64,000 bases of DNA from Actinoplanes sandaracinus (GTDB taxonomy: Bacteria > Actinomycetota > Actinomycetes > Mycobacteriales > Micromonosporaceae), in NCBI RefSeq assembly GCF_030009775.1, contig NZ_JASCTH010000008.1, positions 228,589 to 292,588 on the forward strand. The letters run 5' to 3'. The first letter of the stretch is position 1, and the number at the start of each line of letters is the position of its first letter. This document shows, piece by piece, positions 1 through 64,000 of the stretch. The position numbers and the translations under genes are program-made. The notes under the pieces were generated by a model. That model had not been told where the DNA came from. It searched no databases and was given only the letters and a program-made list of their open reading frames with translations.

Positions 1-182
1 AACGTCACCTTGGAACCGACAAAAGGCTAACAGGTCGCTGGCGCATCCCGCGAACCGCCCCTCCCCCCGAACGCCGAGCGGCAGCAGCCCGGATGCGGGC
101 GCAGCGGCCGGGAGCGCCGCCGACGTCGCCGAGGGAGCCAGGGAACGGCGAAAACAGTGGGGCAGGGTGGCCGTACCCCCGC

Positions 183-947
183 TCAGGAGGCGTTGTGGTG
201 CCGCCCACCGGCCTCGTAGGGGCGACCGCGCAGACCGCCGCCTCGCCGCCGATAGGAGACGGAGCCGCCGTTGGCGGCGACCGGAAGGTCGGAGGGCTCC
301 CGGTCGAGGCCCATCGCCGCGCGTCGGACGGCTTCGCGCTGGACGGCGAGGCGGCGCTGGGCTTCGCGGCGGGCGGCGGCGCGGCGGGCTTGTTCGCGGC
401 GGACCTCGGCCTGGCGGGCGGCGAGCCAGGCCGCTTCGCGGGCCTGGATGTGGCGGCGGCGGCGGTCGGCGACGGCACGGTTGCGCAGGTGTACGAGGTA
501 CAGGCCGAGCAGACTGCCGGTGACCGCGACGCTGATCCAGAATCCGGGGCTGACCGCGACGACGCCGACGAGTTCGATGACGTTGAGCAGGACGAGCGCG
601 GCGAAGACTCGGCGACGGCGGACGACCGCGGGGGTGCCGCGGCGTTCCGGGACGCGGCGGGGTGGGCGTTTGCCGGTGACGAGGCGGAGGCGCCGTTCCG
701 CCGGCGCCTGGACATCGGCCGCATCACCCGTTGGGGCGGGGACCGTAACCGTGACCTGGCGGCCGGGGTTGATCGGTCGGCGTCCGGGCACGGTACGGCG
801 ACGGCGGTGGCGCTGGAGCACCCGCGCCGTCGAGGACGCCCGCTCCGCGGCGAGGCGCTCGGTGGCGTCGTACCGGCGCACCAAGGCCGGGGCGAGGGCG
901 AGCAACCCGGCCGCGGCGAGGACGGCGAGGAGCACCGAAGTCGGCAC
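183..947 (-). CDS. sepX: SepX/GlpR-type septal membrane protein
   Basis: Probable division-site membrane protein: SepX in Streptomyces and GlpR in corynebacteria, where the partner is the gephyrin-like Glp encoded two genes upstream here. The 254-residue product has one N-terminal membrane segment (about residues 4-20), an Arg-rich linker, a tight pair of membrane segments (about 114-132 and 136-153), then a highly charged Arg/Glu/Ala tail likely to be helical. Start choice: GGAGG lies 7 bases before the GTG at 947 but only 1 base before the in-frame GTG at 953, so 947 is preferred. The order galU-glp-rimJ-sepX on one strand is the conserved actinobacterial order (Rv0993-Rv0996 from memory). 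The function is inferred from family and context. Confidence 0.8.
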   Translation of the reverse strand: MPTSVLLAVLAAAGLLALAPALVRRYDATERLAAERASSTARVLQRHRRRRTVPGRRPINPGRQVTVTVPAPTGDAADVQAPAERRLRLVTGKRPPRRVPERRGTPAVVRRRRVFAALVLLNVIELVGVVAVSPGFWISVAVTGSLLGLYLVHLRNRAVADRRRRHIQAREAAWLAARQAEVRREQARRAAARREAQRRLAVQREAVRRAAMGLDREPSDLPVAANGGSVSYRRRGGGLRGRPYEAGGRHHNAS

Positions 948-1078
948 CGTCACCCCTCCATCCCGCCACGACGGATGACACGACGAATGACCGTGTCGAA
1001 TGACACGACGACTGCGAGGTTACGGGCGGTAGCGGTGATATTCCGCGCGCCGCGCCGGTAGCGTTCTGACGTTCAAGA

Positions 1079-1717
1079 TCACTGGGCGGTACGGGCACGC
1101 CGCCACCGCGCCAGCAGGCCACCTTCGAGGGCGACCTCTTCGCTGGTCATCGCATATCCGAGGTGATCGCGCCAACCCCCGTCGATGTGCATGTAGCGCT
1201 GGTGGTAGGCCTCCTCGCGGAATCCCAGCTTCTCCACCACCCGGCGGCTCGGCCCGTTCTCCGGCCGGATGTTGACCTCGATGCGGTGCAGACCGCCCGG
1301 GCCGAAGGCGTGGTCGACGGCGAGCGCGAGGGCCGTCGGGATCACGCCGCGGCCGGCCACCCGATGATCCACCCAGTAGCCCGCGTACGCCGACGCGAAC
1401 GCCCGCCGCACGATGTTGCCCAGGTTGACGTGCCCGACCAGCCGTTGCCGGCCGTCCTCGACCAGGCAGACGGCGAACGGCATGCTGTCGCCGTTGCGGG
1501 CGGCCCGTCTCATGTCGCGGTAGACGTAACCGAAGGCGCGCGGGGAGTTCATCTCCGCCCACGGTCCCGGCGGCGTCGACTCCCAGGGCGCCAGCCATGC
1601 CTGGTTCGCGATCCGGACCTCGGACCAGCTCCGGGCGTCGCCCCGTTTGTACGGCCGCAGCAGCACAGCCCCGTCCGCCAGCACAGCGGGCCATCCGGGC
1701 GTGGTGGCCCCCAGCAT
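1079..1717 (-). CDS. rimJ: RimJ/RimL-like GNAT N-acetyltransferase
   Basis: GNAT-fold N-acetyltransferase of 212 residues, resembling ribosomal-protein and protein N-terminal acetyltransferases (RimJ/RimL). It is expected to transfer acetyl from acetyl-CoA to an amino group. The middle of the protein has the GNAT pattern GYWVDHRVAGRGVIPTAL (acetyl-CoA pyrophosphate loop region) followed by RIEVNIRPENGPSRRVVEKLG, which is typical of the RimJ group. The ATG directly follows the TAG stop of glp, and GGAGG lies 7 bases upstream, so the two genes are co-translated. The substrate is unknown. The constant link to glp and sepX suggests a role in the cell envelope or division rather than in ribosomes, but that is inference. 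Confidence 0.85.
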   Translation of the reverse strand: MLGATTPGWPAVLADGAVLLRPYKRGDARSWSEVRIANQAWLAPWESTPPGPWAEMNSPRAFGYVYRDMRRAARNGDSMPFAVCLVEDGRQRLVGHVNLGNIVRRAFASAYAGYWVDHRVAGRGVIPTALALAVDHAFGPGGLHRIEVNIRPENGPSRRVVEKLGFREEAYHQRYMHIDGGWRDHLGYAMTSEEVALEGGLLARWRRARTAQ

Positions 1718-3028
1718 CTATCGCCTCCGGTCGAGCAGCAGCACGTCGACGGTCGAGCCCGCGGCCGCTGTGGTGACCCGTTCGCCGAGCACCAGCAAGC
1801 CGTTGGCCTCGGCCAAACCGGAGAGAGTGTACGGCCCACCGGCGAGCGGCTGCACCGTGTAACCGCCACCCCGCCGTTCCGCGACGTGGGCCGGCCGGAA
1901 CTCACGCAGCCCGCCGGGCGACGACACCGTCTCCAGCAGGTGCGCCTTGACGCCGGGCCGGAACACCGGCTCGGACCCGGCGAGCAGCTGGATCACCGGC
2001 CGGGCCAGCACCTCGAAACCGATCAGCGCGGCGCCCGGCTCGCCGGGCAGGCAGACCACCGGGACCTCCTCGCCGCCGACGGTGCCGAACCCGAGGGCGG
2101 TGCCGGGGCAGAGGGCGACGTCGGTGAACGCGACGGTGCCCCGGCCGGAGCCCGGCCTGGACAGCACCCGGCGCAGCATGTCGCCCGGCCCGGTGCCGGT
2201 GCCCCCGGTCGTAATGATCAGATCGGCGCGCAGCGTCTGGTCCTCCAGCAGGCCGCGCAGCCCTTCCGGGTCGTCGTCGCAGATGCCGATCCGGTACGCC
2301 GTCGCGCCCGCCTCCACCGCGGCCGCGGTGAGGGCGTGCGAGTTGGCGTCGACGACCTGCCCGGGCTGGCTGGGCCGGCCCACGTCGACGAGCTCGTCAC
2401 CGGTGGCCACGACCACCACCCGCGGGCTGGGCCGCACCATGACGTGCCCGATGCCGGCGGCGGCGAAGACGGCGACCATCGGCGGGGTGACGTAGGACCC
2501 GGCGGAGGCGAGCAGCTGCCCGACGGCGATCTCCTCCCCGGCCCGCCGGACGCCCGACCCCCGTTTCGGGGCGTGCATGATCTCGACCGCGGCCATGCCC
2601 TGATCGGTCCAGTGCACCGGGACGACCACGTCGGCGCCGAGCGGCAGCGGAGCGCCCGCCGCGACCGAGAAGCAGGTTCCCGGAGTGATCCGGACCGGCC
2701 GCCAGTGCGCCGCCCCCATGTCGCCGACCACGTTCAGCCGGACCGTGCGGGCGGTGCTCTCGAACTGCCCGAACGACGGGTGCGACCCGATGCGCCCGGC
2801 TCCCGCCAGGTCTTCCCATCGGGCCGCGTACCCGTCGATCGCGGCCTGGTCGAACGCCGGGAACGGGTGCGGCGCGACGACGTCGGCCGCCAGCGTGTTC
2901 CCGTGCGCCTGAGTGAGGTCGAGGTCGAGCGGAGGCAGCGCCCGGAGCCTGCGCAGCACGCTGCCCAGGTACTCGGCGAGAGGCATCAGCTCGTTGGCGG
3001 CCGCCTCGCGATCGGCCGTCGCGGTCAT
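1718..3028 (-). CDS. glp: Gephyrin-like Glp / MoeA molybdenum cofactor protein
   Basis: MoeA/gephyrin family protein of 436 residues. Classical MoeA inserts molybdate into adenylylated molybdopterin. In corynebacteria the copy linked to glpR (Glp) is instead a divisome component. The N-terminal MoeA domain has VAPHPFPAFDQAAIDGYA, the family substrate-loop signature in a slightly varied form. The central MoCF domain has VVVVATGDELV and IITTGGTGTGPGD, which fit the molybdopterin-binding signature, and LPGEPGAALIGFE follows. A C-terminal MoeA domain IV closes the protein. The ATG overlaps the galU stop by 4 bases (ATGA), and rimJ follows immediately. The position beside sepX argues for the Glp role, although a retained MoeA activity cannot be excluded from sequence. 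Confidence 0.85.
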   Translation of the reverse strand: MTATADREAAANELMPLAEYLGSVLRRLRALPPLDLDLTQAHGNTLAADVVAPHPFPAFDQAAIDGYAARWEDLAGAGRIGSHPSFGQFESTARTVRLNVVGDMGAAHWRPVRITPGTCFSVAAGAPLPLGADVVVPVHWTDQGMAAVEIMHAPKRGSGVRRAGEEIAVGQLLASAGSYVTPPMVAVFAAAGIGHVMVRPSPRVVVVATGDELVDVGRPSQPGQVVDANSHALTAAAVEAGATAYRIGICDDDPEGLRGLLEDQTLRADLIITTGGTGTGPGDMLRRVLSRPGSGRGTVAFTDVALCPGTALGFGTVGGEEVPVVCLPGEPGAALIGFEVLARPVIQLLAGSEPVFRPGVKAHLLETVSSPGGLREFRPAHVAERRGGGYTVQPLAGGPYTLSGLAEANGLLVLGERVTTAAAGSTVDVLLLDRRR

Positions 3029-3915
3029 CCCTTCCGACCACCGACGAATTCGGTGAGCCAGCTCAGGAACTCCTCGCCCAGGTCGTCGCGCTTGACGGCG
3101 AGTTCGACGACGGCCTGCAGGTAGCCCAGCGGCATGCCGGTGTCGTAGCGGTGACCGCGGTAGACGATGCCGTGCACCGGCACACCGTCGGCCAGCATCG
3201 TCGCCATCGCGTCGGTCAGCTGGATCTCGCCGCCGTTGCCGGGCTTGGTCTCGGCGAGCACGTCGAAGATCGAGGCGGGCAGCACATAGCGGCCGAGCAC
3301 CGCCAGGTTGCTCGGAGCCTCCTCCGGCGACGGCTTCTCGACCAGGCCGGTGACCTCGACGACGTCCGGCTTCCCGGTCTCGCGCACGGACGCGATGCCG
3401 TACCGCGACGTCTCGTGCGGGGCGACCTCCATGAACGCGAGGACGATGCCGCCGGTCTCCGCCTGCAGATCGATCATCGCTGGGAGCAGCGGCTTGTCCT
3501 CCTCGACGAACTCGTCACCGAGCAGCACCGCGAAGGCGTTGTCGCCGACGTGCGCGGCGGCGGTGCCGACGGCGTGGCCGAGGCCCAGCGCCTCACCCTG
3601 GCGGACGGTGTAGATGTCGGCGAGTTCGCTCGAACGGCGTACCGCGGCGAGCCGCTTGTGGTCGCCCTTCTCCTCGAGCCGGGCCTCCACGTCGGGACGC
3701 CGGTCGAAGTGATCGACCATCGCGGTCTTGCCGCGGCCGGTGACCAGCAGGACGTCGGTGATACCGGCTGCCGCGGCCTCCTCGACGATGTACTGCAGAA
3801 CCGGCCGGTCCACCACCGGCAGCAGTTCCTTCGGCACGGCCTTGGTGGCCGGCAGGAAGCGGGTGGCGAGCCCCGCCGCGGGGATCACGGCCTTGACGGC
3901 GCGCTTCGTCGTCAT
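3025..3915 (-). CDS. galU: UTP-glucose-1-phosphate uridylyltransferase GalU
   Basis: Makes UDP-glucose from UTP and glucose-1-phosphate for trehalose, glycogen, glycolipid and cell-wall polysaccharide synthesis. The 296-residue sequence starts with the nucleotidyltransferase motif VIPAAGLATRFLPATKAVPKE, in which the Arg and Lys bind the nucleotide phosphates. It continues with LPVVDRPVLQYIVEEA, the GEALGLGHAV and LLGDEF metal-binding regions, and a C-terminal NGGEIQLTDA plus RYDTGMPLGYLQA. All are diagnostic for bacterial GalU, and the length is standard. It is the first gene of the galU-glp-rimJ(-sepX) unit. The upstream cyclase gene on the same strand ends only 41 bases before the ATG, so read-through from it is possible. 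Confidence 0.96.
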   Translation of the reverse strand: MTTKRAVKAVIPAAGLATRFLPATKAVPKELLPVVDRPVLQYIVEEAAAAGITDVLLVTGRGKTAMVDHFDRRPDVEARLEEKGDHKRLAAVRRSSELADIYTVRQGEALGLGHAVGTAAAHVGDNAFAVLLGDEFVEEDKPLLPAMIDLQAETGGIVLAFMEVAPHETSRYGIASVRETGKPDVVEVTGLVEKPSPEEAPSNLAVLGRYVLPASIFDVLAETKPGNGGEIQLTDAMATMLADGVPVHGIVYRGHRYDTGMPLGYLQAVVELAVKRDDLGEEFLSWLTEFVGGRKG

Positions 3916-3956
3916 TCAGTCACTTCACCTTCGCTGGTTCCGGACATGCCGCGAGA

Positions 3957-5945
3957 CTATCGGCCGAGGCCATGTCGCGGCGGGTGCGGCCCACCGATGG
4001 CGGCGGTCGCGGGGTTCAGATGCCCTTCCGGGCCGACACGGGAAACCCGTTCCGCCAATCGGTACGTGTCCCTGCCCGCGTTCTTCGCCACATACAACGC
4101 CTCGTCGGCCGCGTCGAGCACCGCCTGGGCCGTCCCGCCGTGTTCCGGGAAGACCGCGATGCCGATGGAGACGCTGATCGGGACGCGGTCGTTCATGCCC
4201 GGCCGGCGCGGGTCGACCGGCACCGGCCAGTCCCGCACCGCGGCGCCCAGCCGCTCGGCGACGATCACACCGCCGTACGCGTCCGTCTCCGGCAGCAGCA
4301 CCACGAACTCCTCCCCGCCCTGGCGGAACGCCACGTCGACCTCACGCAGACCGAGCCGGATCCGCCGGGCGAACTCGCCCAGCACCTGATCGCCCGCCGC
4401 GTGCCCGTACGTGTCGTTCACCTCCTTGAAATGGTCCAGATCGAGGACCAGGACGGTGAGCATCCGGCCGAACCGGCTCGCCCGCTCCACCTCGCGGCGC
4501 AGCACCTCGCGCAGATAACGGTAGTTCCAGAGTCCGGTCAGCGGATCGGTCAAGGAGAGCCGTTGTGCCTCCTCATGGACCCTGACGTTGTGCACCGCCA
4601 CCCCCGCCTGCCCGGCGAAGGTGCGCAGAGTGCGCATATCGGCATCCTCGAAGGAGGGGCCGCCGAGCCGGTCGTAGAGGGCGAGCACTCCGAGCACGCC
4701 CGGCTCCGGCTCGGAGTCCTCGGTGGGCGGGGCACAGATCGGGACAGCGAGATACGACTCACACACCGGCTCGTCGGAGGCGGTGCAGGCCGCGCCCCGC
4801 AACGGCGATCCGGTGGCCGCCACCTTGCCGAGCACGCCGCGGCCCGGCACGAGGCAGCGTTTCAGCAGGTCCGCGTCGGGCACGTCCCAGTCGCCGGTGA
4901 GCCCGACACCGCACCGGGCGGCGAGCCGCCCGTCGGCCGGGTCGGTGAGCAGGATCAGCCCGGCCCGCGCGCCGGTCGCCGTCATCGCGGTCCGCAGGAT
5001 CACCGGCAGGATCCGGTCCAGGTCGTGCGTGCTGGACAGGGTGTCGCCGAGGATCGCCAGGTGACGGCGAAGCTGGTCACGGCTCGCGGTCAGCGCCTGG
5101 ACGTAGGACTGCAACTCCCTCGTCATCCGGTTGAACGTGCCGGCCAGGCGGCCCAGCTCGTCCGGGCGCGGAATCGGCACCCGGGTGTCGAGGTCGCCGT
5201 TCGCGACCCGGTCGGCCGCCCACGCCAGGTCACCGAGCGGGCGGGTGGTCGAACGGGCCAGCCATCGGGCGGCGACCACCGCGACCACTGCGGTGACCAG
5301 CACGATCAGGACCAGGACCGCGTACCGGACGGCCGGTTCGCCGCCGGCGGCGCGCAGGGTGAGGCGCAGCGGGCGGCCGGGTTCGGCGGGCAACTCACGG
5401 TCCGTCGTCCCGGCGGCCTCCGGCGCGGCCGGGCCGAGCGCGACGCCGACACCCACACCGACGGCTTCGCCGAGCCGGCTCAGCATGGCGGCGTCGATCC
5501 GCTGGGCGGCGGTCACGGTCACCTCGTCGGCGTACGCGGACGCGGCCAACGCCGTGGCCGTTTCCGCCGGGTTCGCTTCGGCCGGGTCGGCGCAGTCCCG
5601 CCAACCGGCCGGGTTGGCATCGCCCGTGGTCGCGGCCCGTCCCAGGATGGGCTGTTCCGGATCGGTCACATGAAGATCGGTGGCCAGCCCTCGGGCGAGC
5701 AGCTGGCCGGCGACCGCCTGACGGTCGGCCGCCGGGACGACCGCGACGGCGTCGGCGGCGGCCTGCAACTGACGGCAGATCGCGCCGACCGCGGCATTCA
5801 CGGTCATCTCCGCCTGGTCGAGGCGTTCGGTGGTCCGCTCCCGGTTCACCGCGCCGGCGGTCAGCGCGACGAATATGGACCCGAGTAGGACCGGACCAAG
5901 CACGACCACCAGGAATGCGCTGGTCAGCCGGCCACGTAATGTCAC
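3957..5945 (-). CDS. Membrane diguanylate cyclase (HAMP-GAF-GGDEF)
   Basis: Probable sensor that makes cyclic di-GMP. Layout of the 662 residues: membrane segment at about 9-30, an extracytoplasmic region with an Ala-rich sensor, second membrane segment at about 205-228, HAMP, a GAF domain at about 300-445 and a C-terminal GGDEF domain. The active loop reads RQGGEEFVV. The product-inhibition site RxxD is present as REVD, five residues before GGEEF, so both catalysis and feedback look intact. Start choice: AGGAGG directly touches an ATG at 5951 but lies 6 bases before the in-frame GTG at 5945, so GTG is preferred. Cyclic di-GMP matters here because in streptomycetes it controls BldD, which represses bldN and bdtA, both in this window. 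Confidence 0.9.
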   Translation of the reverse strand: MTLRGRLTSAFLVVVLGPVLLGSIFVALTAGAVNRERTTERLDQAEMTVNAAVGAICRQLQAAADAVAVVPAADRQAVAGQLLARGLATDLHVTDPEQPILGRAATTGDANPAGWRDCADPAEANPAETATALAASAYADEVTVTAAQRIDAAMLSRLGEAVGVGVGVALGPAAPEAAGTTDRELPAEPGRPLRLTLRAAGGEPAVRYAVLVLIVLVTAVVAVVAARWLARSTTRPLGDLAWAADRVANGDLDTRVPIPRPDELGRLAGTFNRMTRELQSYVQALTASRDQLRRHLAILGDTLSSTHDLDRILPVILRTAMTATGARAGLILLTDPADGRLAARCGVGLTGDWDVPDADLLKRCLVPGRGVLGKVAATGSPLRGAACTASDEPVCESYLAVPICAPPTEDSEPEPGVLGVLALYDRLGGPSFEDADMRTLRTFAGQAGVAVHNVRVHEEAQRLSLTDPLTGLWNYRYLREVLRREVERASRFGRMLTVLVLDLDHFKEVNDTYGHAAGDQVLGEFARRIRLGLREVDVAFRQGGEEFVVLLPETDAYGGVIVAERLGAAVRDWPVPVDPRRPGMNDRVPISVSIGIAVFPEHGGTAQAVLDAADEALYVAKNAGRDTYRLAERVSRVGPEGHLNPATAAIGGPHPPRHGLGR

Positions 5946-6027
5946 GCACATCCTCCTGGGGTGGCCCTCTTTGGAGCGATGCTGACATAGTGTGCACCGT
6001 TTGCCGGCTTCCAAAAGGGGGTGTTGC

Positions 6028-6648
6028 ATGTCGGATTTAACCCCTGATGCGGAAAAATCCCGGAATTTCAAGATCGCGCTACGCACACGCCTGCTCACGG
6101 CGCGTCGATCACTTCCGGTCACCGTTCGCTCGGCCGCCGCCGCGCGACTGCAGGAGGAGACCCTTGCTCTGGTACGGGAGACCGGCGCCCGGGCCATCGC
6201 GGCGTACGTCCCCGTCGGCTCCGAACCGGGCGGCCCCGACCTCCCCGACCGGCTCTTGGCCGCGCTGCCGCCCGGTGGCCGGCTGCTCCTGCCCGTCCTG
6301 CTCCCCGACAACGACCTGAACTGGGCGCCGTTCACCGGCCCCTCGTCGCTTCTCACCGGATCACGTGGCCTCCGCGAGCCGTCGGGGCCACGGCTCGGCG
6401 CGACGGCGGTCCGCTCGGTTGACCTGCTGCTGGTCCCCGCCCTCGCGGTGGGCCGCGACGGCACCCGCATGGGACGGGGCGGCGGCTCCTACGACCGCGT
6501 CCTGGCACGCCTGCCGTCACCCGGCCCGCTGGTCGTGGCGCTGCTGCACGACGGCGAGGACGTCGAGGCCGTACCGGCCGAACCCCACGACCGCCCCGTG
6601 CACGCCGTCCTGACCCCGTCCGGCGGCCTCTCCCACCGCCCACGGTGA
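6028..6648 (+). CDS. 5-formyltetrahydrofolate cyclo-ligase
   Basis: Converts 5-formyl-tetrahydrofolate to 5,10-methenyl-tetrahydrofolate using ATP, a folate salvage step. The 206-residue protein has an N-terminal basic helix with the R..L..R pattern and central AYVPVGSEPGG. The C-terminal signature LLLVPALAVGRDGTRMGRGGG SYDR region contains the family Gly-rich ATP/phosphate loop. The ATG at 6028 is preceded by AAGGGGGTG and is preferred over an upstream ATG at 5992 that lacks a ribosome site. It is divergent from the diguanylate cyclase gene and lies one gene from the zinc-ribbon chaperone. The arrangement (Rv0992c next to galU and Rv0991c) is conserved in actinobacteria. Confidence 0.92.
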   Translation: MSDLTPDAEKSRNFKIALRTRLLTARRSLPVTVRSAAAARLQEETLALVRETGARAIAAYVPVGSEPGGPDLPDRLLAALPPGGRLLLPVLLPDNDLNWAPFTGPSSLLTGSRGLREPSGPRLGATAVRSVDLLLVPALAVGRDGTRMGRGGGSYDRVLARLPSPGPLVVALLHDGEDVEAVPAEPHDRPVHAVLTPSGGLSHRPR

Positions 6649-6841
6649 GCCGCCACCGGCTCCAACAGCTCACCCGGGCGTTGCCGCCTCGTGGGCCCGA
6701 GAGCCTGCGGCGGCTGGACCACCGGTCGCGGCCAGGCCGTCCGCGACCGTGGGCCGGCAGGCCACTGTGACGACTTCCACCGGCGGCTTTCTCCCTCAGG
6801 CCGGGCTCCGAGTGGACGAATTGACCTCCGATGCCGCAACA

Positions 6842-6868
6842 TTGGCACTCGGAGTTGGCGAGTGCCAG
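6842..6868 (+). promoter_or_regulatory. CIRCE element (HrcA operator)
   Basis: TTGGCACTC-N9-GAGTGCCAG: 9-base arms that are inverted repeats at 8 of 9 positions, separated by exactly 9 bases. This is the hallmark CIRCE layout (consensus TTAGCACTC-N9-GAGTGCTAA). It ends 23 bases before the GTG of the zinc-ribbon chaperone gene, where a repressor would block initiation. A TTGACC hexamer at 6821-6826 could be part of the promoter. Confidence 0.85.
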
Positions 6869-6891
6869 CAGCCGATTGATCCGGAGGAGCC

Positions 6892-7266
6892 GTGCCTACC
6901 TACCAGTACGCCTGCACCGAGTGCGGTGAGCACCTCGAAGCTGTGCAGTCCTTCTCCGACCCCGCGCTCACCGAGTGCCCGAACTGCCAGGGCAAGCTCC
7001 GCAAGGTGTTCAACTCGGTCGGGATCGTCTTCAAGGGTTCGGGCTTCTACCGCAACGACTCCCGCTCCGGCAACGTGAGCGCCGAGAAGTCGGGCAGCGG
7101 TTCCGGAGAATCAGCCGCCAAGAAGTCGGAGACGTCGACCACCTCGTCGTCCGACTCGTCCTCGTCGACGACCACCTCGTCGTCCTCGACGGCTTCTTCG
7201 TCCTCCTCATCCGGCTCGACGTCGTCGTCGACCGGCAGCGGAGCGAAGACCCCCGCGGCCACCTGA
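6892..7266 (+). CDS. FmdB-family zinc-ribbon protein, Ruc (Rv0991c)-like chaperone
   Basis: The 124-residue protein has an N-terminal zinc ribbon (CTEC at about residues 9-12 and CPNC at about 34-37). The second half is almost entirely Ser/Thr with Lys/Glu and looks disordered. That combination, next to the 5-FCL gene, matches M. tuberculosis Rv0991c (Ruc), described as a redox-regulated chaperone whose cysteines hold zinc and whose tail is disordered. The start is GTG at 6892 with GGAGGAG 3 bases upstream. The CIRCE element just upstream predicts heat-shock control by HrcA. The FmdB regulatory label attached to this family in databases is historical and not informative. Confidence 0.85.
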   Translation: MPTYQYACTECGEHLEAVQSFSDPALTECPNCQGKLRKVFNSVGIVFKGSGFYRNDSRSGNVSAEKSGSGSGESAAKKSETSTTSSSDSSSSTTTSSSSTASSSSSSGSTSSSTGSGAKTPAAT

Positions 7267-7346
7267 GCCGCAACGGACCCACCGCACCACCTACGTCGCC
7301 TACGCGCCGAGCCGGTCCCCGGCCCGGCGCGTAGCCGTTTCCAGGG

Positions 7347-7372
7347 TTGTCCACAGTTCACCGCTGTCCACA
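7347..7372 (+). promoter_or_regulatory. Pair of DnaA-box-like sequences
   Basis: TTGTCCACA at 7347-7355 matches the high-GC actinobacterial DnaA box exactly, and CTGTCCACA at 7364-7372 differs at one base. Both have the same orientation and start 17 bases apart, in the 345-base non-coding gap between the Ruc-like gene and the SAF-domain gene. The same gap also holds a tandem repeat. There is no sign of a replication origin (no box cluster, dnaA or dnaN), so DnaA titration or local regulation is the likelier reading if the sites are used. Confidence 0.45.
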
Positions 7373-7480
7373 GGGCTTCCCCACCGCGGAGCAGCCGAGG
7401 CCTAGCGTCTGTCGCGCCGCCTCCTCGGCGACGGCCGCCTCGCCGGAACCGCCACGCCCCCGGCGACCATTGCCGTCCGG

Positions 7481-7580
7481 CGGCTGTGGTCGCCAGGCGG
7501 CGGCTGTAGTCGGTGGCCGGCGGCTGTGGTCGCCAGGCGGCGGCTGTAGTCGGTGGCCGGCGGCTGTAGTCGCCAGGCGG
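7481..7580. repeat. Five tandem 20-bp repeats
   Basis: Five copies of a 20-base unit, each starting CGGCTGTRGTCG, at 7481, 7501, 7521, 7541 and 7561. Two variants alternate (ending CCAGGCGG or GTGGCCGG), so the array is also two and a half copies of a 40-base unit. It ends 31 bases before the ATG of the SAF-domain gene, so copy-number change could alter that gene's promoter region. Confidence 0.9.
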
Positions 7581-7611
7581 CGGCCCCGACATGGCGAACT
7601 CTGGAGGTGTG

Positions 7612-8118
7612 ATGTCCCGCGCGGATCCGACGCCGGCCGATGAACGTCTCGACCCGGTGCGATGGCGCCGGCCAGGTCGCGGCACGCTGCTCCGCCTGGT
7701 CACCGTCACGGTGCTGTTGATCACAGCGGCCGCGGTCCTCTGGCTCGAGCCGGCCGGCTGCGTCCCGGCCACGACGACACAGCCATCGGGCTCGGCGACC
7801 GGACCCTCATCGGCGCCGCCATCGAGTCAGGCGGTGGCCACCCGGCAGATCCCGCCGGGCAACGTCGGGGTTCCGGTGCGGCTGGCCGACCCCACCGCAC
7901 TCACCGTGGTCCGTCCCGGCAACCGGGTGGATCTGCTCCGCCTCGACGGCGACCACGGCAGGACGACCGCGGTGGCGAGCGCGGCCCTGGTCCTGGAGGT
8001 GACCGGAGCCGGCGATCCGGCCACCGGTGGTCTGCTGCTGGCTCTCGGCCCAGCCGAGGCCGAACGCGCGGTCGCCGCCTCCGGCCGCGGTTTCGCAATA
8101 GTGATCCGCCCGAACTGA
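7612..8118 (+). CDS. SAF/CpaB-like domain secreted or membrane protein
   Basis: 168-residue protein with a short cytoplasmic start, one membrane segment (LLRLVTVTVLLITAAAVLWL, about residues 23-42) and a Ser/Pro/Thr-rich linker. It ends in a domain of about 85 residues with the pattern RQIPPGNVGVPVRLADP...VRPGNRVDLL. That is typical of the SAF / RcpC-CpaB-like fold found in Flp pilus assembly proteins. No other pilus gene is nearby, so the pilus role is not supported here. GGAGG lies 4 bases before the ATG at 7612 and fixes the start. The product is probably anchored in the membrane with its C-terminal domain outside. The exact function is unknown. Confidence 0.7.
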   Translation: MSRADPTPADERLDPVRWRRPGRGTLLRLVTVTVLLITAAAVLWLEPAGCVPATTTQPSGSATGPSSAPPSSQAVATRQIPPGNVGVPVRLADPTALTVVRPGNRVDLLRLDGDHGRTTAVASAALVLEVTGAGDPATGGLLLALGPAEAERAVAASGRGFAIVIRPN

Positions 8119-8230
8119 CCGACGACGAGCCCGCCGAGAAACGCGCCGGCCGACGCAGAGCCGCCCGAGCCGGAATTCACTCCAGCAGACACGCTGACCC
8201 GACCGGCCCCCGGCCGGGCGGCCGGCTCGG

Positions 8231-8344
8231 GGTGAAGGTCAGCGCCAGCCCCCGGTGAAGGCAGCCCCAGCTCGCGGTGAGAGTCAGCGCCAGCCCGGGG
8301 TGAAGGTCAGCGCCGGCTCGCGGTGAGGGTCAGCCCCAGTGTGG
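8231..8344. repeat. Five tandem ~23-bp repeats
   Basis: Degenerate units starting GGTGA at 8231, 8254, 8276, 8299 and 8322 (spacing 23, 22, 23, 23), consensus about GGTGARGGTCAGCSCCAGC. The last copy contains the stop codon of the minus-strand hypothetical gene, so the array lies at the convergent 3' ends of two genes and may have spread from there. Confidence 0.8.
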
Positions 8345-8587
8345 CGGCCGGTCCTCCAGCAGGCGGTCGTCGTTGGACGAGGATCGCTCGCCCCAGCCGC
8401 GCTCGGTGTCGTCGCGAGTCTGGTCAGGCAACACCGCGGCCTCCTCGGACTCGAAGTCGACCTCGCGCTCGGCGTCGTTGTCCCGCTCAGGGTCATCCAG
8501 GATGTCCACGTCTACGAGGGTAAGCCGACAGCGGCGCAGCCGTCGTCCCCCTCCGGTTGTACCGTCGGTGAACGTGAGCTCCCCCAC
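8330..8587 (-). CDS. Conserved hypothetical acidic protein
   Basis: 85-residue acidic protein with no membrane segment. The C-terminus, TERGWGERSSSNDDRLLEDRPPHWG, is cited here only in part: the RGWGE and DRPPHW elements are, from memory, recurrent at the end of small actinobacterial proteins of unknown function, which is the main reason for accepting the frame. The middle (VDVDILDDPERDNDAEREVDF) is strongly acidic. The ATG at 8587 lies across the proposed start of the oppositely oriented gene, so the two starts overlap by about 14 bases and one may be placed wrongly. No function can be assigned. Confidence 0.6.
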   Translation of the reverse strand: MGELTFTDGTTGGGRRLRRCRLTLVDVDILDDPERDNDAEREVDFESEEAAVLPDQTRDDTERGWGERSSSNDDRLLEDRPPHWG

Positions 8588-8903
8588 CAGCGTCCCGGAC
8601 GATGACGACGCCTATTGGCAGCGCCCTGATCCGGCCGCCGAGCCGCTCGGCCGGCCCGAGTCTCCTCCGCCGGCCCGGCCTGCCGGCTATTCGGGGCCGC
8701 CACGTGCCGACCCGCCGCCCGCCGACTGGCGACCGCCGACGATCGCGCACCCGCCACCGCCCCGACGGCTTCCGGCGCAGAACGCCGAAGCCCTCGACGA
8801 GGCGGAGGGGTCCGCGCGCACCGTCACGTACGGCATCGGCCTGGTGGCCGGCGCGATCAGCCTCATCCTGGCCTGCCTGCTCTGCGCCCGCATCGTCTTC
8901 TGA
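8574..8903 (+). CDS. Pro-rich single-pass membrane protein
   Basis: About 109 residues: an acidic start (PDDDDAYWQRPDP), a long Pro/Arg-rich cytoplasmic segment, then one C-terminal membrane helix (YGIGLVAGAISLILACLLCA) that ends the protein. This is the layout of a tail-anchored protein. The start is uncertain: GTG at 8574 has a TACCGT hexamer 8 bases upstream that could give a leaderless transcript, while GTG at 8568 is closer to it. Neither has a ribosome site. It is unrecognised beyond its layout. It faces the DUF2231 gene across a strong shared terminator. Confidence 0.6.
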   Translation: MSSPTSVPDDDDAYWQRPDPAAEPLGRPESPPPARPAGYSGPPRADPPPADWRPPTIAHPPPPRRLPAQNAEALDEAEGSARTVTYGIGLVAGAISLILACLLCARIVF

Positions 8904-8934
8904 CGGCCCGTGCGCCGGGCACGACGCCCGGAAC

Positions 8935-8970
8935 ACCGCGCGCCGCCGGCCGGAGCCGGCGGCGCGCGGT
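8935..8970. terminator. Bidirectional terminator hairpin
   Basis: Perfect 16-base-pair GC-rich stem with a 4-base CGGA loop (arm ACCGCGCGCCGCCGGC). It sits between two convergent genes that end at 8903 and 8993. There is no U-tract, as is usual in high-GC actinobacteria. Confidence 0.85.
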
Positions 8971-8992
8971 CAGACTGCGGGACAGCGGACGA

Positions 8993-9472
8993 TCAGTAGG
9001 TGCCCCAGACCGCGGTCGCGCCCGAGTCTCCGGTCTCGTACAGGTAGTAGCCGCTCAGCACGGCCAGCACCACCAGCACCAGGGCGAAGCCGAGGTCGGC
9101 GAACTTCGGCAGGGCGCGGGGGTTGCGGGCGGTGAGCACGACCAGGGTCAGGCTGACGACGCCGAGCGCGAGCGTGAGCCAGAACGTGGTCGTGCCGTTC
9201 GCCATGTGCCCATCGAGGATGACCTTGCCGGGCGGTGAGACCCGCCCGAGGCTCAGCAGGCGGTTGTAGAACTCGGTGCCGGAGAGCATGGTGATCAGCG
9301 CGGCGATCGGCGCGACGATGGCCAGGAGCCCCACCGCCCATCCGATCTTGGGGCGCCAGGAGGCGACGAAGCCGTAGACGACCGCCCCCAGAGCGAGCAG
9401 GGGCACGAAGATGACGGCGGCGTGCAGCACAAGGACATGTACTGGCAAACCGTTTACCTGGTCTAACACCAT
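8993..9472 (-). CDS. DUF2231 membrane protein
   Basis: 159-residue integral membrane protein with about four helices (LVLHAAVIFVPLLALGAVVYG, WAVGLLAIVAPIAALITML, FWLTLALGVVSLTLVVL and LGFALVLVVLAVLSGYYLY). It shows the DUF2231 opening NGLPVHVLVLHAAVIFVPL with a conserved His in the first helix and another His (DGHMANG) between helices 2 and 3. Family members are often described as possibly haem-binding, and these His residues are the candidates. There is no ribosome site of note, and the gene stands alone between a shared terminator and a 248-base gap in which I see nothing. The role is unknown. Confidence 0.85.
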   Translation of the reverse strand: MVLDQVNGLPVHVLVLHAAVIFVPLLALGAVVYGFVASWRPKIGWAVGLLAIVAPIAALITMLSGTEFYNRLLSLGRVSPPGKVILDGHMANGTTTFWLTLALGVVSLTLVVLTARNPRALPKFADLGFALVLVVLAVLSGYYLYETGDSGATAVWGTY

Positions 9473-9720
9473 TCCTCCTCGATCCGGGCGGCGGCGGTCC
9501 GGGTGAAGGTCAGCTTAGGAGTTCTGTGACGGCGCAAACATCCCCCCGAGGTCAAGTCGTGATCGAACCGCGCCGTACGCGCCGGTAGGCGTGATCATCG
9601 CGAGTGCCGGTGATGGCCGCTTCGCCACGCTGCCGGCACCCGGTGACCCGTGCGGGCCCGGCCGGAACGCCGGCCGCCTCCTGACCGGCCGCCGGGCGGA
9701 TCCCGTGGCACGCTGGATGA

Positions 9721-10575
9721 ATGACGGGAGACGTGGGCCTGTTCGGACCGGACTCGGTCACCTGGAAACTGCACCGCGAGCCCATCCTGCTGCTGGGCGG
9801 CCTACGGTCGCTCTACCTGCAGGCGCTGCATCCGCGGGCGGTGGCCGGCGTGGCCCAGAACTCCGGTTACAAAGCCGATCCCTGGGGCCGGCTCGTCCGC
9901 ACCTCGGATTACGTCGGCACCGTGATCTACGGCAGCACCGCCGAGGTCGAGGCCGCCGCGAGCCGGTTGCGGCGGTTGCACGCGCGGATGTCGGCGGTCG
10001 ACCCGCTGACCGGTGAGCGGTTCCGGATCGACGAGCCCGGCCTGCTCCGCTGGGTGCACGTGACCGAGGTCGAGTCGTTCCTGACGACGGCCGTCCGGGC
10101 CGGGGTGCGGCTGACCGCCGACGAGGTGGACGGCTATTACACCGAGCAACTGCGCTCGGCCGAGCTGGTCGGGCTCGACCCGGCGAGCGTGCCGTCGACC
10201 GCCGCCGAGGTGGCGGCCTATTTCGAGGCGATGCGCCCGGAGCTGGGCCTCACCCGGGACAGCGCGGAGACCGCCCTCTTCCTCACGGTGCCGCCAGTGC
10301 CCCAGCACTGGGGTGGTCGCGCGCTGCGTCTCGGCCTCACCCTGGGCCCGGCCCGGTGGGCTTATCTCGGCATCGCCGGGACCGCGGTGGGCCTGCTGCC
10401 GAGCTGGGCCCGGAAGATGTACGGCGGCCTGGGCTGGCCGACCACCGACGTGGCGGCCGGCCTGTCCGTGCGCGGCATGCGGGCGCTCATCGCCGGGGTG
10501 CTGGCCGCTCTGCCCGAGCAGTACCGCGTGGCCCCGATCCGCCGTGCCGCCCTGGAGCGGGCCGGCCTGGCGTGA
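9721..10575 (+). CDS. DUF2236 / MpaB-type oxygenase family protein
   Basis: 284-residue member of the DUF2236 family, which includes latex-clearing protein and MpaB-like haem-b oxygenases. Seen: FGPDSVTWKLHREPILLLGG at the N-terminus, then LYLQALHPRAVAGVAQNS, where the His in ALHP is the conserved candidate haem ligand. A central LRWVHVTEVESFL has a second conserved His. RTSDYVGTVIYGS and a C-terminal helical bundle fit the family. It is likely cytosolic; no signal peptide is visible. The substrate is unknown. The gene stands alone, with its ATG at 9721 lacking a clear ribosome site. Confidence 0.85.
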   Translation: MTGDVGLFGPDSVTWKLHREPILLLGGLRSLYLQALHPRAVAGVAQNSGYKADPWGRLVRTSDYVGTVIYGSTAEVEAAASRLRRLHARMSAVDPLTGERFRIDEPGLLRWVHVTEVESFLTTAVRAGVRLTADEVDGYYTEQLRSAELVGLDPASVPSTAAEVAAYFEAMRPELGLTRDSAETALFLTVPPVPQHWGGRALRLGLTLGPARWAYLGIAGTAVGLLPSWARKMYGGLGWPTTDVAAGLSVRGMRALIAGVLAALPEQYRVAPIRRAALERAGLA

Positions 10576-10590
10576 CCGGACGCCAGGTGC

Positions 10591-11523
10591 TCAGGCGCTC
10601 AGGTGCTCGACCGCCGTCCACGGCTCCTTGGCCACCGCCTGGGCGCCGGCCGGGCACACCTTGCGAAAGTCGCACCACCCGCACAGCGAGCCCGGATTGA
10701 CCGGGAACTGCTCATCCGGGTCGGCGCCGGCAGCGACCGCCTTCTCCGCGGCCATGATGTCGAGCGCGGTCTCCTCGGCCCGGCGCACCTGACGGTCCAG
10801 CGACTCGGCGGTGTGCTCGTGGACGGCGACCACGCCGGTCGGCAGGTGGTGCAGCTCGACCCGGTAGCAGGGCCGCCGGAAGATGCGCTGGGCGGCGAAC
10901 GCGTACAGCGCGAGGGCCTGGGAGCCGCGGGCGTCGTCGGCGGAGAGCCCGGAGCGGCCGGTCTTGTAGTCGACGATGACGGCCTCGGGGCCGTCCGGGC
11001 CGACCCGGTTGTCGATCCGGTCGGCCCGCCCGTTCAGCGCCAGCACGCCGGTCTTCGCGGCGACGACCCGCTCGACGCCGAGGGGCTCCTCCTCCGGGTC
11101 GAGGGTGGCGACGTAGCTCTCCAGCCAGTCGAGGGCGCGTTGGTAGGTGGCCCGCTCCTGGTCGACGTCGCGGTAGCCCTCTCGCACCCAGGTGGCTTTG
11201 AGCAGGCGGGGCAGCACCTCGGGCAGGCGCTGCTCGGTGGGCAGCATGTACCAGTTCTTCAGCGCGGTGTGCACGCTGGCGCCGAGGGAGTTGTGCGCCC
11301 AGGGCGCGCCCTTCGGCGGGGTCGGCCGGTCGACGTACGAGTACCGGTACCGGCGTGGGCAGTCGGTGTACGTCCCGAGCTTGCTCGGTGTGCAGACGAA
11401 GAGTCGCTCGGGCATGCCGGCGAAACCGAGCTGCTCGGGGATCGCGGACTTGTTGACGGAGGACCCGGTGGCCCGGGAGCGGGTGGGGGGCACGGGAACA
11501 ATCCTGCCAGCACCCCCCGACAA
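10591..11523 (-). CDS. RecB/Cas4-like PD-(D/E)XK nuclease with Fe-S cluster ligands
   Basis: 310-residue single-domain nuclease of the RecB exonuclease superfamily. The active-site run is visible as LNGRADRID (first Asp), then EAVIVDYKTG (D-x-K). Four cysteines fit a 4Fe-4S cluster as in AddB and Cas4: one near the N-terminus (DCPRRYRY) and three near the C-terminus (LCGWCDFRKVC). No helicase domain and no cas genes are present, so CRISPR involvement is not indicated. Actinobacterial homologues of this length are widespread. The true start is uncertain: the first 35 residues are poorly typical and the conserved part begins near MPERLFVCTPSKL. It probably acts in DNA repair. Confidence 0.85.
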   Translation of the reverse strand: MSGGAGRIVPVPPTRSRATGSSVNKSAIPEQLGFAGMPERLFVCTPSKLGTYTDCPRRYRYSYVDRPTPPKGAPWAHNSLGASVHTALKNWYMLPTEQRLPEVLPRLLKATWVREGYRDVDQERATYQRALDWLESYVATLDPEEEPLGVERVVAAKTGVLALNGRADRIDNRVGPDGPEAVIVDYKTGRSGLSADDARGSQALALYAFAAQRIFRRPCYRVELHHLPTGVVAVHEHTAESLDRQVRRAEETALDIMAAEKAVAAGADPDEQFPVNPGSLCGWCDFRKVCPAGAQAVAKEPWTAVEHLSA

Positions 11524-11527
11524 AACG

Positions 11528-12145
11528 TCAGGGCAGCGCGGCGTACGACTGCACGAAGGCGTACACCGCGTCCGCGATGAGTTGCACCGCGATGGCCGCG
11601 AGGAGCAGCCCGGCGATCCGGGTGAGCACCTCGATGCCGGCCGGGCGCAGCATTCTGACGATCACCCCGGAGAAGCGCAGGACCAGCCAGACGGTCGCCA
11701 TCACGGCGAGGATGCCGGCCGCCAGGACCAGGTATTCGCCGGTGCCCTCGGCCCGCTGCACGTAGAGCATGGTGGCGACGATGGCGCCGGGCCCGGCCAG
11801 CAGCGGGGTGCCGATCGGGACGAGGGCGACGTTGCTGGTCCCGATCTGGTCCGAGGGCTCGTCGGTCTTTCCGGTGAGCAACTGCAACGCCACCAGGACG
11901 AGGAGCAGGCCACCGGCCGCCTGTAGGGCCGGGAGCTGGACGTGCAGGTAGTCCAGCAGGGTCTGCCCGGCGACGGCGAAGCCGATGATCACACCCAGGG
12001 CGAGCAACACAGCCTGGGTGGCGGCCCGGTTGCGGGCCTTCGCGGGCATGGAGCCGGTGAGTGCGAGGAAGACCGGGACCATGCCGGGCGGGTCCACGAT
12101 CACCAGCAGCGTCACGAAGAACTCGCCGAACAGCTTGACATTCAC
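11528..12145 (-). CDS. MarC family integral membrane protein
   Basis: 205 residues with six hydrophobic helices and the MarC (UPF0056) signatures FFVTLLVIVDPPGMVPVFLAL at the N-terminus and VALVPIGTPLLAGPGAIVA in the middle. Both have the Pro/Gly pattern of the family's pseudo-repeat. MarC proteins were once linked to multiple antibiotic resistance; that link has been withdrawn and the transported substrate is unknown. The gene lies 4 bases downstream of the nuclease's C-terminal neighbour on the same strand and could share its transcript. Confidence 0.93.
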   Translation of the reverse strand: MNVKLFGEFFVTLLVIVDPPGMVPVFLALTGSMPAKARNRAATQAVLLALGVIIGFAVAGQTLLDYLHVQLPALQAAGGLLLVLVALQLLTGKTDEPSDQIGTSNVALVPIGTPLLAGPGAIVATMLYVQRAEGTGEYLVLAAGILAVMATVWLVLRFSGVIVRMLRPAGIEVLTRIAGLLLAAIAVQLIADAVYAFVQSYAALP

Positions 12146-12196
12146 CCGAACAAGGTAGGTGTCGTGGCCGTCCCGCGCAGGCGGGTGCGGTGAGCG

Positions 12197-13072
12197 TCAC
12201 CCGAGCACGGGAACTCCGGTCGCTGCCGAGACGATTTTCTCGAAGGCCTCGGGATCGGTTCGGAAGGCTCCGAGCTGGACCGTCTTGTGCGTACCGTGGA
12301 AGTCGGAAGATCCGGTGACGACGATGCCGAGCCGTTCCGCCAGCGCCCTTATCTGCGCCCGCTCTGCGGGGGTGTGGTCCTCGTGATCGGCCTCCAGGCC
12401 GAAGAGGCCGGCATCGGCCAACTCGGCGATCAGCTCGTCGGGCACCACCCGGCCGCGCACCGTCGCCCGGGGATGGGCGAACACCGCGACCCCGCCGGCC
12501 TCGCGCACCGCCCGGAGAGCGTCGAAAACATCAAGATCAGATTTGGGTACGAAATAGCGCGAGCCCAGCCAGGCGGACGCGAACGCCTCATTCGTGGTCT
12601 TCACCAGACCGGCCCTGATCAGCGCCTGCGCGATGTGCGGCCGCCCCACCGAGCCGCCGGCGGCATACCCGTGCACCTCACCCCAGGTGATCGGCACGCC
12701 GTCGGCCCGCAGCTTTTCCACGATCTTCTCGCCGCGTCGCTCCCGGTCCTCGCGCAGCCGGACGAGCTCCGCCGCGAGCACCGGCTCCGCCGGGTCGAAG
12801 AGGTAGGCCAGCAGGTGCAGCGGGATCGCCGGTTCCACCCCGTGCCAGCGGCAGGACAACTCGGCGCCACGGACCAGCCGCAAGCCCTCGGGGCGGGCCG
12901 CGGCGGCCTCGTCCCAGCCGCCGGCGGTGTCGTGGTCGGTGATCGCCATGACGTCCAGCCCGGCGGACGCACCCGCCCGGACCAGCTCGGCCGGCGTCAG
13001 CGTGCCGTCGCTGGCGGTCGAATGACAGTGCAGGTCGATACTGGTCACCACTGTGACGCTACCGTCGGGCAC
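12197..13072 (-). CDS. PHP-domain metal-dependent phosphoesterase
   Basis: PHP-fold hydrolase of about 285 residues, similar to the YciV/TrpH (RNase AM) group that removes nucleotides or phosphate from 3',5'-bisphosphates and short RNA 5' ends. Metal-binding motifs are visible: DLHCHSTASDG near the N-terminus, AITDHDT, a later GVAVFAHPR, and GSSDFHG near the C-terminus, giving the usual His/Asp set. The start is uncertain. GTG codons at 13051 and 13048 give the compact N-terminus VTSIDLHCHS expected for the family. The longer ATG-like start at 13072 adds seven residues without a ribosome site. Confidence 0.9.
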   Translation of the reverse strand: MPDGSVTVVTSIDLHCHSTASDGTLTPAELVRAGASAGLDVMAITDHDTAGGWDEAAAARPEGLRLVRGAELSCRWHGVEPAIPLHLLAYLFDPAEPVLAAELVRLREDRERRGEKIVEKLRADGVPITWGEVHGYAAGGSVGRPHIAQALIRAGLVKTTNEAFASAWLGSRYFVPKSDLDVFDALRAVREAGGVAVFAHPRATVRGRVVPDELIAELADAGLFGLEADHEDHTPAERAQIRALAERLGIVVTGSSDFHGTHKTVQLGAFRTDPEAFEKIVSAATGVPVLG

Positions 13073-13091
13073 GGTCGCGGGCCGGCACAGT

Positions 13092-13907
13092 TCAGGCGTC
13101 GTCGCCCTCGTCGTCCTTGCCGAGCCGGGCTTCCACCGCCTGGGGCTCGTACATCTCCTCGACCACGCGGAGGTAGAGCTCGTTGGGGTTGGGCAGGTGC
13201 TTGACCTCGCGCAACGCCTGGTCCTGGCCGGCCGACTCGAGGACGAAGGTGCCGTAACTCAGCATGCGGCCGAGGGCGGACTGTTCGTACTTCATGTCGG
13301 TCACCCGCAGGAGGGGCATCATCGCCACCTTACGGGTGATGATCCCGTTGACCACCATCACGCGCTTGTTGGTGAGGATGAACCTGTCGAAGTACCAGTC
13401 GAAGACCTCCCACGCCACCCAGCTGATCACGCCCAGCCAGATCAGGACGGCGACGGTGACCAGACCGTCGACCTCCTGCTTGGTCAGGAAGCCGGCCAGG
13501 TAGCCGAGCACGAGCGTGGCGGCGGCGCCGATGCCGATCGGCTTGGCGAGGTGGATCCAGTGTCGTTTCCACTCGCCGCGATAACGCTCAGTGGGGAACA
13601 GATAGCGGGCGACCAGCGTGGTCGGCTCGTCCTCCAGCGGGAGGAAACGCCGGGGGCCACCACCGCGGTCGAGCCCTTCCAGCTCCTCGGGCGTGAAGCT
13701 GGGAGCCTGATACTCGTCGGTCTCGTCATAGAGGTCGTCGGGTGAGCGGCGGCGCCGCGCGAACGCCGGGTCGTCCTCAAAGGAGGCGGCGTCAGGGTAA
13801 TCAGGATCGTCGTCGAAGGCGGGGTCGCGATACCCATAGCTCTCATCGTCGTCCTGAGGGCGACGGGCACCCTCACCTCGCGGGTCGCGCGGCTCACCAG
13901 GATCCAT
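13092..13907 (-). CDS. bPH2 (DUF304) domain membrane protein
   Basis: 271 residues. The first 90 are acidic, Asp/Glu/Pro/Tyr-rich and probably disordered. Two membrane helices follow (about residues 120-140, IGIGAAATLVLGYLAGFL, and 147-165). After them comes a bacterial PH domain with the pattern WYFDRFILTNKRVMVVNGIITRK, which is characteristic of bPH2/YdbS-like proteins, then a short charged tail. Such proteins sit in the cytoplasmic membrane with the PH domain inside; their ligands are unknown. A 52-residue membrane peptide is encoded just upstream on the same strand with only a 9-base gap, and the two probably form an operon. Confidence 0.85.
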   Translation of the reverse strand: MDPGEPRDPRGEGARRPQDDDESYGYRDPAFDDDPDYPDAASFEDDPAFARRRRSPDDLYDETDEYQAPSFTPEELEGLDRGGGPRRFLPLEDEPTTLVARYLFPTERYRGEWKRHWIHLAKPIGIGAAATLVLGYLAGFLTKQEVDGLVTVAVLIWLGVISWVAWEVFDWYFDRFILTNKRVMVVNGIITRKVAMMPLLRVTDMKYEQSALGRMLSYGTFVLESAGQDQALREVKHLPNPNELYLRVVEEMYEPQAVEARLGKDDEGDDA

Positions 13908-13916
13908 GTAGAGATG

Positions 13917-14075
13917 CTATGCGACGAGGTCGGTGAAGAACGTGCCGAAGCCCTCGGCGATGTCAGCGATCGTGCCTCCGAGTGACTCGAAAACCGACGC
14001 GGCCGATCTCGGGTTGAAGGCGATGAAGAAGATCAAGAATGCAATGCCAAGCCAGGTGAGGACCTTCTTGATCAT
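13917..14075 (-). CDS. 52-residue single-pass membrane protein
   Basis: Short gene coding for M-I-K-K followed by a membrane helix (VLTWLGIAFLIFFIAF) and an amphipathic Gly/Ala/Asp/Phe-rich tail ending FFTDLVA. From memory, peptides with this MIKKVLTWLGIAF start and SLGG..DIA.G tail are conserved in many actinobacteria, always without assigned function. GGAGGAG lies about 13 bases and AAGG about 6 bases before the ATG. The spacing of 9 bases to the bPH2 gene downstream suggests co-expression. It may be a small membrane-protein partner of the bPH2 protein, but that is inference. Confidence 0.8.
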   Translation of the reverse strand: MIKKVLTWLGIAFLIFFIAFNPRSAASVFESLGGTIADIAEGFGTFFTDLVA

Positions 14076-14205
14076 GGCGGGCCTTCTCCTCCGGTGCGGG
14101 TTGCGTTCAGCGCCGCGGCAATACTGACGGTATCAGCTTCGTCGCTTCGTGTGAACAAAGTGGCCAGAAAGTCGATTGCCATAGCTACAGGTCACACCTT
14201 AGGGA

Positions 14206-14868
14206 TCAGGCCCTGCCATGCAGGTACGGCGACGGCGCTCCGAACACGAGCTCGGGCGGCACACCCTCGGAGAGGTCGTGCAGGACGACGTGCTCCGCGA
14301 GAAGATAGCCCGCACTCGCGGGCCACGCTACCGCATAGAGCCACATTCCCTTTGCCTCACTCACGTAGGCGCTTCGATCTTCGGGTGACTTGACACACCA
14401 CAGTGGAGTCGGATGCCCAGCCGCCTTGATCTTCGCATGTGGACCGGCGTGCGAACCACGGTCGGCCAGCGCCTCGGAGAGCAGATGCCCGGGGTCGATC
14501 CCGGGTATCCCGGCGAACCTGGTGCCCAGGCCCACGCCCGGCTGCTCGGCGATCAGGACCAGGTCCGCGGGCCCGCCGCCGAGCGGCTCCGGACCGCTGC
14601 AGGCGAGGGCCGTCGCCCGGACCCCGGACCGGTCGTCGCCCGACCAGCCGACGCCGGTGACCATCCACCCGGCGGGCAGCGGCCACGGGCACCACAGCGG
14701 GATCCGCTCCGCGCTCGTCGCCGATTCCCGCAGCACCGTTCCGACTATCTCGGCGCTGATGTGCTCGGCGACGTGGAACGGCGGAACGTCGCCACAGTCG
14801 TCGCACCGCCAACTGCTGTGCATCAGATCCGGCTTCCGGACCTGAGCGGCACATCTGGGGCAACTCAC
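14206..14868 (-). CDS. DUF6758-type conserved hypothetical with zinc ribbon
   Basis: About 220 residues. The N-terminus is a zinc ribbon: SCPRCAAQVRKP followed by WRCDDCGDVPP, two CxxC pairs about 20 residues apart. The remainder is a globular domain with IPLWCPWPLPAGWMVTGVG and a C-terminal LLAEHVVLHDLSEGVPPELVFG, which matches a family seen throughout streptomycetes and relatives (DUF6758, from memory). No enzyme motif is visible. The start is uncertain: GTG at 14868, just before SCPRC, is chosen because homologues begin a few residues before the first CxxC. GTG 14880 and longer starts are possible. Confidence 0.7.
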   Translation of the reverse strand: MSCPRCAAQVRKPDLMHSSWRCDDCGDVPPFHVAEHISAEIVGTVLRESATSAERIPLWCPWPLPAGWMVTGVGWSGDDRSGVRATALACSGPEPLGGGPADLVLIAEQPGVGLGTRFAGIPGIDPGHLLSEALADRGSHAGPHAKIKAAGHPTPLWCVKSPEDRSAYVSEAKGMWLYAVAWPASAGYLLAEHVVLHDLSEGVPPELVFGAPSPYLHGRA

Positions 14869-14945
14869 TGTGACACCCACACTCCATACCGTGCTGGTCG
14901 CGCGGCGCTCCGTCAAGCGAATCGGCGGAAGACGGGCCTATCCAG

Positions 14946-15593
14946 TCACTCCGGGGGCGGTCCGGCGTGTGCGCGGACCCAGGCATGCATGGCGATCCCG
15001 CTGGCGACCCCGGCATTGATCGAGCGGGTCGAGCCGTACTGCGCGATCGAGAAGAGTTGCGCGCAGGCCTTCCGGGCCGGCTCGGACAGCCCGGGCCCCT
15101 CCTGGCCGAAGAGCAGCACGCACCGGCGCGGCAGCGTCGTCGTCTCCATCGGGCGGGAGCCGGGGAGATTGTCGATGCCGATGACCGGGAGGTCCGTGGA
15201 CGCGGCCCAGGTCACGAAGTCCTCGATCGTCGAATGGTGCCGCACGTGCTGGTAACGGTCGGTGACCATGGCGCCGCGGCGGTTCCACCGGCGCTGGCCG
15301 ACGATGTGGACCTCCGCGGCCAGGAAGGCGTTGGCGTTGCGCACCACCGTGCCGATGTTGAAGTCGTGCTGCCAGTTCTCGATCGCGACGTGGAAGTCGT
15401 GGCGGCGGGTGTCGAGATCGGCGACCACGGCCTCACGGGTCCAGTACCGGTAGCGGTCCACCACGTTGCGCCGGTCGCCCTGCTCCAGCAACTCGGGATC
15501 CCAGTGGTCGCCGACCGGCCGGGCACCCATCCAGGGACCGACACCGACTTCGATGGATCGATCATCGCTGGTTTGGTCGCCGTCCGCCGTCAT
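14946..15593 (-). CDS. SpoU/TrmH family RNA 2'-O-methyltransferase
   Basis: 215-residue SPOUT methyltransferase that transfers methyl from S-adenosylmethionine to a ribose 2'-OH of tRNA or rRNA. The three family motifs are present: NIGTVVRNANAF (motif 1, with catalytic-type Arg), VLLFGQEGPGLS (motif 2) and SIAQYGSTRSINAGVASGIA (motif 3, the knotted SAM-binding loop). There is no N-terminal substrate-binding domain of the L30e type, so the RNA target cannot be read from sequence. A TAGCCT hexamer 8 bases before the ATG suggests a leaderless transcript. Confidence 0.92.
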   Translation of the reverse strand: MTADGDQTSDDRSIEVGVGPWMGARPVGDHWDPELLEQGDRRNVVDRYRYWTREAVVADLDTRRHDFHVAIENWQHDFNIGTVVRNANAFLAAEVHIVGQRRWNRRGAMVTDRYQHVRHHSTIEDFVTWAASTDLPVIGIDNLPGSRPMETTTLPRRCVLLFGQEGPGLSEPARKACAQLFSIAQYGSTRSINAGVASGIAMHAWVRAHAGPPPE

Positions 15594-15601
15594 GGGGCGT
15601 T

Positions 15602-15607
15602 AGGCTA
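15602..15607 (-). promoter_or_regulatory. Putative leaderless -10 element for the SpoU gene
   Basis: On the minus strand TAGCCT (TANNNT type) lies 8 bases before the ATG at 15593. No ribosome site is present, consistent with transcription starting at or next to the ATG. Confidence 0.45.
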
Positions 15608-15771
15608 CCGACTCGACCACGGGTCACCATCAGGTGATCATGGGATGCGGCTGGCCGAACGAAACCGGCAGGGGACGCAATGAGCGGCGGGGCCCTCCCC
15701 GGCACCCGCCGCCCACGCTCTGTTGGGAAAGAGTTTGCCTTACCGTCCGTATCCATGTGAAGGACTTTCAG

Positions 15772-15789
15772 ATGTGAGCCAGCTCACAT
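15772..15789. promoter_or_regulatory. CRP/FNR-type palindrome TGTGA-N6-TCACA
   Basis: ATGTGAGC-CA-GCTCACAT is a perfect 8+2+8 palindrome containing TGTGA-N6-TCACA, the CRP consensus core, without a mismatch. It lies in the 486-base gap between the divergent SpoU gene (179 bases from its start) and thioredoxin gene (291 bases from its start). The rest of that gap shows no gene or other clear element. Confidence 0.6.
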
Positions 15790-16079
15790 TTAGGTTAGTT
15801 AACTGTTTCAGGATCCTCTCGGGATCGCTCCCACACGCGGGGCGCAACCTGGTCAAATCGCCTGGATGACATGATCGGATGCAGAATCGTCAACTCGATC
15901 GTGTCGGCAAGCAGACACCAAGCGCCTACATTCAGTTACCATTGGTCGCCCATGGTCGTTTGACGATCCGAAATCCCGAAGGGTGCCGTACACCACGTGT
16001 CGCGGCGCCCGGTACGGGAATGATGAGTGGGTGCCCGGAGTTTCACCCGACGAAAGCGATTCCCGCAGACGGAGGCATC

Positions 16080-16502
16080 ATGGCGACGGTTACGCTGACC
16101 GCAGCGAACTTCGACGAGGTCACCAGTAAGGACGGCATCGTCCTGGTCGACTTCTGGGCCAGCTGGTGCGGGCCCTGCGTCCGCTTCGCACCGACCTACG
16201 AGCGCTCCTCGGAGAAGCACCCCGACATCGCCTTCGGCAAGGTCGACACGGAGGCGGAGCAGCTCCTGGCGGCCAAGTTCGACATCCGGTCGATCCCCAC
16301 GATCATGGCGATCCGCGACGGCATCGTGGTCTTCTCCCAGCCCGGCGCGCTTCCCGAGTCGGCTTTGGAGAGCCTGATCGAGAAGGTGCAGGAGCTCGAC
16401 ATGAACGAGGTGCGTGACCAGATGTCCGCACACAGCAAGGCGGCACACGGCGACTCCGCCGAGGCGCCGGCCCAGGACCAGCCGGCCACCGCGCGCGGCT
16501 GA
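16080..16502 (+). CDS. Thioredoxin with C-terminal extension
   Basis: 140-residue cytosolic thioredoxin that reduces protein disulfides. The active site is FWASWCGPCVRFAP (CGPC at about residues 32-35), and the cis-Pro loop reads SIPTIMAIRDG. The thioredoxin fold ends near residue 108. A further 30 residues (Ala/Gln/Ser-rich) extend beyond the usual length of about 107 and look disordered. GGAGG lies 4-5 bases before the ATG at 16080 and rules out longer starts. A good terminator follows. It has a promoter region of nearly 500 bases to itself, shared with the divergent SpoU gene, and no thioredoxin reductase next to it. Confidence 0.93.
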   Translation: MATVTLTAANFDEVTSKDGIVLVDFWASWCGPCVRFAPTYERSSEKHPDIAFGKVDTEAEQLLAAKFDIRSIPTIMAIRDGIVVFSQPGALPESALESLIEKVQELDMNEVRDQMSAHSKAAHGDSAEAPAQDQPATARG

Positions 16503-16516
16503 CCAGCGACGCAGAG

Positions 16517-16549
16517 GGCCCGTGGACCGGTTCGGTCCGCGGGCCTTTT
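16517..16549 (+). terminator. Rho-independent terminator after thioredoxin
   Basis: Twelve-base stem (GGCCCGTGGACC pairing with GGTCCGCGGGCC, one G-T wobble), 5-base loop, then TTTT. It begins 15 bases after the thioredoxin stop. Confidence 0.9.
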
Positions 16550-16598
16550 CGTGTGGCCTCCTTTGTGTACACCTGTTCGAGGAAAGCCATGGACAGGC

Positions 16599-16614
16599 CC
16601 TAGAACGTGTGTTC
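16599..16614. promoter_or_regulatory. SOS box (LexA operator)
   Basis: TAGAACGTGTGTTCGA matches the actinobacterial LexA site TCGAAC-N4-GTTCGA at 11 of 12 defined positions. It ends 11 bases before the ATG of the radical SAM gene, so bound LexA would cover the promoter or start. Confidence 0.85.
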
Positions 16615-16625
16615 GAATACGTGCC

Positions 16626-18575
16626 ATGCGATGGTCCCACCTGTCGGCTCGGCCCGGCGACTCGCTCTCCGACAGGGCGGCGCCGGCGGCCCCACCCCTG
16701 CCGCTGGCGCTGCCCGGCGCGACCGTCCGCACCTTCGACACACCCGGCTTCGCGGGGATGACGTTCTACGAGATCCGCGCGAAATCCCTGATCAACCGGG
16801 TCCCCGGGGCGTCGCGGGTGCCGTTCGAGTGGACCCTCAACCCCTACCGCGGCTGCTCGCACGCCTGCACGTACTGCCTGGCCGGTGACACGCCGATCCT
16901 GCTCGCCGACGGTTCCACCCGGCCGCTGGCCCAGATCCGGCCCGGCGACACCGTGATGGGGACCATGGGGGCGGGCGCCCATCGGCGTTATGTGCCGACC
17001 ACCGTCCTCGACCACTGGGCCACCAGCAAGCCCGCCTTCCGCGTCACCCTGGCCGACGGCACGCGCCTGGTCTCCAGCGGAGATCATCGCTTCCTCACCG
17101 ACCGCGGGTGGCGGCATGTCAGCCCCGCCGAGCCACACCTGCCGGCCCTGGCCGTCGGCGACCTGATGTTCGGGGTGGGCCGCTTCGCCGAGCCGCCCAA
17201 GGAGTCGCCCGACTATCAGGCCGGATTCGTCTGCGGTCTGGTCCGCGGCGACGCGTCCGGCGCCGGTGTGGCCGCCGAGAGCGACGCCTGGATCCGGGCC
17301 GACGGCTACCTCGACGACGTCTCCCTCACCGAGGCGGTGCGCTGGCCCGATCTGCCGGCCGGTGACTGGTTCCGGGGCTTCCTGGCCGGCGCCTTCGGCG
17401 CGGTCGGCCGCACCGACCGCCTGGCCGTGGTCTTCGAGAGCGGCGACCCGGCCTACCTGCGGCGGGTGGCGCACGCGCTCACCCACCTGGGCCTGATCGC
17501 CCGTGGTCCCGGCCGCGTCCGGCCCGGTTCCCTCGGCCGGGTCCAGACCGAGCGCCACCTCGACGCCGCGCTGCGTTTCCGGCATCTGACCGGCGCCTCG
17601 ATGGGCCCGCTGGACGCCTCCGGGGTGGGCGTGCGCCACGAGCGGCGGCTCGCGGTGGCCGACATCGAGGACCTCGGTTTGACCCTCCCGCTGTTCGACA
17701 TCTCGACCGGCACCGGTGACTTCATCGCCGACGGTGTGGTCAGCCACAACTGCTTCGCCCGCAACACCCACACCTATCTCGACCTCGACGCCGGCCACGA
17801 CTTCGACACCCGGGTGGTGGTGAAGGTGAACGCCGGCGAGCTGATCCGCCGCGAACTCGCCGACCCACGCTGGACCGGCGCACCGGTCGCGATGGGCACC
17901 AACGTCGACGTCTATCAGCGGGCCGAGGGCCGTTACCGGTTGATGCCGGAGATCCTGGCAGCGCTGCGCGACCACGCCAACCCGTTCTCGATCCTGACCA
18001 AGGGCACGCTGATCCTGCGCGATCTCGGGCTCCTCCGGCAGGCGGCCGAGGTGACCCGGGTGAGCCTGGCCTTCTCGGTCGGCTTCGTCGACGAGACTGT
18101 CTGGCGCTCGGCCGAGCCCGGCGCCCCGAGCCCGCGCCGCCGCCTGGAGGCGGTCCGCCGGCTGACCGACGCCGGGTTCGAGGTCGCGGTCCTGATGGCG
18201 CCGATCCTGCCCGGCCTCACCGACACCGAGGAGTCGATCGACGAGACCGTGGCCGCGGTCGCGGCGGCCGGAGCGACCGGCGTGACACCACTCCCGCTGC
18301 ATCTGCGGCCCGGCGCCCGCGAGTGGTACGCGGCTTGGATCGCCCGGGAGCACCCCCGTCTCCAGCCCCGCTACCGGGAACTCTTCGGCAACGGCTCCTA
18401 CCTGCCACGCGCCTACCAGGACGAGATCAACGCCCGGGTCCGGATGGCGGCCCGCCGGCACGGCCTGCACCGCCCCGCGCCGGCCACGGCCCGCGGGGAG
18501 ACCGGCACCGGCGCGCGGCCCGGTCCGGTCGCCCCGGCCCGCGCCGCCCACACCGACCAGTTGACCCTGCTGTGA
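16626..18575 (+). CDS. Intein-containing Rv2578c-family radical SAM protein (SplB-like)
   Basis: 649-residue precursor. The extein (about 357 residues after splicing) is a radical SAM enzyme of the SplB/DNA repair photolyase-like group (COG1533). YRGCSHACTY joined to CFARNTH restores the CX3CX2C cluster motif, followed by KVNAGELIRREL and LAFSVGFVDE typical of Rv2578c. A 292-residue intein interrupts it between residues 83 and 376. The start at ATG 16626 gives MRWSHLSAR, like the MRWAR start of Rv2578c. The SOS box 11 bases upstream predicts induction by DNA damage, which fits a repair role. The actual lesion or substrate is not known. The last 40 residues are low-complexity Ala/Gly/Pro. Confidence 0.92.
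   Translation: MRWSHLSARPGDSLSDRAAPAAPPLPLALPGATVRTFDTPGFAGMTFYEIRAKSLINRVPGASRVPFEWTLNPYRGCSHACTYCLAGDTPILLADGSTRPLAQIRPGDTVMGTMGAGAHRRYVPTTVLDHWATSKPAFRVTLADGTRLVSSGDHRFLTDRGWRHVSPAEPHLPALAVGDLMFGVGRFAEPPKESPDYQAGFVCGLVRGDASGAGVAAESDAWIRADGYLDDVSLTEAVRWPDLPAGDWFRGFLAGAFGAVGRTDRLAVVFESGDPAYLRRVAHALTHLGLIARGPGRVRPGSLGRVQTERHLDAALRFRHLTGASMGPLDASGVGVRHERRLAVADIEDLGLTLPLFDISTGTGDFIADGVVSHNCFARNTHTYLDLDAGHDFDTRVVVKVNAGELIRRELADPRWTGAPVAMGTNVDVYQRAEGRYRLMPEILAALRDHANPFSILTKGTLILRDLGLLRQAAEVTRVSLAFSVGFVDETVWRSAEPGAPSPRRRLEAVRRLTDAGFEVAVLMAPILPGLTDTEESIDETVAAVAAAGATGVTPLPLHLRPGAREWYAAWIAREHPRLQPRYRELFGNGSYLPRAYQDEINARVRMAARRHGLHRPAPATARGETGTGARPGPVAPARAAHTDQLTLL
16875..17750 (+). other. Intein with degenerate LAGLIDADG endonuclease
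   Basis: In-frame protein intron of 292 residues (precursor residues 84-375). It begins with Cys1 (CLAGDTPILLADG, block A), has the block B His in SSGDHRFLT, and ends with block F/G DISTGTGDFIADGVVSHN, followed by Cys+1 (CFAR). Splicing residues Cys1, His, terminal His-Asn and Cys+1 are all present, so splicing should work. The endonuclease blocks are worn: FVCGLVRGDAS keeps an acidic residue in the first motif, but FLAGAFGAVG has lost the Asp pair of the second, so homing activity is probably dead. Confidence 0.93.
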
Positions 18576-18680
18576 CGGCGCTGACCGGCCCTCCCACGGT
18601 GGCTGCCGCCCGTTCAGCGCCACCGGGCCACGCCGCACCAGGGCGGCCACACCCGGCCGAACCACCAGGTCGGACCACAC

Positions 18681-18850
18681 GCCGCCAGGCACCGTCCGGC
18701 CGGGCCGCACCCGCCACGCACCGCCAGGGCCGGGCCACACGCCGCCAGGCACCGCCAAGCTGGCCCGCACCCCGCCAGGCACCGCCAAGCTGGCCCGCAC
18801 CCCGCCAGGCACCGCCAGGCCGGCCCGCACATCGCCAGGCACCGTCCGGC
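18681..18850. repeat. Tandem 30-bp repeats
   Basis: Five full units beginning at 18681, 18711, 18741, 18771 and 18801 and a partial sixth at 18831, sharing the core GCCAGGCACCGCCAAGCTGG with variation; a worn copy may precede at 18651. They fill most of the 322-base gap between the radical SAM and CoA-binding genes. Because 30 is a multiple of 3, every frame reads as repeated peptide, but there is no start with a ribosome site, so I treat it as non-coding. Confidence 0.9.
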
Positions 18851-18885
18851 GGGGTTCGAGCGATTTCGGCGATCGGGAGCGCGGC

Positions 18886-18891
18886 TAGAGT
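18886..18891 (+). promoter_or_regulatory. Putative leaderless -10 element
   Basis: TAGAGT followed by 6 bases and the ATG at 18898, with no ribosome site. The same layout recurs at 24415, 26234, 44272 and 62722. Confidence 0.5.
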
Positions 18892-18897
18892 TGCCGG

Positions 18898-19305
18898 ATG
18901 CGGAGTGCCCAGCAGATCCTCGCCGAGGCGAGCGTCATCGCGGTGGTCGGAGCGTCCCGCGACGCCCACAAGCCGGCCCATACGGTGCCGTTGCAGATGC
19001 TTCAGCACGGCTGGCGGATCATCCCGGTCAATCCCTTCGTGGACGAGGTCTTCGGCGTCCCGACGGTGCCCACGCTGGCCGACATCGGCGAGCCCGTCGA
19101 CCTGGTGAACGTGTTCCGGCCGGCACGCGACGCCGTGGAGGTGGTCCGGCAGGCCATCGCCGTCGAGGCGCCCGCGGTGTGGCTGCAGAGCGGCATCGTC
19201 TCGGCTGAGGCCCGGCGGCTCGCCGAGGAGGCCGGGCTCGACTATGTCGAGGACAGGTGCCTCGCCGTCGAGCGCGCGGTCGGCCGCCTCACCAGGCGGT
19301 CCTGA
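18898..19305 (+). CDS. CoA-binding domain protein (YccU type)
   Basis: 135-residue single-domain Rossmann protein of the CoA-binding family (PF13380-like), related to the N-terminal domain of succinyl-CoA synthetase alpha. Seen: IAVVGASRDAHKPAHTVPLQML (nucleotide loop with the family's ASRD..K motif), IIPVNPFVDEVFGVPTVPTL, VDLVNVFRPA and VWLQSGIVSAEARRLAEEAG, ending in the conserved EDRCLAVE. The Cys in DRCL is conserved in the family. Its physiological role is unknown. It stands alone, probably translated from a leaderless mRNA. Confidence 0.92.
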   Translation: MRSAQQILAEASVIAVVGASRDAHKPAHTVPLQMLQHGWRIIPVNPFVDEVFGVPTVPTLADIGEPVDLVNVFRPARDAVEVVRQAIAVEAPAVWLQSGIVSAEARRLAEEAGLDYVEDRCLAVERAVGRLTRRS

Positions 19306-19523
19306 GCCCGCAAAAGCTGTGCGAGGAAGACCACGGGGCCACGGGACTTGGCAGGACCGGCAAAGATGGGGGCTGCCCCGGCCCACGGTTCAGGAAGCGG
19401 CCGAGAGCCACCGGCCACCACCACGACCACATGCGATACCACCGTCACACCCGTGACGGCCCTTTATCGCTGTCTGCCTCGGCCACCGGAATGTACGGTG
19501 CGAGGACTCAAGGAGGACGTCCC

Positions 19524-20075
19524 ATGACCTACCCCCCGGCCGACGGCACGCCGGATCCGTACCAGCCGTCGCAGCCACCACCCAGCGACCCGACTCTTCA
19601 CTACCCGCCGCCCTACACTCCGCCGCCGTCGAGCCCGGCGCCCTTCAGCGGTGCGGGTTACCCGCCGCCGCCGCCGAACCCGGCGCCGTCCAGCGGTGCG
19701 GGTTACCCACCGCCGCCCGGCTACCCGGCCGGTCCGCCGGTGGACAAGTCGCCGTTCGGTGACCAGGGTCAGTTCGGCGCTCCCGGTTACGGTGGCGGCC
19801 CGGGTTACGGCACTCCGTACCCGAATCAGGTGATGCCGACGAACACGATGGCGATCCTGGCGCTGGTGTTCGCCTTCGTCTTCTGCCCCGCCGCGATCGT
19901 CTTCGGCCATATCGCGAAGAAGCAGATCGCGCGCACCGGGGAGCAGGGCAGCGGGCTCGCCACGGCCGGCCTCATCCTGGGCTACATCTTCACGACGATC
20001 ATGGTGCTCTACTGCGCCGCGGTCGGAGTGGCCATCGCCTACGGCATCAACGAGGGCAACACTTCCGGCTACTGA
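19524..20075 (+). CDS. DUF4190 membrane protein with Pro/Gly/Tyr-rich N-terminus
   Basis: 183 residues. The first 105 are Pro, Gly, Tyr and Ser in short repeats (for example SSGAGYPPPPGY) and are surely disordered and cytoplasmic. The last 75 form two membrane helices (MAILALVFAFVFCPAAIVFGH and LATAGLILGYIFTTIMVLYCAAVGVAI) joined by the hallmark IAKKQIARTGEQGSGLATAG loop of DUF4190. AAGGAGG lies 7 bases before the ATG at 19524. The function of DUF4190 is unknown; proteins of this layout are multi-copy in actinobacteria. Confidence 0.88.
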   Translation: MTYPPADGTPDPYQPSQPPPSDPTLHYPPPYTPPPSSPAPFSGAGYPPPPPNPAPSSGAGYPPPPGYPAGPPVDKSPFGDQGQFGAPGYGGGPGYGTPYPNQVMPTNTMAILALVFAFVFCPAAIVFGHIAKKQIARTGEQGSGLATAGLILGYIFTTIMVLYCAAVGVAIAYGINEGNTSGY

Positions 20076-20078
20076 GAT

Positions 20079-20108
20079 CGTGCCGGCCGGAGACCACCGG
20101 CCGGCACG
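20079..20108. terminator. Bidirectional terminator hairpin
   Basis: Perfect 12-base-pair stem (CGTGCCGGCCGG) with a 6-base loop between two convergent genes, 4 bases after the DUF4190 stop and 9 bases from the SDR stop. Confidence 0.85.
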
Positions 20109-20116
20109 GACACGAC

Positions 20117-21055
20117 TCAGCGGAACTGGGCCTCGCGGACGCTGTTGCCGCCGTCGACGACCAGCATCTGGCCGGTGATGTAAGACGCGGCCGGCGAGCA
20201 CAGGAACGTGACCGCCGCGGCGACCTCGTCAGGTGTCCCAGGACGGCCGATCGGCGTGCCCAGACCCTGTTTGATCTCGGTCACCGTGGAGGCGGCCGTG
20301 TAGATCGTGCCGGGCGCGACACAGTTGACGTTGACGCCGTCGGCGACGAGTTCCATCGCGAGGGCGCGGGTCAGGCCCACCACGCCGGCCTTCGCGGCCG
20401 CGTACGCCGCCTCGGTGGGCAGCGCGTTCACCGGGCCGGCGGTGGCGGAGAGGTTGACGATCCGGCCCCAGCCCTGCTCCGCCATGCTGCCGACGAACGC
20501 GCGGCTGCACAGGAACGCGGTGCTCAGGTTGCGGTCGATCTCCGCTTTCCACTCGTCGTAGGTGAGCTGGGCCACCGGGCGGAGCACCTCGGGGCTGGCC
20601 CGGCTCGCCAGGCCCGCATTGTTGACCAGCACCTCGACGTCGCCGAGTTGGTCCGAGATGGCGTCGGCGAGCGCGCCGACCTCGGCCTCGTCGGTGAGAT
20701 CGGCCACGAAGCCGGTCACACCGAGCTCGGTGGCGCGTTCATGGATGCGGCGGGTGGTGGACACGATCGCCACCCGGGCACCGAGGTCACGCAGGCGGCG
20801 GGCCGTCGCGTACCCGATGCCGTCGGGGCTGCCGGCTCCCGTGACGAGGGCGACCTTGCCGTCCAGGCGGAGAGTGACCGGCGCGTCGCCGGACACCTCG
20901 ACCAGTTCCGCCTCGACGAGGTCCTGCATGTCGGTGCCGGCCGGGCGATCCGAGTCGGTTCCGGGGGTGCCGGAACGCGGTGGTCGGCCGGCGGCGGGGC
21001 GGGTTGTGTCGCGCCGGGACGGACTACCCCCGGTGGAACGGGCGTCGAAGACCAT
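20117..21055 (-). CDS. Short-chain dehydrogenase/reductase
   Basis: NAD(P)-dependent oxidoreductase of the classical SDR family, closest in pattern to FabG-like 3-oxoacyl reductases. Cofactor motif [15 protein letters not shown], structural NNAG, and catalytic Ser/Tyr/Lys in [24 protein letters not shown] are all present, and the C-terminus ends with the family [11 protein letters not shown]. The conserved domain begins about 65 residues into the frame. The chosen start (ATG 21055, with AGGA 7 bases upstream) gives a 50-residue disordered lead. ATG at 20929 is an alternative without a ribosome site. No pathway genes are nearby, so the substrate is unknown. Confidence 0.85.
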
Positions 21056-21163
21056 GCGGCGATCCTGCCTGCTCCGGGAGGCCGGGGCAAACATCGCGTC
21101 ACCGTGGCGTTCGCGGCGACCCCAATCCGACAGGCGGAAAGAGGGGTCCGAAGCGGCCGGAAA

Positions 21164-21781
21164 TCAGTTCGTGGGCAGCGGCCGGACAGGCCCTTCTTCG
21201 ACGATGACCAGCGGCGCTTCGTCGCCGTAGCGGTCCCGGAAACCCCGGCGCGCCGAGTCCGGGTCGCGGGTTCCGACCTCCACACCCGCACCATCGTGGC
21301 GACTACCGACCGTGGTGATCCGGGTGCCCTGAGACGTCCAGTAGGGCAGATCGGCCACCACCCGGTCGTGCCACTCGGTGAGTTCCGCCGCGCCGTGGGC
21401 GGCATCCCGCACCACGATGCAGGAGTCCTCGGCGCTGCCGCGGATGAAGTCGTCGAAAGCCGCCGACGGTACGCGGTACACGATCGCCCGCACCTTCGCC
21501 TGATCGACCTCGATCCCGGCGAAGCTATCGGCGAACCGCTCGCGCCCGCCACGGTCGATCCGCTCCATCGCGGCGGCGAGCCGCGGCGGCGTCACCGGAA
21601 CCCGGCGACCCCCGGACGTCGTGTACTGCGCCGGGCGGCTGAACTCGCACCCAGCGGTGCGCCAGCCGCCGGTCAGCCCGGTCCGCTGCGCCGAATCGTC
21701 GCCGCCGCCCTCGCCGCAGCCGGGGACGGTCATGACGAACACTCCGGCGAGCAGCAGCCGGACCACTCGTTCGCGATGCAT
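21164..21781 (-). CDS. Secreted lipoprotein, unknown function
   Basis: 205-residue protein with a type II signal peptide: MHRERVVRLLLAGVFVMTVPGC, lipobox VPGC with the acylated Cys at residue 22. The mature part contains TAGCEFSRPAQYTTSGG, VRAIVYRVPSAAFDDFIRGS and EDSCIVVRD, so two further Cys may form a disulfide. No family is recognised. GGGGG lies 5 bases before the ATG at 21781. It is located between an SDR gene and an EamA transporter on the same strand, without overlap. It is predicted to sit on the outer face of the cytoplasmic membrane. Confidence 0.78.
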   Translation of the reverse strand: MHRERVVRLLLAGVFVMTVPGCGEGGGDDSAQRTGLTGGWRTAGCEFSRPAQYTTSGGRRVPVTPPRLAAAMERIDRGGRERFADSFAGIEVDQAKVRAIVYRVPSAAFDDFIRGSAEDSCIVVRDAAHGAAELTEWHDRVVADLPYWTSQGTRITTVGSRHDGAGVEVGTRDPDSARRGFRDRYGDEAPLVIVEEGPVRPLPTN

Positions 21782-21897
21782 GGCATCCCCCTTCAATACC
21801 CGCCCCGCCCGCCGGCCGCCAGCGGGACAGCGCCGTCGGCCGTGACAACGAGCGGCCCGGGTCGACGTTTCGTCATCGAAGGGGAGGATCAGCTCCT

Positions 21898-22803
21898 TTA
21901 CCGGCGGATTAGCTTGAAAGAGGCCTGACCGAGAATGAACACCGCGACCCCGGCCACGAGCAGCAGCAGGCCGGGAAGCGACTCCGCCCGCGGCACCTGG
22001 TCCAGCCACCACCAGGCGAGGAACGCCGCACCGGGCACCTCCAGCAGGATCAGGACGCTGACCGTGGTCGCCGAGGTGTGCTGGAGCGCGTAGTTGAACA
22101 TCGAGTGCCCCAGCAGCTGGGCGCCCGCCACGAGGCCCAGGATCGCGGCCCAGGTGCCACCGTCGTACCCGCCGAGGTCCACGTCGAAGGCCAGGCAGAC
22201 GGCGAGCAGCACGACCGCGCAGGTGCCGTAGCAGATCCAGGTGTAGGTGGTGGTGCTCAGCTCCACCCGGGCCCGCTCGCCGAGCGCCGTGTAGACCGCC
22301 GCCGCCATCGCACCGAGCAGAGCCAGCACGTCGGCGAACACGGCCTGCGCGGACACGCCGACGTCCACCCCGGTCGCCCAGGCCGCCCCGGCCACCGCGA
22401 GTCCGATTCCGATCCACCCGGCCGCCGGCAGGCGCCGGCCCTGTGCCGCCGCGATCAGCCCCTGCCACACCGGCTGGGTGGCGACCAGGGCGGTCGCGGT
22501 GGCCACTGAGCCCAGTTGCACGCTCGGCATCCAGGTGGCGAAGTGTGCGGCCAGCGTCAGCCCGGCCAGCACGCTGAACACCCCGGCCGGACCGCGGGCC
22601 GCCCGTCGCACCTCGGCCCGGCGCGGGCCCAGCGCGATCGGGGTGAGGACCACGACGGCGATCCCGTTGCGCCAGAACGCGATCGCCAGGGCCGGGGCGG
22701 CCGCGAACGCGATCAGCGGCGCCGACGACGACACGGCCAGGACCGCGACGGTCAGCGCCAGGGCGGTCGGCGCGGCCACTTGGGCTGATGAACGCACATT
22801 CAT
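21898..22803 (-). CDS. EamA/DMT-family transporter
   Basis: 301-residue drug/metabolite transporter with about ten membrane helices arranged as two EamA repeats. The first spans the N-terminal half (WRNGIAVVVLTPIAL, VLAGLTLAAHFATWMPSVQLGS and ATALVATQPVWQGLIAA). The second includes LGHSMFNYALQHTSATTVSVLILLEVPGAAFLAW. These helix-4-type motifs (TSA..VSVL..LEVP) are typical of the family. It is expected to export a small metabolite or amino acid; the substrate is not predictable. It is divergent from the HAD gene. Confidence 0.9.
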   Translation of the reverse strand: MNVRSSAQVAAPTALALTVAVLAVSSSAPLIAFAAAPALAIAFWRNGIAVVVLTPIALGPRRAEVRRAARGPAGVFSVLAGLTLAAHFATWMPSVQLGSVATATALVATQPVWQGLIAAAQGRRLPAAGWIGIGLAVAGAAWATGVDVGVSAQAVFADVLALLGAMAAAVYTALGERARVELSTTTYTWICYGTCAVVLLAVCLAFDVDLGGYDGGTWAAILGLVAGAQLLGHSMFNYALQHTSATTVSVLILLEVPGAAFLAWWWLDQVPRAESLPGLLLLVAGVAVFILGQASFKLIRR

Positions 22804-22937
22804 CCCCGGCCATCGCTTCTTGCGCGGTCGTGCCGCACAGTTTGCGACTGTCTATTGGCGGACAGTGACGGAGTCGATACAGTCACCGACGGCTCCTCGC
22901 CTGTTTCAAACTTTCGATGCCCTGGAGGCCGATTTAC

Positions 22938-23636
22938 ATGCCCGCGTACCGTGCGGTCGTGTTTGACTTTTTCGGCACATTGACCCGGTCTGTGCAGCGC
23001 GGTCCTCAGCACGCCGCCATCGCCCGGTCTCTCGGCGCCGATCCGGAGGCCGTGACCGGCGTCCTCGACCGCACGTTCCGCGCCCGTGCCTGCGGCCGGT
23101 ACGGGTCCGCCGAGGCCACCCTCCGCTGGGTGATCGAGCAGGCCGGCGGCCGCCCACGCCCCGGCGCCATCCGTGCCGCCATGCCGGCCCGTGTCGACGC
23201 CCTGCGCGCCGACACCCAGCTGCGACCGGATGCGATCAGCGCCCTCACCGCCATCCGCAGCCGTGGCGTGCGCACCGCCGTGGTCAGTGACTGCACCCAC
23301 GAACTCCCCGCCTTCCTGCCCGGTCTCCCGGTGGCGCCGCTGCTGGACGCTCAGATCTACTCGGTCGAGCTGGGCGTCTGCAAACCGGACCCGGAGATCT
23401 ACCTCGCCGCCTGCGACCGGCTCGGCGTGGCCCCGGAGGACTGCCTCTACGTCGGCGACGGCGGCAGCCACGAACTCACCGGTGCCGCCGCCGTCGGCAT
23501 GACTCCGGTCCGGCTGGCCGCTCCCGATCTCGCCAACCATCTCGTCTTCGACGCCGACACCAACTTCGCGGGCCGCACGGTCCGCTCTCTCACCGACGTC
23601 CTCACCGTGCTCGGCCCGGTCCCCGCCCTCGTCTGA
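22938..23636 (+). CDS. HAD-superfamily phosphatase
   Basis: 232-residue HAD hydrolase of the type IA group. Motif I is VVFDFFGTLT with the second Asp replaced by Phe (DFFGT rather than DxDGT, a common variation), motif II VVSDCTHE, and motif III/IV VCKPDPEIY with YVGDGGSHELTGA. The cap lies between motifs I and II and is helical, as in the haloacid dehalogenase/phosphoglycolate phosphatase branch. GGAGG lies 9 bases before the ATG at 22938, which is preferred over an upstream ATG at 22917. The substrate is unknown. It is followed closely by a small conserved gene on the same strand. Confidence 0.88.
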   Translation: MPAYRAVVFDFFGTLTRSVQRGPQHAAIARSLGADPEAVTGVLDRTFRARACGRYGSAEATLRWVIEQAGGRPRPGAIRAAMPARVDALRADTQLRPDAISALTAIRSRGVRTAVVSDCTHELPAFLPGLPVAPLLDAQIYSVELGVCKPDPEIYLAACDRLGVAPEDCLYVGDGGSHELTGAAAVGMTPVRLAAPDLANHLVFDADTNFAGRTVRSLTDVLTVLGPVPALV

Positions 23637-23735
23637 CCCGGTGTGGGCGGGCGCGTGCCGCTGCCCCTCTCCGGTCGCACATTCGCTCGAGCGGCGGGCG
23701 GGGTGCCGGCGGGTGTGGCGTGGGAGGATCGGACG

Positions 23736-24230
23736 GTGAGTTCTGGGGTGCTGGAAGAGGCGATCAAGAAGGCGGCCATCGCCTGGATCTCGGTGGCGGA
23801 CGGGCCCGCCTACGCGCTCTGGTGCATGCCGGTCGAGACCTCGCTGATGGTCGTCAGCGGGCCCGGCGAGCAGTTCGCTGCGGGGCTCGCCGAGGCGCAG
23901 CGGGCCACGGTCCGGCTGCGCGGCGACCACGGTGGCCTGATCGTCCTGGCCGAGGCCACCGTGACACGGCTGGTCCCGGGCAGCGACGAGTGGAACGAGA
24001 TCGCCCCGCAGGTCGCCGCCAAACGGCTCAACGCGTCCGGCTCGGCCGACGAGGTCGTCGCCCGCTGGGCCGCCGACGGTTGCGCCCTGGTGCGCCTGAC
24101 GCCCGCCGCCGAGACCGCGGTCGGATCCGCCGGTGTTCCGGCCGAGTCCCATGCCGGGCCGCCCCGGGAGACCCCGGCGCGCGTCGAGACCCGTCGCCCC
24201 TTCCGCCTTCACCGGGTCCGCAAGCGCTGA
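23736..24230 (+). CDS. Conserved hypothetical, possibly split-barrel fold
   Basis: 164-residue protein starting at GTG 23736, with GGGAGG 8 bases upstream. The body (AAIAWISVADGPAYALWCMPVE, SLMVVSGPGEQ and LIVLAEATVTRLVPGSDEWNEIAPQVAAKRLN) has the strand pattern and the W..IAP.V.AKRLN segment of pyridoxamine-phosphate-oxidase-like FMN proteins, but the motif match is weak. After residue 135 the tail is basic and probably disordered. I cannot assign a function. It may share a transcript with the HAD gene, since the gap is 99 bases on the same strand. Confidence 0.6.
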   Translation: MSSGVLEEAIKKAAIAWISVADGPAYALWCMPVETSLMVVSGPGEQFAAGLAEAQRATVRLRGDHGGLIVLAEATVTRLVPGSDEWNEIAPQVAAKRLNASGSADEVVARWAADGCALVRLTPAAETAVGSAGVPAESHAGPPRETPARVETRRPFRLHRVRKR

Positions 24231-24360
24231 CCGGCCCGCAGTGGCGGCGGGGCGGGCGTCTCCGAACGGTGGAACTCCCGGGCCGGCACGCGGGTGCGCC
24301 GCATGAGCGTTTCTGGCCGCCGAGCACCGCGGCAAGCGGTTTACCGGTCCGTGGCCGATC

Positions 24361-24376
24361 CGTGAACACGTTCACG
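24361..24376. promoter_or_regulatory. Rex-box-like palindrome
   Basis: CGTGAAC-AC-GTTCACG, perfect 7-base arms. It matches the Rex operator consensus TGTGAACGCGTTCACA at 13 of 16 positions. It lies 50 bases before the MgtE_N-domain gene, just where the -35 region would be relative to the -10 at 24415. Confidence 0.55.
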
Positions 24377-24414
24377 ATCTCGTACGCCAAGGTGGACATG
24401 TCCGAACCCTGACC

Positions 24415-24420
24415 TAGTCT
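24415..24420 (+). promoter_or_regulatory. Putative leaderless -10 element
   Basis: TAGTCT, then 6 bases, then GTG at 24427. It supports the GTG rather than the ATG two codons later as the start of the MgtE_N gene. Confidence 0.5.
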
Positions 24421-24426
24421 GGGGTC

Positions 24427-25704
24427 GTGACCATGGGGACGAGGGTTTACCTGGCCCGCCTCGCCGGTCTGCCGGTGTTCGATCCCAACGGCGATCGAGT
24501 CGGGCGGGTGCGTGACGCGGTGGTCCGCCTGCGCACCACGAACCGGCCACCCCAGGTGGTGGGGCTGGTCGCCGAGATGGCGCTGCGCCGCCGCATCTTC
24601 CTGCCGATCGGCCGGGTGACGAGCATGGACGCGGACGCCGTGGTGCTCAGCACCGGCACCCTCAACCTGCGCCGGTTCGAGAAGCGGCCCAACGAGTTGC
24701 TGGTCCTGGAGGATCTGCTGGACCGCCGGGTGACCGTGGTGCCCGAGCACGGCGACGGTGAGGATCACACCGGCATCGTGCTGGACATCGGCATGGAGCT
24801 GAGCCGGAACACCGAGTGGTTGCTGACCCGGGTCGCGGTCCGCGAGCACACCGGCCGGCTGGCCCGGCGCGGTCACGTCTACCAGGCCGAGTACGAACGG
24901 GTGCGGGGCCTGGTCGGCCCGGCCGAGACGCAGGGCACCTCGAACCTGATCGCGCTCCTGGACCAGATGCGGCCGGCGGACATGGCCAACGCGCTGCAGG
25001 ACCTGCCGGACGCCCGCCGTAACGAGGTGGCCGCCGCCCTGAACGACCGGCGGCTGGCGGACGTCCTGGAGGAGTTGCCGGAGCACGACCAGGTGGAGAT
25101 CCTGGCCGCGCTGGGCCGGGAGCGGGCCGCCGACGTGCTGGAGCGGATGGACCCGGACGACGCCGCCGACCTGCTCGCCGAGTTGCCGCATGCCGAGCAG
25201 GCGGTGCTGCTCGACCTGATGGAGCCGGATGAGGCGGCCCCGGTCCGGCAGCTGTTGAACTACCGGCCGGGCACCGCGGGCAGTGTGATGACCTCGGAGC
25301 CGGTGATCCTGACCCCGGACACGACGGTGGCCGAGGCGCTGGCCCGGATCCGCAATCCCGAGCTGTCGCCGGTGGTCGCCGCCCAGGTGTTCGTGGCCCG
25401 GGCGCCGGCGGCCACGCCGACGGGTAAGTACCTGGGCATGGTGCATTTTCAGCGATTGCTGCGAGAACCGCCGGCGTCGATCGTGGGCGGTCTGGTGGAC
25501 AGCGGCATCGAGCCGTTGCGCACCGAAACGGGACTGCTGGAGATCACCCGGCGGATGGCGACGTACGACCTGGTGGCGATGCCGGTGGTGGACTCGACGC
25601 ACCGGCTGCTGGGCGCGGTGACGGTCGACGACGTGCTGGACCACTCGCTGCCCCGGGACTGGCGTGACCGGGACGCCCACGGCGACGAGCTGGTGACCCC
25701 GTGA
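24427..25704 (+). CDS. PRC-barrel / MgtE N-domain / CBS cytoplasmic protein
   Basis: 425 residues without membrane helices. A PRC-barrel-like segment comes first (PVFDPNGDRVGRVRDAVVRL, about residues 15-40). An MgtE intracellular N-domain follows at about 175-280, with its repeated ADVLEELPEHDQVEILAALG and ADVLERMDPDDAADLLAELP helices. Two CBS domains end the protein (GSVMTSEPVILTPDTTVAEAL and MATYDLVAMPVVDSTHRLLGAVTVDDVL). It is the sensory half of the MgtE magnesium channel without the channel, so it probably senses Mg2+ or nucleotides. It overlaps the DUF1003 membrane-protein gene by 4 bases, and the two are likely partners. Confidence 0.9.
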   Translation: MTMGTRVYLARLAGLPVFDPNGDRVGRVRDAVVRLRTTNRPPQVVGLVAEMALRRRIFLPIGRVTSMDADAVVLSTGTLNLRRFEKRPNELLVLEDLLDRRVTVVPEHGDGEDHTGIVLDIGMELSRNTEWLLTRVAVREHTGRLARRGHVYQAEYERVRGLVGPAETQGTSNLIALLDQMRPADMANALQDLPDARRNEVAAALNDRRLADVLEELPEHDQVEILAALGRERAADVLERMDPDDAADLLAELPHAEQAVLLDLMEPDEAAPVRQLLNYRPGTAGSVMTSEPVILTPDTTVAEALARIRNPELSPVVAAQVFVARAPAATPTGKYLGMVHFQRLLREPPASIVGGLVDSGIEPLRTETGLLEITRRMATYDLVAMPVVDSTHRLLGAVTVDDVLDHSLPRDWRDRDAHGDELVTP

Positions 25705-26225
25705 GCGAGAACCGGCGTGACCGTCTGGACCAGCCGCGCGACCCGGGCCGGATGCGGCTGCCGAAGTTCGACCCGGAGGCGTTCGGCCGCTGGTCGGAGG
25801 GCATCGCGCGGTACATGGGGACGGCGAAGTTCATCGTCTACATGACGGTGCTGATCGCCGCCTGGTTCGCGTGGAACACCCTCGCACCGGTGCGGCTGCG
25901 CTTCGACCCGTACACGTTCACGTTCCTGACGTTGATTCTGTCGCTGCAGGCGTCGTACGCCGCGCCTCTGATCCTCCTGGCGCAGAACCGGCAGACGGAC
26001 CGCGACCGTCTCGCGATGGAGGAGGATCGCCGCCGCGCGGCGATGCAGAAAGCGGACACCGAATTCCTGGCCCGCGAGATCGCCGCCCTGCGGATCGCGC
26101 TGGGCGAAGTCGCGACCAGGGATTTCCTCCGCTCCGAGCTGACCCGGCTGGCCGATGAACTGGACGAGGCGGCCCTGCGCCGGGAGAAGCGGGCACGTAT
26201 GGAGTGGGAGGAGGACCACCCCTGA
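25701..26225 (+). CDS. DUF1003 membrane protein
   Basis: 174 residues with two membrane helices in the middle (AKFIVYMTVLIAAWFAWNTLA and YTFTFLTLILSLQASYAAPLILLA) linked by RFDPYTF. That is the DUF1003 signature, including FDPYPF-like and LS.QASYAAPLI.LAQNRQ. A long charged cytoplasmic helix follows, likely a coiled coil (about residues 95-170). The GTG start overlaps the TGA of the MgtE_N-CBS gene (GTGA), showing translational coupling. The pair MgtE_N-CBS plus DUF1003 is recurrent in actinobacteria, which suggests a joint role in cation sensing or transport, not yet shown. Confidence 0.9.
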   Translation: MSENRRDRLDQPRDPGRMRLPKFDPEAFGRWSEGIARYMGTAKFIVYMTVLIAAWFAWNTLAPVRLRFDPYTFTFLTLILSLQASYAAPLILLAQNRQTDRDRLAMEEDRRRAAMQKADTEFLAREIAALRIALGEVATRDFLRSELTRLADELDEAALRREKRARMEWEEDHP

Positions 26226-26233
26226 CCGCTGGG

Positions 26234-26239
26234 TAGAGT
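26234..26239 (+). promoter_or_regulatory. Putative leaderless -10 element for mrp
   Basis: TAGAGT followed by 7 bases and the ATG at 26247, no ribosome site. Confidence 0.5.
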
Positions 26240-26246
26240 CGACAGC

Positions 26247-27407
26247 ATGGCTCCGCCCACACACCCCGCCTCCACGCTCGAGGACGCCATCCAGGCCGCT
26301 CTGGCGACCGTGGACGACCCCGAGATCCGCCGCCCGATCACCGACCTCGGCATGGTCGCCGGCTTCACCGTGAGCGACGGCCTGGTCAAGGTCGATCTGC
26401 TGCTGACGGTCGCCGGCTGCCCGTTACGGGACAAGCTGACCAACGACATCACCGCCGCCCTGACGAAGATCCCGTCGATCGACCGGGTCGAGATCAACTT
26501 CGGGGTGATGACCGAGGAGCAACGCAAGGCGCTGCAGACCACGCTGCGCGGCGGCGGGGATTCGGCCGAGCCGGTCATCCCGTTCGCCCAGCCCGGCTCC
26601 CGGACCAGGGTGTACGCGGTAGCGAGCGGCAAGGGTGGCGTCGGCAAGTCGAGCGTCACCGTGAACCTGGCCGCGGCGCTCGCCCAGCGGGGTCTGTCGG
26701 TCGGTGTGATCGACGCGGACATCTACGGCCACTCGGTGCCGCGGATGCTCGGCGTCGAGAGCAAGCCCACCCGCGTCGAGGAAATGATCATGCCGCCGCA
26801 GTCGCACGGCGTGAAGGTGATCTCGATCGGCATGTTCACCTCCGGCAACGCCGCGGTGGTCTGGCGTGGCCCGATGCTGCACCGCGCGCTGCAGCAGTTC
26901 CTCGCCGACGTCTACTGGGGCGACCTGGACGTGCTGCTGCTCGACCTGCCGCCGGGCACCGGTGACGTGGCCATCTCGCTGGCTCAGCTCCTGCCGAACG
27001 CGGAGATCCTGGTCGTGACCACCCCGCAGATGGCCGCGGCCGAGGTCGCCGAGCGGGCCGGCGCGATCGCCCTGCAGACGCACCAGCGGCTGGTCGGCGT
27101 GGTGGAGAACATGTCGTGGCTGGAGCTGCCGGACGGTTCGCGCATGGAGGTCTTCGGCACCGGTGGCGGTCAGACGGTGGCCGACTCGCTCAGCAAGACC
27201 ATCGGCGCTCGCGTGCCACTGCTGGGTCAGATCCCGCTGGACACCCGGGTGCGTGAGGCCGGTGACGCCGGCACCCCGATCGTGCTGGCCGACCCGGACG
27301 CGCCGGCGGCCAAGGCTCTCGACGGTGTCGCCGACAAGCTGGCCGTCCGCCGGGAATCCCTCGTCGGCAAGCCCTTGGGTCTGCTGGTCAACGCGCGTAA
27401 GTCTTAG
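26247..27407 (+). CDS. mrp: Mrp/NBP35-family P-loop ATPase
   Basis: 386-residue ATPase of the Mrp/ApbC family, carriers in iron-sulfur cluster assembly. The N-terminal DUF59/MIP18 domain (about 1-90, with DDPEIRRPITDLGMV) precedes the P-loop ATPase (deviant Walker A GKGGVGKSS at about 130) and DLPPGTGD. The usual CxxC that binds the bridging cluster is absent: the matching stretch reads VENMSWLELPDGSRMEVFG where other Mrp proteins have CPHC. The lack seems general in actinobacterial Mrp (from memory), so cluster transfer by the classic mechanism is doubtful. The stop TAG shares bases with the tatB stop on the other strand. Confidence 0.92.
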   Translation: MAPPTHPASTLEDAIQAALATVDDPEIRRPITDLGMVAGFTVSDGLVKVDLLLTVAGCPLRDKLTNDITAALTKIPSIDRVEINFGVMTEEQRKALQTTLRGGGDSAEPVIPFAQPGSRTRVYAVASGKGGVGKSSVTVNLAAALAQRGLSVGVIDADIYGHSVPRMLGVESKPTRVEEMIMPPQSHGVKVISIGMFTSGNAAVVWRGPMLHRALQQFLADVYWGDLDVLLLDLPPGTGDVAISLAQLLPNAEILVVTTPQMAAAEVAERAGAIALQTHQRLVGVVENMSWLELPDGSRMEVFGTGGGQTVADSLSKTIGARVPLLGQIPLDTRVREAGDAGTPIVLADPDAPAAKALDGVADKLAVRRESLVGKPLGLLVNARKS

Positions 27408-27817
27408 GTCGCGTCGAGGTCGTAACGCTGCGCCGGTCGGGGAGTCTCGGCCGGCGCGGTCGCTTTCGGGGAGCTCCTGAAGTCGGTGGCGGCCGCGACC
27501 TCGTCGAATTCGCTCTTGACCCCGTTGAGGTCCTGCTTCACGTCGTCGTAGAGGGTCTGCAGCGGCTTGCGGATGGCCGCCTCGTCGTCCTCGCTGAGCA
27601 GGTGCTTGCGGATGAACGCCTTCGGGTGCAGGTCCTCGAGCTGGATGTCCGTGCCGAGCTCGCGGCTCAGGTCGGTGGTCGCGTTCTGCGCCATGGAACG
27701 CAGCCGGCGCAGCAGGCGCATCCCGTCGCCGAGCACCTTGGGGAGACGTTCCCCGAAGATGAACAGCGCGACCAGGAGCAGCGCGCCGATCTCCCAGCCG
27801 TTCAGATTTTCGATCAC
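27404..27817 (-). CDS. tatB: Twin-arginine translocase subunit TatB
   Basis: 137-residue Sec-independent translocase component TatB. N-terminal membrane helix IGALLLVALFIFGERLPKVLGD with the invariant FG.ERLP element, an amphipathic helix (MRLLRRLRSMAQNATTDLSREL), then a charged cytoplasmic tail. The tail is much longer than in TatA, which is why TatB is called. GTG start at 27817 with GGGAGG 6 bases upstream. It works with TatA and TatC (not in this window) to export folded proteins. It lies downstream of htrA on the same strand, 70 bases away, the same order as in M. tuberculosis. Confidence 0.93.
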   Translation of the reverse strand: MIENLNGWEIGALLLVALFIFGERLPKVLGDGMRLLRRLRSMAQNATTDLSRELGTDIQLEDLHPKAFIRKHLLSEDDEAAIRKPLQTLYDDVKQDLNGVKSEFDEVAAATDFRSSPKATAPAETPRPAQRYDLDAT

Positions 27818-27887
27818 GTCCGGCCTCCCAGGCTTCCCGGCCCAAGGGTACGCACGATCGCTGTGCGATCGCAGCCCGGCCGGGGCA

Positions 27888-29171
27888 TCAATTGGTGTCC
27901 GCCGCGAGGGTCACCGAGGCGGACGAGGGCTTGCTGCCGCGGCGGTACTCGACCGCCACGACCGAGCCGGGAGCATACTTGCGGACCATGGCGATGAGGC
28001 CGGTCCCGTCGTCCAGCGGGCGCCCGTCGAGCTTGGTGACCACGTCGCCGGCGCGCAGGCCGGCGGCGGCCGCCGGGCCACCCGACTCGACCGCGCGCAG
28101 CCGGGCGCCACTGGCCGCCTCACCGGTGATCACCTCAGCGCCGATCACGGTACGCCGGGCCTTGCCGGTGTCGATGATGTCCTCGGCGATCCGCTTGGCC
28201 TGGTTGATCGGGATGGCGAAGGCGAGACCGATGTTGCCGGCCTCGGTGGTGCTGCCGCCGACCGAGCGGATCACCGAGTTGACGCCGACGACCTCACCCG
28301 CCGCGTCCACCAGCGGGCCACCGGAGTTGCCCTGGTTGACCGCGGCGTCGGTCTGGATGGCCGCGTAGTAGCGGGTGGTGCCGCTCTCCTCGCCGGCCTG
28401 GATTGTGCGATCGAGGGCGCTCACGATGCCGGCCGTCACGGTGTTGACCAGCGCGAGGGGTGAACCGAAAGCGAGCACGTGGTCACCGACCGCGATCTGG
28501 TCGGAGTTGCCGAGCGCGACCGGGGTCAGCCCGTCCTTTGCGACTTTGATCACTGCGAGGTCGGACTCCGGGTCACGGCCGATCAGCTTCGCGGCGGCGG
28601 TGGAGCCGTCGTGGAACGAGACCGAGAGGGAGCTGTCGCCGCCCTCGACCACGTGGTCGTTGGTGATCACGTAGCCGTCCGCGGAGACCACGAAACCGGA
28701 CCCGATCGCCCCGCTGACCCGCACCGTCACGACGCTCGGCTGCACCCGCTGGACCACCCCGCCGAACGATTCCTCGGCCCGCTGGGCGGACTCCGGGGTG
28801 TTCTGGCCGGGCGCGCCGAGCGCGGTGCGGCCGGCGTCGACATAGCCGCCCTTGACCGCGAAGAGGAAGCCGAGCGTGCCGCCGACTCCACCTGCCAGAA
28901 GGGCTGTGACCAGGCAGATCACCATGATCGAGGCGAGCGGCCGGCGAGGCGCGTCAGGGTTGGGCGGCGTGTCCAACTGCGGGCCGCCGGTGGGCGGCGG
29001 CGCCGGCAGGACGACTGCCGAGGGGGCGTACGGATCACGCCAGGGATCGGTGAGCGCGTCGGACCACCAGGGTGACGCCGGCGAGCCCGGGGGCGGGCCG
29101 TACGGCTGCTGCCGCGGGTCACCGGAAGAAGGGGACGTCGGTGGCCGACTCCAGTTCCAGCCGTCGGTCAC
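27888..29171 (-). CDS. htrA: HtrA/DegP-like serine protease with PDZ domain
   Basis: 427-residue membrane-anchored protease for quality control of extracytoplasmic proteins. A Pro/Trp-rich cytoplasmic N-terminus of about 80 residues leads to one membrane helix (SIMVICLVTALLAGGVGGTLG). The trypsin-like domain has His in ITNDHVVEGG (about 170), Asp in DPESDLAVIK (about 200) and Ser in NQGNSGGPLVD (about 279). A PDZ domain follows (about 345-420, GGPAAAAGLRAGDVVTKLDG). The GTG start at 29171 is chosen because GGAGG lies 7 bases upstream; an ATG-like start at 29282 lacks a site. In mycobacteria htrA follows sigE-rseA, but those genes are missing here. Confidence 0.93.
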   Translation of the reverse strand: MTDGWNWSRPPTSPSSGDPRQQPYGPPPGSPASPWWSDALTDPWRDPYAPSAVVLPAPPPTGGPQLDTPPNPDAPRRPLASIMVICLVTALLAGGVGGTLGFLFAVKGGYVDAGRTALGAPGQNTPESAQRAEESFGGVVQRVQPSVVTVRVSGAIGSGFVVSADGYVITNDHVVEGGDSSLSVSFHDGSTAAAKLIGRDPESDLAVIKVAKDGLTPVALGNSDQIAVGDHVLAFGSPLALVNTVTAGIVSALDRTIQAGEESGTTRYYAAIQTDAAVNQGNSGGPLVDAAGEVVGVNSVIRSVGGSTTEAGNIGLAFAIPINQAKRIAEDIIDTGKARRTVIGAEVITGEAASGARLRAVESGGPAAAAGLRAGDVVTKLDGRPLDDGTGLIAMVRKYAPGSVVAVEYRRGSKPSSASVTLAADTN

Positions 29172-29997
29172 GTCGGTGCCTCCACTCCGCTCAACCGGCT
29201 CCGCGCCTCCAGGATGACACGGATCCGCCGGTTCACACCTTGCCACGGGTTCGCACATGCGACGAGTGCACTGTTTATGCATCGACGGCGCGGTGCATCA
29301 CCGGAGAACATCGCTCTACTCTCTTATCCGATGTGCGTGGTTGGTCCGCGAGCATCACCACTGTTGTACGGAGGTCGTCATCATCGGTCCCGCTCGTTCA
29401 TTCGGTCAGCCGGCGGCGCAATCAATGCCGTTCGCGGAGACCTACGCCACCGAGGACCCGGTTCTGCAGACCGCGCGTGCTTTGGCACACGAGCTAGGCC
29501 TGCCCTGTGTCTCGCCGGGCGCCGGCTCGGTGCTGAGCGTCCTGGCCGCCGCCGGCAGCGCCAAGGCGGTGGTCGAGATCGGCACCGGAACCGGCGTCAG
29601 CGGGATATGGCTGCTCCGCGGCATGCGCCCGGACGGGGTCCTCACCACCATCGACGTCGAGCACGAGCACCAGCGGATCGCCCGCCGGATCTTCGTGGAG
29701 GCGGGTTACGCCCCCTCGCGGACCCGGATCATCAGCGGCCGCGCCCTCGACGTGCTGCCCCGGCTCGCCGACGGCGCCTACGACCTGATCTTCGTGGACG
29801 CCGACACCACCGAGTTCGCCGCCTGCACCGAGGCCGCGCTGCGCCTGCTCCGGCCGGGCGGGGTGCTGATCGTGAACGGCGCGCACGCGAACGGGCGGAT
29901 CAGCGACCCGTCCGCCCGGGACGTGGACACCCTCACCGTCCGGGAGACGGTGAAGGCGATCCGCGAGTCGGAGGAGTGGATCCCGGCCGTGATCCCC

Positions 29998-31416
<1,419 letters not shown>

Positions 31417-31446
31417 GGGAGGATGACCTTTCCGTAAGACATGGAA

Positions 31447-31482
31447 AGCCCGCCGGTACGGGCGGTACCGTACCGGCGGGCT
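31447..31482 (-). terminator. Terminator after the DUF3117 gene
   Basis: Perfect 15-base-pair stem (AGCCCGCCGGTACGG), 6-base loop, with TTT at the 3' side on the minus strand. It lies 11 bases beyond the DUF3117 stop and 30 bases upstream of the pepA start, so it isolates pepA. Confidence 0.85.
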
Positions 31483-31493
31483 CGCGTGAAACG

Positions 31494-31661
31494 TCAGCCG
31501 GCGATCGACTTCAACGCGTCACCCAGCGCGCTGGCCTCGTCCGGGGTCATCTCCACGACGAGACGGCCACCACCCTCCAGCGGGACGCGCATCACGATGC
31601 CACGACCCTCCTTGGTGACCTCCAGCGGACCATCGCCCGTCCGCGGCTTCATCGCCGCCAT
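31494..31661 (-). CDS. DUF3117 small protein
   Basis: 55-residue protein beginning MAAMKPRTGDGPLEVTKEG and continuing with RGIVMRVPLEGGGRLVVEM, a strongly conserved actinobacterial small protein (DUF3117). It is short, soluble and without cysteines. No function is established. GGGGAG lies 7 bases before the ATG. It has its own strong terminator downstream, so it forms a separate transcription unit. Such high conservation in so small a protein suggests a fixed structural partner, but none can be named. Confidence 0.92.
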   Translation of the reverse strand: MAAMKPRTGDGPLEVTKEGRGIVMRVPLEGGGRLVVEMTPDEASALGDALKSIAG

Positions 31662-31886
31662 CTTGTCTCCCCTCAGACCTACGTCAGGGTCGGTGGGTTA
31701 CCCCACAGCCACTTGCTCCTGGAATGCCAGCAGCCACGTCACGTGCTCAGCCCCACATGACGCGGTGCTCGTTTCCGATCGGCGGCCCGCTCAGGCCGTT
31801 TCACGTCTTCACGCGCAGCGGCCCACCGTGCCGATCAAACATTTTCCCTGATGAACACCGGCGAACCCAAACCCAGCCCGGGCGGA

Positions 31887-31925
31887 TGTGACAGCGTCTA
31901 GCATATCGTCTTTCGGGCTGTCACA
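31887..31925. promoter_or_regulatory. Inverted repeat upstream of paaX-like gene
   Basis: TGTGACAGC at 31887-31895 and its exact reverse complement GCTGTCACA at 31917-31925. The arms are 30 bases apart (about three helical turns) and the spacer contains the AT-rich GCATAT. It ends 10 bases before the ATG of the PaaX-family regulator, as expected for an autoregulatory operator. Confidence 0.6.
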
Positions 31926-31935
31926 ATGTGCGGTC

Positions 31936-32748
31936 ATGCAGGCGCGGTCCGCACTCTTCGACCTGTACGGCGACTACCTGCGCGCTCGTGGTTCCCGAGC
32001 CCCGGTGTCCGCCCTCGTCAGGCTGCTGGCCCCGCTCGACATCGCGGCTCCGGCGGTCCGCACCGCCGTGTCGCGAATGGTGCGACAGGGATGGCTGCAT
32101 CCGCTGCGCCTGGCCTCCGGACCGGGTTATCTGCTCACTCCGAAAGCCGCTCGCCGGCTCGACGAGGCGGCCGCCCGGGTGTACCGAACCGGTCGCGGCG
32201 GCTGGGACGGCCGCTTCGACATGATCCTGTTGCACGAGCCGGTCGCGCGCCGGGACGCGGCCCGTCTCACCTATCTGGGCTACGGGCCGCTCAGCGAGCA
32301 GGTCTGGGTGGCCCCCAAGGCCTCCGAAGAGGTCGAGGCCCTGCTCAACGAGGCCGGAACCGGGTTCGAGCGGTTCAGCGCCAGCCACACCGCGGGCTCG
32401 CCCGGCGCGATCAGGATCGTCGGCCGGGCCTGGGATCTGGGCCAGATCGGCCGGGCGTACGAGGAGTTCGTCGAGTCGGCGCGCCCCGCCATGAAAGCGA
32501 TCACTCCACGCAGCACCGACGAGGAGGCGTACGCGGCCCGGTTCCGCCTGGTGCACGGCTGGCGCTCGTTCCTCTTCCACGACCCGCAGCTGCCGCCCGC
32601 CCTGCTGCCCCCGGGCTGGCCGGGCGTCAAGGCGGCCCTGTTCTTCGACAAGCACGCCACCCGGCTGCGTCCCGCCGCCGACCGGCATGTGGAACGTTGC
32701 CTGCAGTCGGCCGCCCGTGGGGGACGTGTGGGATTCTCAGAACCATGA
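31936..32748 (+). CDS. PaaX-family transcriptional repressor
   Basis: 270-residue regulator of the PaaX family. An N-terminal winged helix is present (SALFDLYGDYLRARG, VRTAVSRMVRQGWL and GYLLTPKAARRLDEAAAR). The central PaaX domain has GWDGRFDMILLHEP and RLTYLGYGPLSEQVWVAP, and the C-terminal PaaX domain includes ARFRLVHGWRSFLFHDPQLP. PaaX represses phenylacetyl-CoA catabolic genes until phenylacetyl-CoA binds. Here it overlaps, by ATGA, an enoyl-CoA hydratase gene, so it likely controls its own acyl-CoA operon. The ATG at 31936 is chosen from homologue alignment (family starts near SALFDL); there is no ribosome site. Confidence 0.9.
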   Translation: MQARSALFDLYGDYLRARGSRAPVSALVRLLAPLDIAAPAVRTAVSRMVRQGWLHPLRLASGPGYLLTPKAARRLDEAAARVYRTGRGGWDGRFDMILLHEPVARRDAARLTYLGYGPLSEQVWVAPKASEEVEALLNEAGTGFERFSASHTAGSPGAIRIVGRAWDLGQIGRAYEEFVESARPAMKAITPRSTDEEAYAARFRLVHGWRSFLFHDPQLPPALLPPGWPGVKAALFFDKHATRLRPAADRHVERCLQSAARGGRVGFSEP

Positions 32749-33533
32749 CCGATGTCCTGCTCGTCGACCGCACTGACGCGGTCGTCACCCTGACCCTGAA
32801 CCGCCCCGAGGCGATGAACTCGTTCACCGTCGACCTCAAGGAGGCGTTGCGGGACACCCTCGCCCAGTTGGAGAGCGACCGGTCGTGCCGCGCGATCGTG
32901 CTGGCCGGTGCCGGCAACGCCTTCTGCGGCGGCCAGGACCTGCGCGAGCACGCGGCGCTGCTCCAGTCCGGCGCGACCGACCTGAACACCGTCCAGGTGC
33001 ACTACAACCCGATCGCCCAGCGGCTGGCCAGCATGCCCAAGCCGGTGATCGCGGCGGTGCGCGGGATGGCCGCCGGGGCGGGCGCCTCGCTGGCCCTGCT
33101 CGCCGACTTCCGCATCGGCGGCCCGAAGACCAGCTTCCTGATGGCGTTCGCCAACGTGGGCCTGGCCGGCGACAGCGGCATCTCCTGGTCGCTGCCGCGC
33201 ATCGTGGGGCACGCCAAGGCCGTCGAGCTGCTGCTGCTCGCCCAGCCGGTCAAGGCCGACGAGGCCAACCGGATCGGCATGCTCACCAGGCTGCTCGACG
33301 ACGACGAGCAGGTGCTGCCGGTGGCGCAGGAACTCGCCGCCCGGCTGGCCGCCGGCCCGACCGTCGCCTACGGCGCGATCAAGCGGGAGCTGTCCATCGG
33401 TGACGCCGGCACGCTCTCGGACGCGCTGGCGGCCGAAGCACAGGCGCAGGCGATCTGCGGCGCGACCGCCGACCACCAGGCCGCGGTGAGCGCCTTCCTC
33501 AACAAGCAGAAGCCGACTTACCAGGGCCGCTGA
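32745..33533 (+). CDS. Enoyl-CoA hydratase/isomerase (PaaG-like)
   Basis: 262-residue crotonase-fold enzyme acting on an acyl-CoA thioester. Oxyanion-hole segments are AFCGGQDLREH and AAVRGMAAGAGASLALLADFRIG. FLMAFANVGLAGDSGISWSLPRIVG has Asp at the position used by PaaG and isomerase-type members rather than the Glu pair of true hydratases, which favours an isomerase (PaaG-like, oxepin-CoA or delta3-delta2) role. The ATG overlaps the paaX-like stop by 4 bases, so regulator and enzyme are one operon. No other phenylacetate genes are present in the window. Confidence 0.88.
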   Translation: MTDVLLVDRTDAVVTLTLNRPEAMNSFTVDLKEALRDTLAQLESDRSCRAIVLAGAGNAFCGGQDLREHAALLQSGATDLNTVQVHYNPIAQRLASMPKPVIAAVRGMAAGAGASLALLADFRIGGPKTSFLMAFANVGLAGDSGISWSLPRIVGHAKAVELLLLAQPVKADEANRIGMLTRLLDDDEQVLPVAQELAARLAAGPTVAYGAIKRELSIGDAGTLSDALAAEAQAQAICGATADHQAAVSAFLNKQKPTYQGR

Positions 33534-33536
33534 CCG

Positions 33537-34049
33537 TTACTCGTCGTCGTCTTCCTCTTCGGGGTCCTGGTTCGCCTCGGCCCCGAGGACGAAGGCCTGC
33601 ATGGCCAGCTCGTCCCCGGACGGCCAGACATAGGTCGGCAGCTCCACCGGCCCCAGCTCCAGCACGTGCGACCAGAACTGGCGCACCGCCTCCGCCGGGT
33701 TCACCGCCTCGATCGGCAGCGCCACACTGACCAGCCAGGCCTTCTTGTCGGCCGGGCCGCCCAGCCGGGCGGAGAACCGCCGGAACGTCTCCTCGTCGAC
33801 CGGGCCGGCCGAGAGCCCCTCGGCGGGGACCGGCTCGTCGAAGGCCCGTCGCAGGTACCACAGCGCGAACTCGCCGCCGTCCGCCTTCTCCACCCGGGCC
33901 AGAGCCACGACCTGTTCCCCGGCGACCAGCAGGACCTCGTCACCGACCGAAGCACCGGCCGGGCCGTCCGCCAACGTCACCACATCGTGCTGGAACAACC
34001 GCTCGGTCGCCCACTGCTCGTCCGGAATGATTACCACGAACTGCGCCAT
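33537..34049 (-). CDS. Conserved hypothetical protein
   Basis: 170-residue soluble protein, acidic at the C-terminus (a run of Glu/Asp ends it). Segments such as FVVIIPDEQWATERLFQHDVV, GDEVLLVAGEQVVALARV and TYVWPSGDELAMQAFVLG suggest a beta-rich ASCH/PUA-like fold at the start, but I do not recognise a named family. It is convergent with the enoyl-CoA hydratase gene and shares its strand with tag, whose stop lies 7 bases upstream of this gene's start, so the two may be co-transcribed. Confidence 0.7.
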   Translation of the reverse strand: MAQFVVIIPDEQWATERLFQHDVVTLADGPAGASVGDEVLLVAGEQVVALARVEKADGGEFALWYLRRAFDEPVPAEGLSAGPVDEETFRRFSARLGGPADKKAWLVSVALPIEAVNPAEAVRQFWSHVLELGPVELPTYVWPSGDELAMQAFVLGAEANQDPEEEDDDE

Positions 34050-34056
34050 GGGAACA

Positions 34057-34632
34057 TCACATCACGGGCACCCAGCAGTCTGCGAGGTGGTCGTCGACCA
34101 TGCCCGTGGCCTGCATCAACGCGTAAGCGGTGGTGGGGCCGACGAACTTGAAGCCCCGCTTCTTCAGCGCCTTGGCGAGGGCGGTGGACTCCGGTGTCAC
34201 CGCGGGGACGCCGGCCCGGTCCAGCGGCCTCGGCCGGGCCGGTGGCGCGAACGACCAGAGCAGCTCCGACAGACCCTCCGGCAGGCCGGCCGCGACCCGG
34301 GCGTTGTGCAGGGCGGCGTCGACCTTCATCCGGTTGCGTACGATGCCCGCATCGGCCATCAGGCGGGCGGCGTCCGCCTCACCGAACTCCGCCACCTTCG
34401 CGATCGAGAAACCGGCGAAGGCCGCGCGGAAGGCCGGCCGCTTGCGCAGAATGGTGATCCACGACAGCCCGGACTGGAAGGCCTCCAGGGTGAGCCGCTC
34501 GAACAGCGCGTCGTCGCCGCGGACCGGCCGGCCCCACTCGTCGTCGTGGTAGACCACGTAGTCCGGCGAGCCGCCGCCCCAGAAACAGCGCGGGCGCCCG
34601 TCGGCGCCGATCACGATCCCGGAGTCGGTCAC
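34057..34632 (-). CDS. tag: DNA-3-methyladenine glycosylase I
   Basis: 191-residue base-excision repair enzyme that removes 3-methyladenine from DNA. Diagnostic features: RCFWGGGSPDYVVYHDDEWG near the N-terminus (zinc Cys and His plus the conserved Y-H-D-x-E-W-G), FEAF-type LTLEAFQSGLSWITIL with the catalytic Glu, and the C-terminal MVDDHLADCW carrying the zinc His and Cys. The GTG start overlaps the stop of the upstream SRPBCC gene by 4 bases. The order DivIVA-domain gene, SRPBCC gene, tag resembles Rv1209-Rv1210 (tagA) of M. tuberculosis with an SRPBCC gene inserted. Confidence 0.95.
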   Translation of the reverse strand: MTDSGIVIGADGRPRCFWGGGSPDYVVYHDDEWGRPVRGDDALFERLTLEAFQSGLSWITILRKRPAFRAAFAGFSIAKVAEFGEADAARLMADAGIVRNRMKVDAALHNARVAAGLPEGLSELLWSFAPPARPRPLDRAGVPAVTPESTALAKALKKRGFKFVGPTTAYALMQATGMVDDHLADCWVPVM

Positions 34633-35132
34633 GGCAGGCGGCCCTGCTCCACCAGGCGGGCGAACTTCCGCAGCGCGCCGGTGAAGCCCAGCTTCGAGCC
34701 AGGCCAGAGGACCGGCCAGGCGATCTTGCCGACCGGGCCGGCCGGCAGGTGGAACCACTCGTGCAGGACGATCTGGGTGCGGTCGCCGGACATCGCGGTG
34801 CACCGCATCGCCCCGGGGCCGCGTAGCACCTTGCCGCAGTGCACGACCCGGACCTCGTACGGCGCGTTGACCTTGACCACCCGCAGTTCGTCGCGCAGGA
34901 TCGCCGGGCCGATCGCGGTGACCGCCTCGACCAGGCTGCCCTCGCCGCCGTCGCCCTCGACCACCCGGACCCGGGTGAACGGGATCCACTCGGACTGCTT
35001 CTCCCAGTCCAGGAACGCGGCGAAGACCTTGGGCGCGGGCGCGTTGACGATCACCGTGGCGGTGACCTCGCCGGCGCCGGGACTGGCGGCGTCGCCGAAC
35101 CCCTCTGGGCCGGCCTCCGGATCGCTGCTCAT
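34629..35132 (-). CDS. SRPBCC (START-like) domain protein
   Basis: 167-residue protein of the polyketide cyclase/SRPBCC superfamily, which binds hydrophobic ligands in a deep cavity. Recognised from the START-like pattern: VTATVIVNAPAPKVFAAFLDW at the first strand/helix, WIPFTRVRVVEGDGGEGSLVEA, RVVKVNAPYEVRVVHCG, and a long C-terminal helix (GFTGALRKFARLVEQGRL). The ligand is unknown. Both ends overlap neighbours by 4 bases (DivIVA-domain gene upstream, tag downstream), so it is part of a translationally coupled three-gene operon. Confidence 0.85.
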   Translation of the reverse strand: MSSDPEAGPEGFGDAASPGAGEVTATVIVNAPAPKVFAAFLDWEKQSEWIPFTRVRVVEGDGGEGSLVEAVTAIGPAILRDELRVVKVNAPYEVRVVHCGKVLRGPGAMRCTAMSGDRTQIVLHEWFHLPAGPVGKIAWPVLWPGSKLGFTGALRKFARLVEQGRLP

Positions 35133-35575
35133 CGCTTCTCCACCGGCTCCTGCTCCTCGGACGGCGCCATCGGGATGACCACCGGCGGCGGCGTGACGGC
35201 GGGCTGCGCGGCCGGGGCCAGCGCGGCCTCTCGGGCCTTGCGCAGCGCCTCGGCGTCCTCGGTACGGCCCTCGCGCAGCGCGGCCACCTCGGCTTCGAGG
35301 ACGCCGATCAGCTCGCTCTTGTAGCCGATGTCGTACGCCGCCCGCTGCAGCGCCTGATCGACCTGCGCCATCCGGTACCCCCGCCAGACGGTGTCGAACC
35401 TGGTCCGGGAGATGTCCTCCTCGCCGAGCGGGCGGTCGCTGGGCAGCGGAACCGCACGGCCGTCGGGCTCGACCGGGGTCAGGCCGGAGTCGCCCCCGCT
35501 CAGCAACACGGTCACACCGAAGACGATCGTCGCGACGACCAGAGCCACGACGATGAAGAGCAGAAGCTGACCCAT
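35129..35575 (-). CDS. Single-pass membrane DivIVA-domain protein
   Basis: 148 residues: an N-terminal membrane helix (LLLFIVVALVVATIVFGVTVLL), a Pro-rich linker with PLPSDRPLGEEDISRTRFDTVWRGY, and the short DivIVA-type segment (RFDTVWRGYRMAQVDQALQR) followed by a coiled-coil stretch to about residue 118 and a Pro-rich tail. The RF..V.RGY...VD..L pattern is the DivIVA N-domain hallmark. It is comparable to Rv1209, also next to tagA. It probably locates at curved or polar membrane. Start ATG 35575; the longer frame to 35620 adds residues without a ribosome site. Confidence 0.85.
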   Translation of the reverse strand: MGQLLLFIVVALVVATIVFGVTVLLSGGDSGLTPVEPDGRAVPLPSDRPLGEEDISRTRFDTVWRGYRMAQVDQALQRAAYDIGYKSELIGVLEAEVAALREGRTEDAEALRKAREAALAPAAQPAVTPPPVVIPMAPSEEQEPVEKR

Positions 35576-35645
35576 GCGCACGATGTTGACATGTCCGCTT
35601 TCCGTAGGCGAGACCGCCACCCGGTCCGCGGCCTCCGGCGAGCGA

Positions 35646-36023
35646 TCAGGTCCAGGTCAGGATGCGCTTGCGCCAGGCGTACAGGATCCCGAGCGCGAGC
35701 ACGGCGACGAAGATGCCCATCTCGGCGATGGCGAGCCCGCCGAATCCCGGCCGGTCGAAGATCAACGCCCACGGGAAGAGAAATACGGCCTCCACGGCGA
35801 AAAGCACGTAAAGGTACGCGTACACGTAATACCGGATCTGCGCCTGCGCCCAGTCTCCGCCGACCGGATCGATGCCACTCTCGTAGGAGATCCGCTTGCC
35901 CGCCGGCTCCGCCGGATTCGAGGGCCGCAGCAGGCGGTTCGCGCCGAAGGCCGCCACGAACAGCAGCACACCGGCGAGGAGCACAAGGCCCAGGGTGGCG
36001 TACGAACCGAGATATCCGTCCAC
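35646..36023 (-). CDS. nuoA: NADH-quinone oxidoreductase subunit A, orphan
   Basis: 125-residue NuoA: three membrane helices (LGLVLLAGVLLFVAAFGANRLL, then VYAYLYVLFAVEAVFLFPWAL, then IAEMGIFVAVLALGILYAW) and the family loop KRISYESGIDPVGGDWAQAQIRYYVYA. Subunit A belongs to the membrane arm of complex I, but no nuoB-N follows: downstream lies the DivIVA-domain gene. In streptomycetes a partial second nuo set lies close to korAB, so this may be a remnant of that arrangement. GTG start at 36023; the same reading frame extends to 36311 but without nuoA similarity. Confidence 0.9.
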   Translation of the reverse strand: MDGYLGSYATLGLVLLAGVLLFVAAFGANRLLRPSNPAEPAGKRISYESGIDPVGGDWAQAQIRYYVYAYLYVLFAVEAVFLFPWALIFDRPGFGGLAIAEMGIFVAVLALGILYAWRKRILTWT

Positions 36024-36210
36024 GATCGGGGAGCCTATAGGACGCAACCAGTGAGATCGGGTAGCTGGTTGTTTGCCGTCACGGCTACCGTGGGCAACGG
36101 TCTGCGGCCCCTTCGTAAGGAGTGGCGACGTAGTCTGGACGTGACGATCTGCGGCCCTGCCCATCGACACACTTTGTTGCAGCGGGACCGCGCCCTCTGG
36201 AGGTTGAATC

Positions 36211-38064
36211 GTGCCCGCTACCGAGAAGCGAGTCGAACAACTGGACCGGGTTGTCATCCGATTCGCCGGCGATTCCGGTGACGGTATGCAGCTCACCGGC
36301 GACCGGTTCACGTCCGAGACGGCTCAGCTCGGCAATGACATCTCGACGCTTCCCAACTTTCCGGCGGAGATCCGCGCGCCCGCAGGCACCCTTCCCGGGG
36401 TCTCCAGCTTTCAGGTGCACTTCGCCGACTACGACATCCTGACCCCAGGTGACGCGCCGAACGTGCTGGTGGCGATGAACCCGGCCGCGCTCAAGGCCAA
36501 CCTCGCCGACCTGCCCGCCGGCGCCGACATCATCGTCAACACCGACGAGTTCACCCGCCGCAACCTGGCCAAGGTCGGTTACGCCGTCAGCCCGCTGGAA
36601 GACGACTCGCTCGCCGAGTTCGCGGTCCACCCGGTGGCCCTGACCTCGCTGACCGTCGGCGCCCTGGCCGACCTGGGCATCGCCAAGAAGGACGCCGAAC
36701 GCGCCAAGAACATGTTCTCGCTCGGTCTGCTGAGCTGGATGTACTCGCGCCCGTTCGAGTCGACGCTGCGATTCCTGGAGCGCAAGTTCGCCAAGCGACC
36801 CGACCTGGTCGCCGCGAACAAGGCCGCCTTCCAGGCCGGGTGGAACTACGGCGAGACCACCGAGGCGTTCTCGGTGCGCTACGAGATCAAGCCGGCGAAG
36901 ATGCGTTCCGGCACCTACCGCAACATCACCGGCAACCAGGCGCTCTCACTCGGCCTGGTCGCGGCGGCGGTGCGGTCGAAACTGCCGCTCTTCCTCGGCG
37001 CCTACCCGATCACCCCGGCGTCGGACATCCTGCACGAGCTGAGCAAGCACAAGCGGTTCGGCGTCACCACCATGCAGGCCGAGGACGAGATCGCCGCGGT
37101 CGGGGCGGCGCTCGGAGCCTCCTACGGCGGGGCGCTCGGCGTCACCACCACCAGCGGGCCGGGCGTGGCGCTCAAGAGCGAGACCATCTCGCTGGCCATC
37201 GCCCTGGAGCTGCCGCTGGTGATCGTGGACGTGCAGCGGGCCGGCCCGTCGACCGGCATGCCGACCAAGACCGAGCAGGCCGATCTCAACATGGCCCTGT
37301 TCGGCCGGCACGGCGAGGCGCCGCTCGCGGTGATCGCGCCCAAGTCACCGTCGGACTGCTTCCACGCGGCCATCGAGGCCGCCCGGATCGCGCTCACCTA
37401 CCGCACTCCGGTCATCCTGCTGTCCGACAACTACGTGGCCAACGGGTCGGAGCCGTGGCTGCTGCCGTCCGTCGACGAACTGCCCGATCTCCAGGTCGAG
37501 TTCGCCACGGCGCCGAACACCTCCGACGGGCGCTTCCTGCCGTACCTGCGTGATCCCGAGACGATGGCGCGGCCGTGGGCCGTGCCCGGCACGCCGGGCC
37601 TGGAGCACCGCATCGGTGGCCTGGAGAAGGCCGACAAGACCGGTGACATCTCCTACGACCCGGCCAACCACGAGTTCATGGTCCGCACCCGGCAGGCCCG
37701 CATCGACGCCATACCGGTGCCCGATCTGGACGTCGAGGACCCGGCCGAGGGCGCCCGGGTGCTGGTGCTCGGGTGGGGCTCCACCTACGGACCGATCGGC
37801 GCCGCCTGCCGGGCGCTGCGCCAGCGCGGTCTGAACATCGCGCAGGCCCATCTGCGACATCTCTCGCCGCTGCCGGCCAATCTCGGCGAGGTTCTCGCGG
37901 GGTACGACAAAGTCGTCGTCCCGGAGATGAACCTCGGTCAGCTCGCCTCGGTGATCCGGGCGAGGTACCTGATCGATGCGGTTCCGTTCAACCAGGTCAG
38001 CGGTCTTCCGTTCACCGCCGCGACGCTGGAGAGCATGCTCGAGGACGTGGTCAAGAATGGCTGA
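36211..38064 (+). CDS. korA: 2-oxoglutarate:ferredoxin oxidoreductase alpha (KorA)
   Basis: 617-residue fused gamma-alpha subunit of a 2-oxoacid:acceptor oxidoreductase, which with KorB decarboxylates 2-oxoglutarate to succinyl-CoA and reduces ferredoxin. The gamma domain (1-190) opens with VVIRFAGDSGDGMQLTGDRF. The alpha domain follows with GNQALSLGLVAAA, LGAYPITPASDIL, TMQAEDEIAAVGAALGASYGG and VDVQRAGPSTGMPTKTEQAD, all typical. GTG start with GGAGG 8 bases upstream. It overlaps korB by 8 bases. It offers an oxygen-sensitive or oxygen-tolerant bypass of 2-oxoglutarate dehydrogenase. Confidence 0.95.
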   Translation: MPATEKRVEQLDRVVIRFAGDSGDGMQLTGDRFTSETAQLGNDISTLPNFPAEIRAPAGTLPGVSSFQVHFADYDILTPGDAPNVLVAMNPAALKANLADLPAGADIIVNTDEFTRRNLAKVGYAVSPLEDDSLAEFAVHPVALTSLTVGALADLGIAKKDAERAKNMFSLGLLSWMYSRPFESTLRFLERKFAKRPDLVAANKAAFQAGWNYGETTEAFSVRYEIKPAKMRSGTYRNITGNQALSLGLVAAAVRSKLPLFLGAYPITPASDILHELSKHKRFGVTTMQAEDEIAAVGAALGASYGGALGVTTTSGPGVALKSETISLAIALELPLVIVDVQRAGPSTGMPTKTEQADLNMALFGRHGEAPLAVIAPKSPSDCFHAAIEAARIALTYRTPVILLSDNYVANGSEPWLLPSVDELPDLQVEFATAPNTSDGRFLPYLRDPETMARPWAVPGTPGLEHRIGGLEKADKTGDISYDPANHEFMVRTRQARIDAIPVPDLDVEDPAEGARVLVLGWGSTYGPIGAACRALRQRGLNIAQAHLRHLSPLPANLGEVLAGYDKVVVPEMNLGQLASVIRARYLIDAVPFNQVSGLPFTAATLESMLEDVVKNG

Positions 38065-39067
38065 GACGGTCGCACTCAAACTCACCGCCAAGGACTTCAA
38101 GTCCGACCAGGAGGTTCGCTGGTGCCCCGGCTGCGGGGACTACGCGATCCTCGCCGCGGTGCAGGGCTTCATGCCGGAGCTGGGCATCCCCCGGGAGAAC
38201 ATCGTCTTCGTCTCCGGCATCGGCTGCTCGTCGCGTTTCCCGTACTACATGAACACCTACGGGATGCACTCGATCCACGGCCGGGCCCCGGCGATCGCGA
38301 CCGGGCTGTCAGCGTCCCGGCCCGACCTGAGCGTCTGGGTGGTCACCGGCGACGGCGACGCGCTGTCGATCGGCGGCAACCACCTGATCCACGCGCTGCG
38401 CCGCAACGTGAACCTCAAGATCCTGCTGTTCAACAACCGGATCTACGGGCTCACCAAGGGGCAGTACTCCCCCACCTCCGAGCTGGGCAAGATCACCAAG
38501 TCGACACCGGCCGGCTCGGCGGACTCGCCGTTCAACCCGCTCTCGCTCGCCCTCGGCGCGGAGGCGACGTTCGTGGCCCGCACCATCGACTCGGACCGCA
38601 AGCACCTCCAGTCGGTGCTGCGGGCCGCGGCCGAGCACGAGGGGTCCGCGTTCGTCGAGATCTACCAGAACTGCAACATCTTCAACGACGGCGCCTTCGA
38701 CCTGATCAAGGACGCCTCCTCGCGCGACGAGCACCTGATCCGGCTCGAACAGGGCCAGCCGATCACCGTCGGCGGCCTCAACGTGGTCCACCCGGAGGGC
38801 AGTTTCGGCCTGAAGGTGCAGGAAGGCGGCACACCGATCGTCCACGACGCGACGGTCGACGATCCGGCCTACGCGTTCGCGCTGAGCCGGCTCTCCGGCT
38901 CCGACCTGGGCACCACCCCCATCGGGGTGTTCCGGGACGTGCGGCGCCCGTCTTACGACGAGATCGTCCGCAAGCAGGTGCTCGACGCGAAGACGCAGGC
39001 CACCGGCACCCCCGAGGAGATGCTCGACGGCCTCCTCAACGCCGGCGACACCTGGACCATCCTCTAG
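38057..39067 (+). CDS. korB: 2-oxoglutarate:ferredoxin oxidoreductase beta (KorB)
   Basis: 336-residue beta subunit that binds thiamine diphosphate and the 4Fe-4S cluster. Cluster cysteines are visible in RWCPGCGDYAIL and GIGCSSRFPYY. The TPP/Mg motif is GDGDALSIGGNHLIHALRRN followed by FNNRIYGLTKGQYSPTS. A third conserved Cys lies in IYQNCNIFNDGAF. The ATG lies inside the end of korA (8-base overlap, different frame), so the two are translationally coupled. It is convergent with the potassium channel gene, with 9 bases between stops. Confidence 0.95.
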   Translation: MAETVALKLTAKDFKSDQEVRWCPGCGDYAILAAVQGFMPELGIPRENIVFVSGIGCSSRFPYYMNTYGMHSIHGRAPAIATGLSASRPDLSVWVVTGDGDALSIGGNHLIHALRRNVNLKILLFNNRIYGLTKGQYSPTSELGKITKSTPAGSADSPFNPLSLALGAEATFVARTIDSDRKHLQSVLRAAAEHEGSAFVEIYQNCNIFNDGAFDLIKDASSRDEHLIRLEQGQPITVGGLNVVHPEGSFGLKVQEGGTPIVHDATVDDPAYAFALSRLSGSDLGTTPIGVFRDVRRPSYDEIVRKQVLDAKTQATGTPEEMLDGLLNAGDTWTIL

Positions 39068-39076
39068 CCGGCCCTC

Positions 39077-40093
39077 TCACACGGTGACGCCGTTGGTCGC
39101 CGACTCCTCGTCGCGGATGTAGACGAGCAGATCGCCGGTCTCGATGGTGATGATCTGCTCGCCGCCGAGCGGCAGCACCTTGCCGCGCCGGATCAGCGCC
39201 ACCACCAGGGTGTTCAGCTCCCGCGGGTTCCGACCGACCTCGGCCCGCTCGGCCGAGCGCATCGCCAGCGCCATGCCCTGGCCGGGTGTCAGCAGGTCCT
39301 CCACCACGTCGATCAGTGGCGGCGCGGTCGTGGTGAGGCCCAGCAGGCGGCCGGCCGTCGACGACGACACGATCACGTGGTGCGCGCCGCTCTGCTTGAG
39401 CAGGGCGGCGTTCTCCTGCTCCCGCACGGCCGCGATGATCCGGACCTGGCCGGCGGTCAACTGCCGCACGGTCAGCGTGATCAGCACCGACGACTCGTCG
39501 CGGTCGGTGGCGATGATGACCGACTTGGCGTTCTTCACGTCCGCTTCGTTCAGTACCGCGGACCTCGTGGCGTCGCCCTCGATGACGACCAACCCGCTCG
39601 CCGCGGCCTGCCGGACCCCGGCCTCCCGGTTCTCCACGATGACGATGCGCGACTTGTCGTAACCCGTCTCCAGCAGCGCGGCGACCGCGGCACGGCCCTT
39701 CGTGCCGTACCCGCAGATGATCACGTGGTCCTTCAACTTGCTCCTCCACCGGGCGACCCGCAGGCCCTTGCGGTATTGGTCGGTCAGCACCTCGAGTGTG
39801 GTGCCGACCAGGATGATCAGGAAGAGGACCCGGGCCGGGGTGATGAACAGGACGTTCACCAGGCGGGCGCCCTGGGTCTCCGGCGTGATGTCGCCGTATC
39901 CGGTGGTGGAGAGCGACACGACCGCGTAGTAGAAGCAGTCGAGAAGAGTCAGGCCGTCTTCGTTGACGTCACGGTAACCCTCACGATCCAGATAGATGAC
40001 CGTGACCGCGAGCAGCACCAGGGTGCACGCCATCGCCAGGCGGACACCGAGGGCCCGCAGCGGTCCCTGCCGGACCATCGGTAGATGAATCAT
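39077..40093 (-). CDS. Two-helix potassium channel with RCK/TrkA domains
   Basis: 338 residues: membrane helix 1 (LAMACTLVLLAVTVIYL), pore loop with selectivity filter STTGYGDITPE, membrane helix 2 (VLFLIILVGTTLEVLT), then an RCK/TrkA-N domain (HVIICGYGTKGRAAVAALLE, Rossmann GxGxxG, with the acidic end of strand 2 in IVIVEN) and a TrkA-C domain at the C-terminus. It should form a tetrameric ligand-gated K+ channel of the MthK/Kch type, gated by nucleotide or Ca2+ at the RCK ring. It stands alone and is divergent from the phospholipase gene. Confidence 0.94.
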   Translation of the reverse strand: MIHLPMVRQGPLRALGVRLAMACTLVLLAVTVIYLDREGYRDVNEDGLTLLDCFYYAVVSLSTTGYGDITPETQGARLVNVLFITPARVLFLIILVGTTLEVLTDQYRKGLRVARWRSKLKDHVIICGYGTKGRAAVAALLETGYDKSRIVIVENREAGVRQAAASGLVVIEGDATRSAVLNEADVKNAKSVIIATDRDESSVLITLTVRQLTAGQVRIIAAVREQENAALLKQSGAHHVIVSSSTAGRLLGLTTTAPPLIDVVEDLLTPGQGMALAMRSAERAEVGRNPRELNTLVVALIRRGKVLPLGGEQIITIETGDLLVYIRDEESATNGVTV

Positions 40094-40186
40094 GGAACCG
40101 CCTGCACGCGATCACCTTAACGGTCAAGCTAAAGGTCGTATCCCAGGACATCACATCAGTCACCGGCCCCGCGTCGGAGGTACCTC

Positions 40187-40663
40187 ATGCGCCGCATCGC
40201 GGTCGCCGCACTGCTGACCACAGCCCTGATCCCGGCCCAGCCGGCGCGGGCGGCATCGATCGCCACGGTCACCCACCCCTCGGCCCCGGCGGCGGTCACC
40301 CGGGCGGAACTCCTGGCCGGCTGGACGCAGCCGACCGCCGCCAGCACCGCCGCGTGGGACGCCGCCCGCGCTGACCAGGACCGTTGGGCCGCCTACGGCT
40401 TCGACTGGTCCACCGACCTCTGCACACGGTCCCCCGAGGCCCCGTTCGGCTTCGTCTTCGCCGACGCCTGCCGGCGCCACGACTTCGGGTACCGCAACTA
40501 CCGCGCCGACGCCGCGTTCGCGGTACACAAGAAACGCATCGACGAGGTGTTCCGCGCCGATCTGCGCCGCGTCTGCGATGCGTACCGCAAAGCCGCCCAG
40601 CCGATCTGCAACGCCGTCGCCTGGACCTACCACCAGACGGTCCGCCTGCTCGGCACCGCCTGA
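40187..40663 (+). CDS. Secreted prokaryotic phospholipase A2
   Basis: 158-residue exported enzyme that cleaves the sn-2 ester of phospholipids. Signal peptide MRRIAVAALLTTALIPAQPARA with cleavage near ARA-A. The catalytic helix is FADACRRHDFGYRNYRAD, with His-Asp dyad and the HDFGYRN pattern of bacterial and fungal PLA2 (PF09056). Four cysteines (LCTRS, ACRRH, RVCDA and PICNA) would form two disulfides, as in Streptomyces violaceoruber PLA2. GGAGG lies 7 bases before the ATG. Probably released into the medium; it stands alone. Confidence 0.93.
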   Translation: MRRIAVAALLTTALIPAQPARAASIATVTHPSAPAAVTRAELLAGWTQPTAASTAAWDAARADQDRWAAYGFDWSTDLCTRSPEAPFGFVFADACRRHDFGYRNYRADAAFAVHKKRIDEVFRADLRRVCDAYRKAAQPICNAVAWTYHQTVRLLGTA

Positions 40664-40695
40664 CCCGCCGGGTTCGCCACGGCCTTGCCGGTGAG

Positions 40696-40733
40696 GCGCG
40701 CGGCGGCCGGGAGTGGGGGCCGCCTCGCGCGCG
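40696..40733. terminator. Terminator-like hairpin
   Basis: GCGCGC-GCGGCC arm pairing with GGCCGC-GCGCGC arm, with small bulges and a GGGAGTGGG loop, between the convergent phospholipase and cyclase-ATPase genes. Imperfect but very GC-rich. Confidence 0.55.
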
Positions 40734-40801
40734 GGAGCCACGGGGCCGGGTGATCGCGGTTGTGGGAGCAGTGGCCGTACAAGATAAGGGTTGATGGTGG
40801 C

Positions 40802-43480
40802 CTATCGGGCTATCTGGGCGAAGCGGGCGGCGCCGTCTTCGAGGTCGGGGTGCTCGACGGCCAGAGCCATCGCCACTATCCGGTCGAAGCCCAGGCCCGC
40901 GCCGTCGGCGTAGGCCGCGTCGAAGGTGACGTCACCCATTGCGGCGCGTAGCGACGTCTGGTGCGCCGACCAGAAGGCGCCGAACGACTCGGTGCGGCGC
41001 GCGCCACGGGCCGCCTCCGCGCCGCCGAACAGCACCGTCGCGGTCGCCGGATCGCCGCCGAGCGCGCAGCGTACGGCGATCGCCGCCACCGCGTCGGCCG
41101 CCGCACCGCGGAAACCGTGCCGCAGACGGGAACGCAGCGCCACCACCAGGTGATCGTGGGCGGCGACCAGGTCGCCGCGGCGAAGCGCGACCATGCCGAG
41201 CAGCCAGTCGACGGCACGCCGGCCGCGGTCCTCGGGTCGCGCGGCCTCCAGATGACGGGCGGCGCCGAGCAGGTCCGAGGCCTCCGCCAGCGCCTCGCGA
41301 CGCCAGAGCAACTCGGCGAGAGTCAGGACGGCGGGGAAGGCGGCGTTCGGGACGCCGGTACGTTCGGCCTGGGCGACCACCTCACGGCAGTCCCGCTCGG
41401 TGGCGCCGGGATCGTCCCCGGGCAGAGTCAGACGGGCCGCGCGGACCCGGACCAGCAGCGCCGGATCGCCGGAACCGCGAGCCTCCGCCTCGGCACGGGC
41501 CAGGAGACGCTCCCGCTCGGCCCGGTCGCCGGTCAGGCCGGCCCACACCAGACAGGCGGCGACCGACTCGGCCACCGCGACGACCGATCCGGCCTCCGCC
41601 GGAGTGCCCGGCTCGGACGCGACGCGGCGGGTACCGGCGGCGGGAAGGCGCCGGTAGAGGGTGGACAGCAACTCCCGGCCGTCGCGGGTGTCGCCGTGCT
41701 CGCGCCACCACGGGTCGAGGGCGACCGCCAGCCGCAGCCCGGCCGAGACGTCACCGGTGGCGGCGGCCCAGCGCAGGGCGGCCTGCCACTCGGCCACATA
41801 GGGGCTCAGCTCGGTCAGCGACACCGTACGGACCTGGCCGTCGGTGTCCACGGTGACCCGGTCGAGGGTGTGCAGCGACCAGGCGAGATGCCGGTCCCGG
41901 ATCACGGGTTCGTCGCCGGTCGACGACAGCTGGCGCAGCGCGTACGCCCGCACCTGGTCCGACATCCGGTACCGGGGGCCGGGAACCACCTCGACCAGCG
42001 ACTTGTCGGCGAGTTCGGAGAGCGCGCCGAGCGCCTCCGGGTCGCACCACTCCACGGTGGCGAGCTCGACCGGGCCGGCGAACGCGGCCAGCCGGCGCAG
42101 CAGATCGGCGGCGCGGCTCCCGAGCGTCCGGTACGACCAGGCCAGGTTGTTGGTCAGACTGGCGTGCCGGCCGTCACCGGCGGCGTCGTTGTCCAGCGCG
42201 CCGAGCGGATCGTCCAGGCGCCGGGCCAACTGCTCGGCCGGCAGCAGGCGGAGCCGGGCCGCGGCGAGCTGGATCGCCAGCGGCGAACCCTCCAGGCGGG
42301 CGGCCAGCCGGGCCAACTGCGGATCACCATCGCCGGGACGACCGCCCTGCGCGGCCGCCGCACGATCCCGGAGCAGGGCGAACGCGTCAGCCGGCGCGAG
42401 CGGCGGAAGCCGCCAGACCGTCTCGCCGGCAAGTGCCAGCGGAGCCCGGCCGGTAGCCACCACGTCCAGCCGGCGGCAGCGGCTGAGCAGGCGGTGAGCC
42501 AGCGCGGCGGTCAACGCGGGCGCCGCGTCGCACGTCTGCAGCAGCACCAGCATCCGCCGCTCCGCGCACTGCTCGACCACCGTGTCGATCATCGGGCGGC
42601 CCGGCTCCGGACGCAGGCCCAGGGCCGCGGCGAGGGCGGTGGGCAGGCCTTGCGCCGCGACCGCGGCATCAATCGACCACACCCCGCCGGGGTACGCCTT
42701 GAGGAGCTGCTCCGCCACCGCGTGTGTGAGCCGGGTCTTGCCGGAACCGCCCGGGCCGACCACGGTGACCAGGCGGTTATGGCTGATCAACTCGGCCAGG
42801 TCGGCGAGTTCGGCGCGGCGGCCCACGAACGGGCTGTGCTCGGCCGGAAGGTTGTGCCGGGGAGCCTCCGCCGTCCGCGGGCGGGGAAAGTCCCGGTCCA
42901 GGCCGGGCGCTGTCACCTGGAAGAGACGCTCGTCGTCATCGAAGCCACGCAGCCGGAAGGCGCCCAGGTCGAGCAGGTCCACGGTGGCCAGCGTGGCCGC
43001 GGCCGCGGCGCCGGCCGAACCGCCGGACGTGGCGGCATAGGCGGCGGTCACCGCCAGAGCGGTCGCCTCCGAACACAAAACCTGGCCGCCGTGCGCCGCG
43101 GCGGACACCCGGGCGGCCCGGTGCACCTCGGCGCTGGCGTACTCCTGGCCGACCGGAACAGCCCGGCCGGTGTGCAGTCCGATCCGGACCCGGGGCACCG
43201 CGTCCGGACGCGGCCAGTCGTAGGACGCCAGTCTCCGCTGCGCCTCGACACACGCCGCGACGGCCGCGTCGGCATGGGAGAACGCCACGAAAAATGAGTC
43301 ACCCTCCGTAAGGAGTTCGACACCTCTAAACTCGTCGAACACGGCGCGTAGCACCGCTCGGTGAGCGCCGAGCACGTTTCGATACGTCTCACCGAGCATC
43401 CGAGCGAGCCTCGTCGAGCCCTCGATGTCGGTGAACATGAAGGTCACCAGGCCACTGGGTAGCTCGATCCGTCCCGACAC
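40802..43480 (-). CDS. Class III adenylate/guanylate cyclase-domain ATPase regulator
   Basis: 892 residues. A class III cyclase homology domain comes first (about 10-175, VTFMFTDIEGSTRLARML with metal Asp, then LLTEGDSFFVAFSHADAAV and RIGLHTGRAVP). An AAA/NB-ARC-like ATPase follows (Walker A VVGPGGSGKTRL at about 245, LVLLQTCDAA at Walker B), then a helical TPR-like C-terminal half. The layout is that of actinobacterial cyclase-STAND fusions, some of which end in LuxR; no LuxR helix-turn-helix is visible here. The second metal Asp aligns as Glu-Gly-Asp, so cyclase activity is possible but unproven. The GTG start is set by GGAGG 7 bases upstream. Confidence 0.85.
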   Translation of the reverse strand: MSGRIELPSGLVTFMFTDIEGSTRLARMLGETYRNVLGAHRAVLRAVFDEFRGVELLTEGDSFFVAFSHADAAVAACVEAQRRLASYDWPRPDAVPRVRIGLHTGRAVPVGQEYASAEVHRAARVSAAAHGGQVLCSEATALAVTAAYAATSGGSAGAAAAATLATVDLLDLGAFRLRGFDDDERLFQVTAPGLDRDFPRPRTAEAPRHNLPAEHSPFVGRRAELADLAELISHNRLVTVVGPGGSGKTRLTHAVAEQLLKAYPGGVWSIDAAVAAQGLPTALAAALGLRPEPGRPMIDTVVEQCAERRMLVLLQTCDAAPALTAALAHRLLSRCRRLDVVATGRAPLALAGETVWRLPPLAPADAFALLRDRAAAAQGGRPGDGDPQLARLAARLEGSPLAIQLAAARLRLLPAEQLARRLDDPLGALDNDAAGDGRHASLTNNLAWSYRTLGSRAADLLRRLAAFAGPVELATVEWCDPEALGALSELADKSLVEVVPGPRYRMSDQVRAYALRQLSSTGDEPVIRDRHLAWSLHTLDRVTVDTDGQVRTVSLTELSPYVAEWQAALRWAAATGDVSAGLRLAVALDPWWREHGDTRDGRELLSTLYRRLPAAGTRRVASEPGTPAEAGSVVAVAESVAACLVWAGLTGDRAERERLLARAEAEARGSGDPALLVRVRAARLTLPGDDPGATERDCREVVAQAERTGVPNAAFPAVLTLAELLWRREALAEASDLLGAARHLEAARPEDRGRRAVDWLLGMVALRRGDLVAAHDHLVVALRSRLRHGFRGAAADAVAAIAVRCALGGDPATATVLFGGAEAARGARRTESFGAFWSAHQTSLRAAMGDVTFDAAYADGAGLGFDRIVAMALAVEHPDLEDGAARFAQIAR

Positions 43481-43946
43481 GGTGGAACCTCCGCCCCCTT
43501 TTGGAAGTCGTGACTCATGCTGCCGTATCTCTGTGTCACCGCCCATCGTAGAAACGGACGGTAACCATTTACCCGCCACGGCCGACCCCTTACGGAGGAC
43601 ATCCTGATCGCGACATCGACCGGAGGCATACGGGACTACGCGTCTCGTAACGAAAGAGGTCGAACGCGGAAACGCCGCGCTCGGCCAAAACCGCCGGGCT
43701 GATCGGGTGTACCCGTACGGGGCAATGAAACCGCCACCGGGAGCGAGTGGAAGGTTACCGGCCGAAGTCGACACTGATCATGGTCGCTCCGGCCGGGTCC
43801 TCGCTTCCGGATGCCCGGTTACCCACCATCCGTGTTGCCGGGGTCGCTTCGACGCATGGTCGGCGGTTCGCCCGCCGGCCGGTCGCCGGGGTGGGTGCGG
43901 CTTGCGACGGCCGGTCGCCTGACCGACGGCTTTCCGGGGCCGTCGA
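43481..43946. other. 466-base non-coding gap
   Basis: Between the 5' end of the cyclase-ATPase gene and the 3' end of the second FmdB-like gene. It must hold the promoter of the cyclase gene, but I find no convincing -10/-35 pair, ribosome-bound small gene or terminator. The only structure seen is a short palindrome CGGGTGTACCCG near 43703. Confidence 0.4.
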
Positions 43947-44171
43947 TCAGCAGCCGCAGCCGCCGCCGCAACAGCCACCACCACCGCCGCCACCACCGGC
44001 TGGGACGGACGGGGCCCCGCCACCACGGCCGGTCACGGCGACTGTGGACAGCAGCTTGACGGTGTCGTCGTGGCCCTGCGGACAGGCCGCCGGCTCGCTG
44101 GCCTCACGCATCGGACGGCTGACCTCGAAGGTGGCGCCACAGGGGCGGCACCGGAACTCATAACGCGGCAT
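43947..44171 (-). CDS. FmdB-family zinc-ribbon protein with Gly/Cys tail
   Basis: 74 residues: zinc ribbon with YEFRCRPCGATFEVSRPM and AACPQGHD, in which the second pair is C-P-Q-G-H, so the fourth zinc ligand is probably His. A Val/Thr linker follows, and the tail is a run of nine Gly followed by CCGGGCGC. The extra four cysteines in the tail are unlike the Ser-rich tail of the other FmdB-like protein at 6892 and could bind metal. No clear ribosome site precedes the ATG at 44171. The function is unknown; redox or metal sensing is only a guess. Confidence 0.8.
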   Translation of the reverse strand: MPRYEFRCRPCGATFEVSRPMREASEPAACPQGHDDTVKLLSTVAVTGRGGGAPSVPAGGGGGGGGCCGGGCGC

Positions 44172-44224
44172 CCGACCAGCGTAGGGCCCCTGCGATGCGG
44201 AGCGCACGGGGAGTTCTTGAGGAG

Positions 44225-44233
44225 TTGTCCACA
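44225..44233 (+). promoter_or_regulatory. Single DnaA-box-like site
   Basis: TTGTCCACA, an exact match to the actinobacterial DnaA box, 59 bases before the start of the lytic transglycosylase gene and between it and the divergent FmdB-like gene. Confidence 0.35.
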
Positions 44234-44271
44234 GGCCTCCGACGGCCTCCCCGCAGATGGTTTCCGGCGGG

Positions 44272-44277
44272 TAGGGT
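44272..44277 (+). promoter_or_regulatory. Putative leaderless -10 element
   Basis: TAGGGT followed by 6 bases and the GTG at 44284; no ribosome site. Confidence 0.5.
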
Positions 44278-44283
44278 CTACGC

Positions 44284-46455
44284 GTGGCGGAGGCACGGAA
44301 GAATCCAGCAGAGCGACCGGAACTGCGGTCCGCGGCACCGCATCAGGGCGGGCCGCTGAGCAGTTCGGGCGCCGCCCCCGGCGATTTTGTTCCGGTTGCC
44401 CCAGCTTGGTCCCACGCGAGCCTCACCCCGTCCCACGTGGCGCCGGCCGTCCCGACACCGACCAACGCACCCCCGACGGCTCCGGCTCCTACCAACACCG
44501 CACCGACGGCTCCGGCTCCTACCAATGCGGCGCCGTCGGCTCCGTCGCCGGCCACCGTGGTTCCCGCTGTGCCGTCGCCGGCCACCGTGGCTCCGGCCAC
44601 CCCGGCAGCGGTCAAGGCGATCCCCGCCGTCTCGACGCAGGCCACCGCGGTCCCGCCACCGGCCGATGACGTTCCGGCCGCTCCGGCCACGACCGACGTG
44701 GCCCCGGCGACGGCCGGTGTGGCATCGACTGGAGCCGATGGACCGGCAGGTACTGGGTCGGACGCCTCACCCGAGCGGAAAGCCACGCCTGAGCCGAAGG
44801 GCGCGCCTGAGCCCGGCGCCGCCGCGCAGGGCTCGGCGGGTTCGAAGGGCGGAGCGTCTGGCGTGGAAGGCGACGGTTCGGGTTCGGGTTCGGGTTCGGG
44901 TAATGAGAACGAGCCCGGCACGAGCGGCACCGCCCCGGACGAGCCCAAGACCGGCGTGGCATCACAGCAATCGGAAACCGGCGGCACCGCCCCAGAGGCG
45001 TCGAAGGCCGACGCGGCAACGGAGGGACCGGGAGCCGGAGACTCGGTGCCGGCCACTCGGGAGAAGGGCAGCGGGGAGAAGGCCGCCAGCTCGGCCGGGC
45101 CGGGATCCGCTGTGGCTGGCACGGCCATGGACAGCAAGCTCAGCGACGGCGTGACGGCGGACAGCAAGCCGACGGCCGACACGGCTACTGACAGCAAAGC
45201 CACCGACGGCAAGCCCGTCGCTGACAGCAAACCCGCCGATGGCAAGCCTGCCGCTGACAGCAAACCCGCCACTGACAGCAAACCCGCCACTGACAGCAAG
45301 TCCGCCGATGGCAGCAAGTCCGCCGATGGCAAGCCTGCCGCTGACAGCAAGGCCGCTGGAGTGACCGGGGCTGCGGCCGCGGCGGCCGGGGACCAGAAGG
45401 GCAGGGCTGCGGCCAAGAGCGGAAAGGCGCAGCGCCGTTTCCGGCCGCTGCATCTGACCGGCCGGGCCGCACGCGGTGTCGTCGCCTGGACGCGGGGGCC
45501 GAGCGGGCGCGTGATCGTGCCGGGTGTCCTGGTGGCCGCGCTGGTCGTGGGGGCCGGGGCTTCGGGGGCCTATCTGGTGCCCCAGGCGCTGGAGGCCAGA
45601 CCCACTCCCAGTGCCACCCCGGCGTTCGGCGAGGCCGGGCCGGGATCAGCGCCGCCGGGCGGGTGGTCGTCGGCGGGAGTCCCGGCTGCCGGGCTGCCCG
45701 GGGCGGGGAACATGCCGTCGAACTATCCGGGGCTGGGAGGCACCGCGCCCAACGGCCTGCCGGGGGCGACCGGATTGCCGGGAGCGACCGTGCCCAACGG
45801 CCTGCCGGGAGCGACCGGGCTTCCGGGAGCGACCGTGCCCAACGGGCTGCCGGGGCTGACCCCACCGAACGCGGCCGTCAACCCCCGGCCGGCCGATGCC
45901 CTGGCCAGCTGGGCGACGCAGGTCGGGACACGGGTCGGGATCCCGGTGGTGGCGGTGCAGGCGTACGGCTACGCCGAACTGGTGACCTCGAAGACCACGC
46001 CGAGTTGTCACCTGAGCTGGACCACACTCGCCGCGATCGGGAAGGTCGAGTCGTCGCACGGGAGTTTCAACGGCGCGGTGCTGGGCGCGGACGGCGTGGC
46101 GACTCCGACGATCTTCGGGTTGCCGCTGAACGGGCAGGGCGGCCGGCAGATGATCGCCGACACCGACCGGGGCGCGCTCGATCAGGACACCACCTACGAC
46201 CGGGCGATCGGGCCGATGCAGTTCATCCCGACCACCTGGAAGGAGACGGCGATCGACGCCGACCGGGACGGGGTGGCGAACCCGAACGACATCGACGACG
46301 CGGCGCTGACCGCGGCGTCGTACCTGTGCAAGGGCGGGCGCGACCTGGCCAAGGCCGACGCTTGGTGGGACGCGATCCTGTCGTACAACGCGGTCCGGCC
46401 GTACGCGCAGAAGGTCTTCAACACCGCCGACGAATACGGGCGGCGCAGCCGTTGA
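44284..46455 (+). CDS. Membrane-anchored lytic transglycosylase with long disordered region
   Basis: 723 residues. The first 400 are cytoplasmic low-complexity sequence: Ala/Pro/Thr repeats (TAPAPTNTAPTAPAPTN), then Gly/Ser/Glu, then Asp-Ser-Lys-Pro-Ala repeats (ADSKPATDSKPATDSK). One membrane helix follows at about 410-430. A short extracellular repeat (LPGATGLPGATVPNG, about three copies) leads to a lytic murein transglycosylase domain (about 535-720). Catalytic Glu is in IGKVESSHG (about 589), with RAIGPMQFIPTTW and AILSYNAVRPYAQKV. It should cleave peptidoglycan glycan strands near the membrane. GTG start from a leaderless promoter. Confidence 0.9.
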   Translation: MAEARKNPAERPELRSAAPHQGGPLSSSGAAPGDFVPVAPAWSHASLTPSHVAPAVPTPTNAPPTAPAPTNTAPTAPAPTNAAPSAPSPATVVPAVPSPATVAPATPAAVKAIPAVSTQATAVPPPADDVPAAPATTDVAPATAGVASTGADGPAGTGSDASPERKATPEPKGAPEPGAAAQGSAGSKGGASGVEGDGSGSGSGSGNENEPGTSGTAPDEPKTGVASQQSETGGTAPEASKADAATEGPGAGDSVPATREKGSGEKAASSAGPGSAVAGTAMDSKLSDGVTADSKPTADTATDSKATDGKPVADSKPADGKPAADSKPATDSKPATDSKSADGSKSADGKPAADSKAAGVTGAAAAAAGDQKGRAAAKSGKAQRRFRPLHLTGRAARGVVAWTRGPSGRVIVPGVLVAALVVGAGASGAYLVPQALEARPTPSATPAFGEAGPGSAPPGGWSSAGVPAAGLPGAGNMPSNYPGLGGTAPNGLPGATGLPGATVPNGLPGATGLPGATVPNGLPGLTPPNAAVNPRPADALASWATQVGTRVGIPVVAVQAYGYAELVTSKTTPSCHLSWTTLAAIGKVESSHGSFNGAVLGADGVATPTIFGLPLNGQGGRQMIADTDRGALDQDTTYDRAIGPMQFIPTTWKETAIDADRDGVANPNDIDDAALTAASYLCKGGRDLAKADAWWDAILSYNAVRPYAQKVFNTADEYGRRSR

Positions 46456-46566
46456 CGGTCACGGAGCGCCCGGACATCGGCGCTCATCGCAACGCTGAGT
46501 GAGCATTGCCGTACTTTTGCGTGGCGAGCACTTCCCTGTAGGTCTCACAAACGGCACGATGTACCC

Positions 46567-47583
46567 GTGAGGGTGCGCGAATGGGATCCCCGCTCCGCGT
46601 CCGCGACCGAGGTGAACTCGCTCGTGGAGACGGTGAACGCGGTCCTGGCGGCCGATCTCCCCGATGATCCACCTTGGCGGGACGTGCAGGTCAGGGAATA
46701 TCTCGCTGAGACGATGCCGGGCGAGCGGCGAATCACCTGGGTGGCCGAGGACGACCGCCTTCCCGAGGGCGAGAGCAAGATCTTCGGGCACGTCAACATC
46801 CTGCTGCTCGGCGACATCGGCGTGCTGGAGGTGCTGGTCCGTCCCGAGTTGCGGCGCCGAGGACTGGGCCGGCAGTTGGTCGCGGTAGCGGTCCGCCGGG
46901 CCTATCTGGAGGGCTTCTCCTCGATCGGGGTGGAGGCGATCGGCGGCACGTCGGCGATCCCGTTCTACGAGTTCCTCGGCTTCGAGCGGGAGTATGTGGA
47001 GACTCGCAGCGTGCTCAACCTGGACACGGTCGACTGGCTGGCTCTGGGCGGCATGGCCGGCGGGATCGGCCCCGGCTACCGCGTCGAGTACCACCCGGGT
47101 GGCCCACCGGAGCATCTGCTCGGCGCCTATGCACAGGCCAAGGCGGAGGCGCAACGCGACGACGACGATCTCGACCTGGCCCCGCGCTCGTCCGATCCGC
47201 AGCGGCTGCGCGACTCGCTGGAAACGTTGCACAAGCGGGGCTTGAAGCCGTACATCGTGCTCGCCATCCATGAGGCGACCGGCACCGTGGCCGGGCTGAC
47301 CGAGGTGGTCGTTCCGGCGCAACATCCGGAGCGCGCCGACCAGTACGACACGATCGTCGTCCGGGAGCACCGGGGTTACGGCATCGACCGGGCGCTCAAG
47401 GCGCGGATGCTGTTCGAGTTGCGTGCCGCCGAGCCCACGCTGCGCCAGGTGCAGACGTGGAACGCGCAGCACAACGAGTCGATGCTGAAGGTCAACGCCG
47501 AGCTGGGCTACCAGTCCGACCGTGACTGGTTCGAGTACATCGCCGACGTCACCCAGCTGGTCCAGTCACTGGAGCCCGGTTAG
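46567..47583 (+). CDS. Tandem GNAT N-acetyltransferase
   Basis: 338 residues with two GNAT domains. The first (about 1-160) has LLLGDIGVLEVLVRPELRRRGLGRQL, an intact acetyl-CoA loop R-R-x-G-x-G. The second (about 190-335) has QYDTIVVREHRGYGIDRALKARM, where the loop reads EHRGYGIDRAL, also plausible. Such pairs resemble mycothiol synthase MshD and are common in actinobacteria, but MshD-specific residues cannot be confirmed by eye. The substrate is unknown. A shared hairpin overlaps the stop. Confidence 0.85.
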   Translation: MRVREWDPRSASATEVNSLVETVNAVLAADLPDDPPWRDVQVREYLAETMPGERRITWVAEDDRLPEGESKIFGHVNILLLGDIGVLEVLVRPELRRRGLGRQLVAVAVRRAYLEGFSSIGVEAIGGTSAIPFYEFLGFEREYVETRSVLNLDTVDWLALGGMAGGIGPGYRVEYHPGGPPEHLLGAYAQAKAEAQRDDDDLDLAPRSSDPQRLRDSLETLHKRGLKPYIVLAIHEATGTVAGLTEVVVPAQHPERADQYDTIVVREHRGYGIDRALKARMLFELRAAEPTLRQVQTWNAQHNESMLKVNAELGYQSDRDWFEYIADVTQLVQSLEPG

Positions 47584-47606
47584 CCCCAGCACTGAGGGCT
47601 AGCCGG
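47576..47606 (+). terminator. Terminator overlapping the GNAT stop
   Basis: CCGGTTAGCCC and GGGCTAGCCGG form an 11-base stem with one G-T wobble and a 9-base loop. The left arm contains the TAG stop. Confidence 0.7.
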
Positions 47607-47748
47607 TGATCCGCTGCTCTGCCCGAAAGGCGCGCTGGGGCCGGGAGAGGGCCGGGCCTCGCGTGGACTGACACGTGAGGGGTGGATGCGATGGGGGCGG
47701 CCCACGGCGTACCAGACCGGGGGTGAAAGCCGGCGACGGACCGTGAGG

Positions 47749-48738
47749 TCAGTAGCGGTCGCGGAGGAGCGTCGCCGCCTCTGCCGCCCAGTAGGTCAAG
47801 GTGATCTGGGCGCCGGCCCGCTTGATCGAGGTGAGCGATTCGAGGATGACGCGTTCGCGGTCGATCCAGCCGTTGGCCGCGGCGGCCTCGACCATCGCGT
47901 ATTCGCCGGAGACCTGGTAGGCGGCGACCGGCACGGTGACGCGGTCGCGGATGGCGGCGATGATGTCGAGGTAGGGCAGGGCCGGCTTGACCATGACGAT
48001 GTCGGCGCCCTCGGCGATGTCGAGGTCGACCTCGCGCAGGGCGTCCCGGGCGTTCGGCGGGTCCTGCTGGTACTGGCGGCGGTCGCCCTGGAGGGTGGAT
48101 TCGACGGCCTCACGGAACGGGCCGTAGAAGGCGCCCGCGTACTTCACGGAGTAGGCGAGGACGGCGACGTCCTGGTGGCCGGCCGCGTCGAGAGCCTTAC
48201 GGATCACGCCGACCTGGCCGTCCATCATGCCGGACGGGCCGACCATGTGGGCGCCGGCGTCGGCCTGCGCGACCGCCATCTCGCCGTAGATCTTCAGGGT
48301 GGCGTCGTTGTCGACCGACCCGTCCGGAGCGAGCACGCCGCAGTGCCCGTGCGAGGTGAACTCGTCGATGCAGAGGTCGCCCACGATGACCGTGCTGTCG
48401 CCGAGCTCTGCCTTGAGGTCGCGGATGCCGACGTTGAGGATGCCGTCCGGGTCGAGGCCGGCCGACCCGGTCTCATCCTTGTTGGCGTTGTCCGGCACGC
48501 CGAACAGCATGATGCCGCCGACACCGGCGGCGACCGCTTCGGCCGCGGCCTTGCGCAGCGACTCACGGGAGTGCTGGAGGACGCCGGGCAGCGAGCTGAT
48601 CGGCTTCGGCTCGGTCAGTCCCTCTTTGAGGAACATCGGCAGGATCAGCTCGGACGGCGCGAGGCGGGTCTCCTCGACCAGACGGCGGATCGCGGGTGTG
48701 CGCCGCAGGCGGCGCGGACGGATGTCGGGGAAGGACAT
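47749..48738 (-). CDS. hemB: Delta-aminolevulinic acid dehydratase HemB
   Basis: 329-residue porphobilinogen synthase, joining two 5-aminolevulinate molecules in tetrapyrrole synthesis. The Schiff-base lysines lie in [18 protein letters not shown] and [31 protein letters not shown] and the allosteric Arg/metal region match the family. The metal-site segment reads [15 protein letters not shown], fitting the Mg-dependent rather than the zinc-cysteine type. ATG 48738 with AGGAG 6 bases upstream is the start (a TTG lies one codon earlier). It is the last hem gene on the strand, separated from cobA/hemD by 87 bases and a hairpin. Confidence 0.96.
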
Positions 48739-48782
48739 CAAGCGCTCCTAAAATGCCAACTGAAAAGCGAGCGGAAACGAAG

Positions 48783-48814
48783 AGGCGCGCCGGTTGAGGA
48801 AACCCGGCGCGCCT
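48783..48814 (-). terminator. Hairpin between cobA/hemD and hemB
   Basis: Eleven-base-pair perfect stem AGGCGCGCCGG with a 10-base loop. It stands 11 bases after the cobA/hemD stop and 45 bases before the hemB start, so it can attenuate transcription into hemB. Confidence 0.7.
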
Positions 48815-48825
48815 TCGTCAGAGGG

Positions 48826-50412
48826 TCAGCGGAATCGGAGGGCGGTGGGGCCCTGCACCTTGGAACCGCGGCGCTGCTTGGCCGGCATCGCGGCCAGCTT
48901 CTCGCGGAGTTCCAGGGCGTACTCGGCGAGCGCCTCGACCAGGTCCGGCACCGAGGCGTTCTGCGGCTGGGTGTCGACCCGGAGGCCGAACTCCACCGCG
49001 GTCTCCGCGGTCTTCGGGCCGATCACCGCGACGACCGTGCGGGCGTGCGGCTTGCCGGCGATGCCGACCAGGTTGCGGACGGTCGAGGACGAGGTGAAGA
49101 GCACCGCGTCGAAGCCGCCGGACTTGATCGCGTCGCGGATCTCGGCGGGCGGCGGGGCGGCGCGGACCGTCCGGTACGCGGTGACGTCGTCCACCTCCCA
49201 GCCACGCTCGATGAGCCCGGCGGCCAGGGTCTCGGTCGCGATGTCGGCGCGCGGCAGCAGCACCCGGCCGACCGGGTCGAGGATCTCGTCGTGCGGCGAG
49301 AACTCGGCCAGCAGGCCGTCGGAGGACTGCTCACCGGACGGGATCAGCTCCGGCTGGATGCCGAACGCGCGAACCGCGTCGGCGGTGGCCTCACCGATGC
49401 AGGCGATCTTCACGCCGCCGAAGTGGCGGGCGTCGAGGCCGTGCTCGCCGAACTTCTCCCAGACCGCGCGGACGGCGTTCACCGAGGTGAAGATCACCCA
49501 GGCATACCGGCCGTCGACCAGGCCCTTGACCGCGCGCTCCATCTGGGCCGGGGTGCGGGGCGGCTCGACCGCGATGGTCGGCACCTCGCACGGGATCGCC
49601 CCGTAGGCGCGCAGCCGGGCACTCATCGCGCCGGCCTGCTCCTTCGTGCGCGGGACGAGGACCTTCCAGCCGTACAGCGGGCGGTTCTCCCACCAGCTCA
49701 GGGCGTCGCGCTCGGCGACCTCGGAGCCGACGGTGAGGACGACCCGGCCGGTGAAGCCGAGCGCCGCCGCGACGAAGCTGTCCACCGTCGAGGTGGTCGT
49801 GTACTGCGTCTCGCCGGTGCCGTCGCCGGTCACGCCGACCGGGACACCCGGCTCGACGCCGGCCGCGAGCAGGCCGTCACGGACGGCGGCGAGGTCGCCG
49901 GCGTCCACGGCGACCGCGAACGAGCCCTTCTGGGCGGCCGCGGCGAGCGCGTCGAAGTCCAGGTTGGCGACGTCGTCGACGTCGGCGGAGATCCGCACGC
50001 CGGGCAGCGGCACACCGGCGTAGGCGGCGACGCCCTCGGCCTGTCCGATGCCCGGGATCACCTCGAAGTGCACCGCGGTCCGCGCGACCGCCTGCACCTC
50101 CTTGACCACGGACTCGTGGCCGAACGGGTCACCGGCGACCAGGTGCACGGCGGAGAGGCCCGACTTGGCGGCGGAGAGCAGCACCTTCGCGACGTCGCCG
50201 GGCGCGCCCTCGGCCGGGCTGAACTGCGCGTCCTCCTTGGCGTCGGAGCGGATCGCGCTGAGCAGCGATTCGGGCACGCCGCGGTCGTAGACCACCTGAT
50301 CTGCATCGGTCAGCGCCGCGTACGCGCGGCGGGTCAGCAACTCCGGGTCGCCGGGTCCGGCGCCGATGAACGCGATGCGTCCGGCTGGCTTACGGGCGGT
50401 GCGGGTGGTCAT
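48826..50412 (-). CDS. hemD: Uroporphyrinogen-III methyltransferase / synthase fusion (CobA-HemD)
   Basis: 528 residues in two enzymes. The N-terminal SUMT-like methylase (about 1-250) has [22 protein letters not shown] and [16 protein letters not shown]. The C-terminal uroporphyrinogen-III synthase (about 265-510) has [35 protein letters not shown] and [14 protein letters not shown]. The second closes the tetrapyrrole ring, and the first starts the branch to sirohaem and cobalamin. The methylase half lacks the usual RGGDP-type loop in strict form (AGDPFGHES replaces it), so it may be weak or inactive. ATG overlaps the hemC stop by 4 bases. Confidence 0.94.
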
Positions 50413-51338
50413 TCTGTGCTCCCCATCAGGGTATCGGCTCCGGCGTCGAGGAGATCGATGGCAAGTGCCTTGCCGATCTCCGCCGCGCCGGCGGGCGTTC
50501 CGGTGCGCGACAGACGGATGGCTCGAAGCCCATCCGGGCTGATCACCGCACCGCGCAGATAAATCTCGTCGCCGTCGTCGCCCTCAGCGACTTCGGCGTG
50601 TGCCGCGACCGGTGCGGAGCACCCGGCCTCGAGCGTGGCAAGCATCGACCGCTCCGCCACCACGGCGGCGCGGGTCGGTGCGTGATCGAGTGCGGACAGC
50701 AGCTCGATCAGGTCGGTGTCGTCGGCCCGGCACTCCACCGCCAGCGCTCCCTGAGCGGGGGCGGGCAGCATCAGCATCGGGTCGAGCGTCTCGGTGATCT
50801 CCGCAGAACGGCCGAGACGGGCCACTCCGGCCCGGGCGAGAACGACGGCATCGAGATCAGCCTCGGGTCCGAGTACCCGGGCGATACGCGAGTCGACGTT
50901 CCCTCGGATCGGTGTGACCTGCAAGTCTAGGCCCAGAGCGTGCAATTGCGCGACACGGCGCACTGCACCGGTGCCGATGGTCGACCCCGGCGGCAGCTCG
51001 GTCAAGGTCAGGCCGTCACGGGCGATCAGGGCGTCCCGCGGGTCCTCCCGGGGCGGCACCGCGGCGATGTGCAGGCGAGGGTGCTCGGCGGTGGGCAGGT
51101 CCTTGTACGAGTGGACGGCGAAGTCGATCTCACCGGCCAGCAGGGCGTCCCGCAGCGCGGACACGAACACACCGACCCCGAGCTGAGCCACCGGAGCGTC
51201 GGATCGGTCGCCGGGGGTGACGATCCGGACCAGCTCGACCGGGCGGCCGGTGGCGGCGGTCACGTCGTCGGCGACCATCTGCGACTGGGTGAGCGCCAGG
51301 GCGCTGCCCCGCGTCCCCAGACGAAGCGGTGTGCTCAC
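50409..51338 (-). CDS. hemC: Hydroxymethylbilane synthase HemC
   Basis: 309-residue porphobilinogen deaminase that links four porphobilinogens. It starts with [20 protein letters not shown] and has [14 protein letters not shown] with the catalytic Asp, [10 protein letters not shown], and [12 protein letters not shown]. The dipyrromethane cofactor Cys is in [14 protein letters not shown] (about 237). The GTG start overlaps the hemA stop, and the stop overlaps the cobA/hemD start, each by 4 bases, so rex-hemA-hemC-cobA/hemD is a single tightly coupled operon. Confidence 0.96.
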
Positions 51339-52636
51339 GGCTTTCCCCCGATCTCCGGCACCGCGTCAGCCTGGGTGGCGAGCGGCACGTCCAGGTCGAA
51401 CAATTCGCGGAGCAGGGCCGCGTACTGGTCTCCGCCGGGCTCGGCGGCGAGCTGGCGGACACGCACCGTGGGTGAGTGCAGCAGCTGCTGGACGACCCGG
51501 TGCAGGGTACGGGAAACATCCGCCCGCTGCTCCTCGGTGAAATCCGGCCGCCTGGAGATCAACTTGCGCATCTCCGTCGACATGACCTCTTCCGCGCGGG
51601 TGCGCAGTGCCGCCACCGTAGGCGCGATCTCCGCCCCGCGCAGCCAGCCGAGGAAGCCGTCCACCTCACTCGCGACGATCTGCTCGACGGCCGCGGTCTC
51701 GGCCACCGCCGGCTGGGTGCGGCGCCCGGCGGCGAGACTGTCGATGTCGACGACGACCATGCCCGGCAGTTCAGCGGCGTCGGGCGCCACGTCCCGGGGG
51801 ACGGCCAGGTCGAGGACGACCAGCTCCTTGACGGCGAGCGCCTTCGCCAGACGGTCACGGGTCAGCACCGGCTCGGTGGAGGCGGTGGCCGTGACCACGA
51901 TGTCGACCTCACCGAGCACCGCGTCGAGCTGCTCGAAACCGACGGCGATCGCGCCGTACGCCTCGGCCAGCCGGTCGGCCCGATCGTGGCTGCGGTTGGT
52001 GATCCGCAGCGGGCCGACGCCGGCCCGGGTGAGCGTGGCCACCGACAGGGCGCCCATCGCACCGGCGCCGATGACCAGCGCGGACCGCCCGGTCAGGTCG
52101 CCGCCGAAGTGCTCGGCGGCCACATCGAGGGCGGCGGTGACGACGCTCTGCCCGGCCCGGTCGATGCCGGTCTCGGCGTGGGCCCGCTTGCCGACCCGCA
52201 GCGCCTGCTGCATCAGCTCGTGCAGCAGCCGCCCGGCCGAGTCGACCTCGGTCGCCGCGTGGTACGCGTCACGCAGTTGCCCGAGGATCTGCGCCTCACC
52301 GACGACCATCGAGTCGAGGCCGGACGACACCCGGAACGAGTGCCGGACCGCCGCTTCGCCGTAGTGCACGTAGAGATGACCGGCCAACTCGGTGGCCGGG
52401 ATGCCGGAGTGCTCGGACAGCACGTTGCAGATGTCGCCGAGGCCGCCGTGGAAGCCGCTGACCGCCGCGTACACCTCGACCCGGTTGCAGGTGGAGACGA
52501 CGACGGCCTCTCCCACGTACGGCTGGGCGACCAGGCGTTGCAGCAGGTCGGGGACGGCGGACTCGGAGATGGCGAGGCGCTCCAGGACCGCGACGTCAGC
52601 GGTGCGGTACGAGGCGCCGATGCTGAGCAGGTTCAC
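51335..52636 (-). CDS. hemA: Glutamyl-tRNA reductase HemA
   Basis: 433-residue first enzyme of C5-pathway haem synthesis, reducing Glu-tRNA to glutamate-1-semialdehyde with NADPH. It begins [23 protein letters not shown]. The catalytic Cys50 is in [12 protein letters not shown]. The NADPH fold is [20 protein letters not shown], and the C-terminal dimerisation helix follows. The GTG start overlaps the rex stop by 4 bases. HemL, the next enzyme, is not in this window. HemA expression would follow Rex and thus the NADH/NAD+ ratio. Confidence 0.96.
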
Positions 52637-53421
52637 GAACCGACCGCCTCCTGATTTCCCGGCACGGCGTTCCCCGGCGCTGCCTTCCCCGGCGCGGCAT
52701 CGGCCGCCACGGCGGCGGCCCGGCCGCCCGGGAGCGCGGTCAGGGACGCCTTGCGGTGCTCGTGGAACGAAAGGATCTGGAGCTCGATGGCGAGATCCAC
52801 CTTACGGACGTCGACGTTGGGCGGCACCGAGAGAACTCCCGGGGCGAAGTTGAGAATGCTCGTCACCCCCGCGGCGATCAGCGCGTCGGCGACCGCCTGC
52901 GCGGTTCCGGGCGGGGTGGCGATGACGCCGATCGCGATCGACTCCTCGGCCGCGATCCGCTCCAGGTCGTCGGTGTGCTGCACGATGAGGCCGTTGATCT
53001 CCTCACCGACCTTCTTCGGGTCGGCATCGAAGAGCGCCACCACCCGGAAGCCCCGGCTGGCGAAGCCGGCGTAACCGGCCAGGGCGTGCCCAAGATTGCC
53101 GACGCCGACCAGGCAGACCGCGCGGTTCTTGTCGAGACCGAGGATGTACTCGATCTGGTAGACGAGCAGGGCGACGTCATAACCGACGCCACGTGTGCCG
53201 TACGACCCGAGGTGGGAGAGGTCTTTGCGGAGCTTGGCCGAGTTGACCCCGGCGGCTGCGGCCAGACCCTCGCTGGAGACCGTCTCCGCGCCGGTCTCGG
53301 CGAGGTGATGGAGGGCGCGCAGGTATTCCGGAAGTCGCGCGATGGTCGCCTCCGGTAGATCCGGGAAGGCCGGGACGCCATCGGCTTCGCCGGGCGTGCT
53401 TCCGTGACGCTGCTGGCTCAT
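52633..53421 (-). CDS. rex: Redox-sensing repressor Rex
   Basis: 262-residue NADH-sensing repressor. Winged-helix N-terminus: LPEATIARLPEYLRALHHLAE and the recognition part GVNSAKLRKDLSHLGSYGTRGVGYDV, typical Rex. The Rossmann fold is VCLVGVGNLGHALAGYAGF, followed by VVALFDADPKKVGEEINGL; the C-terminal SILNFAPGVLSVP is also diagnostic. The last 25 residues are Ala/Gly/Pro-rich and disordered. ATG 53421 gives MSQQRHGS. It is the first gene of the rex-hemA-hemC-cobA/hemD operon, as in Streptomyces, with a Rex operator upstream for autoregulation. Confidence 0.96.
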   Translation of the reverse strand: MSQQRHGSTPGEADGVPAFPDLPEATIARLPEYLRALHHLAETGAETVSSEGLAAAAGVNSAKLRKDLSHLGSYGTRGVGYDVALLVYQIEYILGLDKNRAVCLVGVGNLGHALAGYAGFASRGFRVVALFDADPKKVGEEINGLIVQHTDDLERIAAEESIAIGVIATPPGTAQAVADALIAAGVTSILNFAPGVLSVPPNVDVRKVDLAIELQILSFHEHRKASLTALPGGRAAAVAADAAPGKAAPGNAVPGNQEAVGS

Positions 53422-53534
53422 CTGACTCCGTGCCGACGAGGCGGACCTGCGGTGAGCCCTGTCTGTGCGATACCGGTGAAACCCTCTGGGGGTGGCTGTG
53501 GTAGCGGGGCTCGTCGGAGTCACAGAGTAGGCGC

Positions 53535-53552
53535 TTGTGAAGGCGTGCACAA
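53535..53552. promoter_or_regulatory. Rex operator (ROP)
   Basis: TTGTGAAGGCGTGCACAA. The inner 16 bases match the consensus TGTGAACGCGTTCACA at 14 positions. It lies 114 bases upstream of the rex ATG, in the promoter region of the rex-hem operon. Confidence 0.85.
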
Positions 53553-53653
53553 ATCGCGATCTTGCCGGGACAATTGGACAAGATCGACCCGGCTGTGTTA
53601 GTCGGGCCGACCTGTCGAGTATTACCGCTTCCACCCCGCCAGGGCCACCTGGC

Positions 53654-54295
53654 TCAGAGTGACATGGCCATCTTTACCGCTTCCACCAGCGTGTCGGCGA
53701 CCGGACGGCCGGATTCACGCAACCGTGCGGGGTGGGTGAACCCGCCGGTGTAGAGGACCGCCTGCCCGCCGACCGACTCGGCGGCCTCCGCGTCGTCCAG
53801 CGAATCGCCGATCAGCACCACGTCGGCGCCGGCCACGCCGAGCTCGGCCAGGTGCGCGGCGAGATGCCCGGCCTTGAAGCCGCCGCCCAGCTCGGCACGC
53901 AGGCCGTCAATGCGGGTGAAGAGGCCGGCCAGCCCGTAGCCCTCGACCGCCGGGACGAGCTCGCTGTGGAACCACATGGAGAGCAGCGACTGGCTGCCCG
54001 GCCAGGTCTTGATCGCGGCCATCGCGTCGGCGGCCAGGGAGACGTCGGTCAGCCCCAGGCGGTACGCGTCGTGAAAGATCTTGTCGAGCCGCCCGAACTC
54101 CTCGGCGTCCACCGCCCGGCCGAGCATCTCGGCGTAGAACTCGGCCACCGGGCGGCGGAAGGCCCGCCGGTGCTCGTCGGCGTCCACCGCGCGGCCGCCG
54201 ACGTGGGCGAAGGCACCGTTGGTCGACGCGACCACCAGGTGGAGATCGTCGAGAAGTGTTCCGTTCCAGTCCCAGACCAAATGCTTTGCTGTCAC
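53654..54295 (-). CDS. HAD-family phosphatase
   Basis: 213-residue HAD hydrolase. Motif I is VWDWNGTLLDD with Asp nucleophile and Asn in place of the acid/base Asp, the D-W-N variant seen in Gph-like proteins. Motif IV is VLIGDSLDDAEAA. A helical cap lies between. GTG 54295 is chosen since it is 11 bases after the glutaredoxin stop; a longer start at 54322 would overlap that gene. It resembles a phosphoglycolate-phosphatase-like protein. In this locus of other actinobacteria a HAD gene (SerB-like in mycobacteria) occupies a similar place. Confidence 0.85.
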   Translation of the reverse strand: MTAKHLVWDWNGTLLDDLHLVVASTNGAFAHVGGRAVDADEHRRAFRRPVAEFYAEMLGRAVDAEEFGRLDKIFHDAYRLGLTDVSLAADAMAAIKTWPGSQSLLSMWFHSELVPAVEGYGLAGLFTRIDGLRAELGGGFKAGHLAAHLAELGVAGADVVLIGDSLDDAEAAESVGGQAVLYTGGFTHPARLRESGRPVADTLVEAVKMAMSL

Positions 54296-54305
54296 CCGCG
54301 AGAAA

Positions 54306-54551
54306 CTACAGGCGGGGCTCACCCGGTTGTCGAGCCAAATCCCGCAGCAGCCGGTCCTCCTCGATCCGCCAGTAGCCGTGCTCCTTGCCGTCCAGCAGCA
54401 CCACCGGCACCCGGTCGCCGTAGTCGCGTTCCAGCTCGATCGACGAGTCCACGTCGACCCGGGCCCACTGTCCCGGCGCGATCCGGTCCAGCGTCCGCTC
54501 GGCCACCTCGCACAGGTGACATCCGTCCCGGCTGATCAGGGTCAGTCTCAC
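54306..54551 (-). CDS. Glutaredoxin-like protein
   Basis: 81-residue thioredoxin-fold protein with active site SRDGCHLCEVAE (CxxC at residues about 10-13, CHLC), cis-Pro VPVVLLDGKEHGYWRIEED, and the short C-terminal helix. This is the DUF836/glutaredoxin family (Rv0508 type). The GTG start overlaps the acyl-CoA ligase stop by 4 bases. It would reduce disulfides or mixed thiols, here perhaps with mycothiol. It belongs to a conserved redox neighbourhood that also holds rex and hemA. Confidence 0.9.
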   Translation of the reverse strand: MRLTLISRDGCHLCEVAERTLDRIAPGQWARVDVDSSIELERDYGDRVPVVLLDGKEHGYWRIEEDRLLRDLARQPGEPRL

Positions 54552-56041
54552 AGGTCCCTCTTCCGTACCTTGCCGATCGCCGTCCGCGGCAGTTCGGCCA
54601 CCAACTCGACGCCCGGCAGCTTGAACCGGGCCAGCCGGGCCGCGCAGTGCACCTGCAACTCGGTCGCGCTGGGCGGCGGATCGCCGGAGACCACCACGTA
54701 CGCGTGCGGGCGCTGGCCGGTCTCGGTGTCCGGCACGCCGACCACGGCGGCCGCCGTCACCCGTGGATGCGCCGCCAGCACCCGCTCGATCTCGGCCGGG
54801 TAGACGTTGAAGCCGTTCACCAGGATCAGCTCGCCGATCCGGTCGACCAGCACTAGGTCGCCGTCGCCGTCGGCGTACGCGATGTCGCCGGTGGGCCACC
54901 AGCCGTCCGGGCCGGGGCCGTCACGGCCGTCCGGCCAGTAACCGGAGAACACGTTCGCCCCGCGCACCACGATCTCGCCCGGATCGGTGCCGGCGGACTC
55001 CGCCACCTCGAGGCCCTCATCGACCGAGGCGGTGCCGTCCCGCCACAATTCGGCGCCGGAGACGGTGCGCAGCAGCAGCTCGACACCGGGCAGCGGGCGG
55101 CCGATCGAGCCGCTCTTGTCCCGGTCGCTGACGGCGGTCGTGGTCAGCACCGGGGCGGTTTCGGTCAGGCCGTACCCGATGAGGATGGCCCGGCCGGTCA
55201 GGGCGCGGTAGCGCGCGGCGACACCGCCGTCCAGCGGCGCCGCGCCGCACACCGCGGTCCGCACGCCGGCCAGCGCCGCGCCGGCCTCCGGGAGCGCGGT
55301 CCACGCCTGGTACATCCCGGGCACCCCGACCGTGACGGTCACCGCGTGCCGGGTGATTATTTCCAGACTCTCCACCGGGTCGAAGCGCTCGACCAGCACC
55401 CCGGTCGCCGCGTGGTGCGCCACGCTGCCGAGCCCGGTGTTCAAGCCGTAGGCGTGGAAGAACGGCACCGCCAGCAGCACGACGTCGTCCGGCCCGACCA
55501 CCGCCGGCTCGATGCGGTCCAACTGGTCGTGGTTGGCGGCGAGGGCGGCGTGGGTGAGCATCGCGCCCTTCGGGCGCCCGCTCGTCCCCGAGGTGTAGAG
55601 CAGAACGGCGAGATCATCATTCTTCGGTACGCCGTGGGCGTGCCCGCCGTCCGCAAGAGGCGCGCCGGTCGCCTCCGGGGACGGGCGGCCCTCCGCGGGC
55701 AACGGGCCGTCGACGGTCAGAGCCGCACCGGAGTCGGCGATCGCGAACTCCCGCTCGTCGGCGGTGTAGCCCGGGTTGAGCGGCACCGCCACCCGGCCGG
55801 CGCGGAGCACCCCGAAGTAGACGGCGGCGAAGTCGGCCGTGTTGCCGAGCAGCAGCGCGACCCGGTCGCCGGGCGCGGTGCGCGAGGCGATCCAGCGGGC
55901 CGCCGCGGACACTCGCGCGTCCAGTTCCGCCCAGGTGACGGATGCGTCCCCGGCGATCAGCGCGGGCCGGCCGGGACGGCGTCGGGCGGCCTCGGCAACG
56001 GGGTCGCGCGCGGGTTCCTCCACGAGGCCCGAGTCTGGCAC
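54548..56041 (-). CDS. AMP-dependent acyl-CoA synthetase/ligase
   Basis: 497-residue adenylate-forming enzyme that activates a carboxylic acid to acyl-AMP and then acyl-CoA. AMP-binding motif LLYTSGTSGRPKGAMLTHAAL, ATP loop GYGLTETAPVL, adenosine/ribose WWPTGDIAYADGDGDLVLVDR, and the C-terminal hinge with catalytic Lys near PRTAIGKVRKRDL. The acid is unknown; residues are typical of fatty-acyl or aryl-CoA ligases. GTG 56041 with GGAGGGG about 5 bases upstream is the start. It is divergent from bldN, with glutaredoxin and HAD genes downstream on the same strand. Confidence 0.92.
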   Translation of the reverse strand: MPDSGLVEEPARDPVAEAARRRPGRPALIAGDASVTWAELDARVSAAARWIASRTAPGDRVALLLGNTADFAAVYFGVLRAGRVAVPLNPGYTADEREFAIADSGAALTVDGPLPAEGRPSPEATGAPLADGGHAHGVPKNDDLAVLLYTSGTSGRPKGAMLTHAALAANHDQLDRIEPAVVGPDDVVLLAVPFFHAYGLNTGLGSVAHHAATGVLVERFDPVESLEIITRHAVTVTVGVPGMYQAWTALPEAGAALAGVRTAVCGAAPLDGGVAARYRALTGRAILIGYGLTETAPVLTTTAVSDRDKSGSIGRPLPGVELLLRTVSGAELWRDGTASVDEGLEVAESAGTDPGEIVVRGANVFSGYWPDGRDGPGPDGWWPTGDIAYADGDGDLVLVDRIGELILVNGFNVYPAEIERVLAAHPRVTAAAVVGVPDTETGQRPHAYVVVSGDPPPSATELQVHCAARLARFKLPGVELVAELPRTAIGKVRKRDL

Positions 56042-56309
56042 AAAGGCCCCTCCACCGGGACGCCGGACATCCGGTCCGTCCGGAATGCGGCTTGTTCCAT
56101 CAACGTGACCTTGACGAGGGTTGCCGAGTTCGGCGCGATTCGCGGCTTTGCGCGCACCGCACACGGTGTGCGACTCCGCGTGTCCGAAGTCGGCAATACT
56201 TCCGCTCTTAGTAACGGAATCACACCAACGGGTGAGGGCGACCGGCTTTTCCGCGGGTTGTCCCACCCCTTTTGTTGTGAGTGACCACCCTCATCCCGAG
56301 GAGGCCGCT
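56042..56309. other. Divergent promoter region of acyl-CoA ligase and bldN
   Basis: 268 bases without a gene between the ligase start and the small frame before bldN. It must hold both promoters. It includes TTTTGTTGTGAGTGACC near 56267-56285, whose TGAC part could belong to a BldD site, but I cannot match the full consensus. Confidence 0.4.
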
Positions 56310-56405
56310 GTGCCCCACAAAGCACAAAATCACGGTGAATCTACGTCTGGCGGGACGGATTCGCTGTCATGGCAGCAGGCCCGCCGGGTTGAGGAGGCGC
56401 AGTGA
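56310..56405 (+). CDS. Possible 31-residue leader ORF coupled to bldN
   Basis: GTG-initiated frame of 31 codons (VPHKAQNHGE...RRVEEAQ), hydrophilic and basic then acidic at the end. GAGGAGG lies 5 bases before the GTG, as strong a ribosome site as any in the window. The TGA stop overlaps the GTG of bldN by 3 bases within GTGA, the same coupling used in the hem operon. The frame is open further upstream without another site. No homologue is recognised. A second GAGGAGG inside its 3' end serves bldN. It may be a real regulatory leader peptide, or chance. Confidence 0.45.
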   Translation: MPHKAQNHGESTSGGTDSLSWQQARRVEEAQ

Positions 56406-57445
56406 CTCATGTGTACGCCGAGGACCCGTACCACCGCGATGTCCTCGCGGCCCGCCACGCGCTCACCGAGGGGCTGAACGTTCTGCGCGATTCAGTGAAC
56501 CATTTTCAACCTGGCATCGGCCTTGGAGTGTCCTGGATGATGACGGGCACCGGGCCGCAGCGCCCTCGCCACGTTGAAAAAAGTTCATTCGACGGCGTGA
56601 TCGTCAACGCGATCCGTGGTGACAGCTCGAAGCAGACCGGCAGTCGCCGGACGCCCAACGGGCCCCCCGCGGTCGCGTCGCCGCAATCCGGCAACGGCAA
56701 GTTCAGCGGCGGCCGCGTGGGCGGACCCCGGACACCGTCTCAGCCCACCGCGGGCCAGCGGTCCAACATCGGCGAGGGTGAGACCGTCGCCGGCGACCAC
56801 ACCGTGGTCCTCCCGACGCAGAGCACCACCGGCCCCCCCACCGAGGCCACTCCACCGAAGGCCCGGCCCGACCGCGGTGATCCGGCCGCCGAGGTGTGGG
56901 CCCTCGTCGAGCGGGCCCAGGCCGGCGAGTCCGAGGCGTTCGGGCTGATCTACGACCGTTACGTCGACACCGTCTTCCGGTTCGTCTACTTCCGCGTCGG
57001 TAACCGGCAGCTCGCCGAGGACCTCACCTCGGACACCTTCCTGCGCGCTCTCAAGCGCATCGGCAGCTTCACCTGGCAGGGCCGTGACCTCGGCGCCTGG
57101 CTGGTGACGATCGCCCGGAACCTGGTCGCCGACCATTTCAAGTCCGGCCGGTACCGCCTGGAGGTGACCACCGGCGACGTGCTCGACGCCGACCGCGAGG
57201 ACCGGGGCCCGGAGGGCAGCCCGGAGTCCGCGGTGGTCGACCACATCACCAACGTCGCTCTGCTCACCGCGGTCAAGCAGCTCAACCCGGAACAGCAGGA
57301 GTGCATCGTGCTCCGGTTCCTCCAGGGCTTCTCGGTGGCCGAGACCGCGCAGACCATGGGGAAGAACGAGGGAGCCATCAAGGCGCTGCAGTACCGGGCG
57401 GTGCGCGCGCTCAACCGGCTTCTGCCGGACGGGTTCCAATCTTGA
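56402..57445 (+). CDS. bldN: Developmental ECF sigma factor BldN
   Basis: 347-residue ECF sigma factor, ortholog of BldN (SCO3323), needed for aerial mycelium formation in streptomycetes. Sigma region 2 starts near residue 177 (FGLIYDRYVDTVFRFVYFRVG, then EDLTSDTFLRALKRIGSF and GAWLVTIARNLVADHFKS). Region 4 (about 289-345) has LNPEQQECIVLRFLQGFSVAETAQTMGKNEGAIKALQYRAVRAL. The match in sequence to BldN is striking. The N-terminal extension is about 165 residues, Gly/Pro/Ser-rich, against roughly 85-90 in S. coelicolor, where it is processed. The GTG start follows GAGGAGG by 4 bases. rsbN follows. Confidence 0.93.
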   Translation: MTHVYAEDPYHRDVLAARHALTEGLNVLRDSVNHFQPGIGLGVSWMMTGTGPQRPRHVEKSSFDGVIVNAIRGDSSKQTGSRRTPNGPPAVASPQSGNGKFSGGRVGGPRTPSQPTAGQRSNIGEGETVAGDHTVVLPTQSTTGPPTEATPPKARPDRGDPAAEVWALVERAQAGESEAFGLIYDRYVDTVFRFVYFRVGNRQLAEDLTSDTFLRALKRIGSFTWQGRDLGAWLVTIARNLVADHFKSGRYRLEVTTGDVLDADREDRGPEGSPESAVVDHITNVALLTAVKQLNPEQQECIVLRFLQGFSVAETAQTMGKNEGAIKALQYRAVRALNRLLPDGFQS

Positions 57446-57497
57446 CCGGGCGTCCGCGGATGTCGATCTCCGATACCCGATGGCACCGTCGCACACC

Positions 57498-57526
57498 CGT
57501 AACCGGGGCCGCGTGTCGCGCGTTTG
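57498..57526 (+). promoter_or_regulatory. Candidate BldN-dependent promoter
   Basis: CGTAAC (57498-57503), 17 bases, then CGTTTG (57521-57526). The BldN consensus recalled from streptomycetes is about CGTAAC-N16-CGTTGA. It lies 95 bases before rsbN, whose own promoter is BldN-dependent in Streptomyces. Confidence 0.55.
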
Positions 57527-57531
57527 TCCGG

Positions 57532-57624
57532 ATGCGACCCGGAACCGTGAACGACGGCACGGTCGCCGGCGTCGGCCCGCTGGCCGGCGAGACATTAACA
57601 AGCGAGGGGAGGTGCCCACGGTGA
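57532..57624 (+). CDS. Possible 30-residue leader ORF coupled to rsbN
   Basis: ATG frame of 30 codons (MRPGTVNDGTVAG...), starting 5 bases after the putative -10 CGTTTG, and ending in TGA that overlaps the rsbN GTG by GTGA. It has no ribosome site, so it would need a leaderless transcript. The same start-stop overlap occurs at bldN. It may be chance in high-GC DNA; no homologue is recognised. Confidence 0.25.
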   Translation: MRPGTVNDGTVAGVGPLAGETLTSEGRCPR

Positions 57625-58775
57625 AGTTCGCGTTCCCGAACTCCCGGAGTGCCGAGCGCTTCGCGGAACTTATCGACGACACCGGCGGCACGCGTCGGCA
57701 CCACAGCCGTGGTCAAGCCGACGAGGAGCTCAACCGACTGGTCGCCATCGGCAGCCGGCTCTCCGCGGCCCGGCCCGGCGCAACGGTCGAATCCGAGTTC
57801 CGCGTCGGCCTGCGCGCCATGCTGGTCGCCACAGCCGAGCGGGACGGCATCGGGCGGACCGCCGCCGAAGCCGATCCCGAGGTGATCGTCGAGGCCGCCG
57901 TCCGGCGCCCGCTGTTCGGCCGCCGGATACGTGCCCGTGGAGCCATCGTGATCGGCGTAGCCGCCGGCGCGATGGCCGTCTCCGGGATTTCCGCGGCTAG
58001 CGAGAGCGCATCACCGGGCGACGCCCTGTACAGCGTCAAACGCCAGACCGAACGAGCGCAGCTGGCGATCGCCGGTTCCGATGTGACGCGGGGGCAGCTG
58101 TCGCTGGACTTCGCGCGGACCCGGCTCTCCGAGGCTGTCTCGATGAAGGGCGACGAGCCCGAGTTCGCGCTGGTGCTGGACGACATGGACGCCGACACCC
58201 GCAAGGGGGTACGGCTGCTGACCACGTCGTCGGTGGCTCAGCGGGACACCAAACCGCTGGCCACACTGGACGGCTTCGTCACCGACCAGCGCAAGTCGTT
58301 CGCCCCGGCCATGGAGAAGCTGTCCACGGCCAACCGCGAGCGGGCCACCGTGTCGCTCGGCCTGCTGGAGGACGTCGCCCAACGCGCCGACGACCTGCGC
58401 ACCGGGCTCGGCTGCGACAAGGTCACGCCGGCCGGTTCCGACGCGCTCGGGCCGAAACTGCGCGACTGCACGGCCGGATCCACCGGCGGCGGCGGGCCGG
58501 ACGTGACGTCCAGCCAGGATCAGAACGACAAGACCGGGACCAGGCAGGGTGGGCAGACCACGACGCCGAAGCCGTCCAAATCGGGAGCCGCCGTGGATCC
58601 CGCGGTGACCGGGCAGGCGACCGTTCCGGGCAAGTCGGCCGGACCGGGTGTGGCACCGGCCGTCAGCGGCGGGGCGGCCACGCCGGCGTCCGGCGTGCCG
58701 GTCGGCCCGCTGGACAGTGGGCCGGCGAACGAAGAAGACGGTGTGCTGGGCGGCCTGCTCGGCGACCTCTTCTGA
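57621..58775 (+). CDS. rsbN: RsbN-type membrane anti-sigma factor (DUF5667)
   Basis: 384-residue membrane protein, ortholog of RsbN that inhibits BldN. The cytoplasmic N-terminus (about 1-105) contains HHSRGQADEELNRLVAIGSRL and AEDPEVIVEAAV-like helices that should bind the sigma factor. One membrane helix (about 108-127, GAIVIGVAAGAMAVSGISA) follows. The outer domain is DUF5667 (SESASPGDALYSVKRQTERAQLAI, about 130-260) with a Pro/Gly/Thr-rich C-terminal tail. GTG 57621 with GGGGAGG 8 bases upstream sets the start. It follows bldN by 175 bases that hold a candidate BldN promoter. Confidence 0.9.
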   Translation: MKFAFPNSRSAERFAELIDDTGGTRRHHSRGQADEELNRLVAIGSRLSAARPGATVESEFRVGLRAMLVATAERDGIGRTAAEADPEVIVEAAVRRPLFGRRIRARGAIVIGVAAGAMAVSGISAASESASPGDALYSVKRQTERAQLAIAGSDVTRGQLSLDFARTRLSEAVSMKGDEPEFALVLDDMDADTRKGVRLLTTSSVAQRDTKPLATLDGFVTDQRKSFAPAMEKLSTANRERATVSLGLLEDVAQRADDLRTGLGCDKVTPAGSDALGPKLRDCTAGSTGGGGPDVTSSQDQNDKTGTRQGGQTTTPKPSKSGAAVDPAVTGQATVPGKSAGPGVAPAVSGGAATPASGVPVGPLDSGPANEEDGVLGGLLGDLF

Positions 58776-58785
58776 CGGAACTGGC

Positions 58786-58826
58786 GAGGGGCGGTGCCGG
58801 AGCTCATCACTCCGGGGCCGCCCCTC
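58786..58826 (+). terminator. Terminator after rsbN
   Basis: GAGGGGCGG...CCGGAG pairs with CTCCGG...CCGCCCCTC, a stem of about 15 pairs with two internal mismatches and a 7-base loop, between convergent rsbN and acyltransferase genes. Confidence 0.75.
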
Positions 58827-58874
58827 AACCGTCACTATAGGACGGACCGGGCGAACCGTGCCAGAAGAATGGCA

Positions 58875-59867
58875 TTACGGCCCGAACGGGTCGGGGCGCT
58901 TCTCCAGCAGCTCGTGCAAGGTCGCCTGGATGGTTTCGCGGACCTGGTCAGCCAGGTTGTAAACGACCAGAGGATCGTCCGCGAACTCCGTCAGATGCGC
59001 GGTGGGGATCGGCGGGCAGAACTGGATCAGCCACTTGCTCGGCAACGGCACCATGCCCAGCGGTCCCAGCCAGGGGAACGTCGGGGTGACCGGGAAGTAG
59101 GGCACACCGAGCAGCCGGGCCAGCGGTTTCAGGTCAGCCAGGATCGGATAGATCTCCTCGGCGCCGACGATCGCCACCGGGACGATCGGGGTGCCGGTGC
59201 GCAGAGCCGCCGAGACGAACCCGCCCCGGCCGAACCGCTGCAACTTGTAGCGGTCGGCGAACCGCTTCCCGATGCCCTTGAAGCCTTCCGGGAAGACTCC
59301 GACCAGCTGCCCCGAGTTCATCAGGCGCTCGGCGTCGGGGTTGCAGGCCACGGTGGCGCCGGCCGCACGAGCCAGCTCGCTCATCACCGGCATCCGGAAG
59401 ACCAGGTCGGCGCCGAGCAGGCGCAGATGCCGCTGGCGGGGGTGCTTGTCGCGCAGCGCGACGGTGAGCATCAGAGCGTCGAGCGCGATCGTGCCGGAGT
59501 GGTTGCCGACCACCAGGCCGCTGCCGTCGGCCGGAACGTTCTCGATACCGAACACCTCGGTCCGGAACCAGTCCCGGTAGAGGAGCTTGAGCACCGGGTG
59601 GAAGAGCGCGTCGGCCAGTTCCGGGTCGAATCCGAACTCGTCCACCTCGTACGCCCCGGCCAGCCGCCGCCGGAGGAACGCCAGGCCGTCGGCGACCCGC
59701 CGGTCCCAGACGTCCAGGCCGTCGTCGGCCTCGGCGGGCGGTGCGGGCCGCGGGGCGGGTTTCTCCGGCACCGGCCGGCGCCCGTTGACCCGCTGCACCG
59801 GCGGCGGGCCGGGAAGCTGGAAGTCGGTGTGCCCGGGAAGCATGTCGCGGAACTCGTCCTGGCTCAC
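58875..59867 (-). CDS. PlsC-type lysophospholipid acyltransferase
   Basis: 330-residue acyltransferase (SCO3325/Rv0502 position). Active-site motif NHSGTIALD (NHxxxxD) at about 130, second motif FPEGFKGIGKRF, third region PIVPVAIVGAEEIYP. The N-terminus is Pro-rich and disordered. It adds an acyl chain to a lysophospholipid or related glycerolipid at the membrane. The GTG start overlaps the stop of the upstream epimerase gene by 4 bases (same strand), so the two are coupled, as in streptomycetes and mycobacteria. Confidence 0.92.
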   Translation of the reverse strand: MSQDEFRDMLPGHTDFQLPGPPPVQRVNGRRPVPEKPAPRPAPPAEADDGLDVWDRRVADGLAFLRRRLAGAYEVDEFGFDPELADALFHPVLKLLYRDWFRTEVFGIENVPADGSGLVVGNHSGTIALDALMLTVALRDKHPRQRHLRLLGADLVFRMPVMSELARAAGATVACNPDAERLMNSGQLVGVFPEGFKGIGKRFADRYKLQRFGRGGFVSAALRTGTPIVPVAIVGAEEIYPILADLKPLARLLGVPYFPVTPTFPWLGPLGMVPLPSKWLIQFCPPIPTAHLTEFADDPLVVYNLADQVRETIQATLHELLEKRPDPFGP

Positions 59868-60940
59868 GAGCGCTCACTTCCCGCCGGTGCGGGCTCGGCC
59901 GCTGCCCGGACCCGGCGGATGCCGTCCAGAATCGCGCTCTCGGCGGCGGCGAGCCGGTCGGCGGTCAGCGTCGAGCCGGCCACATGCGCCTGGATGAAGT
60001 CCTCGAAGGCGGCCACGGTGCTGCGCGGGGTGAAGCCGAACTCGTTGATCAACCGGGTGGTGTCCACCACCCGACCGTGCACGAAGAGGTCGATCTGGTC
60101 CATCCCGATCTGCTCGACACCGAGGTTCCGCAGCAGGGCCGCCCCGGCGGAGAGGGCCGACTCGGGCAGTGGCAGGGAGATCCGCCCGGCCCGGCGGACC
60201 GCCTGGGAGAGCATCAGGACACCGGAGCCGGCGACGTTGAACGTGCCCGGGTGATCCTCGGTGACCGAGCGGTGCAGGATCTCCAGCGCGTCGTCGGCGT
60301 GCACGAACTGGAGCCGGGCGTCGCGGCCGAGCACGGTGGGCACCACCGGCTGGGCGAAATAACGGGTCAACGACGTCTCGGCGGACGAGCTGATCATGGG
60401 GGCGAAGCGCAGGACGGTCGCCGCGACCTCGGGCCGGCGGCGGCGGAATCCGCGGACGTACCCCTCGATGTCGAGGATGTCGCGGGCGAACGAGCCACGC
60501 GGGACCGCACGGGGCTCGGTGTCCTCGGTGAAGACCGCGGGGTCGCGGAACGAGGCGCCGTAGGCGGCCGTGGAGGAGCGCACCACGAGCTTGCGCAGGC
60601 CGGGAGCGCCCTGGGCGGCGGCCAGCACCTGCATGGTGCCGATGACGTTCTGTTCCTTCATCGCCGCGCGGCCGCCGTGCTGGGCGTCGGGCACGCTGGT
60701 CATGGCCAGGTGGACGACGGCCTCGGCACCGAGGTCGGCGATGGCCTCGGTGGCGGCACGCGCGTCGGCCCGGATCCGCTCCACACCGTCGAGCAGGCCG
60801 AGAAGGCCTGCCGGCGGGTCATGCGGATCCAGACCGACCACACGGTCGATTCGAGGATCTGCGGCGAGGCGTGCGGCCACCCGAGCGCCGATATAACGGC
60901 TTACTCCGGTGACCACGACAACGCTGGGTGGTGAGGTCAC
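59864..60940 (-). CDS. NAD-dependent epimerase/dehydratase family protein
   Basis: 358-residue extended SDR. NAD motif VVVTGVSRYIGARVAARLA (G-x-x-x-x-I-G, a variant of GxxGxxG), DP at the end of strand 2 in VVGLDPHDP, VVRSSTAAYG, with catalytic Tyr absent from the classic YxxxK place (ILDIEGYVRGFRRR holds Tyr), so it may bind NAD without epimerising. It is the SCO3326/Rv0501 counterpart. The GTG at 60940 is chosen; AAAGG lies about 10 bases upstream. It is coupled to the acyltransferase gene. Confidence 0.9.
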   Translation of the reverse strand: MTSPPSVVVVTGVSRYIGARVAARLAADPRIDRVVGLDPHDPPAGLLGLLDGVERIRADARAATEAIADLGAEAVVHLAMTSVPDAQHGGRAAMKEQNVIGTMQVLAAAQGAPGLRKLVVRSSTAAYGASFRDPAVFTEDTEPRAVPRGSFARDILDIEGYVRGFRRRRPEVAATVLRFAPMISSSAETSLTRYFAQPVVPTVLGRDARLQFVHADDALEILHRSVTEDHPGTFNVAGSGVLMLSQAVRRAGRISLPLPESALSAGAALLRNLGVEQIGMDQIDLFVHGRVVDTTRLINEFGFTPRSTVAAFEDFIQAHVAGSTLTADRLAAAESAILDGIRRVRAAAEPAPAGSERS

Positions 60941-61019
60941 CAAGGAGGCACCTTTCGATGCGCGGCCTCGAACATTAGGCAAGTGCCGTCACTGGCCGGG
61001 AGATGGTCCCGGCCGACGA

Positions 61020-61121
61020 TCACTTGCCGAGACGGCGACGCTGGACGCGGGTCTTGCGCAGCAGCTTGCGGTGCTTCTTCTTCGCCATACGCTTGCGGCG
61101 CTTCTTGACCACGGAGCCCAT
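61020..61121 (-). CDS. Small ribosomal protein bS22 (AURKAIP1/COX24 domain)
   Basis: 33-residue, extremely basic protein, [20 protein letters not shown] and ending RVQRRRLGK. This is the actinobacterial ribosomal protein bS22, found in mycobacterial and streptomycete ribosomes, with the AURKAIP1/COX24 domain (Rv0500B/SCO3327 position). AGAGG lies 8 bases before the ATG at 61121. The gene is short enough to be missed by gene finders. It lies between bdtA upstream and the epimerase gene downstream, the conserved order. Confidence 0.94.
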
Positions 61122-61296
61122 ACGAAAAGCCTCTCGAAACCATGTGAATGGAACCGGCGCGCCCCGAAAAGAGCGCGACCGGAAGCCGGACTGGGATGGG
61201 ACCCGGAGTAACGGACGATCCGGGATCCAACCGGTCCAGCGTAGCGGCATGCCGCAGCGGGGCCAACACGGCCCCGTTCGTCAGGCGCCTGCTTCG

Positions 61297-61509
61297 TTAG
61301 GCACTGCGCGAGAACGCGCCGCGAAGATACTCGTGTACCGCGTGCTCAGGCACCCGGAAGGAGCGGCCGACCCGTACCGCGGTGAGGTCACCACCGTGCA
61401 CGAGCCGGTAGACGGTCATCTTGGAAACCCGCATGAGCGCGGCCACCTCGGCCACCGTCAGGAACCGTACCTCCGAGAGTCGTTCCTCGGTCTGGGCTGG
61501 ACCCGTCAT
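61297..61509 (-). CDS. bdtA: BdtA-like excisionase-family DNA-binding protein
   Basis: 70-residue MerR/excisionase-type protein. The winged-helix domain is FLTVAEVAALMRVSKMTVYRLVHGG with the recognition helix SKMTVYRLVHGG, then TAVRVGRSFRVPEHAVHEYL. It is the ortholog of SCO3328 (bdtA), a target of BldD, and of Rv0500A. ATG 61509 is used; the longer frame lacks a site. In mycobacteria it lies just upstream of the same bS22-epimerase-acyltransferase genes. The DNA targets are unknown. Confidence 0.88.
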   Translation of the reverse strand: MTGPAQTEERLSEVRFLTVAEVAALMRVSKMTVYRLVHGGDLTAVRVGRSFRVPEHAVHEYLRGAFSRSA

Positions 61510-61690
61510 CTCGTCGCACCGATCCTTTCGCAGGCACGATCCGCCGCGGCCGGAGGATCCCGGACGCCGCGGGGACCACGTGCGTGTCATCAGAACGGTA
61601 TCGAGACGGCTGTGACCAACGCGATACGTTCCGTGAAATGCCCACAAAAAGTCAAGCGCGACACGCCGGTTCTGTGGCGATATGGACCCT

Positions 61691-62611
61691 TTACTTACGG
61701 GAAGCGACGGCTCGTGCCACGAAACCGGCGTGCGCCGGGCTGGCGGCGAGGCGGCGCATCAGATAGCCGTACCACTGATCGCCGTAAGGCAGGTAGATCC
61801 GCACCGTGTGGCCGCCGCCGGCCAGCCGGGCCTGCTCCTCCGGGCGCACGCCGTAAAGAAGCTGGAACTCGTACTCCCCGGTGGAGCGGTCGAACCAGCG
61901 GGCCCGGTCCTCGGTGATCGAGATCAGCCGAGGGTCGTGGGTCGCCACCATCGGGTACCCCTCCCCCGACATCAGGATGTTCAGGCAGCGCACGAACGAC
62001 TTGTCCACGTCCAGCGCGGACTGGAACGCCACCGACTCGGGTTCCGAGTACGCCCCCTTGCAGAGCCGCACTCGCGACCCGGCCGTCGCCAGTTCCCGGC
62101 AGTCGCCCTCGGTCCGCCGCAGATGCGCCTGAAGCACCGCCCCCGTGGACGGATGGTCGCGCCGCAACTCGACGACGGCCTCCAGGGTCGCGTCGGTGGT
62201 GCTGTGGTCCTCGGCGTCCAGGGTCACCGTGGTGCCCGCCTCGGCCGCCGCGGCGCAGATCGCGTGGGCATGCTCGTACGCCAGCTTCTCGTCGATCGCC
62301 TGGCCGAGCGCCGAGAGCTTCACGCTGACCTCGACCGCCGGAGTCAGCCCGGCGTCACGCAGCCGGCCCAGCACCGCGAGGTACTCGTCGCGGACGGCCG
62401 TCGCCTGCTCCGCGGTGCGGGTCTCCGCGCCCAGATGATCGAGGCTGACGGCCAGGCCGTCGTCGGCCAGTTCGCGACTGACCCGCACAGCCTCCTCGGC
62501 ACTGTGGCCGGCGACGAACCGCTGCACGATCCCCCTGCTGACAGGGGCGGACTCGACCAGTCGCCCGAGCCGGGCGGACCCGGCCGCGGCGAGAAACAGG
62601 GAACGGAGCAT
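61691..62611 (-). CDS. Proline dehydrogenase
   Basis: 306-residue monofunctional PRODH, an FAD enzyme that oxidises proline to pyrroline-5-carboxylate. Seen: VSLDHLGAETRT, VEVSVKLSALGQAID, VTLDAEDHSTTDATL, VRLCKGAYSEPESVAF, and the C-terminal YLPYGDQWYGYLMRRLAASPAH, where the two Arg bind the proline carboxylate. The start at ATG 62611 gives MLRSLFLAAAGSARLG, the usual opening. No P5C dehydrogenase is adjacent. It is divergent from the CGNR gene. Confidence 0.95.
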   Translation of the reverse strand: MLRSLFLAAAGSARLGRLVESAPVSRGIVQRFVAGHSAEEAVRVSRELADDGLAVSLDHLGAETRTAEQATAVRDEYLAVLGRLRDAGLTPAVEVSVKLSALGQAIDEKLAYEHAHAICAAAAEAGTTVTLDAEDHSTTDATLEAVVELRRDHPSTGAVLQAHLRRTEGDCRELATAGSRVRLCKGAYSEPESVAFQSALDVDKSFVRCLNILMSGEGYPMVATHDPRLISITEDRARWFDRSTGEYEFQLLYGVRPEEQARLAGGGHTVRIYLPYGDQWYGYLMRRLAASPAHAGFVARAVASRK

Positions 62612-62721
62612 GGGCCGAGCGTAACGTCCGGGCCCCGGCCGGCACCCAGGGTGCGGGCGGGGTTCCCACTTACCAGACCCGATGGCGCAGCACATACGTG
62701 TCCCATCGGGCCGGGTGCCGC

Positions 62722-62727
62722 TACCGT
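62722..62727 (+). promoter_or_regulatory. Putative leaderless -10 element
   Basis: TACCGT followed by 6 bases and GTG at 62734; no ribosome site. Confidence 0.45.
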
Positions 62728-62733
62728 TGTCGG

Positions 62734-63273
62734 GTGAACTTCGATGCGTACGCCCGGACGGCGATCGACCTCGTCAACGCCGGTCTGGACGATCTCGCCG
62801 GGCTGCGGGCACTGTTCTCCGGCGAGCAGGCATACATGCGCGACCAGGTCGCCGAGAAGGACCTGGTCCCGTTCCGCCGCGCCCAGCGCCGGCTGCGTGA
62901 GGTCTTCGAGTTCGGCACCTCCGGGCGCGACGCCGAGGCCGTGCACGAGCTGAACGGCCTCCTCGAGGCCTATCCGGTGCAGCCACGCATCTCCGGGCAC
63001 GACGCCAGCGACTGGCACATGCACGTGACCAGCCGCGGCTCGTCGGTCAGCGCGGAATACCTCGCGGGCGCCGTCTGGGGTCTGTCCGTCTGGCTCTGCG
63101 AGTTCGGCAGCGCCCGTTTCGGCATCTGCGCCGACGAGCGGTGCGGCAACGTCTACCTGGACACGTCATCCAACAACTGCCGGCGCTTCTGCTCGGAGCG
63201 CTGCGCCACCCGGTCGCACGTGGCCGCGCACCGGGCCCGCAAACGGGCCGCCGAGAACCTCACCCCCGCGTGA
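62734..63273 (+). CDS. CGNR zinc-finger protein
   Basis: 179 residues with the N-terminal ABATE domain (NFDAYARTAIDLVNAGLDDLAGL) and a C-terminal CGNR zinc finger. The finger reads FGICADERCGNVYLDTSSNNCRRFCSERCATRSHVAAHRARKR, shown here in part by its C-x4-C, C-x3-C pattern and the CGNVYLD element. The CGNR motif is CGNV here. The family is thought to regulate transcription in response to stress; DNA binding is likely via the finger. GTG 62734 is the start, from a probable leaderless transcript. Confidence 0.9.
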   Translation: MNFDAYARTAIDLVNAGLDDLAGLRALFSGEQAYMRDQVAEKDLVPFRRAQRRLREVFEFGTSGRDAEAVHELNGLLEAYPVQPRISGHDASDWHMHVTSRGSSVSAEYLAGAVWGLSVWLCEFGSARFGICADERCGNVYLDTSSNNCRRFCSERCATRSHVAAHRARKRAAENLTPA

Positions 63274-63312
63274 CCGCGGCGCGTTCCGCCCGCCGGCGCC
63301 GAGGCGCCGGCC

Positions 63313-64000
63313 TCAGGGCCGCAATGCCGCCGAGCCCGAGGCGAGGCCGTCGGACACGGTCGGCTCCAGGTGGCGCCGGGCGAATTCCAGCGCCTCCCGG
63401 AGGTCCGCCTCGCGTGCCGGGCGGCTCGCCGCTTTCCGGGTGGAGACCTCCAGCGCCACCGAGCCGGTGAACCCACGGCCGGCCAGCGACCGCAACAGCT
63501 CCGCGCATGGCTGGTTGCCACGGCCCGGGACCAGATGCTCGTCACGGCCCTCGCCCGTCCCGTCGCCGAGGTGCACGTGCCGCAGGCCGGGGCCCATCCG
63601 GTCGGCCAGCTCCAGAGCGTCGATCCGTGACGCGGCACAGTGCGACAGGTCCAGCGTGTACGCGTCGAAGCCGGTCTCGGTCGGATCCCACCCCGGGTTG
63701 TAAGGCACCACCCAGCGGCCGGCCATCTTGACCGGGAACATGTTCTCCACCGCGAAGGTCAGGTCGGGATGCCGGCCGCTGACCTTGGCCAGCCCCTCGG
63801 CGAAGTTGCGCGCGTAATCACCCTGCCAGCGGAACGGCGGGTGCACCACCACCGTCGGCGCGCCCAGGGACTCGGCGAGCTGAGCGGCCCGGCTGAGCCG
63901 TTCCCAGGGGTCGGAACTCCACACCCGCTGCGTCACCAGCAGGCAGGGGGCGTGGACCGAGAGAACCGGCACGCCGTAGTGGTCGGCCAGCCCCTTGAGG
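63313..64000 (-). CDS. Sugar phosphate isomerase/epimerase-like TIM barrel, 5' end outside window
   Basis: Partial gene: the stop is at 63313-63315, and the frame stays open to the window edge (LKGLADHYGVPVLSVHAP...), so the start lies beyond 64000. Motifs of the AP-endonuclease/xylose-isomerase-like TIM barrel family: VPVLSVHAPCLL, APTVVVHPPFRW, LTFAVENMFP (metal Glu), YTLDLSHCAAS, RHVHLGDGTGEGRDEHLVPG and VALEVSTRKA. It is the Rv0498-type protein that precedes proC in mycobacteria, which extends the shared order to the window's right end. The substrate is unknown. Confidence 0.85.
   Translation of the reverse strand, partial: LKGLADHYGVPVLSVHAPCLLVTQRVWSSDPWERLSRAAQLAESLGAPTVVVHPPFRWQGDYARNFAEGLAKVSGRHPDLTFAVENMFPVKMAGRWVVPYNPGWDPTETGFDAYTLDLSHCAASRIDALELADRMGPGLRHVHLGDGTGEGRDEHLVPGRGNQPCAELLRSLAGRGFTGSVALEVSTRKAASRPAREADLREALEFARRHLEPTVSDGLASGSAALRP

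What the first reader, a model, noticed from the sequence alone, without database searches (positions are those of the whole stretch)
16875..17750. Intein inserted at the third cluster cysteine of a radical SAM enzyme
The intein sits between CSHACTY and CFAR, so its Cys+1 is the third cysteine of the CX3CX2C motif that holds the 4Fe-4S cluster. Before splicing, its own Cys1 stands in the same place. Splicing therefore decides whether the enzyme has its native cluster loop, and a bound cluster or oxidised cysteines could block splicing, giving a redox switch. Intein-bearing Rv2578c proteins are known; the conditional-splicing idea at this site is inference.
Basis: partly seen in the sequence, partly recalled or inferred. 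Interest (0 to 1): 0.75.

Follow-up and report, generated by a model that had tools for sequence, protein, structure and literature searches.

The report
Intein at a radical-SAM cluster cysteine
A self-splicing protein insert sits exactly at the third iron-sulphur-cluster cysteine of a bacterial radical SAM enzyme, so the enzyme should lack its normal active site until the insert cuts itself out; related inserts recur at this same spot in other radical SAM enzymes, but whether that works as a redox switch here is untested.

Summary
A 292-residue class 1 intein (16875-17750) splits the CX3CX2C motif of an Rv2578c-family radical SAM protein; its Cys+1 is the third cluster cysteine. NCBI already has a model for this arrangement (NF038136, 871 bits). 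All 126 intein-bearing relatives read have the intein at that codon; the splicing nucleophiles are invariant in the 125 aligned. In the window's genus it is near-fixed (59 of 60 genomes; the sixtieth holds a decayed relic). Its homing endonuclease has lost a catalytic acid in 63 of 63 copies, while splicing domain and extein are equally constrained (dN/dS about 0.2). It looks immobilised, inherited and splicing-competent. A Cys-3/Cys1 disulphide trap is already in print for the Pyrococcus abyssi MoaA intein, so the redox idea has precedent but is untested here; Cys-3 is needed for catalysis anyway. Beyond the finding, intein groups of low mutual similarity occupy the same third cysteine in other radical SAM families (AmmeMemoRadiSam, SPASM, B12-binding, DUF1848, viral spore-photoproduct-lyase-like and others), including a viral split intein that divides the cluster motif between two polypeptides. 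First- and second-cysteine insertions also exist; fewer were found, by scans of unequal sensitivity.

The parts
16626..18575 (+). Precursor gene: Rv2578c-family radical SAM protein interrupted by an intein (ATG 16626, stop 18573-18575)
   Evidence: NF038136 871 bits, NF038135 510 bits. The start codon is my choice of an in-frame ATG.
16626..16874 (+). N-extein, ending GC-SHA-C-TY with the first two cluster cysteines (16854-16856 and 16866-16868)
   Evidence: Cys-7 and Cys-3 invariant in 125 of 125
16875..17750 (+). Class 1 intein, 292 aa, Cys1 to Asn292
   Evidence: Hint plus endonuclease fold matches
16875..17129 (+). N-terminal splicing region with Cys1 and the block B histidine (17085-17087, motif SGDH)
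   Evidence: TIGR01445 intein_Nterm 23.1 bits, just under its cut-off of 24.5; both residues 125 of 125
17130..17615 (+). Degenerate LAGLIDADG homing-endonuclease remnant: motif 1 GFVCGLVRGD (17223-17252) keeps its acid, motif 2 GFLAGAFGAVG (17376-17408) has lost it
   Evidence: motif-2 Asp absent in 63 of 63 genus copies; Asp in both motifs in 26 of 45 other full-length inteins. Region borders are approximate.
17616..17750 (+). C-terminal splicing region: block F Asp (17697-17699), penultimate His and terminal Asn (SHN)
   Evidence: Invariant 125 of 125
17751..18572 (+). C-extein starting CFAR; Cys+1 (17751-17753) is the third cluster cysteine; remainder of the radical SAM barrel
   Evidence: PF04055 44 bits; spore photoproduct lyase structures
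16080..16502 (+). Thioredoxin gene directly upstream (neighbour, probably not part of the system)
   Evidence: TIGR01068 98 bits; upstream of 61 of 63 genus loci but also of 5 of 63 intein-less genes
16529..16545 (+). Terminator-like hairpin plus T run between the thioredoxin gene and the radical SAM gene
   Evidence: 1 found; shuffles mean 0.5, sd 0.7, so weak

Best explanation
The gene makes an inactive precursor. A class 1 intein (Cys1 N-S acyl shift, transfer to Cys+1, Asn cyclisation) removes itself, and only then are the three cluster cysteines in one CX3CX2C loop that can hold the 4Fe-4S cluster. The element arrived by homing in an ancestor, has lost endonuclease activity in this genus and is now inherited with the host gene; it persists because loss needs exact excision at a catalytic codon or loss of the whole gene. 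Because Cys-3 and Cys1 form a CxxC pair, oxidation can be expected to trap the precursor reversibly, as reported for P. abyssi MoaA; I judge this more likely a consequence of the site than a trait selected for regulation. Shown by sequence: site, residue conservation, endonuclease decay, constraint, inheritance pattern. Inferred: arrival by homing, active splicing, precursor inactivity, disulphide trapping.
For: Family and site. Cys1, block B His, block F Asp, penultimate His, Asn, Cys-7, Cys-3, Tyr-1 and Cys+1 invariant in 125 of 125 aligned inteins. Genus survey: 59 of 60 genomes have the gene over the family cut-off with a span of about 1.8-2.0 kb against about 0.95 kb when empty; the sixtieth (G026, locus L183) has an open but decayed copy with a truncated N-extein and SHP|G in place of SHN|C. 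Motif-2 acid absent in 63 of 63 genus inteins. In the genus dN/dS is 0.19 and 0.20 in the splicing parts, 0.37 in the endonuclease remnant, 0.21 in the C-extein; intein and extein distances correlate, Mantel r 0.73, 0 of 999 permutations as high. The 63 genus intein-bearing exteins form one side of a branch in a tree of 188 (FastTree support 92, not starred). Precursor model: residues 76-79 and 377-389, on either side of the split cluster loop, have pLDDT under 50 (as do 1-20, 23-28, 38-40 and 618-648), while most ten-residue blocks of the intein and the barrel are at 80 or more.
Against: No splicing was measured. dN/dS is a rough pairwise estimate in GC-rich DNA. The endonuclease remnant (0.37) is still constrained, so it may have a function that I do not explain. 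Loss of the endonuclease is inferred from one motif in an alignment, not from a cleavage assay. Near-fixation without loss in a whole genus is also what a useful intein would show. The low-confidence cluster loop in the model may only reflect poor modelling.
Confidence: 0.78

Rival explanations
1. Adaptive redox or cluster checkpoint: the intein is kept because oxidation (Cys-3/Cys1 disulphide) or a cluster or iron bound to Cys-7, Cys-3 and Cys1 holds the enzyme as a protected precursor until conditions are right.
For: Same local geometry as reported for P. abyssi MoaA. Retained across a genus after loss of an endonuclease acid and as endonuclease-free mini-inteins (20 of the 150 listed genes of the class sample by span). 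Several intein groups use the same cysteine in several radical SAM families.
Against: Every cysteine involved is needed for catalysis or splicing, so conservation says nothing about regulation. 119 of 150 listed class-level genes have no intein. Presence and absence change at least 23 times on a tree of 188 fetched genes (the fetch favoured intein-bearing genes). First- and second-cysteine insertions exist, where this trap would not form in the same way. A group-1 intein also sits in a helicase-like gene.
Confidence: 0.2
2. Still-mobile selfish element: the intein spreads among Rv2578c genes by its endonuclease.
For: Plausible for the group as a whole: Asp in both LAGLIDADG motifs in 26 of 45 full-length inteins outside the genus; intein relatives in viral contigs.
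Against: In this genus the second acid is missing in 63 of 63. Three genus genomes keep an empty second gene copy with an intact cluster motif (L141-L143) beside the intein-bearing one, though its target DNA may differ.
Confidence: 0.04
3. Splicing-dead insertion in a pseudogene.
For: One related genome shows this decay (G026).
Against: In the window the frame is open and all splicing and aligned invariant radical SAM residues are intact, with purifying selection across the genus.
Confidence: 0.03

Closest known systems
NCBIfam NF038136, intein-containing Rv2578c family radical SAM protein
   Same: Same extein family, same site in the model (intein at profile 76-334), 871 bits
   Different: The window's intein belongs to a genus-specific subgroup whose endonuclease has lost an acid; I found nothing else that sets it apart
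Pyrococcus abyssi MoaA intein (Callahan et al. 2011; seen only through two reviews)
   Same: Radical SAM host (recalled); Cys-3/Cys1 pair at the N-junction, which implies insertion at the third cluster cysteine
   Different: Different extein family, archaeal, and a disulphide trap was reported; none has been tested for the window. Its sequence was not fetched, so kinship of the inteins was not tested.
NCBIfam NF045703, intein-containing tetraether lipid synthase Tes
   Same: Radical SAM model with an intein; it aligns with the AmmeMemoRadiSam-type precursors across the N-junction (far below its cut-off of 1700)
   Different: Different extein family and intein group; the junction in Tes itself was not read
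Mycobacterial SufB and DnaB inteins as oxidative-stress sensors (PMC6195587, passages; PMC8891592, passages)
   Same: Inteins whose splicing is reported to be inhibited by oxidants; SufB is an Fe-S assembly protein
   Different: Not radical SAM; DnaBi1 uses an internal Cys48-Cys118 disulphide, for which the window's intein family has no invariant counterpart

Membership tests
Class 1 intein | Cys1, block B (T/S)xxH, block F Asp, penultimate His, terminal Asn, Cys/Ser/Thr at +1 | tested here: met
   All present in the window; invariant 125 of 125 except block B Ser (120 of 125, Gly in 5). That these features define the class is recalled, with partial support in PMC10663303.
Class 1 intein | Self-splicing activity | not testable with these tools
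   Needs expression
NF038136 intein-containing Rv2578c radical SAM | Score above the curated cut-off (700 bits) | tested here: met
   871.2 bits
Radical SAM enzyme | CX3CX2C motif (after splicing) and radical SAM domain | tested here: met
   Motif read; PF04055 44 bits, cut-off 29.5; fold matches to spore photoproduct lyase. Cluster binding not testable.
Active LAGLIDADG homing endonuclease | Acidic residue in both LAGLIDADG motifs | tested here: not met
   Motif 2 acid lost in 63 of 63 genus inteins; the defining feature itself is recalled
Redox-trapped intein (P. abyssi MoaA type) | Cys at -3 facing Cys1 | tested here: met
   125 of 125, but required by the host enzyme anyway
Redox-trapped intein (P. 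abyssi MoaA type) | Reversible disulphide that blocks splicing | not testable with these tools
   Needs biochemistry

The most novel reading that the evidence does not exclude
The third cluster cysteine of radical SAM enzymes is a general, repeatedly colonised intein site. Intein groups of low mutual similarity have settled there in many host families because only there does the precursor keep a CX3CX2C-like array (Cys-7, Cys-3, Cys1) whose oxidation or metal binding arrests splicing; the inteins would thus act as a shared maturation checkpoint for oxygen-sensitive enzymes, in bacteria, archaea and phages, including a viral split intein that builds the cluster loop by trans-splicing.
Probability: 0.15. 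Interest if true: 0.75.

Novelty: new member of a known kind. Interest (0 to 1): 0.45.

Why it matters
It is an ordinary member of a catalogued family, but a useful test case: an apparently immobilised intein, near-fixed in a genus, placed so that splicing creates the metal site of an oxygen-sensitive enzyme. With intein-less and mini-intein homologues nearby, it allows a direct test of whether inteins persist only by chance or act as regulators. The wider pattern, that intein groups of low mutual similarity recur at the same cluster cysteine in several radical SAM families, did not turn up in searches of an open-licence library; these were judged from the listings, with passages opened only for PMC3322345 and PMC7029224, PMC6195587 and PMC8891592.

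Tried and rejected
Thioredoxin partner: a thioredoxin gene lies upstream in 61 of 63 genus loci with at least 900 bp upstream (the relic L183 counted), but in only 12 of 44 other full-length, 1 of 17 mini and 5 of 63 intein-less loci (3 further loci were too short). The difference may be ancestry alone, and a terminator-like hairpin lies between the genes; not taken as evidence.

Partner cysteine inside the intein: many genus copies have a Cys in LAGLIDADG motif 1, but no Cys besides Cys1 is invariant (18 of 125 have only Cys1); rejected.

Third cysteine exclusive: rejected. In viral contigs I found first-cysteine insertions (L402, L409, L346 group) and second-cysteine insertions (L427; L431 and L419, QueE-like); several of these hosts match radical SAM models only below the cut-off. 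The three patterns differ in sensitivity (the third-cysteine pattern reads the N-junction and demands Tyr at -1, the others read the C-junction), so the counts are not a fair rate comparison. A conserved Tyr or Phe at -1 of the third cysteine could explain the preference without regulation.

Group 1 exclusive to radical SAM: rejected. The best named-phage hit (KX853510, labelled radical SAM protein-like) is helicase-like by eye (DEAQ stretch; no family search was made), the label probably carried over from the intein.

Clustering inteins by E-value in a set of 44 joined nearly all of them; bit scores were used instead.

Rfam and tRNA scans of the window found nothing. Plasmids: 2 weak hits. 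The unlisted matches were not examined.

Full report
WHAT IS THERE. The window lies in a genome of 10.2 Mb (G000, unnamed by the tools; probably an actinobacterium, my inference from the family). It encodes at 16626-18575 a radical SAM protein whose CX3CX2C motif is interrupted by an intein at 16875-17750. The N-extein ends NPYRGC-SHA-C-TY, the intein runs from CLAGDTPILLADG to FIADGVVSHN, and the C-extein begins CFARNTHT. Cys+1 (17751) is the third cluster cysteine; Cys1 (16875) takes its place in the precursor. NCBIfam recognises the whole protein as NF038136, intein-containing Rv2578c family radical SAM protein, with 871 bits; Pfam intein and Hint models match only weakly, below their cut-offs. 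The AlphaFold model (44 rows, mean pLDDT 82, pTM 0.59) matches solved inteins with endonuclease domains and, separately, spore photoproduct lyase and lipoyl synthase structures. In the model, residues on either side of the split cluster loop (76-79 and 377-389, numbered from 16629) are among the low-confidence ones, with both termini and 38-40; this fits a loop that is not formed before splicing but is weak evidence.

HOW CONSERVED. NF038135 was searched in 60 genomes of the genus, 200 of the family and 394 of the class. I hold 190 loci from these searches, chosen to favour intein-bearing genes. A script found the junction in 188 of them: 125 with an intein at the third cysteine, 63 empty. Of the two missed, L127 has a mini-intein at the same codon and L183 is a decayed relic. 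So 126 of 126 intein-bearing genes share the site. Cys1, block B His, block F Asp, penultimate His, Asn, Cys-7, Cys-3, Tyr-1 and Cys+1 are identical in 125 of 125. In the class sample, 150 matches were listed with coordinates (the window's own among them; further ones were not listed); by span 119 are empty, 20 have a mini-intein and 11 a full-length intein.

IMMOBILE IN THE GENUS. 59 of 60 genus genomes carry the gene at intein-bearing length. The remaining one, G026, has only L183: the N-extein is truncated and the junction reads SHP|GLVRN, so there the intein is decaying together with its gene and was not precisely excised. Three genus genomes (G003, G014, G016) also have a second, empty copy, over the family cut-off in one and slightly below it in two. 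The second LAGLIDADG acid is absent in 63 of 63 genus inteins (the first is kept in 62), whereas both Asp residues are present in 26 of 45 full-length inteins elsewhere. Pairwise dN/dS in the genus is 0.19 and 0.20 for the splicing parts, 0.21 for the C-extein and 0.37 for the endonuclease remnant; in 44 other full-length inteins the sums give 0.36, 0.48, 0.42 and 0.73. Intein and extein distances correlate (genus Mantel r 0.73, others 0.55, mini 0.66; 0 of 999 permutations as high in each). On a C-extein tree of 188 genes the genus is one side of a branch (FastTree support 92), while presence and absence overall need at least 23 changes, of which starred branches force only 4 for the empty state. 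This is the picture of an old, inherited, splicing-competent element with a dead endonuclease.

THE REDOX IDEA. Two reviews report that the P. abyssi MoaA intein forms a native disulphide between Cys-3 of the extein and Cys1; one adds that it blocks the first splicing step until reduced (PMC10663303, passages; PMC3922620, passages). MoaA is a radical SAM enzyme (recalled), and Cys-3 next to Cys1 implies the same third-cysteine placement, so the mechanism has been reported for the same geometry. The original paper was not held. Mycobacterial DnaB and SufB inteins are other published oxidant-sensitive cases (PMC6195587; SufB as cited there; PMC8891592; passages only). For the window nothing tests it. 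The cysteines involved are fixed by catalysis, so their conservation is uninformative, and no other intein cysteine is invariant. I therefore rate trapping as chemically expected and adaptive switching as possible but unproven. The cluster-blocks-splicing variant has no evidence either way.

BEYOND THE FINDING: THE SITE RECURS. Read by eye after, 6 of 119, 5 of 19 and 7 of 7 are inteins at the third cysteine; most of the others look like ordinary radical SAM proteins. In five genome cases both junctions were read (L197, L223, L240, L278, L302); L278 and L302 are above the AmmeMemoRadiSam cut-off TIGR04337, the other three are of the same look and align to the Tes-intein model NF045703 below its cut-off; L198 shows the same start but stops early. 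A further viral scan (77 stretches) gave, by script, 16 full-length inteins, 41 N-halves and 1 partial, so 58 of 77; 19 were not classed as inteins (one of these, L394, is by eye a truncated N-half). Many contigs are near-copies, so these are contigs and not events. Host architectures include SPL or PA0069-like, SPASM, B12-binding, NrdG2-like (below cut-off) and DUF1848. Control scans found first-cysteine insertion in 6 of 18 stretches (L402, L409 and four copies of L346, which carries inteins at both the first and the third cysteine, seven residues apart, its host assigned by eye from L361) and second-cysteine insertion in 3 of 18 (L427, L431, L419; L419 judged only by an identical junction peptide; L427 and L431 match radical SAM models below cut-off). 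These scans are not equally sensitive.

RELATIONS. A profile of 25 Rv2578c inteins scores viral SPL-like third-cysteine inteins at 214-326 bits, SPASM, L314 and DUF1848 hosts at 127-145, the QueE-like L431 at 74, and the own-genome second hit L002 at 27. Single linkage at 40 bits gives separate groups: Rv-like (with L431); AmmeMemoRadiSam with B12-binding; and split SPL-like with L361 and L346; L323 falls in with non-radical-SAM viral inteins, and L313 alone. All inteins are distant homologues, so these are similarity groups and not proof of separate origins. The 36 Rv2578c inteins tested form one side of a branch against 11 viral ones (SH-aLRT 98; long branches among the viral rows); the direction of transfer is not resolved. 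A group-1 intein in a helicase-like gene of KX853510 shows that the group is not confined to radical SAM hosts.

SPLIT VERSION. 36 of the 41 N-halves are of one SPL-like kind. A C-half ending in THN|CY was found in 33 of the 36 such loci examined (L344 was not examined there; L394 was). In 19 of 19 loci measured, both halves lie on one strand, 501-543 bp apart. In the two loci read, an open frame with an HNH-like stretch (by eye) lies antisense across the gap. The C-half matches PF20903, spore photoproduct lyase, in both cases tested. Here the first two cluster cysteines and the third are on different polypeptides.

VERDICT. Observation confirmed; family known; the regulatory reading is plausible with a published precedent but untested. 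The most interesting outcome is the recurrence of the site, which needs an unbiased census.

Noticed in passing
L183 (G026), 1917-3041 minus strand: Decayed copy: N-extein truncated, splice end SHP|G instead of SHN|C, intein frame still open; the only one of 60 genus genomes without a gene over the family cut-off.
   Followed up: partly
L141, L142, L143 (genomes G003, G016, G014): Second, intein-less Rv2578c-like copy with an intact CX3CX2C in genomes that also carry the intein-bearing copy.
   Followed up: partly
L341, L343, L375 and 33 similar viral contigs: Split intein in a viral spore-photoproduct-lyase-like gene: N-half ends about 98 aa after Cys1, C-half starts 43-54 aa before the third cluster cysteine; in the two loci read an HNH-like frame lies antisense between the halves.
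   Followed up: partly
L346 2825-3829 plus strand (also L349, L373, L390): Two inteins in one radical SAM motif: one at the first and the start of another at the third cluster cysteine, separated by only seven extein residues.
   Followed up: partly
L433 (KX853510.1, Rctr197k_024): Annotated radical SAM protein-like, but the host protein looks helicase-like; the label probably comes from its intein.
   Followed up: partly
L024, L092, L123 inteins: Low-complexity expansions inside the dead endonuclease region (for example repeats like PGAAISTR in L123).
   Followed up: no
window 16080-16545: Thioredoxin gene with a terminator-like hairpin just upstream of the radical SAM gene; thioredoxin found upstream in 61 of 63 genus loci.
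   Followed up: yes
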